Part shown: positions 1 to 32,148 of the stretch, in pieces | Position numbering within the stretch: the stretch's first letter is position 1 | How the letters are laid out: every line of letters starts with the position of its first letter | Source: Candidatus Lloydbacteria bacterium | GTDB taxonomy: Bacteria > Patescibacteriota > Minisyncoccia > Phycocordibacterales > 21-14-all-47-15 | Reading direction: 5' to 3' | Assembly (NCBI GenBank): GCA_016214545.1 | Contig: JACROH010000001.1 | Span: 1 to 32,148, forward strand | DNA length: 32,148 bases | Position numbers and translations under genes: made by a program | Notes under the pieces: model-generated | What the model was told of the DNA's origin: nothing | The model's input: the letters and a program-made list of their open reading frames with translations, nothing else | The model's database searches: none

Positions 1-130
1 TCCGAGCCAATCCTTAGAAAAGTGGCCCCAGTTCGGATTGAGGTCTGCAACTCGACCTCATGAAGCCGGAATCGCTAGTAATCGCAGGTCAGCACACTGC
101 GGTGAATACGTTCTCAAGTCTTGTACTCAC

Positions 131-1035
131 AATAAAAGCGCACAGCAGCGCGCCAATCTAAGTGGTTTAAATCCACTCCTTCTGTACTTTGTGCGGAAGC
201 GTAGCAGACGGATAGCCGAACACCGTGAGGTGTTTGGTGAAGGATCCTTATGCAAAAGACAGCCTTACAAAAAAACGGCGTATCGACTCGCTAATGGGTG
301 GTGAGGGCGGGGAAGATACAAAAAAAGCCGGTAACGGATGTTTGGAATAGAATGGCGCGTAACCTGTGGAGATCTGACGTTGTTATCTCACCGCAAGGCG
401 AGTATAATGAAACTTACGCAGCGTCAGAAGTCAGCTGAATCATAGTAGTTTCGCTTTCGCGAAATAAAGGATTCACTCTAGCATGAAAAATCTTAGTCCA
501 GATTATATTGTAGGATTAGTGGATGGCGAAGGAAGCTTCACTGTCTATGTAACCGATACCAATAAGAATAAAGATGTTAAACGACGAGTACGAGTGGAAC
601 CAAAATTCTACCTCAAGCTCATCGAAAAAGATAAACACATTTTGTATTCTCTACAGAAATTTTTTGGTTGCGGGAGCGTGTATTTTCAAAAAGATACGCG
701 TCCGAATCATCAACATTGTTATCGGTATGAAGTCTACAATAGAGATGATATCAATCGCATCATTACGCCTTTTTTTCAGAAAAACGAATTGAAACTTTCT
801 TCAAAAAAGAACGATTTCAAAACTTTTTGTAAAATGATGGCAATGGTAAACGCAGGGGAGCATCTAAAAAAATCAGGATTAAAGAAAATGTTTGCACTAA
901 AGCAAACAATGCATTAGAGCTCGCGTAGTGCGGGAAATCCGCACGCTACGTCGCCTCTTGTCGTGACTGACAGGGGGGCTAAAATATCAAAAAATATTTT
1001 AGGGGAACATCAATTCTAAGTTTCTAGAAGATATT
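131..1035 (+). other. Intron/intervening sequence in the 16S decoding region, between E. coli positions ~1399 and 1400; ribozyme class not determined
   Basis: Interrupts the universal GTACACAC|CGCCCGTCAC. Encodes a LAGLIDADG protein and contains self-complementary segments such as CTGACG...CGTCAG. Confidence 0.88.
483..917 (+). CDS. LAGLIDADG homing endonuclease, single-motif type, intron-encoded
   Basis: 'YIVGLVDGEGSFTVYV' is a LAGLIDADG-family motif; 144 aa; lies inside the 16S intron. Confidence 0.9.
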   Translation: MKNLSPDYIVGLVDGEGSFTVYVTDTNKNKDVKRRVRVEPKFYLKLIEKDKHILYSLQKFFGCGSVYFQKDTRPNHQHCYRYEVYNRDDINRIITPFFQKNELKLSSKKNDFKTFCKMMAMVNAGEHLKKSGLKKMFALKQTMH

Positions 1036-1290
1036 CGCCCGTCACGTTAAGGGAGCCGGGAATACCCAAAATTTCGCCTTTGGCGGACCTAAGGTAAGCT
1101 CGGTGACAGGAACGAAGTCGTAACAAGGCACGGGTAGCGGAAGCTGCTCGTGGATTATATTAAATACAAGCCTCTGCTTTTAGCGGAGTGAAACGGCGAT
1201 CGTCTTGTGTTCGCACAAGACAAAAAGAGTGTTGGTCTCGGAGCTCAAATTTGAGACTTGAACGGAACAAAAGAAAGAATGATACGTACT

Positions 1291-1332
1291 TATACAAAAA
1301 CTCTCCGGCGAAAGCGGGGGAGTTTTTGTATA
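1291..1332 (+). terminator. Probable terminator of the 16S transcript
   Basis: TATACAAAAACTC ... GAGTTTTTGTATA, a 13-bp stem with a T-run. Confidence 0.7.
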
Positions 1333-1350
1333 ATAGGGTTACGGTGTAGC

Positions 1351-1379
1351 TTGACAAAATGTTTATAATATGCTAACAT
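1351..1379 (+). promoter_or_regulatory. Promoter for the small exported protein at 1425
   Basis: TTGACA, 17-nt spacer, TAACAT. Confidence 0.6.
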
Positions 1380-1424
1380 TTAAGCCAGAAAATGTTGTTA
1401 ATAACAATAAAAAAGGAGAAAAAA

Positions 1425-1661
1425 GTGAAAGCATTTTTGAATTCGGTTTTTTTGTTGCTCTGTATTGGATCGGCGGTTGTTGCGGTTGTCGCGTACGGAG
1501 AAAACCCGCTCACGGTTCCGGTTGTACGAATATCCGCTTCAAGTGGTCAGTGCTTGTCCGTCGCCGTTGTTTCTGAAGGGAAGGAGGTCGAAAAATCGTG
1601 TGATTTTTTCGACCGACTGAAACGCGAAGGAGGGCGATACGATAAAGAATATGTAAAATAA
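1425..1661 (+). CDS. Small exported or membrane-anchored hypothetical protein
   Basis: GTG start after AAAAGGAGAAAAAA; 78 aa with an N-terminal hydrophobic segment (VKAFLNSVFLLLCIGSAVVAVVAYG); promoter upstream and terminator downstream. Confidence 0.7.
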   Translation: MKAFLNSVFLLLCIGSAVVAVVAYGENPLTVPVVRISASSGQCLSVAVVSEGKEVEKSCDFFDRLKREGGRYDKEYVK

Positions 1662-1667
1662 AAAATA

Positions 1668-1694
1668 CCCCGTCTGCTGATTACGCAGACGGGG
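1668..1694. terminator. Terminator, probably shared by convergent genes
   Basis: CCCCGTCTGC tgattac GCAGACGGGG then ttgttttt. Confidence 0.85.
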
Positions 1695-1717
1695 TTGTTT
1701 TTATATAAAACTTCTTA

Positions 1718-2011
1718 TTAGGGGAAATCAGGCGTCTTTTCAAATGTTTCTGTCGGTGGTAAATATTTTGGCGGATGATAGTGCCGCCGCCAAAATTCTG
1801 ACGATTTTTTCGAGGTGTTTTCTTGAAAGGATCTCGGGTTCGGATGTTTCTTTTCTTTCTCCTTTTTCCCTCGTGGATTTTCTTTCGTGTAGCCTTTTCC
1901 GAATCCTGCCGGTTTTTGACGGTCTTGGTCACTTAGCTTTCTGGATTCTTTTCCGTTTCCGTTGTTATGGGTGTGCCCACCATTTTTTGTTCTATCTTTC
2001 TTTCTGCACAT
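1718..2011 (-). CDS. Small, very basic, low-complexity (probably disordered) hypothetical protein
   Basis: 97 aa, K/N/R-rich; strong SD 'gcaaggagaggaacaATG'; ends near the shared terminator. Confidence 0.5.
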   Translation of the reverse strand: MCRKKDRTKNGGHTHNNGNGKESRKLSDQDRQKPAGFGKGYTKENPRGKKEKEKKHPNPRSFQENTSKKSSEFWRRHYHPPKYLPPTETFEKTPDFP

Positions 2012-2122
2012 TGTTCCTCTCCTTGCGGTGCCGGTTGGTAAGGACTACTTTTCTTCCTCTAAAACAAAGAACTTTTTTAACGTTTTTACTATAACTCATA
2101 TATTAAATTTATGCAAATATAA

Positions 2123-2151
2123 TTGCTGTTCTATCCTTTTTTTGCTATATT
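2123..2151 (+). promoter_or_regulatory. Promoter for tRNA-Ile/rsmI
   Basis: TTGCTG, 17-nt spacer, TATATT. Confidence 0.55.
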
Positions 2152-2228
2152 CTTCTTATTGTGCATCTAGCTGTTTTGGTAGGCCCAGGCGGTTATCGCA
2201 CAATTTGGAACGAAGCAATTTGCTCCGT

Positions 2229-2301
2229 GCGCGCGTAGCTCAGCTGGTAGAGCATTCGACTGATACTCGAAAGGTCCCAGGTTCGACTCCTGGCGCGCGC
2301 A
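2229..2301 (+). tRNA. tRNA-Ile(GAT), CCA not encoded
   Basis: Acceptor gcgcgcg/cgcgcgc; anticodon arm ttcga ctGATac tcgaa; T arm ccagg ttcgact cctgg; followed by 'a tca', not CCA. Confidence 0.95.
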
Positions 2302-2304
2302 TCA

Positions 2305-2988
2305 ATGTCCACTTTATATATTGTCGCAACACCGATTGGAAACTTAGAAGACATCACGCTTCGGGCGCTTGAAACGCTCAAGACGGTTGATGTTGTTTTG
2401 TGTGAAGATACGCGCGTGACGAAAAAATTACTCGCGCGATATGATATTCATACGCCGACTCTGAGTTATCATACCTATAGCGCCAGCGCAAAGTCAGAGA
2501 AAATTATCGAGTTGCTTCGTGAGGGAAAAAATCTTGCGTTGGTATCGGATGCCGGTACTCCCGCAATTTCCGACCCGGGGAGTCTGTTAGTGGCAGAGGT
2601 GAGAGAAGCGCTCGGCGCAGACGTGTCCATTGTTCCTATCCCCGGGCCAAGCGCGGTTGTCGCCGCGCTCTCGGTGTCCGGTTTCCCCGCAGATTCTTTT
2701 CTTTTCCTCGGGTTTTTGCCGCACAAAAAAGGCCGCCAAACGCTTTTCAAAGAAATCGCCGCATCGGAGCGCACGGTCGTTTTTTATGAATCACCCCATC
2801 GGATTTTAAAGGCGTTGGGCGCTCTTGAGGTGGCTCTTTCTCCGTCGCGCTCAATCGCCGTCGTCCGAGAAATTTCAAAAATTTTTGAAGAAATCATCAG
2901 GGGGAATGCGTCAGAGGCGCATGACTATTTTAAAAAGAATCCGGACAAAGTGCGGGGGGAGTTTGTGGTCGTGGTATCTCCCCTATAA
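2305..2988 (+). CDS. rsmI: 16S rRNA (cytidine-2'-O)-methyltransferase RsmI
   Basis: 'STLYIVATPIGNLEDITLRALETL...LCEDTRVTKKLL...SDAGTPAISDPG...IPGPSAVVAALSVSG' are RsmI signatures. Confidence 0.95.
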   Translation: MSTLYIVATPIGNLEDITLRALETLKTVDVVLCEDTRVTKKLLARYDIHTPTLSYHTYSASAKSEKIIELLREGKNLALVSDAGTPAISDPGSLLVAEVREALGADVSIVPIPGPSAVVAALSVSGFPADSFLFLGFLPHKKGRQTLFKEIAASERTVVFYESPHRILKALGALEVALSPSRSIAVVREISKIFEEIIRGNASEAHDYFKKNPDKVRGEFVVVVSPL

Positions 2989-3018
2989 ATATATTTTCTG
3001 ATATACTTGCTACTATCT

Positions 3019-3261
3019 ATGCCATACAAATGGAGCATTATTATTATCGCCGTGCTGGTTGCGCTGTTGCCGTTTTTAGGGTTCCCCGGGGCGGTGCGTG
3101 ATTGGTTTGTTGCGATCGGCGGTTTGAGTATCGCCGCTATCGTATTTTTTGCGAATGAGATATCAAATCTTCGGTGGAAGGGAAATAAGTTTATCCATAG
3201 CTCCGATTCATATGTCGAGAATGAAAAGACCAACGATCGCTCATCATTTCCGACTGTATAA
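3019..3261 (+). CDS. Small membrane protein, hypothetical
   Basis: MPYKWSIIIIAVLVALLPFLGFPG..., two hydrophobic segments; TATACT just upstream. Confidence 0.6.
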   Translation: MPYKWSIIIIAVLVALLPFLGFPGAVRDWFVAIGGLSIAAIVFFANEISNLRWKGNKFIHSSDSYVENEKTNDRSSFPTV

Positions 3262-3269
3262 TCGTTCTT

Positions 3270-4517
3270 ATGACACGGTTCTTTAATCAAGACGGGCGTT
3301 TTTCATTGTCAAAGGCGCTTATTTTTTTACGCCGACCGAAAGGAATTGCCGCCATTGCTTTTGTCGCCACATCGCTTTTTGTATCGCTTGATATTCTTCC
3401 TCTGCATACGCTTACCTACGAGAAGCAGGCGTCGTCGGGGGCGGCCGCCATTCTTGAGGCTCCAAAGGAAAACGAAGCGCCTGTTTTTGAGGTGACTCAT
3501 GTTCCTACCCCCAAAACCGTTCGTGCTGTGTATATGACGAGCTGGGTTGCGGGTACGAAAAGCCTTCGCGGTCACATCGTTTCGCTTATTGATACCACCG
3601 AACTAAACGCGGTGGTGATTGATATAAAAGATTACAGCGGGCACATTGCCTTTCCGGTGGATGATCCGGCTGTTTCAAAATATGATGCGTCTGAAAAACG
3701 TTTCCCTGATGTCCGAGAGTTTATTGGAGAGCTCCATAAAAAAGGTGTCTACGTCATCGGGAGAATCACCGTTTTCCAGGACCCTTTTTTGGCAAAAGCT
3801 CGGCCTGATTTGGCAGTTAAAAAAGAAAGCGATAAAAGCGCGCTCTGGAAAGATTATAAAGGGCTTTCGTATATTGACCCGGGGGCGGAAGAAGGGTGGA
3901 AATATATTGCAGCCCTTGCGCGCGCTTCATACGCGCTCGGATTTGATGAACTCAATTTTGATTATATTCGATTTCCTTCGGACGGAAACATGCGCGATAT
4001 TTATTTCCCATGGAGCGAAACGCGAATGAATGGAGATGCCTCGTTGGGGAAGGCTCTGGTGCTCCGCGATTTTTTCCGATTTCTTAGGGAGTCGCTCTCT
4101 GATATTCACGACAAGGGGGCCGCGCTGTCGGCTGATTTATTCGGTATGACCACCACCAATACCGACGATTTGAATATCGGACAAATTCTTGAATATGCCG
4201 AGCCGTCTTTTGATTTTATTGCGCCGATGGTATATCCGTCCCACTATCCGCCGGGGTTTCACGGATTTTCCAATCCGAACGAGCATGCGTATGAAGTGGT
4301 GAAATATTCCATGGACAGCGCAGTGACTCGGCTTATTGCGGCAAGCTCAACGCCAAACAAGCTTCGCCCGTGGCTTCAGGATTTTAATTACGGCGGTATC
4401 TACGATGCGTCAAAAGTGCGGGCGCAAATGCAAGCCGCTTACGATGCGGGGCTTTCAAGTTGGATGCTTTGGGATCCGGCGAATAAATATACCCGCGAGG
4501 CGCTGCTTACCGAGTAA
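3270..4517 (+). CDS. Putative glycoside hydrolase, DUF4015-like, membrane-anchored
   Basis: 415 aa; 'VRAVYMTSWVAGTKS...LNAVVIDIKDYSGHIAF...GFDELNFDYIRFPSDG...APMVYPSHYPPGF' are typical of this TIM-barrel family. Confidence 0.85.
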   Translation: MTRFFNQDGRFSLSKALIFLRRPKGIAAIAFVATSLFVSLDILPLHTLTYEKQASSGAAAILEAPKENEAPVFEVTHVPTPKTVRAVYMTSWVAGTKSLRGHIVSLIDTTELNAVVIDIKDYSGHIAFPVDDPAVSKYDASEKRFPDVREFIGELHKKGVYVIGRITVFQDPFLAKARPDLAVKKESDKSALWKDYKGLSYIDPGAEEGWKYIAALARASYALGFDELNFDYIRFPSDGNMRDIYFPWSETRMNGDASLGKALVLRDFFRFLRESLSDIHDKGAALSADLFGMTTTNTDDLNIGQILEYAEPSFDFIAPMVYPSHYPPGFHGFSNPNEHAYEVVKYSMDSAVTRLIAASSTPNKLRPWLQDFNYGGIYDASKVRAQMQAAYDAGLSSWMLWDPANKYTREALLTE

Positions 4518-4683
4518 AACTCATCGTTAATTTTTATCAAAAAACATCTCGCCTAAAAAACAAGCTGTTTTTTTAATGCTCTTTCGGTGTCGATGCTCTC
4601 TTTGCAGCGGATGATTGAACGTGATAGCGTATCCTCAGATAAGCATGTTGATTTGATACACACAAACGGCAAAGGAGGGGGTT

Positions 4684-5406
4684 GTGAAAAGAAAACCGAA
4701 GAATAAAAAGAATGGTTACAAAGATATCAAAGTGGTTATTCTTGATTGGGACGGAGTCATCGGAGCTCTGGGTGAATATTTTTTGGCCAATTTGGAAGCG
4801 GTAGCGTTGCAATTTAATTTTTCACTCGATCCGATACGCTCTTGGATGGGCGATATACGGACCGGAAAAAAGACCGGAGCATTCAGACTGCGCGAGAATA
4901 TAAAATTATTTTGGCCCGCAATCACCCAAGACGAGATCACGGCGTTCGTCAAGGAACTTGAGGCAATAGAAAAAGCGCACCCGTATCCGCTTCTTGAGGG
5001 AAGCAAAGAAGCAATTCTTAGGTTGCGGAAAGAAGGTGTCGTGCTCGCGCTGTGTACGGCGAACAGCACGCGGACGCTTCAATGGAGATTTGCTTCAACC
5101 GGCATACACAAAAAATGGTTTAAAGTTATCAGCAATCCTGATACCACCGGGGTTGCAAAACCTCATCCGTTTGCGCTTCAGTACATTCTGAACACGGTCG
5201 GTGTTTCCACAAAACAGGCGTTATTTATCGGTGATTGGGCGCCTGACTTGGAGGCGGCAAAAGCGGCCGGCGGCGTTCCGTTTATCGGCGTAACTTCGGG
5301 CAGCTGGGGAAAGAAACCGTTTTTAAAAGCGGGCGTTCCCAAAGAAAAGATTTTTGATAACCTGTCTTCTTTTGTCGATTTTTTTCTTCAGCAAAGAAAA
5401 AGCTAA
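4684..5406 (+). CDS. HAD-superfamily hydrolase (phosphoglycolate phosphatase-like)
   Basis: 'VVILDWDGVIGALGEYF' motif I, 'LALCTANSTRTL', 'FIGDWAPDLEAAKAAG'; GTG start with an AAAGGAGGGGG SD. Confidence 0.85.
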   Translation: MKRKPKNKKNGYKDIKVVILDWDGVIGALGEYFLANLEAVALQFNFSLDPIRSWMGDIRTGKKTGAFRLRENIKLFWPAITQDEITAFVKELEAIEKAHPYPLLEGSKEAILRLRKEGVVLALCTANSTRTLQWRFASTGIHKKWFKVISNPDTTGVAKPHPFALQYILNTVGVSTKQALFIGDWAPDLEAAKAAGGVPFIGVTSGSWGKKPFLKAGVPKEKIFDNLSSFVDFFLQQRKS

Positions 5407-5412
5407 ATTTTA

Positions 5413-5447
5413 AAAACCACTTGGAGGCCTCGCTTCCAAGTGGTTTT
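5413..5447. terminator. Bidirectional terminator between convergent HAD and MFS genes
   Basis: AAAACCACTTGGA ggcctcgct TCCAAGTGGTTTT. Confidence 0.8.
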
Positions 5448-5478
5448 TTCAATCCCTCGGAGCAGAGCCCCGAAACCT

Positions 5479-6669
5479 TTATTTTGTATCTTTGATGGTG
5501 AGACTATATCTAAGTCCATAGAGGACAATAATGCCCAAAATAAGAAACATGAATCGAAAATCGATAAACGCAAGCAGCGCGCTTGCTGCAAGGGGGCCGA
5601 GCAAGTAGCCCAAGGGGTGGGTGTAGCGAAAAACGCTGATAATGGCGGCGTCCGAAGCATTTATTTGTTTGAAAAAATAACTCTCGTTCATGGTTTGCAC
5701 GAGGGTCGCTCCGATTCTTGTCATGAAGAGAAGCGCTGCCCAGAGTAGCACGCTTTTGCTTGTGACAAAGGTCAAGAGACCGGTTGTTATTGCCATGAGG
5801 AGAAATCCGAGCGAAAGCATTTCTTTTTCTCCAAATCGCGTGTCGGAAAGACTGCCTGAGGGGATGCCGAAAAGAACAAACGGAACGAGCATTATAGTGA
5901 AAATGATTCCGATATCTCCCCACGCCATCCCCATATACTTATGAAGATAGAGAGGGGTGTAAATTACCATCCAAGAGAAAAAAAACGAAAGGAGAAGATT
6001 CGACATGAAAATACGGTAAATATCTTTTCGCGTCCAAATCTCCCTCAGAGTGCCGATGAGGGGAATGTGCGCGTAGGGAGGGTCGCGAAAATCATTGAAT
6101 TTTTCAAAGATGATGACCAAAACCGGAAAAAGAATAACTCCGGCACTTGCAAATATTTTCCAGTAATCTCCGTCGGTCAGTATGAGGCCGGCGATGAGCG
6201 GGGGAGCAAGCCACGCTGCGTTTTGTGCCGTCAAATAGACGCCGCGAATTTTTCCGGTCGTCTCGTTTTTGGTATTGCTTTCCAAAAAAATGTCCATGCT
6301 GAAAAGGGCTATCGGGAATATGGAAAGGTGGACAATAAAAACAGGTACCAAAAACCATACCGGGTTTTTCATGCTCGCCAAAATGGCGAGCGAAATGATT
6401 TCAACAAGAATGAGCGAGAAAATAATCCGGTAGTTGCCGTATCGGTTGAGGAGTGAAGGCATGGCAATGAGTCCCACAATAGAGGCAACCGACCCTAAGG
6501 CAAAAACGGTACCGACTAACGTGTCATTCAAAAAGGTTCCAAGAAAAGAGGATTCAATGTATGCCAAAAGCGCCGCGTGGAAAGCGAATAGGAAACTTGA
6601 TACATAGACGGCGCGGAGCAGTCCACCACTCTGTTTTTCTTCCTGCGCTATTGATTGCGTAGCGTGCAT
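5479..6669 (-). CDS. MFS transporter
   Basis: 396 aa, about 12 hydrophobic segments, MFS-like loop 'GIPSGSLSDTRFGEKEMLSLGF'. Confidence 0.85.
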   Translation of the reverse strand: MHATQSIAQEEKQSGGLLRAVYVSSFLFAFHAALLAYIESSFLGTFLNDTLVGTVFALGSVASIVGLIAMPSLLNRYGNYRIIFSLILVEIISLAILASMKNPVWFLVPVFIVHLSIFPIALFSMDIFLESNTKNETTGKIRGVYLTAQNAAWLAPPLIAGLILTDGDYWKIFASAGVILFPVLVIIFEKFNDFRDPPYAHIPLIGTLREIWTRKDIYRIFMSNLLLSFFFSWMVIYTPLYLHKYMGMAWGDIGIIFTIMLVPFVLFGIPSGSLSDTRFGEKEMLSLGFLLMAITTGLLTFVTSKSVLLWAALLFMTRIGATLVQTMNESYFFKQINASDAAIISVFRYTHPLGYLLGPLAASALLAFIDFRFMFLILGIIVLYGLRYSLTIKDTK

Positions 6670-6705
6670 ACGCCTTATTGTACTTGAAACGGCAGAAAGA
6701 GGAAA

Positions 6706-8679
6706 CTATATTCCCAACAAAACCGGTATCACAATGGGGCGCTTGTTTGTTTTTTGATAGAGGAAACGAGAAACGTCGTCGGTGAGAATATTTTTTACAT
6801 ACTCGAAGTTAATCGGGTTCATTCCGGCGGTCGCTTTTTCGATGGTTTTTTTCACGACATTGCGCGCGTCTTTGAGGAGTTCTTGCGATTCTCGCAAATA
6901 GACGAATCCTCGGGAAATGATATCGGGAGATTTTCGAAGTTTCCCTGTTCGTGTGTCGATTGATGCAATAACCACGAACATGCCGTCTTGCGAAAGCATT
7001 TGGCGGTCGCGAAGCACTACCTCTTGTGCGTCTCCGACCGAAAAGCCGTCGACAAGAATCGGGTTTGATGGAGCGGATTCTTTGCGAGCCATAATTTTTT
7101 CGCCTTTCACGATTTCAATAACCATGCCGTTGTCCGGAATGATGATATGGTCTTCGGGAACGATGCGTTTCGCGATGTCGGCGTGCACGCGGAGCATGTA
7201 ATGGTATCCGTGAATCGGAATAAAAAACTTCGGGTGTATTTTGCCGTGTATCCAAGCCAGCTCTTCGCCGTTGGCGTGACCGGAAGAATGGACGTCGGAA
7301 TTTTTATAGTGAATGATATGAGCGCCTTGCCGCGACAAATTGTCTTTCAGCTTTTGCACGTTTCGTTCGTTGCCCGGGACAATAGAAGAAGACATTAGAA
7401 TGGTATCCCGGGGAGAGATTCGGATGTGTTTGTGTGTCTTATTTGCAATGCGCATTAGCGCCGCAAATTCTTCTCCTTGCGCTCCGGTTACGAGCGCCAC
7501 GATTTTGTTTTCAGGATAATTGCCCATCTCCTCGACGGTAATGAGTGATTCTTTGCCGATCTTGAGAAGCCCCGCCGCCTTTGTCACCTCGATGTTGGTT
7601 TTCATGCTTCGTCCCTCAACAACGATTTTTTTTCCGTATTTCTCGGATATCTCAATCATTTTAAGCATGCGCTCGACTTGGGACGCGAAGGTTGAAAGGA
7701 TAAGACGGCCTTTGGTATTTTTTATGATGTCGTCTATGTTTTGGTACACCACTTTTTCCGAAATCGAAAATCCGGGATTTTCGGCGTTCGTCGAATCGGT
7801 AAGAAGTGCTAACACTTCGCGAGCTTTAAACGAATCGTATATTTCTTCTTCTATCTCGGAAACGTGGCCGTCCATGTGATCGAGGCGAAGGTCTCCCGTA
7901 TGCACAACATCGCCGTGCGGGGTTTCGAAAATAATACCCATTGAATCGGGAATTGCGTGCGTAACTCCAAAGAATCTCACGAAAAGAGAGCCCACCTTTA
8001 AACGGCTGCCGCTTTCAACAATGCGAAGGTCGAGCGGCGGGAGATGGGGGAATTCTTCCTGGCGCTTTTTTATCATGAGTGAGGTAAAATTTCGCGCATA
8101 CATTGGCGGGTTGCCCATTTTTTCCATGAGGTAGGGAATACCGCCGATGTGGTCGAGGTGTCCGTGGGTAATAAACACGGCACGGATTTTGTCTTTCCGC
8201 TCCTCAAGATATTTGGTGTTTGGAAGGATGTAATCGATACCAGGGGTGTCGTCTTCGCTGAATTGGAAACCGGCATCAACGACGAAAATATCATTCCCTA
8301 TTTCAAAAACGGTGATATTTTTACCGATTTCTTCCACCCCGCCAAGCGGAATAATCCGCACTACGTCTTTTTCAGGCGGAGGAACCGGTGCCCAATTTTT
8401 TTGCTGCGGTGCGTGAGGACGGGATGCCCTCGGACGCTCTCTTTGCCCTCGGCGCGAACCGCCGCGCCCGCCGCCGTGCGGCCGCTTTCCTCCATGGCCG
8501 TGTCCGTGCCCCTGCCGTGCTTTTTGCTCCGGAGACGATGATGGCTGCGGCGTATTTTTTGGCATTTCGCCTTTGTTTCCCACGGCGGTTTGATGAGAAA
8601 ATGGACGACGGTGCCGCGACTGATGTTCTGTTTTTTCTCCGCTTCTCGGGTGAGAAGCTCCTTTGTTTTGCTGTATCAT
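6706..8679 (-). CDS. rnj: Ribonuclease J (MBL/beta-CASP) with a long Gly/His/Arg-rich N-terminal extension
   Basis: 'VRIIPLGGVEEIGKNITVFEIGNDIFVVDAGFQF...FITHGHLDHIGGIPYL...HTGDLRLD...HSSGHANGEEL...IPIHGYHYMLRVH'. The start codon is uncertain. Confidence 0.93.
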   Translation of the reverse strand: MIQQNKGASHPRSGEKTEHQSRHRRPFSHQTAVGNKGEMPKNTPQPSSSPEQKARQGHGHGHGGKRPHGGGRGGSRRGQRERPRASRPHAPQQKNWAPVPPPEKDVVRIIPLGGVEEIGKNITVFEIGNDIFVVDAGFQFSEDDTPGIDYILPNTKYLEERKDKIRAVFITHGHLDHIGGIPYLMEKMGNPPMYARNFTSLMIKKRQEEFPHLPPLDLRIVESGSRLKVGSLFVRFFGVTHAIPDSMGIIFETPHGDVVHTGDLRLDHMDGHVSEIEEEIYDSFKAREVLALLTDSTNAENPGFSISEKVVYQNIDDIIKNTKGRLILSTFASQVERMLKMIEISEKYGKKIVVEGRSMKTNIEVTKAAGLLKIGKESLITVEEMGNYPENKIVALVTGAQGEEFAALMRIANKTHKHIRISPRDTILMSSSIVPGNERNVQKLKDNLSRQGAHIIHYKNSDVHSSGHANGEELAWIHGKIHPKFFIPIHGYHYMLRVHADIAKRIVPEDHIIIPDNGMVIEIVKGEKIMARKESAPSNPILVDGFSVGDAQEVVLRDRQMLSQDGMFVVIASIDTRTGKLRKSPDIISRGFVYLRESQELLKDARNVVKKTIEKATAGMNPINFEYVKNILTDDVSRFLYQKTNKRPIVIPVLLGI

Positions 8680-8783
8680 GAATGAATAAAAGCTATTTTT
8701 TCTGCAAGGCAGAAGTTTTTAATAATTATGTTTTTGTTAATAGAGGCTCTCGTTGGTATTTCGAGCCCCCAATATAGACGGGC

Positions 8784-10571
8784 TTATAATGAGCTATTTT
8801 TGTTTGCAACAGTCCCGCGTTTTGTAAAAATTTTCCACACCTGATCGGTTTCGATATACCAGTTATAAATTGAAGCGAAACGGTCTGCGGGGACGGTGAT
8901 TGAACCCATTGAGAATCCTTTGATGCCGTCGGGAATGACATAAATGAATTCCGGCGCATAGGTAAATACGGCGGGGATGTCTTCAGCCACTGCATTTTGG
9001 AATGCCTGATATTTTGCAACGCGCTCCTGTTTTTCTGAAAGTGTCCGTGCCTCCTCTAAAAGTTTGTCGGTCGCCATGTTTGCATAGAGGGCGATGTTTA
9101 ACCCCGGGTCAAGGCGCTGTGACGAATGCCAGAAAGCGAACGGGTCCGCATCGCGCCCGATAATTTCTCCAAAAAAGAGCGCGTCGTATTTTCTCGGTCT
9201 GATAATATTTTGGTTTAAATCGCCGATTTCAAAGATTTGCAGGGTAACGTGCGCTCCTATGGCTTCCCACATTTTTTTGAGCATTTCCGCCGCTTGTTTT
9301 AGCTCGGCTATGTCGGATGTCGCAATCGAAAAGGTGAGCCGTGTCGTCCCTTTCTTTGTCTTTTTTTCAAGCACGCCGTCTTTCGGATTCGGTTTCCAGC
9401 CGTCTTTGGTAAGTATCGAAATTGCTTCCGCTTTTCGCGCATTTTCATCCTGGTCGATTTGTTTTTTGTTTGCGCTTTGGTATCCAAGGGAGCCTGACGG
9501 CAGCGGGCCCATGAGCGGGGTTCCATAGCCGTGAAGCACGTCGCTTATGATTTGTTTGCGGTCAGTGACGGTATTTAATGCGTGTCTGACGGCGGCGTTT
9601 GCGAAAAGCGGCTGCTGGTTTTGATTGAAGAAAACACCGAATACTCTTGGAAGAGGCGAAGTCTCCAGACGCTTTCCATTTTTTGACAGTGTCTCCGCAA
9701 GCGACGGCGGCACGGCGCTCATGCTTTCAATGGCTCGAGACTGATACGCAAGAAGAAGGTCTTGTTCGTTGGGGTAGAACTTAAGAGTCACGGTGCTTAT
9801 ATACGGAGCGCCAAGAATAAATTTTTTAAAGGCAGACAGTACCGCTTGCTCGGGGATACCCGCGGCGTTTTTTGTTATTTTTTTTATTTGGTACGGGCCG
9901 GAACCGATAGCTGAAACATTCAATTGGCTCAAGCTGAACTGTTCGGCACTCACGGTTTCCCATATATGTTTCGGCAGTATGCCAAGCGTTGTGTTTTCAA
10001 GAAAGGGGGCGTACGGCTGCTTCAAGGTGAATATGACGATATTTGGGCCGTCTGTTTTTACCGATACTCCATCCCAACTTGCGCGGCGCGGGCTTTTTAT
10101 CGAACTCTCTTGGGTCTTTAATACTGTAAATAGTACATCATCGCTTGTGACGGGGGTATTATCATGGAAGAAAATATTTTTTCGCAAAGTGAAAGTGTAA
10201 GTCAGTCCGTTCGGCGAAACGGTGTATGATTGTGCGAGGTCAGGAATGAGCAGGTCGTCGGAGGTGAGACGCATTAATCCGGAGTATACGAGAGCGGTCA
10301 TGTCGCGGTCGGCATCGGATACGGCCAAGAGCGGATTTATAAAACGAGGCGTGCCGATAATGCCCTCAGTAAATGAGCCGCCGTGCGTCGGCACCGCTTC
10401 AAGCGACGCACGATGAGCCCCCCATAAAAAAGCCGCCCCGCTTGCTACGGCAACAATAACTAATATTTTGAAAATACGTTTTTCTTCAGATGAAAACGAG
10501 GCGATAATTTTTTTAAGCCACGAAATCAAAGATGAAATTTTTTTTCTGTCGTTTTCTTGCGTTGGTTCCAT
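8784..10571 (-). CDS. ABC transporter substrate-binding protein, family 5 (peptide/nickel type)
   Basis: 'INPLLAVSDADRDMTALVYSGLMRLTSDDLLIPDLAQSYTVSPNGLTYTFTLRKNIFFHDNTPVTSDDVLFT' is SBP_bac_5-like. Confidence 0.9.
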   Translation of the reverse strand: MEPTQENDRKKISSLISWLKKIIASFSSEEKRIFKILVIVAVASGAAFLWGAHRASLEAVPTHGGSFTEGIIGTPRFINPLLAVSDADRDMTALVYSGLMRLTSDDLLIPDLAQSYTVSPNGLTYTFTLRKNIFFHDNTPVTSDDVLFTVLKTQESSIKSPRRASWDGVSVKTDGPNIVIFTLKQPYAPFLENTTLGILPKHIWETVSAEQFSLSQLNVSAIGSGPYQIKKITKNAAGIPEQAVLSAFKKFILGAPYISTVTLKFYPNEQDLLLAYQSRAIESMSAVPPSLAETLSKNGKRLETSPLPRVFGVFFNQNQQPLFANAAVRHALNTVTDRKQIISDVLHGYGTPLMGPLPSGSLGYQSANKKQIDQDENARKAEAISILTKDGWKPNPKDGVLEKKTKKGTTRLTFSIATSDIAELKQAAEMLKKMWEAIGAHVTLQIFEIGDLNQNIIRPRKYDALFFGEIIGRDADPFAFWHSSQRLDPGLNIALYANMATDKLLEEARTLSEKQERVAKYQAFQNAVAEDIPAVFTYAPEFIYVIPDGIKGFSMGSITVPADRFASIYNWYIETDQVWKIFTKRGTVANKNSSL

Positions 10572-10759
10572 TGAAATTAAAAAACACGTCGTCTTAAGCT
10601 GTGTCGCAGGGGGACGCGTATGTCCTCTCGCTCGGGCCGCTTCATCGAAAGCGGATTTTTTGTGTCAGTGTTGCCGCTATATTTTTTGTGTGAAATAGAC
10701 TACGTCAAGATGTTTTACCCATAGCATCACAACGAAAAAGACCGTGCAAAATTCTTTAT

Positions 10760-10981
10760 TTAGAAGAAGAGAGCGGCGAAAGCCGCAAGCACGAAGAAAA
10801 TTGCCGTAACAACCGTAGCGTTGAAAAGCACTTTTTCCGCCCCCCGTCGGGTGTATTGTATGCCGCTGCCATCACCGCCGCCAAAAGTACCGCCGGCGCC
10901 GGCATTGCTTTGCTGCACTAATATCAGAACAATAAGAATGCCCGATAAAACAATCTGTATCCAGGGAAGTATCGTAGTCAT
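10760..10981 (-). CDS. secG: Preprotein translocase subunit SecG
   Basis: MTTILPWIQIVLSGILIVLILVQQSNAGAGGTFGGG...; two TM segments with the SecG signature. Confidence 0.9.
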   Translation of the reverse strand: MTTILPWIQIVLSGILIVLILVQQSNAGAGGTFGGGDGSGIQYTRRGAEKVLFNATVVTAIFFVLAAFAALFF

Positions 10982-11103
10982 AATCCTTAATAAGCCATTG
11001 TAGCAGGATTTGAACATAAGTCAACGCGCTTGCTTTTTTTGGGCGCTGTATTATAATTTTGCCATTATTAGCAGTCTGTAAGTTAACATATTTCGTTTTT
11101 TAT

Positions 11104-11409
11104 ATGAGCACAAAACATACGATTATACCTTTGGGAGACCGAGTGCTTGTAAAGCCCGCGACTCCCGAAAAAATAAAGACGCAATCGGGGATTATCATTC
11201 CGGATACGGTTGATAAAGAAAAGCCGGAACAGGGCAAGGTGATTGCGGTGGGGGCGGGCAAAAGAAATGATAATGGCGATCTCGTGCCCCTTCAAGTGAA
11301 AAAAGGCGACATGGTCGTTTTCTCAAAATATGGTCCCGACGAGGTGACGATTGACGGAGAGGAGTACTACATCATCCGCGAGGAATCATTATTGGCGGTT
11401 ATTAAATAG
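11104..11409 (+). CDS. groES: Co-chaperonin GroES
   Basis: 'IIPLGDRVLVKPATPEKIKTQSGIIIPDTVDKEKPEQGKVIAVG'. Confidence 0.97.
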   Translation: MSTKHTIIPLGDRVLVKPATPEKIKTQSGIIIPDTVDKEKPEQGKVIAVGAGKRNDNGDLVPLQVKKGDMVVFSKYGPDEVTIDGEEYYIIREESLLAVIK

Positions 11410-11486
11410 GTAATTTTTGTAAATTACAAAACTCGCATTATTATTCGCAGAACGCGCATAATTTTTAACGGAGTTTTATAATTTAA

Positions 11487-13160
<1,674 letters not shown>

Positions 13161-13206
13161 GCCTTCACATAAAAATTATTCCAGTATCCTGGAATAGTTG
13201 CGATAA

Positions 13207-13237
13207 AAAACCGCTCCGCGCAATGCAGAGCGGTTTT
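13207..13237 (+). terminator. groE operon terminator
   Basis: AAAACCGCTC cgcgcaatgca GAGCGGTTTTTTT. Confidence 0.85.
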
Positions 13238-13328
13238 TTTAATTGCTTTTTTGGCCATTTTCCTATAGTTATTGGCTAGAGATGGTTTTTTGACAATCCT
13301 GCCGTATCTTTTTTAGAGGAAAATAAGC

Positions 13329-14405
13329 ATGAAAAAACAATTTGCTTTTCCGTTTGGCGTCACCGAGATACACGCGGCGGGAGGCAAGAATCTGCGCGCT
13401 CGGAAAATAAGAAAAAAAAGAAATCCTCTGCCGTCGGATGCATTGGAACCGAAACGCTCTATCACCTTTGATACCGGTCGGATGCATTCGGCAATGCAGG
13501 CGCTTCTCGCTTCTTTCAAAAACGAAACACATCTTTTCAAGTTTGTTTCAATTGCGCACGCGCCTCAGCATAACCATCGTCCGAAAACGGTTGCGAAGGG
13601 CTCGCCGGAGCATCTTGTGTTTTTGTTTTTGGGGACGCTTATTATCTATCGCTCGGTGTCAGATGAAGGATTCAGACAGGCGGTTGTTCTTCACGACCGT
13701 TCTTCGTGGCTTTTCACCAAAGAAATTCTCTCAAAGACATTGGACGATGTCACGGAAGCAATGAGTGCCGTCGGGTTTATTCACCCGTGGGAAGCTGCTC
13801 GGAGCTGGTATGGAACCGCCCAAACGCTGTTTCGGGAGTATGGGGGGGATCCCCTCAAATTATTGCGCGAAATACAATCGGTGGACGATTTTATGGCGCT
13901 AAAAAACAATGGGCGGGGAAATCGTTTCCCCGGGTACGGGCCGAAACTTTTTAGCTTGCTCATTTTATTTTATCAAGAGTTGGGCATTCCCGAGGCGTTT
14001 TCCGTCAAAGAAGTATTTCCCGTTGACCTGCATGTTCAGCGAATTTTTCTGTCGCTTGATTTGGCGGCGTTTAACACGCGCTGGGTTGACGCGGTCACTC
14101 TCGCGGAATATATCAGAAAAGAAATCTCTTCTCTCTGTGAGCGAGAAAAAATCTATGTTGTCGAACTTTCGCACGCGCTGTGGTTTTTGGGCAATCGCTT
14201 GTGCGGAAATTGCCAAAGGATTTCCGATATAGCATTAAAATGTCCGCTCTACGGATGGTGCGGAGGGGCGTTTGCATCGGAGCCGTACCGTTTGCGGGGA
14301 GAGTGGGACAAATCCTACGGGCGTAAGCAAAAAGGATTGTCGCCAAATCAAAAAGGCTTTTCTTTTCTTCCCGAAACGTTCGGATTGAAAGAAAAAGAAT
14401 CATGA
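13329..14405 (+). CDS. Divergent HhH-GPD (endonuclease III-like) DNA glycosylase-like protein
   Basis: 'RFPGYGPKLFSLLILFYQELG...FPVDLHVQRIFLSLDL' aligns by eye with EndoIII 'LPGVGRKTANVV...AVDTHIFRV'; C-terminal 4-Cys cluster 'LCGNCQRISDIALKCPLYGWC'. Confidence 0.6.
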   Translation: MKKQFAFPFGVTEIHAAGGKNLRARKIRKKRNPLPSDALEPKRSITFDTGRMHSAMQALLASFKNETHLFKFVSIAHAPQHNHRPKTVAKGSPEHLVFLFLGTLIIYRSVSDEGFRQAVVLHDRSSWLFTKEILSKTLDDVTEAMSAVGFIHPWEAARSWYGTAQTLFREYGGDPLKLLREIQSVDDFMALKNNGRGNRFPGYGPKLFSLLILFYQELGIPEAFSVKEVFPVDLHVQRIFLSLDLAAFNTRWVDAVTLAEYIRKEISSLCEREKIYVVELSHALWFLGNRLCGNCQRISDIALKCPLYGWCGGAFASEPYRLRGEWDKSYGRKQKGLSPNQKGFSFLPETFGLKEKES

Positions 14406-14417
14406 TTTTAAAAACAT

Positions 14418-14450
14418 AAAAGCCGTCCGGCATTGCGCAGGACGGCTTTT
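14418..14450. terminator. Bidirectional terminator
   Basis: AAAAGCCGTCC ggcattgcgca GGACGGCTTTT. Confidence 0.85.
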
Positions 14451-14452
14451 TT

Positions 14453-15511
14453 CTACGTACTCTTTTTAATTATTCCGGAAAGAACTTTTTTGCTTTCGGT
14501 GATGACCGTTTTTGCCCGCGCCTCTTCTTTTGCCGGCAGAGCCTCTTTGAGTATCGGCAAAAGCCTTTCAAGAAATCCGATCGTTTTGAGCAAATCGTGA
14601 GCGGACTCCTTTTTTATAAAGGAAAGCCGTTCGGGCGGGATTACTCCGTGCTTAAAGAGGGCAAGGGTTTGCTGAAAAAAGCCGAGAACGAAAGCGAGCC
14701 CCTGGCGCGTTTTTTTGTCGCGTTGGGCAAAAGCGCCTTCTTGCATTTCCAAAACAAGATTGCTGTCGGCAAAGAGCGGCTGCTGGCCTGACGTTTTTTC
14801 CAGTATGAACGCGCTTATTTTTTGCACCGCCTCTTTAACACCGCTCCCGTCAATCATCATGGCGTTTGCGAACCGAAGCGCGTTTATTTCTCCACCGCCG
14901 TTCTCTTCGGGGAGGGTGCATATTTTTTCAAGGGCAACGGCTATACCGAAGGGAATAAGCTTGTCTTCAACCAGCTTTCTTAATTTTTTCGGAAGGCTGA
15001 CAAATCGGATGTAGCCGCGGGTGGCATCTTCGCTCAATCCTATCGATGCCGAGAAGCGAGAGAGCACCGGCGCTTTTCCGTACAGCTTTTCAGCGTAAGA
15101 ATAGAGGGTGGCAACCGCGTATGCCATTTCGGCGGTTTCCGGCGGATGGTACGTGTTTTCGGTAATTTGCCAGCGCATGAACTCGTCAACGTTGTCGACG
15201 GCAAGCACTTGCGCGGGGATTTTTGCGTACTCGCTGTTTTCTTTTGCCAAGGTTTGAAACGCTTTGAAACGACGATGTCCGGCAACAAGAATGTAATCGT
15301 ACTTGGCAAGGCTTTGTAATGAACAACCTTTGATTTTGCAAATCTCTTCCCATGCCGCGTTCCGTTTCATCACAATGACGGGGTTTAAGAGGATTCCGGT
15401 TTCTCGCAAATTTTTCACCAAATCCGCCACGTTTGTTTCCGTAACAGGCCGCATTTGCGGCAGGGTCACTATTTTTTCAAGCGAAATGTTTTTGATTATA
15501 ATGCGCGGCAT
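14453..15511 (-). CDS. ParB/Spo0J N-terminal domain protein
   Basis: 'LVKNLRETGILLNPVIVMKR...YILVAGHRRFKAFQTLA...RWQITENTYHPPETAEMAYA' matches ParB boxes; SD 'aaaagggggtgagaagATG'. Confidence 0.8.
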   Translation of the reverse strand: MPRIIIKNISLEKIVTLPQMRPVTETNVADLVKNLRETGILLNPVIVMKRNAAWEEICKIKGCSLQSLAKYDYILVAGHRRFKAFQTLAKENSEYAKIPAQVLAVDNVDEFMRWQITENTYHPPETAEMAYAVATLYSYAEKLYGKAPVLSRFSASIGLSEDATRGYIRFVSLPKKLRKLVEDKLIPFGIAVALEKICTLPEENGGGEINALRFANAMMIDGSGVKEAVQKISAFILEKTSGQQPLFADSNLVLEMQEGAFAQRDKKTRQGLAFVLGFFQQTLALFKHGVIPPERLSFIKKESAHDLLKTIGFLERLLPILKEALPAKEEARAKTVITESKKVLSGIIKKST

Positions 15512-15673
15512 CTTCTCACCCCCTTTTCAATAAGCATCAATGGTTGTACCGGTTTGTCAAAATTTCTGTCTAATAAGAGTGATAACACAAGAGGCTATTC
15601 TTTGCCATATTGACGCGAAAGGCTCCTTTTGCTACGATACTCAACTGAGCTAGCCAGTCTGGCTTTTATTTTT

Positions 15674-15859
15674 ATGGCGAAAACGTCAGTTATAGCGCGT
15701 TCAAAAAAGAAACCGAAATGGAGCACAAGAATTGTGCGCCGATGTTTTCGATGCGGCAGAAAACGAGGATACATGCGAGCCTTTGATATGTGCCGCATTT
15801 GTTTCCGCGAACTTGCCAACGAAGGCAAGATCCCGGGTATCCGAAAGTCAAGCTGGTAA
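15674..15859 (+). CDS. rpsN: 30S ribosomal protein S14, zinc type
   Basis: 'MAKTSVIARSKKKPKWSTRIVRRCFRCGRKRGYMRAFDMCRICFRELANEGKIPGIRKSSW'. Confidence 0.97.
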   Translation: MAKTSVIARSKKKPKWSTRIVRRCFRCGRKRGYMRAFDMCRICFRELANEGKIPGIRKSSW

Positions 15860-15871
15860 TCTCTATACTAT

Positions 15872-16258
15872 ATGGATCAAATCGCAAACATGCTTACTCA
15901 TATACAAAACGCAAGCGCTGTCGGAAAGCCGTCAGTGCAGGTTCCGTATTCAAAGCTGAAGTATGCGATTGCACAAGTGTTGGCAAAAACAGGCTATGTC
16001 AAGTCGGCTGCCGTTGTCGGCAAAAAGGTCCGCAAGGTGATTGTGATCGAGCTTGCGTACGTCGGGACCGTGCCTCGCGTCCATGGAGCCAAGCGCATGT
16101 CAAAATTATCCCAGCGCGCATACAAAGGGTTTCGAGAGCTTACTCCGGTGAAACAGGGATATGGCATCAGTGTGCTTTCTACGCCAAAAGGGGTGCTTTC
16201 AGATAAGGAAGCTCGCGCGGAGAAAGTCGGAGGCGAAGTGCTTTTTCAAATTTGGTAA
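15872..16258 (+). CDS. rpsH: 30S ribosomal protein S8
   Basis: 'DQIANMLTHIQNASAVGKPSVQVPYSKLKYAIAQVLAKTGYV...GYGISVLSTPKGVLSDKEAR'. Confidence 0.97.
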   Translation: MDQIANMLTHIQNASAVGKPSVQVPYSKLKYAIAQVLAKTGYVKSAAVVGKKVRKVIVIELAYVGTVPRVHGAKRMSKLSQRAYKGFRELTPVKQGYGISVLSTPKGVLSDKEARAEKVGGEVLFQIW

Positions 16259-16270
16259 TCGTATATTTTT

Positions 16271-16807
16271 ATGAGCAGGGTCGGCAAACAAATACTTACA
16301 ATACCTGAGAAAACTACCGCAGTGATTAGCGGCGGTGTCGTAACGGTGAAGGGGCCAAAAGGTGAAACCTCAAAGCGTTTTGCCGATACTGTTAAGGTCG
16401 CCATTGAGGGAAATAAAATAACCGCGACTCCGACAAACAACTCGATGCAGGCAAAAATGATGTGGGGTACCGCCATGGCGCACATCAAAAACATGCTTTC
16501 CGGCGTCAATCATCCGTTTACAAAAAAATTATTGATAGAGGGGGTTGGTTTTCGAGCGGAACTTGCGGGAAAAGATTTAAAACTGGCGCTCGGATTTTCT
16601 CACCCGGTACTGATTCGGATTCCTGATGGGGTAGCGGTCTCCGTGGAGAAAGGCGTTATTTCGATAAGCGGTATCGATAAAGAGATTGTCGGTCAGTTTG
16701 CCGCGACGATACGGTCACATAAAAAACCAGAACCCTATAAGGGCAAAGGAATCAGGTATGAAAACGAAGTTATCCGAAGGAAGCAGGGCAAGAAGACGGT
16801 CGGGTAA
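16271..16807 (+). CDS. rplF: 50S ribosomal protein L6
   Basis: 'MSRVGKQILTIPEKTTAVISGGVVTVKGPKGE...EPYKGKGIRYENEVIRRKQGKK'. Confidence 0.97.
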   Translation: MSRVGKQILTIPEKTTAVISGGVVTVKGPKGETSKRFADTVKVAIEGNKITATPTNNSMQAKMMWGTAMAHIKNMLSGVNHPFTKKLLIEGVGFRAELAGKDLKLALGFSHPVLIRIPDGVAVSVEKGVISISGIDKEIVGQFAATIRSHKKPEPYKGKGIRYENEVIRRKQGKKTVG

Positions 16808-16842
16808 TTAGCTTGCTAGAAACACGTTTCCTAAAAAGCTAA
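16808..16842 (+). repeat. Intergenic hairpin, copy 1 (TTAGCTT..AAGCTAA)
   Basis: TTAGCTTgcTAGAAAcacgTTTCCTAaaAAGCTAA; shares its arms with 19683-19722. Confidence 0.6.
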
Positions 16843-16848
16843 AAAAAC

Positions 16849-17229
16849 ATGAAACAAATAAGAAATCAAAAAGTTGAGAAACGAGAACGCCGACATAGGC
16901 GTATTCGCGCAAAGGTTAAAGGAACGGAGGCCCGCCCTCGTTTGGCTGTTTTTAAATCGAACCGATATTTATACGGACAGCTTATCAATGACGACAAAGG
17001 GGTCACCGTTGCCGCTGTTTCCGATGCGGCCCTTTCTGAAAAGAAATCCGCTTCAGCTTCCGCAAAAGCAACAAAAACTGAAAGAGCGCGCTTGCTCGGG
17101 AAAGCACTCGCGGAGGCGGCGATGAAGAAAAAGATTACCACGGCCGTGTTTGACCGCGGAGGGTTTATCTATACCGGACGCATCAAAGCGTTTGCTGAAG
17201 GGGCGAGAGAGGGAGGACTTTTATTTTAA
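16849..17229 (+). CDS. rplR: 50S ribosomal protein L18
   Basis: 'RRHRRIRAKVKGTEARPRLAVFKSNRYLYGQLINDDKGVTVAAVS...FDRGGFIYTGRIKAFAEGAREGGL'. Confidence 0.96.
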   Translation: MKQIRNQKVEKRERRHRRIRAKVKGTEARPRLAVFKSNRYLYGQLINDDKGVTVAAVSDAALSEKKSASASAKATKTERARLLGKALAEAAMKKKITTAVFDRGGFIYTGRIKAFAEGAREGGLLF

Positions 17230-17238
17230 TACCATCGT

Positions 17239-17925
17239 ATGAATGATTCCATAAAAAAACCGGATGTTTCTGAGAGCTCGCCTGTGCCGGCGGGGGCTGG
17301 CAAAAAGCCGGTAAGCGGCAGTACTTTTTCCGATAAACGAAAGCCTTTTTCTCGTCCTTCGTTCGGTCAGAGAAAGGGGGGAAGCGGGGCGGCGGGCGGC
17401 CGCGGGGGCGGACATAAAACAAACCGAGACGGCTCACAAAGAAACGGACAGGGGGGAAGTCGTTCCCGAAAAGAGGGCGGTGGCGGACGGCAATCGCGTT
17501 CGGAATTTCAGCATAAAGTTATACAGGTGCGGCGAGTAACTCGTGTTATGGCCGGAGGACGGCGCTTTAGCTTCTCGGTTGCTCTTGTTATCGGCAATCG
17601 AAAAGGAAATGTGGGAGTCGGGCTCGGCAAAGCATCCGATACGGCGCTTGCAATTGAAAAAGCGATGCGTGATGCACAAAAGAATCTGTTGCATGTTCCT
17701 CTTAACAAGGCTATGAGTATCCGGCACGAAGTAGGCGCGAAATTCGGGAGCTCTCAGGTAACCATACGGCCGGCGCCAGGCAGAGGGCTCGTTGCGGGGA
17801 GTTCCGTCAGAACGGTGCTTGATCTCGCGGGCATCAAAGACATCACGTCAAAGATTTTATCGCGCAGTAAAAATAAATTAAACAACGCGCGCGCGGCGAT
17901 TGCGGCATTGGCAAAACTTTCATAA
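17239..17925 (+). CDS. rpsE: 30S ribosomal protein S5 with an ~85-aa Gly/Arg/Ser-rich N-terminal extension
   Basis: Core 'VIQVRRVTRVMAGGRRFSFSVALVIGNRKGNVGVGLGKASD...APGRGLVAGSSVRTVLDLAGIKDITSK' preceded by 'RKGGSGAAGGRGGGHKTNRDGSQRNGQGGSRSRKEGGGG'. Confidence 0.96.
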   Translation: MNDSIKKPDVSESSPVPAGAGKKPVSGSTFSDKRKPFSRPSFGQRKGGSGAAGGRGGGHKTNRDGSQRNGQGGSRSRKEGGGGRQSRSEFQHKVIQVRRVTRVMAGGRRFSFSVALVIGNRKGNVGVGLGKASDTALAIEKAMRDAQKNLLHVPLNKAMSIRHEVGAKFGSSQVTIRPAPGRGLVAGSSVRTVLDLAGIKDITSKILSRSKNKLNNARAAIAALAKLS

Positions 17926-17938
17926 TCATCATACTGTT

Positions 17939-18391
17939 ATGCAATTACACGAAGCAAAACCACATACTCTTTCCCGTTCAAAAAAACGTGTTGGACGCGG
18001 CGGCAAACGAGGGAAGACATCCGGACGCGGGACGAAAGGCCAAAAAGCTCGCGCGGGAAGAAAAATTCGTCCTGAAATCAGAGACGCCATTAAAAAATTG
18101 CCAAAACGACGCGGGTATGGAAAGCATCGAGCCGAGTCGGTAAATGCGAGCGCCCTTAAACCGGTGGCGGTCAACCTTGATGTAATTGAAAAAAACTTTA
18201 ACGACGGAGATTTGGTATCTCCTGAATCGCTCGTTGCAAAAAAGCTCGTTAAAAGGCAGATCGGTACCGGTATCCGCGTAAAGATTCTTGGCACTGGAGC
18301 CATTACCAAAAAACTTGTCTTTTCAAAGGTCGCGTTCTCTCACTCGGCGAAAGAAAAAATCACGAAAGCACACGGAACCATAACGGGATAG
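17939..18391 (+). CDS. rplO: 50S ribosomal protein L15
   Basis: 'KRVGRGGKRGKTSGRGTKGQKARAGRKIRPE'. Confidence 0.96.
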   Translation: MQLHEAKPHTLSRSKKRVGRGGKRGKTSGRGTKGQKARAGRKIRPEIRDAIKKLPKRRGYGKHRAESVNASALKPVAVNLDVIEKNFNDGDLVSPESLVAKKLVKRQIGTGIRVKILGTGAITKKLVFSKVAFSHSAKEKITKAHGTITG

Positions 18392-18393
18392 CT

Positions 18394-19665
18394 ATGGAAT
18401 CACTTTTCCAAAAATTGAGTGTCATTATGCACGATGCGTCCCTCCGCAGGCGGATTTTTTATATTTTCTTTATACTGCTCTTGTTTAGAGTCGGCGCGAA
18501 TATCCCGGTGCCCGGGGTCGATATTATCCGTTTGCAGGAGTTTTTTGCGAACAACCAATTTTTGGGGTTGCTTAACGTATTTTCAGGCGGTGGCCTCTCA
18601 AATCTTTCAATCGTGATGCTTGGGCTTGGTCCGTATATCACCGGCTCAATTATTATGCAGCTCATTACCATCATGTCGCCTAAACTAAAGGCGATGTACC
18701 ATGAGGAAGGAGAGCTTGGGAAGAAAAAATTCAATCAATATTCTCGGTTGCTTACGGTTCCGCTTGCCTTGCTGCAAGGTTTCGGGCTCCTCACGCTTTT
18801 GGAGCGGCAGGGAATTCTCACGTACACGAGCCTTTTTGATAAATCACTCGATATTGTCGTCGTCGTGGCCGGAGCGGTGCTCCTTATGTGGCTCGGGGAA
18901 TTATTGACCGAATATGGCATCGGCAATGGGGTGTCCTTGCTTATTTTTGCCGGTATTGTTTCTCGTCTGCCGACAATCATAAGCCAGCTTGCGTTTACCT
19001 TTGATGTATCGCAAATCCCGATGTATCTCGGGTTTGCCGCGGTATCAATTATGATTATCGCCGGAGTGGTCTTTATTACCGAATCGGAACGCCCGATACC
19101 GGTGACCTATGCCAAACGGATTCGAGGAAACAAAGTGTACGGCGGGGTATCGACCTATTTGCCGCTCCGAGTGAATCAGGCGGGCGTTATCCCGATTATT
19201 TTTGCGCTTTCCATTCTGCTTTTCCCTCAAATGATTGCAAATTTTGTTGCAAATGTAAGCAATCCTATCGTGCAGACTATTTCGAAGATGGTGCTCTCTA
19301 TATTGCAAAATCATTGGATCTACGCGTCGCTCTACTTTATTCTTGTTTTTCTCTTCACTTATTTTTATACGGCCATTACGTTTGATCCGGAGACAATGGC
19401 CTCCAATCTTCAGAAAAACGGTGCGTTTATTCCCGGAGTGCGCCCGGGGCACATGACCTCGGAGTATGTGGGCAACATCTTAAACCGCATCACCTTTGTC
19501 GGGGCTCTCTTTTTGGGTATCATTGCGGTTTTGCCGCTCGCAATGCAGGGGCTTACCGGAGTCAGTTCGTTTGCCATCGGGGGGACGGCGCTTCTCATTG
19601 TCGTTTCAGTCGTCCTTGATTTGGTGAAAAAGGTAGACGCGCAGATTGCGATGCGGGAATATTAG
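18394..19665 (+). CDS. secY: Preprotein translocase subunit SecY
   Basis: 'LLFRVGANIPVPGVD...GLGPYITGSIIMQL...ERPIPVTYAKR...STYLPLRVNQAGVIPIIFA'. Confidence 0.98.
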   Translation: MESLFQKLSVIMHDASLRRRIFYIFFILLLFRVGANIPVPGVDIIRLQEFFANNQFLGLLNVFSGGGLSNLSIVMLGLGPYITGSIIMQLITIMSPKLKAMYHEEGELGKKKFNQYSRLLTVPLALLQGFGLLTLLERQGILTYTSLFDKSLDIVVVVAGAVLLMWLGELLTEYGIGNGVSLLIFAGIVSRLPTIISQLAFTFDVSQIPMYLGFAAVSIMIIAGVVFITESERPIPVTYAKRIRGNKVYGGVSTYLPLRVNQAGVIPIIFALSILLFPQMIANFVANVSNPIVQTISKMVLSILQNHWIYASLYFILVFLFTYFYTAITFDPETMASNLQKNGAFIPGVRPGHMTSEYVGNILNRITFVGALFLGIIAVLPLAMQGLTGVSSFAIGGTALLIVVSVVLDLVKKVDAQIAMREY

Positions 19666-19682
19666 ATTAGGTTTTAGCTCAC

Positions 19683-19722
19683 TAGCTTGTTAGGAAAGGA
19701 TACCGAATTTTCTAAAAAGCTA
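19683..19722 (+). repeat. Intergenic hairpin, copy 2 (TAGCTT..AAGCTA)
   Basis: TAGCTTgtTAGGAAA ggataccgaa TTTTCTAaaAAGCTA. Confidence 0.6.
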
Positions 19723-19756
19723 ACTGCCTAAAAAGCGAATGTGTTATACTTGAGGC

Positions 19757-20353
19757 ATGACCCCTCAAGTTTTTATTTTTATTGGGCGTTCCGGGTGCGG
19801 AAAGGGAACTCAAGCAACGCTCCTTATGGAAGAGATAAAAAAACGTGAACCGGCGCGTGAGGTGCTCTATCTGCAAACGGGGGCGCTTATCCGCGAATTT
19901 ATCAAAGAAGAGAATTATTCGGCGCGGCGCGCAAAAGAAATTTACGATGCCGGAGACCGCCAGCCCGATTTTTTGGCGGTCAACATGTGGTCAAATTTTC
20001 TCTTCAAGCGATTTACCGGAAAAGAAATCATTATTGCGGACGGCACGCCGCGTTCTTTGGACGAAGCCCGCATGCTTGATACCGCTCTTGATTGGATGTA
20101 CGGTATAAAAAATCCGGCCGTGATGTATCTCAACGTATCCGATAATTGGTCAATCAAGCGTCTTCTTGCTCGCGGCAGAATGGATGACAACGAAGAAGAC
20201 ATCAGAGAACGACTGCAATGGTTTGAGACGGATGTCTTGCCTGCGGTGGAATGGTATCGAAACAATAAGTATTACACCTTTTTTGATATCAACGGAGAAA
20301 GAAACATCGAAGAGATACACCGCGAGATGACGGATAAAATTTTTAATTTTTAA
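19757..20353 (+). CDS. adk: Adenylate kinase-like nucleoside monophosphate kinase
   Basis: P-loop 'GRSGCGKGTQATLL', 'ADGTPRSLDEARMLD', 'RLLARGRMDDNEEDIRERL'; position after secY. Confidence 0.85.
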   Translation: MTPQVFIFIGRSGCGKGTQATLLMEEIKKREPAREVLYLQTGALIREFIKEENYSARRAKEIYDAGDRQPDFLAVNMWSNFLFKRFTGKEIIIADGTPRSLDEARMLDTALDWMYGIKNPAVMYLNVSDNWSIKRLLARGRMDDNEEDIRERLQWFETDVLPAVEWYRNNKYYTFFDINGERNIEEIHREMTDKIFNF

Positions 20354-20383
20354 TTGCATAATTCTTACCCGTTAAAAATTTTT

Positions 20384-21145
20384 GTGATAATCAAAACCGA
20401 AAAAGAGAAAAAGATTCTTTACGAGGCGGGTCGGCGGCTGGCGCTTGTGCTTGACGAAGTGGAGGCGCTGGTGCGGCCGGGGGCTACCTCTGCCGAGCTC
20501 AATAGTCACGCGGAGCGGCGCATAAAAGAAATGGGAGACGTTCCATCGTTTTTGCATTATACGCCGGCCGGCTCAAGGCGTCCGTATCCGGCAGGGCTCT
20601 GTGTTTCAATAAATGACGAGGTGGTGCACGGTATTCCGAGCGAAGAGCGCCTGCTCAAAGAAGGCGATATTGTCGGTCTTGATATCGGGTTGCGGCACGA
20701 AGGGTTGTTTGTGGATATGGCGCGCACGCTTCCGGTTGGGAATGTGAGCAAAGAGGCGCGCGACCTTATTTTTATAACCAAAGAGTCTCTTGAAGCGGGG
20801 ATTCTGGCGGCAAAAAGCGGCGGCTATGTCGGCGATATCGGAGCGGCGATTGAGGTGGTCGCTAAACGAGGGAAGCTTGGTATTGTCCGCGAATTGGGCG
20901 GGCATGGTGTGGGGGAAGCGGTGCATGAAGAGCCCTACATTGCCAATTTTGGCAAAACGGGAACGGGTGAAAAACTTATCGATGGTATGGTGTTAGCACT
21001 TGAGCCGATGCTTACGCTGGGGTCGCCCGCGGTCGTTTTGGGAAAAGACGGATACACGTTCCGAACACGCGACGGCTCTCTCTCGGCGCATTTTGAGCAC
21101 ACGATTATAGTAACGCCCGACGGCGGAGAAATTGTGACTTGTTAG
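20384..21145 (+). CDS. map: Type I methionine aminopeptidase (GTG start preferred; ORF track starts at TTG 20354)
   Basis: 'VIIKTEKEKKILYEAGRRLA...CVSINDEVVHGIPS...GDIVGLDIGL...ELGGHGVGEAVHEEPYIANFG...LALEPMLTLG...FEHTIIVT'. Confidence 0.95.
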   Translation: MIIKTEKEKKILYEAGRRLALVLDEVEALVRPGATSAELNSHAERRIKEMGDVPSFLHYTPAGSRRPYPAGLCVSINDEVVHGIPSEERLLKEGDIVGLDIGLRHEGLFVDMARTLPVGNVSKEARDLIFITKESLEAGILAAKSGGYVGDIGAAIEVVAKRGKLGIVRELGGHGVGEAVHEEPYIANFGKTGTGEKLIDGMVLALEPMLTLGSPAVVLGKDGYTFRTRDGSLSAHFEHTIIVTPDGGEIVTC

Positions 21146-21256
21146 ATTCTTTTCTATCCAAAAATTTGGATTTATTTACAAAATAAATTTTAAGCGGTAC
21201 GGTATTCACTAGATAAGAACGATATTGTTTTTTGTTAATTAAGAAAGGAGGAAAGA

Positions 21257-21733
21257 ATGGACAGAACAGTTATTGAAATTGACCGCTCTAAACCATTTGA
21301 TCTCACTAACCTCTGTTGTGGCGAAGGTTACTATACGGTGGTAAATAACGAGACCGATTCACGTTCAATCGCACTGAAAAAGCTTGACATCACCAAGGTC
21401 CGATTCGTGACAATGTTGAAAGACGGCGAATCGTGCATCAAAGGCGAAGAAAAATTGAAACGATTGAAATCGGCGGGTCATATTCGTCTTGACGCCAAGA
21501 TCTTCTGGGTTCTTTGGGAAAATGAGCACCTTATTCCTAAATCATGGAGAAAAAAGGCGAGTAAAAAAAGAGCCACTCGTTTCATCCACTTTGATGGTTT
21601 GATTTTTCTGGATCGAACCGGCCTTCGTCACGTCCCTTGTCTATACTGGGAACATAGTGAGTGGCACTGGTGTACCGATTGCCTCGACAGTATTTGTGGT
21701 GTCGACGATCCATCGGCGGTTCTAAAAGTCTAG
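21257..21733 (+). CDS. Hypothetical protein of a type I associate with Parcubacteria
   Basis: 158 aa; strong SD 'aagaaaggaggaaagaATG'; 'EEKLKRLKSAGHIRLDAKIFWVLWENEHLIPKSWR...DPSAVLKV'. Confidence 0.75.
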   Translation: MDRTVIEIDRSKPFDLTNLCCGEGYYTVVNNETDSRSIALKKLDITKVRFVTMLKDGESCIKGEEKLKRLKSAGHIRLDAKIFWVLWENEHLIPKSWRKKASKKRATRFIHFDGLIFLDRTGLRHVPCLYWEHSEWHWCTDCLDSICGVDDPSAVLKV

Positions 21734-21779
21734 TTTGGATCTAATGACTTTTTTATCCGCTACCCATCTTTCAATGTGT

Positions 21780-21800
21780 GCCCCGCGTTTGTCGCGGGGC
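21780..21800 (+). terminator. Terminator
   Basis: GCCCCGCG tttgt CGCGGGGC ttttttg. Confidence 0.9.
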
Positions 21801-21856
21801 TTTTTTGTGCATATCGGCGCTCCCATTTTTAAATGAATAGCGGTATACTAAAGGGA

Positions 21857-24619
21857 ATGGAAACCTTTCAGAGCGAAATGCCGAGATTTAAAACGCCTGA
21901 AGAAGAGGTGGCTTTTTTGCGTGCGGAAATAGCGCGGCATGAAAAAAAACTTGGCGCGGAGGCGCCTTCCCATGAACGTCTGCACGCCGCGAGTGTTCCC
22001 GTGCGCGAATACGGCAAAAAGAAATCGGAAGAAGTGCTTCATCCGGAACACGCGATGAAAAAATACGAAGCGGAAAAAATCGCCCTTGATTTGTCGCCGG
22101 AGCCGCACGACGAACAAATGAATGAGCTCTTCGGGATTATGCTTGAGAAGGGGGTGAAAAACGCGCTTTCGGTTGTTGAGCGGCTTCATAATCCGCATAT
22201 CGACGATGATTTCCATCGTTTTTTGGTTCAATACTTGAAAGCAGGACATGTTGATGGTGTCAATCGCGAAGAGCTTCTGCGAACGCTCCACATGAAGCTT
22301 TTTGAAATTACACTTCCTCCGGCAACCGCGGAGGAATCGCAAAAGCAATTCAAAGAAATGGTCACCACCATGGCGCAATTATATGCCGGCATGCTCTCAA
22401 TTTCCGATGTGGAGGAAAAGAGCCGCGAAAAATGGAAGCGGTTATTTACCCTTGAACTGGCCATTTCGGGCGAAAGTGAAGAAATGATTTTTTATGCGGG
22501 TGTGCCCGATGCAAAATCCGATTTGTTTGAAAAGCAACTCTTGGCGGCATTTCCGCGCGCCACTCTGAAAGAAAACCCCAACGATTACAATATTTTTATT
22601 GAAAACGGGGCGTCAGCCGCGTCGTATGCGGTGCCCTCTTTTTCTCCGGCGCTCTCGCTTAAAACCTACGAAGCGTTTGACAGCGACCCGCTCTCGGCGC
22701 TTCTTAACGCGTTTTCAAAAATAAAAAAGACGGGAGAGGGGGCTTCGGTGCAGTTCGTGCTTGCTCCGATTGCCGATTATTATATCAAGCGCTATGGATT
22801 TATTTTGGACAAGGTAAAAAAGGGAGTGCCCGTCAAGAAAGCGATTGATATGCCGGAAGGATTTGCCGGAGGTTTCGGGAAAGCGGTCAAAGAGCTCGTG
22901 TTTGGAGCCGATATGCCGAAAAAAGACGCTCAAGGAAATCTTATTCCGCTTGAGTCGCGCAAGATTGACGAAGAGGCAATCAAACACATTGAGGCAAAAA
23001 TCGGAAGCCCCATTCTCGGAGCAAATGTTCGCATTGTCGCATCGGCGGCCACGGAAAACCGAGCAAAAGATATTCTTTCCGAGATTGAATCGTCATTCAA
23101 TCAATTTGGAGAGACGCGTGGCAACGGTATTTCTTTTGAGCGGGCGAAGAAAGAGACGCTTCGAGCGCTTCTGCATCGGTTTTCATACCGACTATTTTCA
23201 GAAGAGCACAATTTTCCGCTGAATATCAAAGAATTAACGACGCTTTTCCATTTTCCGGTTTCGGGCACCGTGTCGCGCGAGCTCAAAGAAGCGAAAGCGG
23301 GGAGCGCTCCGGCACCGATGACCCTTTCGCACGAGGGTGTGGTGCTCGGGTCCAATCGATATCGGAATATTGAGACGGAAATTCATTTTGCCCCGGAAGA
23401 TAGGATGCGGCATCTTTATGTTATTGGCCAGACTGGCACCGGAAAAACAACCCTGCTCAAAAACATGATTGTGCAGGATATTGAGGCAGGAAATGGGGTG
23501 TGCATGATTGACCCGCATGGCTCCGACATTGAAGACATACTTTCCCGCATTCCCGAGCACCGTCTTGCGGATGTTATCTATTTTGACCCGGGGGCGGCGG
23601 AACGTCCGATGGGGCTCAACATGCTTGAGTATGATGCGCGATTCCCCGAGCAAAAAACGTTTGTCGTAAACGAGCTATTCAGTATTTTCCAAAAATTATA
23701 CGGTGCGGTGCCCGAGTCCATGGGACCGATGTTTGAGCAGTATTTCAGAAATGCGACGATGCTTGTGATTGAAGACCCCGAGAGCGGCTCCACGCTTCTT
23801 GACGTATCGCGTGTGCTTGCCGACCCCGCATTTCGGGCGCTGAAACTCTCGCGCTCAAAAAATCCGGTCGTCGTGCAATTTTGGACCGATATTGCCGAAA
23901 AGGCTGGTGGGGAAGGGGCGCTTCAAAATATTGTGCCGTATATCACAAGTAAATTTGATGTCTTTTTGGCAAACGATATTATGCGGCCGATTGTGGCGCA
24001 ACAACACTCTGCGTTTAACTTCAGGCAGATTATGGATGAGCGGAAAATTTTGCTGGTGAATTTGTCAAAAGGGCGGCTTGGCGACATCAACTCTCATTTA
24101 ATTGGGCTCATTATTGTCGGCAAAATTTTAATGGCGGCGCTGTCGCGCGTCGACGTGCTCCGCGAAAAGCCTGCCGACTTCTATCTCTACATTGACGAAT
24201 TTCAAAACATTACCACCGATTCTATCGCGACGATTCTCTCGGAGGCGCGTAAGTATCGTCTCTCGCTTACCATTGCAAACCAATTTATCGCCCAGCTCGA
24301 TGAAAAAATTAAAAACGCCGTCTTTGGGAACGTGGGCTCGCTTGCGGTGTTTCGTGTCGGGGCTGATGACGCAGAGTATCTGGAAAAACAGTTTGTACCG
24401 ACTTTTACGGCGCAGGATATTATGAAACTTGATAATCGGAATGCCTATCTCAAGCTTTTGGCGGGAGGGCAGCCGGTTAAACCTTTTAATATGGAAACGC
24501 ACTCTTTTGGCGCGGGAACTTCAGAGCAAATCGCCCGGGTAAAAGCGCTTTCGTATCAAAAATATGGGCGAGACCGAAATGAAGTGGAAGAGGAGATTAT
24601 GAAAAAATATCGGAAATAG
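21857..24619 (+). CDS. VirD4/TraG-like (DUF87/T4SS coupling-type) ATPase; ATG 21857 preferred
   Basis: Walker A 'LYVIGQTGTGKTTLLKNMIVQDIEAGNGVCMIDPHGSDIEDIL'; 'FYLYIDEFQNITTDSIATILSEARKYRLSLTIANQFIAQL'. Confidence 0.85.
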   Translation: METFQSEMPRFKTPEEEVAFLRAEIARHEKKLGAEAPSHERLHAASVPVREYGKKKSEEVLHPEHAMKKYEAEKIALDLSPEPHDEQMNELFGIMLEKGVKNALSVVERLHNPHIDDDFHRFLVQYLKAGHVDGVNREELLRTLHMKLFEITLPPATAEESQKQFKEMVTTMAQLYAGMLSISDVEEKSREKWKRLFTLELAISGESEEMIFYAGVPDAKSDLFEKQLLAAFPRATLKENPNDYNIFIENGASAASYAVPSFSPALSLKTYEAFDSDPLSALLNAFSKIKKTGEGASVQFVLAPIADYYIKRYGFILDKVKKGVPVKKAIDMPEGFAGGFGKAVKELVFGADMPKKDAQGNLIPLESRKIDEEAIKHIEAKIGSPILGANVRIVASAATENRAKDILSEIESSFNQFGETRGNGISFERAKKETLRALLHRFSYRLFSEEHNFPLNIKELTTLFHFPVSGTVSRELKEAKAGSAPAPMTLSHEGVVLGSNRYRNIETEIHFAPEDRMRHLYVIGQTGTGKTTLLKNMIVQDIEAGNGVCMIDPHGSDIEDILSRIPEHRLADVIYFDPGAAERPMGLNMLEYDARFPEQKTFVVNELFSIFQKLYGAVPESMGPMFEQYFRNATMLVIEDPESGSTLLDVSRVLADPAFRALKLSRSKNPVVVQFWTDIAEKAGGEGALQNIVPYITSKFDVFLANDIMRPIVAQQHSAFNFRQIMDERKILLVNLSKGRLGDINSHLIGLIIVGKILMAALSRVDVLREKPADFYLYIDEFQNITTDSIATILSEARKYRLSLTIANQFIAQLDEKIKNAVFGNVGSLAVFRVGADDAEYLEKQFVPTFTAQDIMKLDNRNAYLKLLAGGQPVKPFNMETHSFGAGTSEQIARVKALSYQKYGRDRNEVEEEIMKKYRK

Positions 24620-24633
24620 TGATATAAAAAAAG

Positions 24634-24665
24634 AAAAGCGAGGGGTAGTCTACACCCTCGCTTTT
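24634..24665 (+). terminator. Terminator
   Basis: AAAAGCGAGGG gtagtctaca CCCTCGCTTTT. Confidence 0.85.
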
Positions 24666-24763
24666 TAGTTATTTCAAATATTCTGAATGCCCATCAGTTT
24701 CTTTGGCATTTCAGGGAGGCTTGCATAATACGCATTAATTTCTTTTTCAGCGCGGTCTCTGAA

Positions 24764-25435
24764 TTAGCGGGTATTTCCGTGTCCTCCGGCTTTCAAAGTT
24801 TCCCGGGTAATCTGAGAAGCCTTTTCACCAACGAGAACAAATTTGTTGGTCGCCAGGATCAGGGTTTGGGAAACCATATCGCCGCGGGCCCCATTGATTA
24901 TTGGGTATACGCTGCGGACTCGGAATACCATCGGTTGGCCGCGTTGTTCGCCGCGGTACTCTTGCGTTTCCTCTTCGGTTTCGAAGACCTCCTTACGGAT
25001 AGTCGCTCGCCCGCTCCGTGTTTCTATGACATACTGCTCTTTTTCTTTGTCATAGAATTTGGACGAGTTTTCGACTCGTCCCAGGACCGAAAGGCGCACG
25101 AGCACTTTCTGGAACTGTTTGTTTCTGGTCAATTCAGAAGTTATTTCCATGTCTTCGACCCTTACCTTCCACCGCTCGCCGACCATTTTCGGCTTGAACT
25201 GTTTCGGGTTGGCGATTCTCAACACAAGAATCGGCGGCTCTGTTCGCGTGAATGTTCCGCTGTAGCTTGTTGGCTTAAGCGGGGAGAAGCCCAAGTGTTC
25301 TTTCTTGTCTTTCCCGATTTTGCCCCGTCCGATATCCAAGAAGAGCGAGGCTCCTTTTGTGATTTCCATGCAAGGGGTTTTGAAAACAGGGTTTTCTTTT
25401 TCTGCTTGGTCGGCGACTTTGGCTTTCGTATCCAT
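24764..25435 (-). CDS. Hypothetical protein, 223 aa
   Basis: SD 'gaaggagtattgccATG'; promoter TTGACT-N16-TATAAT at 25534-25561 on the minus strand. Confidence 0.75.
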   Translation of the reverse strand: MDTKAKVADQAEKENPVFKTPCMEITKGASLFLDIGRGKIGKDKKEHLGFSPLKPTSYSGTFTRTEPPILVLRIANPKQFKPKMVGERWKVRVEDMEITSELTRNKQFQKVLVRLSVLGRVENSSKFYDKEKEQYVIETRSGRATIRKEVFETEEETQEYRGEQRGQPMVFRVRSVYPIINGARGDMVSQTLILATNKFVLVGEKASQITRETLKAGGHGNTR

Positions 25436-25533
25436 GGCAATACTCCTTCAATAAAAGAGGCAAAACAAAAGCAATATTATGTTTCTCCTGCAACTCCACA
25501 ATGTGACAAACAACACTCGTTAACCTTTTGTAT

Positions 25534-25561
25534 ATTATACTAATCAACAAGAAAAAGTCAA
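25534..25561 (-). promoter_or_regulatory. Promoter for the 25435(-) gene
   Basis: Reverse complement TTGACT, 16-nt spacer, TATAAT. Confidence 0.65.
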
Positions 25562-25640
25562 GTATTTTGTATAACGCATTGTTTTTAAGCATTTTTTACT
25601 CTACACTAAGAAACATTACTCGCCTTTATTTATATTCGGT

Positions 25641-26246
25641 ATGAAACATTTGAAATATGAGCGGACACTCGTACTCGTGAAGCCGGACGGCGTTCAGCGG
25701 TCGCTTATTGGAGAAATCATCAAACGATTTGAACGGATTGGGCTTAAGCTCTCGGGTATTAAAATGCTTGTGCCGACGCCTGGGCACGTGGAAGAGCATT
25801 ATACACTTGACCCAAATTGGCGGCGTGTCACGGGAGAGAAGACTATTGAGAGTTATCGAAAAAAGGGAATGAAGCCGCCATCGGAAGACCCGCTTGAAAT
25901 CACGGCGCGTATTTTGGAAGCACTGAAAAAATATATGACGATCGGTCCCGTGGTAGCGATGGTTTGGCAGGGGGCGCACGCAGTGAAAATCGTGCGCAAG
26001 GTGGTGGGCGGCACCGAACCGCTTTCTTCAGATGTCGGCACAATCCGCGGCGATTTCGTCCTTGATTCGTATCAGATGTCGGATACCGATGCTCGCTCGG
26101 TGCGGAATCTTATTCATGCCTCCGGTTCTCCCGAAGAGGCGGAAATGGAGATTAAACATTGGTTTGCCGAAAAAGAGCTCATTAATTACCGCCTAATTCA
26201 AGAGCAGATTCTCTATGATGTAAACCTGGACGGTCTCCTTGAGTAA
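25641..26246 (+). CDS. ndk: Nucleoside-diphosphate kinase, long form with internal insertion
   Basis: 'RTLVLVKPDGVQRSLIGEIIKRFERIGLKL...MVWQGAHAVKIVRKVVGGTEP...GTIRGDF...NLIHASGSPEEAEMEI'. Confidence 0.95.
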   Translation: MKHLKYERTLVLVKPDGVQRSLIGEIIKRFERIGLKLSGIKMLVPTPGHVEEHYTLDPNWRRVTGEKTIESYRKKGMKPPSEDPLEITARILEALKKYMTIGPVVAMVWQGAHAVKIVRKVVGGTEPLSSDVGTIRGDFVLDSYQMSDTDARSVRNLIHASGSPEEAEMEIKHWFAEKELINYRLIQEQILYDVNLDGLLE

Positions 26247-26251
26247 TGCAC

Positions 26252-26280
26252 TTGCAACCTTTTTGTCTCAGGAATATTAT
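26252..26280 (+). promoter_or_regulatory. Promoter for the candidate small RNA
   Basis: TTGCAA, 17-nt spacer, TATTAT. Confidence 0.65.
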
Positions 26281-26285
26281 AGAAG

Positions 26286-26441
26286 TAGAGTTATTCAGAA
26301 ACTAGCTTATTTAAATCTTCAGGGATTCTCATATACCGCGTTCCTTGGAACGTGATTGCGGAAACCCACCTAGAATCAATCTAGGGTTCTGAATAGCTCA
26401 CACTAAAAATTCCGCCCTGCTTCGGTAGTGGCGGAATTTTT
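26286..26441 (+). ncRNA. Candidate structured small RNA with its own promoter and terminator
   Basis: 13-bp closing stem 26288-26300/26387-26399; inner hairpins CGTTC-cttg-GAACG and CCTAGA-atcaa-TCTAGG; no supported ORF; terminator AAAAATTCCGCC...GGCGGAATTTTTT. Confidence 0.6.
26404..26441 (+). terminator. Terminator at the end of the candidate small RNA
   Basis: AAAAATTCCGCC ctgcttcggtagt GGCGGAATTTTTT. Confidence 0.85.
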
Positions 26442-26472
26442 TAATATTTTTCAATTACGTACGCGCAAAAAA

Positions 26473-26901
26473 ATGTTTGAAAAAATAAAAAAAATATACG
26501 GGAATCGATCGTTCCCCCCGCGGCTTTTTTGGTTCCTCTTTGTTATTTTTATTATTAATGCGGCGGGGATTGTTTTTCACTGGTATATGAAATTTTTTTG
26601 GTTTGATATGGTAACCCACACGCTTGGCGGGCTGTGGACGGGAAGCGCGGTGGTTTGGTTTCTTGGTTTTGTCGATGATAAAGAAAAAGCAGTCAGCGCT
26701 AAGGAGATTTTTTTCATCAGCTTAGCGGTTGTTGCCTGCATCGGACTTCTCTGGGAAATATATGAGGTGGCGGTTGATACGCTCATCAAATTATTTGCCT
26801 ATGACGCCATTGACGGATTAAGCGATCTTTTCTTTGATCTGCTCGGGGCTTCTTTTGCCGCGGGCTACGCTCTTTGGCTTCGTGCCACTCGTCTCGCGTA
26901 G
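26473..26901 (+). CDS. Integral membrane protein, possibly YjdF/DUF2238-like
   Basis: 'WFDMVTHTLGGLWTG...GLLWEIYEVAVD...DGLSDLFFDLLGASFAAGYAL'; about 4 TM segments. Confidence 0.65.
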   Translation: MFEKIKKIYGNRSFPPRLFWFLFVIFIINAAGIVFHWYMKFFWFDMVTHTLGGLWTGSAVVWFLGFVDDKEKAVSAKEIFFISLAVVACIGLLWEIYEVAVDTLIKLFAYDAIDGLSDLFFDLLGASFAAGYALWLRATRLA

Positions 26902-26957
26902 CGCGCAAGTCGAGGCAAGTTGTTTCTTCGGCGAATGGCCGTGTATAATAAGAGGAT

Positions 26958-28328
26958 ATGAAGCCTAATCAATCATCCATTACTTTTTACGGAGGTACGG
27001 AATCGGTTACCGGTGCAAATTTTTTGTTCGAAGCGGGGGGTCTAAAATTGCTTATCGACTGCGGGCTCTTTCAAGGATGCCGGCTGTGCGGAGATTTAAA
27101 CGTTGAACCTTTTCAGTATGATCCGGCATCGATAGATGCGCTCTTTATTACCCACGGACATCTTGACCACGTGGGAAGAATACCAAGGCTCATCCAGAAT
27201 GGTTTTCGCGGCGTGATTTACAGTACGCCCCCGACGCGTGATTTGGGAGAGCTCATGCTTTTTGACAGCATGGGCATCATGGAAAAGGAAGCAAAGCGGG
27301 AGCATGGCGAAGTGCTTTATCATAAAGAAGATGTAGAAAAAGCAATGACGCTCTGGCGGGCTGTCCCGTATCATGAACCGGTGTCATTTAAAGAAGGAGT
27401 CACCGTGCGGCTCCGAGATTCCGGACATATTCTCGGCTCATCAATGGTTGAGTTGGAGCGCGGCGGCAAAAAAATCATTTTTACCGGCGACCTGGGCAAT
27501 TCACCGGCGCCGCTCCTTCATGATACCGAGGTTGTTTCCGATGCGGATTATGTGGTCATGGAAAGCGTATACGGAGACCGAAATCATCCGCCGCGAGAGG
27601 AGCAGCAAGGATTGCTCAGGCAGATTATAACCGAAACCGTCACCAAAGGCGGCGCGCTCATGATTCCCGCTTTTTCCATTGAACGCACGCAGGTGCTCCT
27701 TTCTGAATTAAATGAGTTGGTAGAGAATAAAAAGATTCCGTCGGTGCCGATTTTTCTTGACTCACCGCTTGCGATAAAAGCAACGGCAATTTACGACAAA
27801 TATGAAAATTATTTCAATAAACAAACAACCGATATTATACAATCCGGCGACGATATTTTTAATTTCCCGGGGCTCAAATCGACACTCCGCACCGAAGAAT
27901 CAAAAGCGATAAATGATGTGCCCAATCCAAAAGTGATTATTGCGGGCTCGGGGATGTCTGTCGGAGGACGCATTGTTCACCATGAGCGGCGATACTTACC
28001 GGACCCGAAAAGCACGCTCCTTTTGGTTGGGTATCAGTCGCCGGGTACCCTCGGGCGAGAGCTTCGAGACGGGGCAAAAGAGGTGACGATTTTTGGAGAG
28101 CGCGTGCCGGTGCGGGCCAAGGTGCTTGAAATCAGCGGCTATTCGGGGCACAAAGATTCCGATGCGCTGGTTGATTTTATTTCACACGATAAAGACCGCG
28201 CGAAAAAGATTTTTGTGGTGATGGGGGAATTAAAATCTGCCGCGTTTCTCGCTCAAAAAATCAGAGACAATCTCGCTCTTGAGGCGGTGGTGCCCCAAAA
28301 AAACGAGAAAATCGAACTTCCATTTTAA
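26958..28328 (+). CDS. MBL-fold/beta-CASP/RMMBL ribonuclease, CPSF/Ysh1-like
   Basis: 'FYGGTESVTGANFLFEAGGLKLLIDCGLFQG...FITHGHLDHVGRIPRL...IFTGDLGNSPAPLL...VIIAGSGMSVGGRIVHH...ISGYSGHKD'. Confidence 0.92.
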   Translation: MKPNQSSITFYGGTESVTGANFLFEAGGLKLLIDCGLFQGCRLCGDLNVEPFQYDPASIDALFITHGHLDHVGRIPRLIQNGFRGVIYSTPPTRDLGELMLFDSMGIMEKEAKREHGEVLYHKEDVEKAMTLWRAVPYHEPVSFKEGVTVRLRDSGHILGSSMVELERGGKKIIFTGDLGNSPAPLLHDTEVVSDADYVVMESVYGDRNHPPREEQQGLLRQIITETVTKGGALMIPAFSIERTQVLLSELNELVENKKIPSVPIFLDSPLAIKATAIYDKYENYFNKQTTDIIQSGDDIFNFPGLKSTLRTEESKAINDVPNPKVIIAGSGMSVGGRIVHHERRYLPDPKSTLLLVGYQSPGTLGRELRDGAKEVTIFGERVPVRAKVLEISGYSGHKDSDALVDFISHDKDRAKKIFVVMGELKSAAFLAQKIRDNLALEAVVPQKNEKIELPF

Positions 28329-28361
28329 AAAATCCCCCGACGTAATGTCGGGGGATTTTTT
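28327..28361. terminator. Bidirectional terminator
   Basis: AAAAAATCCCCCGAC gtaat GTCGGGGGATTTTTT. Confidence 0.9.
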
Positions 28362-28704
28362 AGGAGAGTTGTTTTACGAGGCGTTCGAATGTTTCGGGTT
28401 TGTGCATGGCAATATCGGAAAGCGACTTACGGTCAAGGGCGATGCCTTTTTTCTTTAAGGCTCCGATAAAAGAGCTGTATGAAAATCCGAGAGGGCGGAC
28501 GGCTGCGTTAATTTTTATCTGCCACAGCGCACGCGCGTCGCGTTTTTTGTCCCGTCGGTGAGCAAAAGCGTACGTGCCGGCATGGAAAATAGCTTCGCGG
28601 GCCTGGCGCTTTTTGGTGCTTCGTCCGAAACGATAGCCTTTTACTTGTTTCAGTATGTTTCTGCGGCGTTTGAGCGCGCGCTTTCCTTTTTTGACTCGTG
28701 ACAT
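28360..28704 (-). CDS. rplT: 50S ribosomal protein L20
   Basis: 'MSRVKKGKRALKRRRNILKQVKGYRFGRSTKKRQAREAIFHAGTYAFAHRRDKKRDARALWQIKINAAVRPLG'. Confidence 0.97.
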   Translation of the reverse strand: MSRVKKGKRALKRRRNILKQVKGYRFGRSTKKRQAREAIFHAGTYAFAHRRDKKRDARALWQIKINAAVRPLGFSYSSFIGALKKKGIALDRKSLSDIAMHKPETFERLVKQLS

Positions 28705-28738
28705 ATACGTGGCTTATTACAAATTTCCCAATAATTTA

Positions 28739-28930
28739 TTATTTAAAAGGCAAGAAGGTGGTGAGGTCTTTGTTTTTCATTTTAAACGCTCGCAGCCGTT
28801 TCCCGCGCAATATTTTCCCGCCTGATTTTTTTGCATTAAAATGGTCCTTGCCCGCCTTGCGAGAAAGAAGCTTTCCGTTTTTAGTGATTTTTAATCGTTT
28901 TGAATACGATTTGTTTGTTTTTTGTGCCAT
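28739..28930 (-). CDS. rpmI: 50S ribosomal protein L35
   Basis: 'MAQKTNKSYSKRLKITKNGKLLSRKAGKDHFNAKKSGGKILRGKR'; position between infC and rplT. Confidence 0.92.
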   Translation of the reverse strand: MAQKTNKSYSKRLKITKNGKLLSRKAGKDHFNAKKSGGKILRGKRLRAFKMKNKDLTTFLPFK

Positions 28931-28940
28931 ACGGTTATAA

Positions 28941-29483
28941 TTATTTTCGTTTCTTCTCAAGAATCATCGCAAGTCCTTTTGGTACTCTTTTTGCCGGTTC
29001 AGCGATTGAGTATTCTTCCGCAATAAGATGCAGTACTCGGTCGAGGCGTTCTTTCAAAAACGGCTGTTCCAAATATTTTGCCCGACCCGACAGAAAGAGC
29101 TCTATCTTTACCCGGTGTCCTTCTTTTAAAAATTCATTTGCCCGCTTTGCTTTCAGGGCGAGGTCGTGTTCGCCGGTACCGATCTTTATTTGGATATTCT
29201 TTACCTCAACCGTGCGAGCTTTTGCGTGCTGCTCTTTCTGCTTCTTTTTTTGCTCGTATTGGTATTTGCCGTAATCCATTATCCGTGCAATGGGCGGTAG
29301 GGCATTGGGGGAAATTTCAATCAAATCAAGCTGCTCCGCCCGTGCTTTCTCAAGCGCGTCTTTTATCGGCAGTACTCCCAAATTATTGCCGGTGCTGTCG
29401 ATGACTCGGACTTGGGAGGCTCGTATTTGATTGTTGATTCGGGTTCGTATTTTCAAGGGCAAAGAATAAAGCCAGTTAATCAT
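28941..29483 (-). CDS. infC: Translation initiation factor IF-3 (start codon uncertain)
   Basis: 'RINNQIRASQVRVIDSTGNNLGVLPIKDALEKAR...DLIEISPNALPPIARIMDYGKYQYEQKKKQKEQ'. Confidence 0.96.
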   Translation of the reverse strand: MINWLYSLPLKIRTRINNQIRASQVRVIDSTGNNLGVLPIKDALEKARAEQLDLIEISPNALPPIARIMDYGKYQYEQKKKQKEQHAKARTVEVKNIQIKIGTGEHDLALKAKRANEFLKEGHRVKIELFLSGRAKYLEQPFLKERLDRVLHLIAEEYSIAEPAKRVPKGLAMILEKKRK

Positions 29484-29635
29484 TGGCTTTATGGCGTTAT
29501 AGTAGCGGATTAAATCTTTTCAGTCAACCCCGTTAGAGATTTTGGTTTCATTCCCTTTTTCTGATTTTCTGCTACGATTTTTCTTAGAATACGGCTTTGG
29601 CGCCAGCAGGCTTTTCGTAACATAAGGAGGGAATT

Positions 29636-30211
29636 ATGAACGGTTCTTCGTTTTGCCGATTGACTAAAGCGATCGCCCGATTTTTTGCGAGGTACACTAC
29701 CGCAAATATTATAACGGCTGGGAGATGTCTTGTAGCGCTTTTGATGATACCGGTTTGGATTCTTGGCGGTTTGAATGGGCAGATTTTTGCACTTGTTTTG
29801 TGGGCGGGGTGCTGGTATCTGGATGCGGTAGACGGTGTCATGGCGCGCGAGGAAGGACAAGCAAGCGAGGTCGGAAAATGGCTTGACCCGCTGGCGGATA
29901 AAATACAATTTTATTCCACGATGTCTCTTTTTTTGAATTACTGCGATTTGTTTGTGCTTGGCGGGCTGTTTTTTGCCGACGGGTACTCCACTATAAAGCG
30001 CGGTTTCGGCAAACAGACGGCGGTTGTCGGAGCAAACGGTTTCGGAAAAGGGAAGACGGTGCTCCAGATCATTGCGTTCTTTTCTTTCTCGTTGGCCGAG
30101 CTCTCGGTGTTTCCGATTTTTGTCGCCAGTGGAAATATACTGCTTTACGGAGCGTGCGGCTGTGCGATCGTGTCAATTATAAAAAGAACCGGAAAGCATA
30201 AAAGCCCATGA
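29636..30211 (+). CDS. CDP-alcohol phosphatidyltransferase family protein
   Basis: Motif 'DAVDGVMAREEGQASEVGKWLDPLADK', i.e. DxxDGxxAR-x8-GxxxDxxxD; SD 'ataaggagggaattATG'. Confidence 0.9.
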   Translation: MNGSSFCRLTKAIARFFARYTTANIITAGRCLVALLMIPVWILGGLNGQIFALVLWAGCWYLDAVDGVMAREEGQASEVGKWLDPLADKIQFYSTMSLFLNYCDLFVLGGLFFADGYSTIKRGFGKQTAVVGANGFGKGKTVLQIIAFFSFSLAELSVFPIFVASGNILLYGACGCAIVSIIKRTGKHKSP

Positions 30212-30237
30212 ATATGGTAAGTAGTTCATGGGCTTTT
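30200..30237. terminator. Terminator
   Basis: AAAAGCCCATGAA tatggtaagtag TTCATGGGCTTTT. Confidence 0.85.
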
Positions 30238-30255
30238 TCTTCGTCTTGTTGTTTT

Positions 30256-30723
30256 TCATTCGGGCTTGTCCGTAAGCGTCGCTTTCTCGTTTGTTTCATT
30301 GCCGTTTTGTTTGCGATGAAACCAAAGCGATGAAAGAGCCGCGGCGATGAGAAGGATCATTGATTGAATCGCGCTCTCAAACATATTGTCCGGAAGCGAA
30401 AGATACGGATTTCCAAAGACCCAATGGGTGACGATGTTATAACTCTCCATCCATAAAAATACACCGATGACGACAATGGCATACCATTCTCCCTTTTGGC
30501 CGTTGCCGCACTCAACCGATAAATGACGAAACGTTTCTTTGAGGCAGGTATACACGAGGAGTGTCGCCATCCAGAAGTAGGAGAGTTGGTCGGGCATCGG
30601 GTCGAGCTCGGCGTGGAATGCGATGAGCTGGAGTCCGACATAGGAAACGGTGAGCCATTTCAAAAATCCATACAGACATGCTTTATAATGCGCTTTTTCA
30701 AATTGTGTTTGTTGTGTTGCCAC
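30256..30723 (-). CDS. Four-TM hypothetical membrane protein (GTG start)
   Basis: 'gcgcAAGGAGGTGAtacccGTGgcaaca' consensus SD; about 4 hydrophobic segments. Confidence 0.75.
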   Translation of the reverse strand: MATQQTQFEKAHYKACLYGFLKWLTVSYVGLQLIAFHAELDPMPDQLSYFWMATLLVYTCLKETFRHLSVECGNGQKGEWYAIVVIGVFLWMESYNIVTHWVFGNPYLSLPDNMFESAIQSMILLIAAALSSLWFHRKQNGNETNEKATLTDKPE

Positions 30724-30802
30724 GGGTATCACCTCCTTGCGCCGAAAGGGCATTGATACAAAGAACTCTTTTTAGCATAGCAGAACAAAAATGCCGCATG
30801 CA

Positions 30803-30831
30803 TTGACATTTTATAGTTCGAGCGGTAGCGT
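30803..30831 (+). promoter_or_regulatory. Promoter for the monoheme cytochrome gene
   Basis: TTGACA, 17-nt spacer, TAGCGT. Confidence 0.5.
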
Positions 30832-30884
30832 TTTTAGAGGATTGGTTGTTGTTAATATCAACCTTCTCTTGAAAGGGATTTTTC

Positions 30885-31169
30885 ATGAAGAAGTCTATTG
30901 GTTGTTTTGTGCTGAGTCTTGGTTTTGTGTTTTGTGTCTCGTCGGTTTCTTATGGGGGCGGCATTGAGGATGTGGCAAAAAGTTGTATGGCGTGCCACAA
31001 AGAAGGGCAGACCGGCAAGAAGCCGGATCTGAAGACCCTCTCCAAGAAAGATTTTATGGAGAAGATGCAGGAGTATAAAGAAGACGACGGAAGTTTTATG
31101 GGAAAGAAAGCCAAAGCGCTTTCTGACCAACAAATAAAAGACTTGGCGGATTATTTTTCAAAAAAATAA
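30885..31169 (+). CDS. Small secreted monoheme c-type cytochrome
   Basis: Signal peptide 'MKKSIGCFVLSLGFVFCVSSVSYG', heme motif CMACH, distal FMGKKAKALSDQQIKDLADYF. Confidence 0.88.
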   Translation: MKKSIGCFVLSLGFVFCVSSVSYGGGIEDVAKSCMACHKEGQTGKKPDLKTLSKKDFMEKMQEYKEDDGSFMGKKAKALSDQQIKDLADYFSKK

Positions 31170-31186
31170 TCTCTAACAAAAACAAA

Positions 31187-31218
31187 AGCGCGGAACGCAA
31201 TAAATCGCATTCCGCGCT
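31187..31218. terminator. Bidirectional terminator
   Basis: AGCGCGGAACGC aataaatc GCATTCCGCGCT, one mismatch, then T-run. Confidence 0.8.
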
Positions 31219-31224
31219 ATTTTT

Positions 31225-32028
31225 TTAATTCACTTTCCATGTATGTGCCGGATGGCATGTGGTGCAACTTGCCACCTTGTTTCCCTTAAATATCCCGCGT
31301 TCCGAATGTTTTTTGTTTCCGATGACGCTCACGTGGCATTGCGACATGCAATTCACGGGGGTTATTGTCGGGCTTGTCGTGTGCGGCTTATGACATACCG
31401 CACATTCAAATTGCATCGGGCTTTTTGTGGGAGAAACGTTCTTCTCCTCGTGGCACGTGAGACAGCTTTCTTTTGTCGGCTTTAACGAACCAGTGTCTTT
31501 TGTCTTTGCCAAGAAAGCATGGCAGTCGGTGCACGATAAATCGCTCATGCCGCTTGTTTTTTCAATGCGGCTTTTCATGTGGCAGGTTTGGCAATTTTCC
31601 GCGGTTGTTTTCGTATTGTGGAGCTTGCCAAAATGACAGGTAACGCACTGTATGCCGTTTTTAACAACATGTTTCTCGTGGCCGATGGTCCCCAAAACAT
31701 TTTTGGTAACCGTTGCGTTTGTTTTTAGGTGGCATTGTTCGCAGACGGTCTTATCCAGTTTTGCATGCGGGCCGACGTCTTCTTTGCCGACAACTGCGCG
31801 GAGAGCCATGGCCATGCGTCCAGGCATATCTTGTGTGTGACACACTTTGCAATTTACCCCTTTGTGGGCGTTTTTCTGCCAGGTATAAAATGCCCTTTCC
31901 ATCACATGACATGATTGGCAAAAATTAACGTTGTGCTCGACATAGTTGTATGCTTTGTAGAGCGAAGCAATTCCAATCGCAAGTACGATTAGGGCCGCTA
32001 GCCCTAATATTTTCATTTTCTTGCTCAT
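31225..32028 (-). CDS. Membrane-anchored multiheme cytochrome c, NapC/NirT-like, 10 heme-binding motifs
   Basis: N-terminal TM; CQSCH, CKVCH, CEQCH, CVTCH, CQTCH, CTDCH, CLTCH, CAVCH, CMSQCH, CTTCH; SD 'aaaggaggccgtatATG'. Confidence 0.93.
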   Translation of the reverse strand: MSKKMKILGLAALIVLAIGIASLYKAYNYVEHNVNFCQSCHVMERAFYTWQKNAHKGVNCKVCHTQDMPGRMAMALRAVVGKEDVGPHAKLDKTVCEQCHLKTNATVTKNVLGTIGHEKHVVKNGIQCVTCHFGKLHNTKTTAENCQTCHMKSRIEKTSGMSDLSCTDCHAFLAKTKDTGSLKPTKESCLTCHEEKNVSPTKSPMQFECAVCHKPHTTSPTITPVNCMSQCHVSVIGNKKHSERGIFKGNKVASCTTCHPAHTWKVN

Positions 32029-32148
32029 ATACGGCCTCCTTTCCCCCTCATTTTTTCAATGAATTTTATATTTTACGCGCCAAAATATCCGTGTGTATAA
32101 AACCACAAACGGTTTCGTTTTGCAAATGGTTTTTTGAGATGCCGTGTT

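Follow-up and report, generated by a model that had tools for sequence, protein, structure and literature searches.

A two-gene cytochrome c islet, probably acquired horizontally, beside the tmRNA gene of a Candidatus Lloydbacteria bacterium

Organization of the cytochrome locus

The window, a 32,148-base stretch of DNA from a Candidatus Lloydbacteria bacterium, carries two convergently transcribed cytochrome c genes near its right end. The first (30885–31169, + strand) codes for a secreted class I monoheme cytochrome c of 94 aa with a signal peptide and a CMACH motif; the second (31225–32028, − strand), preceded by a GGAGG Shine-Dalgarno sequence, codes for a membrane-anchored ten-heme cytochrome c of 267 aa. 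Both reading frames, their strands and their motifs are as the initial annotation gave them, and the shared terminator that it placed between the genes is real: a terminator scan identifies a bidirectional hairpin at 31187–31218, with T/A runs on both sides, whose folding relative to shuffled sequences gives z = −5.3 and −5.1 on the two strands. The window merely opens a longer contig of 270,910 bp, which contains no N, and the pair, at 30.8–32.1 kb, is thus not at a contig end. Further hemes had been envisaged just beyond 32148, but the genes that follow there are tmRNA (32367–32788, − strand), smpB (identified by reading from the sequence) and ftsH. GC is even across the region.

To the left of the pair is a conserved orphan gene (30256–30753, − strand) coding for a protein with four membrane-spanning segments (4-TM), which has no match in Pfam or NCBIfam. 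It had been considered together with the cytochromes as part of one module, but a 70% identical ortholog sits at the corresponding position in G001, a complete congeneric genome that lacks the cytochromes, and by this comparison the 4-TM gene is an old property of the lineage, outside the cytochrome module. The assignment to the CPR is supported by the listed genomes of the phylum, which are of approximately 0.4–1.1 Mb, many of them rated 90–100% complete.

A probable insertion beside the tmRNA gene

The order of the genes for NDK, a beta-CASP hydrolase, L20, L35, IF3, pgsA and the 4-TM protein, followed by tmRNA, smpB and ftsH, is kept in G001, with DNA identity to this contig of about 78–86%. 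In G001 the interval between the 4-TM gene and tmRNA contains ~280 unrelated bases and lacks a cytochrome. In blastn comparisons and flank alignments the shared sequence ends near 30790 on the left and resumes near 32277 on the right, and because G001 has the same gene order without the pair, we read the pair as an inserted segment, no longer than ~1.5 kb, adjoining the tmRNA 3' end. The islet so defined spans 30790–32148 in the window and runs past the window end to ~32276 on the contig.

The 3' end of tmRNA is a common integration site. No direct repeats of this end were found to bound the islet, and tmRNA-targeted integration is therefore suggested by position only. Both genomes have incomplete copies of the tmRNA 3' end (GGAGATGCCGGGAATC), direct and inverted, in the interval from the 4-TM gene to tmRNA, at reverse-complement positions 5669 and 5859 of locus L042 in G001 and at 32161–32380 of the present contig (C11); these are possible integration remnants or a local repeat. 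Elsewhere on the contig, ~124 bases near tRNA-Ile (C11:39640–39763; L012:9640–9763) are 82% identical to the G001 sequence beside tmRNA, which suggests a mobile or repeated element near tRNA and tmRNA genes of the genus.

The pair is rare, and the expectation that such cytochromes would be notable for the CPR is borne out. Only one of the 380 phylum genomes sampled – the present one – has a PF14522 match above cut-off, the same genome is the only one of the sample with PF13442, and a protein search of 148 relatives returns a single copy, again the present one. Two other PF14522 hits in the phylum, both sub-threshold, were rejected, one being an L24-like ribosomal protein and the other a frame that looks non-coding. 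Exact peptide patterns searched in 84,980 species genomes and viral contigs revealed no close relatives, and there was no match in phages and one weak NapC/NirT hit in plasmids. The empty site alone does not discriminate between gain and loss, but since the pair is missing from every other genome sampled in the phylum, gain in this lineage is far likelier than loss in G001.

Ranked among the host genes by synonymous codon usage, the ten-heme gene is at the 15th percentile and the monoheme gene at the 14th. On the same scale no host gene scores as low as six Nitrospirota homologs of the ten-heme gene, which fall at 0, and a Nitrospinota homolog is at the 4th percentile. A pair seen once, in an incomplete and fragmented assembly, might be a chimera of assembly or binning in which Nitrospirota DNA was joined onto a CPR contig, but we regard this as highly improbable: it needs two false junctions ~1.5 kb apart in an otherwise syntenic contig, no near-identical source was found in the collections, and both GC and codon usage match the host, the latter not matching the homologs. 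Given the two-sided synteny with the empty site in G001 and the host-like codon usage, the cytochromes are very probably a genuine part of the genome.

The ten-heme protein

The ten-heme protein has a hydrophobic helix at its N-terminus followed by nine CxxCH motifs and one CxxxCH (CMSQCH), in the order CQSCH, CKVCH, CEQCH, CVTCH, CQTCH, CTDCH, CLTCH, CAVCH, CMSQCH and CTTCH; as judged from the sequence, ten such motifs within 267 residues cannot be chance. It exceeds the Pfam cut-offs for PF14522 (5e-16), PF14537 and PF03264, the last with 27.3 bits against a cut-off of 24.1 but over residues 5–69 only. In an AlphaFold model (mean pLDDT 42) the anchor helix alone is confident.

The initial description of this protein as NapC/NirT-like applies to the anchor and the first two hemes (residues 5–69), but not to the rest of the protein. 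The features in common with NrfH and NapC/NirT (2j7a, TIGR03153, PF03264) are the anchor helix, the first two heme sites and a Met two residues past the first CxxCH. NrfH is a tetraheme protein, the likeness is confined mainly to residues 5–85, and TIGR03153 (NrfH) scores 44.9 bits, far under its equivalog cut-off of 134.2. With ten hemes, the protein does not conform to the tetraheme definition of the NapC/NirT/NrfH quinol dehydrogenases, and the data do not support its being a quinol dehydrogenase of that family. The NrfH-like first 70–85 residues would allow contact with a quinol, but no source of quinol is visible in the assembled genome. The decahemes of the DmsE/MtrA type and GSU2203 (TIGR03508, NF041028) likewise have ten hemes and c7/c3-like repeats, but the present protein is membrane-anchored, has no porin partner, and scores only 29.7 bits with TIGR03508 (cut-off 192.2) and 26.3 with NF041028 (cut-off 325). 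An identity as a DmsE/MtrA decaheme was rejected, with TIGR03508 under cut-off and housekeeping genes on the flanks.

Relatives in Nitrospirota and Nitrospinota

A degenerate DNA pattern of heme sites 1 and 2 retrieved 53 stretches from named genomes, among which the best matches are proteins from Nitrospinota and Nitrospirae that are of comparable length and have eleven motifs. In a census of three phyla, those of the Nitrospirae, Nitrospinota and Deltaproteobacteria representatives, with a threshold of E<=1e-25, the family is present in 89 of 346 Nitrospirota genomes and 7 of 77 Nitrospinota genomes, and in none of 297 from Desulfobacterota, the phylum of a Deltaproteobacteria representative. 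The ten-heme protein is 31–38% identical to family members over residues 3–266 (E to 2.8e-45), the best being G588, L116, with 38% identity. The alignment is full-length and keeps colinearity from the anchor through heme 10, with the single N-terminal helix, the order and spacing of hemes 1–10 and the CxxCHxM at the first heme in common, and it includes the CxxxCH, which is found in a Nitrospirota subset of the family. The Candidatus Lloydbacteria protein stops just short of heme 11 and lacks two family-conserved histidines (157 and 247). Eleven motifs are the majority form rather than a strict definition of the family, and a Nitrospirota subgroup (L124, L126, L133 and L144) also has ten hemes and lacks the C-terminal motif.

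The phylogeny, a test suggested with the initial annotation, nests the ten-heme protein inside the Nitrospirota/Nitrospinota family, where the 21-row clade that contains it has support of 100/98; the sister group is G588/G583, with modest support (93/81). At 2.24 changes per site its branch is very long, which leaves the donor no more precisely placed than as a member or relative of these phyla.

Family members are accompanied by genes that the islet lacks. In the Nitrospirota genome G569 the homolog is followed by genes for a pentaheme cytochrome, the C-terminal and N-terminal halves of cytochrome b and a Rieske protein, a Rieske gene is near the homolog in Nitrospinota G517, and in G588, the best relative, pentaheme and class I monoheme genes are nearby. 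The ten-heme gene of the islet has no pentaheme, Rieske or cytochrome b partner, and its monoheme neighbor is in the opposite orientation, whereas that of G588 is within an apparent operon. The monoheme neighbor of the G588 homolog, like the Rieske and cytochrome b genes beside other relatives, nevertheless counts in favor of the horizontally acquired islet proposed below.

The monoheme protein

The small protein has the features of a class I cytochrome c, a CxxCH near the mature N-terminus and a domain match, with PF13442 at 28.8 bits (cut-off 27) and PF00034 also above cut-off. Among solved structures the closest are the class I cytochrome c553 and flavocytochrome c heme subunit (1e08, 3vrd), but both similarities are weak (E ~0.01), and there is no flavin partner in the islet. 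It is only 24% identical to the monoheme protein beside the G588 homolog, and on this account the two cytochromes may have separate origins.

Retention of the heme sites

The heme-binding C, C and H positions of the ten-heme protein are identical to those of the family in 30 of 30 cases, with a mean identity of 23% at the 223 other positions; among the conserved histidines outside the motifs, seven are kept and two are changed. Together with the host-like codons, this conservation would favor a long stay in the host, with selection acting on heme binding. Some of the conservation and of the branch length may predate the transfer, however, and as part of the branch may do so, selection within the CPR is something that we infer.

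These data bear on whether the pair is inert cargo that never becomes holo-cytochromes for want of a maturation system and is heading for loss. Its presence in a single genome of the phylum sample, the long branch and the losses of the eleventh heme motif and two histidines would suit such a fate, as would the maturation genes not being found in the 68%-complete genome. Set against this, all ten heme motifs that are left have stayed exact while the protein diverged by ~65%, the frames are intact with a good Shine-Dalgarno sequence and a terminator, the codon usage suggests long residence, and Nitrospirota have a natural ten-heme version of their own (L124). On balance we consider inert cargo unlikely. 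We favor instead an old horizontal transfer of a two-gene cytochrome islet that a CPR lineage has kept, probably for electron exchange at the cell surface.

Maturation and respiratory partners

Cytochrome c maturation and quinone biosynthesis genes, anticipated as companions of the cytochromes, are not visible in the genome, of which 68% is assembled. PF01578 (CcmC/CcmF/CcsA) and PF05140 (ResB) are absent from this part, and neither is above cut-off in 147 relatives, while control genomes do give hits. With a third of the genome missing, the absence from this genome is not proof, and the maturation gap is both the main weakness of our reading and its most interesting feature. The assembled genome is predicted to encode 26 polytopic membrane proteins; the ones that were scanned have roles in transport, proteolysis, division or the envelope, with two cation ATPases and SecY assigned by eye, and no cytochrome b, NrfD-like protein or quinone prenyltransferase was noticed among the 26. 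No quinone or bc gene was seen in the assembled 68%. Two small contigs of the assembly, C2 and C3, consist of N throughout. Other CxxCH open reading frames of the genome were discounted, as they look like UvrA, zinc-finger proteins or spurious frames; one of the last, at 82012–82215, is inside an O-antigen ligase gene.

CPR bacteria have been argued to lack electron transport chains ancestrally (Beam et al., PMC7507113). There is a precedent for multiheme cytochromes in the CPR in Candidatus Parcunitrobacter nitroensis, a Parcubacterium described as having decaheme and NapC/NrfH-family cytochromes encoded in a respiratory cluster, alongside complex II/III and further genes of respiration (Castelle et al. 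2017, PMC5220378); the likeness is one of description, and the present genes form an isolated two-gene islet. No isolated islet of the Nitrospirota/Nitrospinota type was found in the literature searched. With this precedent, the Rieske and cytochrome b genes adjoining Nitrospirota family members and a genome only 68% complete, maturation, quinone and reductase genes of a fuller chain could reside in the unassembled third. We find this quite improbable, as the islet is alone among housekeeping genes, the assembled part shows no polytopic respiratory protein, and the complete genome G001 has neither these cytochromes nor PF01578 or PF05140.

Possible role of the islet

We propose that a lineage of the CPR (Patescibacteria) took up two genes at an intergenic spot adjoining the tmRNA 3' end, one for a membrane-anchored multiheme cytochrome of the Nitrospirota/Nitrospinota family and one for a small class I cytochrome. 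A single helix would hold the ten-heme protein to the cytoplasmic membrane, on its outer face. The heme chain of this protein would link a partner in the membrane or at the cell surface with the small secreted cytochrome, conducting electrons between the two; the latter, a typical soluble carrier, would act as the shuttle. The likeliest use is surface electron exchange, as a redox sink or with a neighboring cell, not a complete respiratory chain; exchange with a host cell, as suggested initially, would be one form of it. In a more specific and improbable version, the cell has no maturation or quinone genes of its own, and the imported ten-heme wire is loaded with heme by way of a partner cell or by an undescribed route and exchanges electrons directly with that cell.

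The bearer of the islet is a very small bacterium that probably depends on a host, from a group regarded as non-respiring. A minimal islet, consisting of a multiheme wire and a likely shuttle, is a simple test case for the use of borrowed redox proteins by the CPR, and it bears on where the heme comes from and on whether an episymbiont and its host exchange electrons; candidate partners would be members of the Nitrospirota or Nitrospinota.

We note several other genes in this small genome. There is a fatty acid desaturase (PF00487; L022:16378–17205, C11:246378–247205), the known enzymes of this family working with oxygen and an electron donor, and a seemingly unusual SbmA/BacA-family peptide importer (PF05992, E 4e-128; L021:12947–13999, C11:222947–223999). 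A protein with a MASE3 membrane sensor domain is encoded at L016:3370–4173 (C11:113370–114173), and two adjoining GH130 mannooligosaccharide phosphorylase-like genes are located at C11:47458–50664 (L012:17458–20000).
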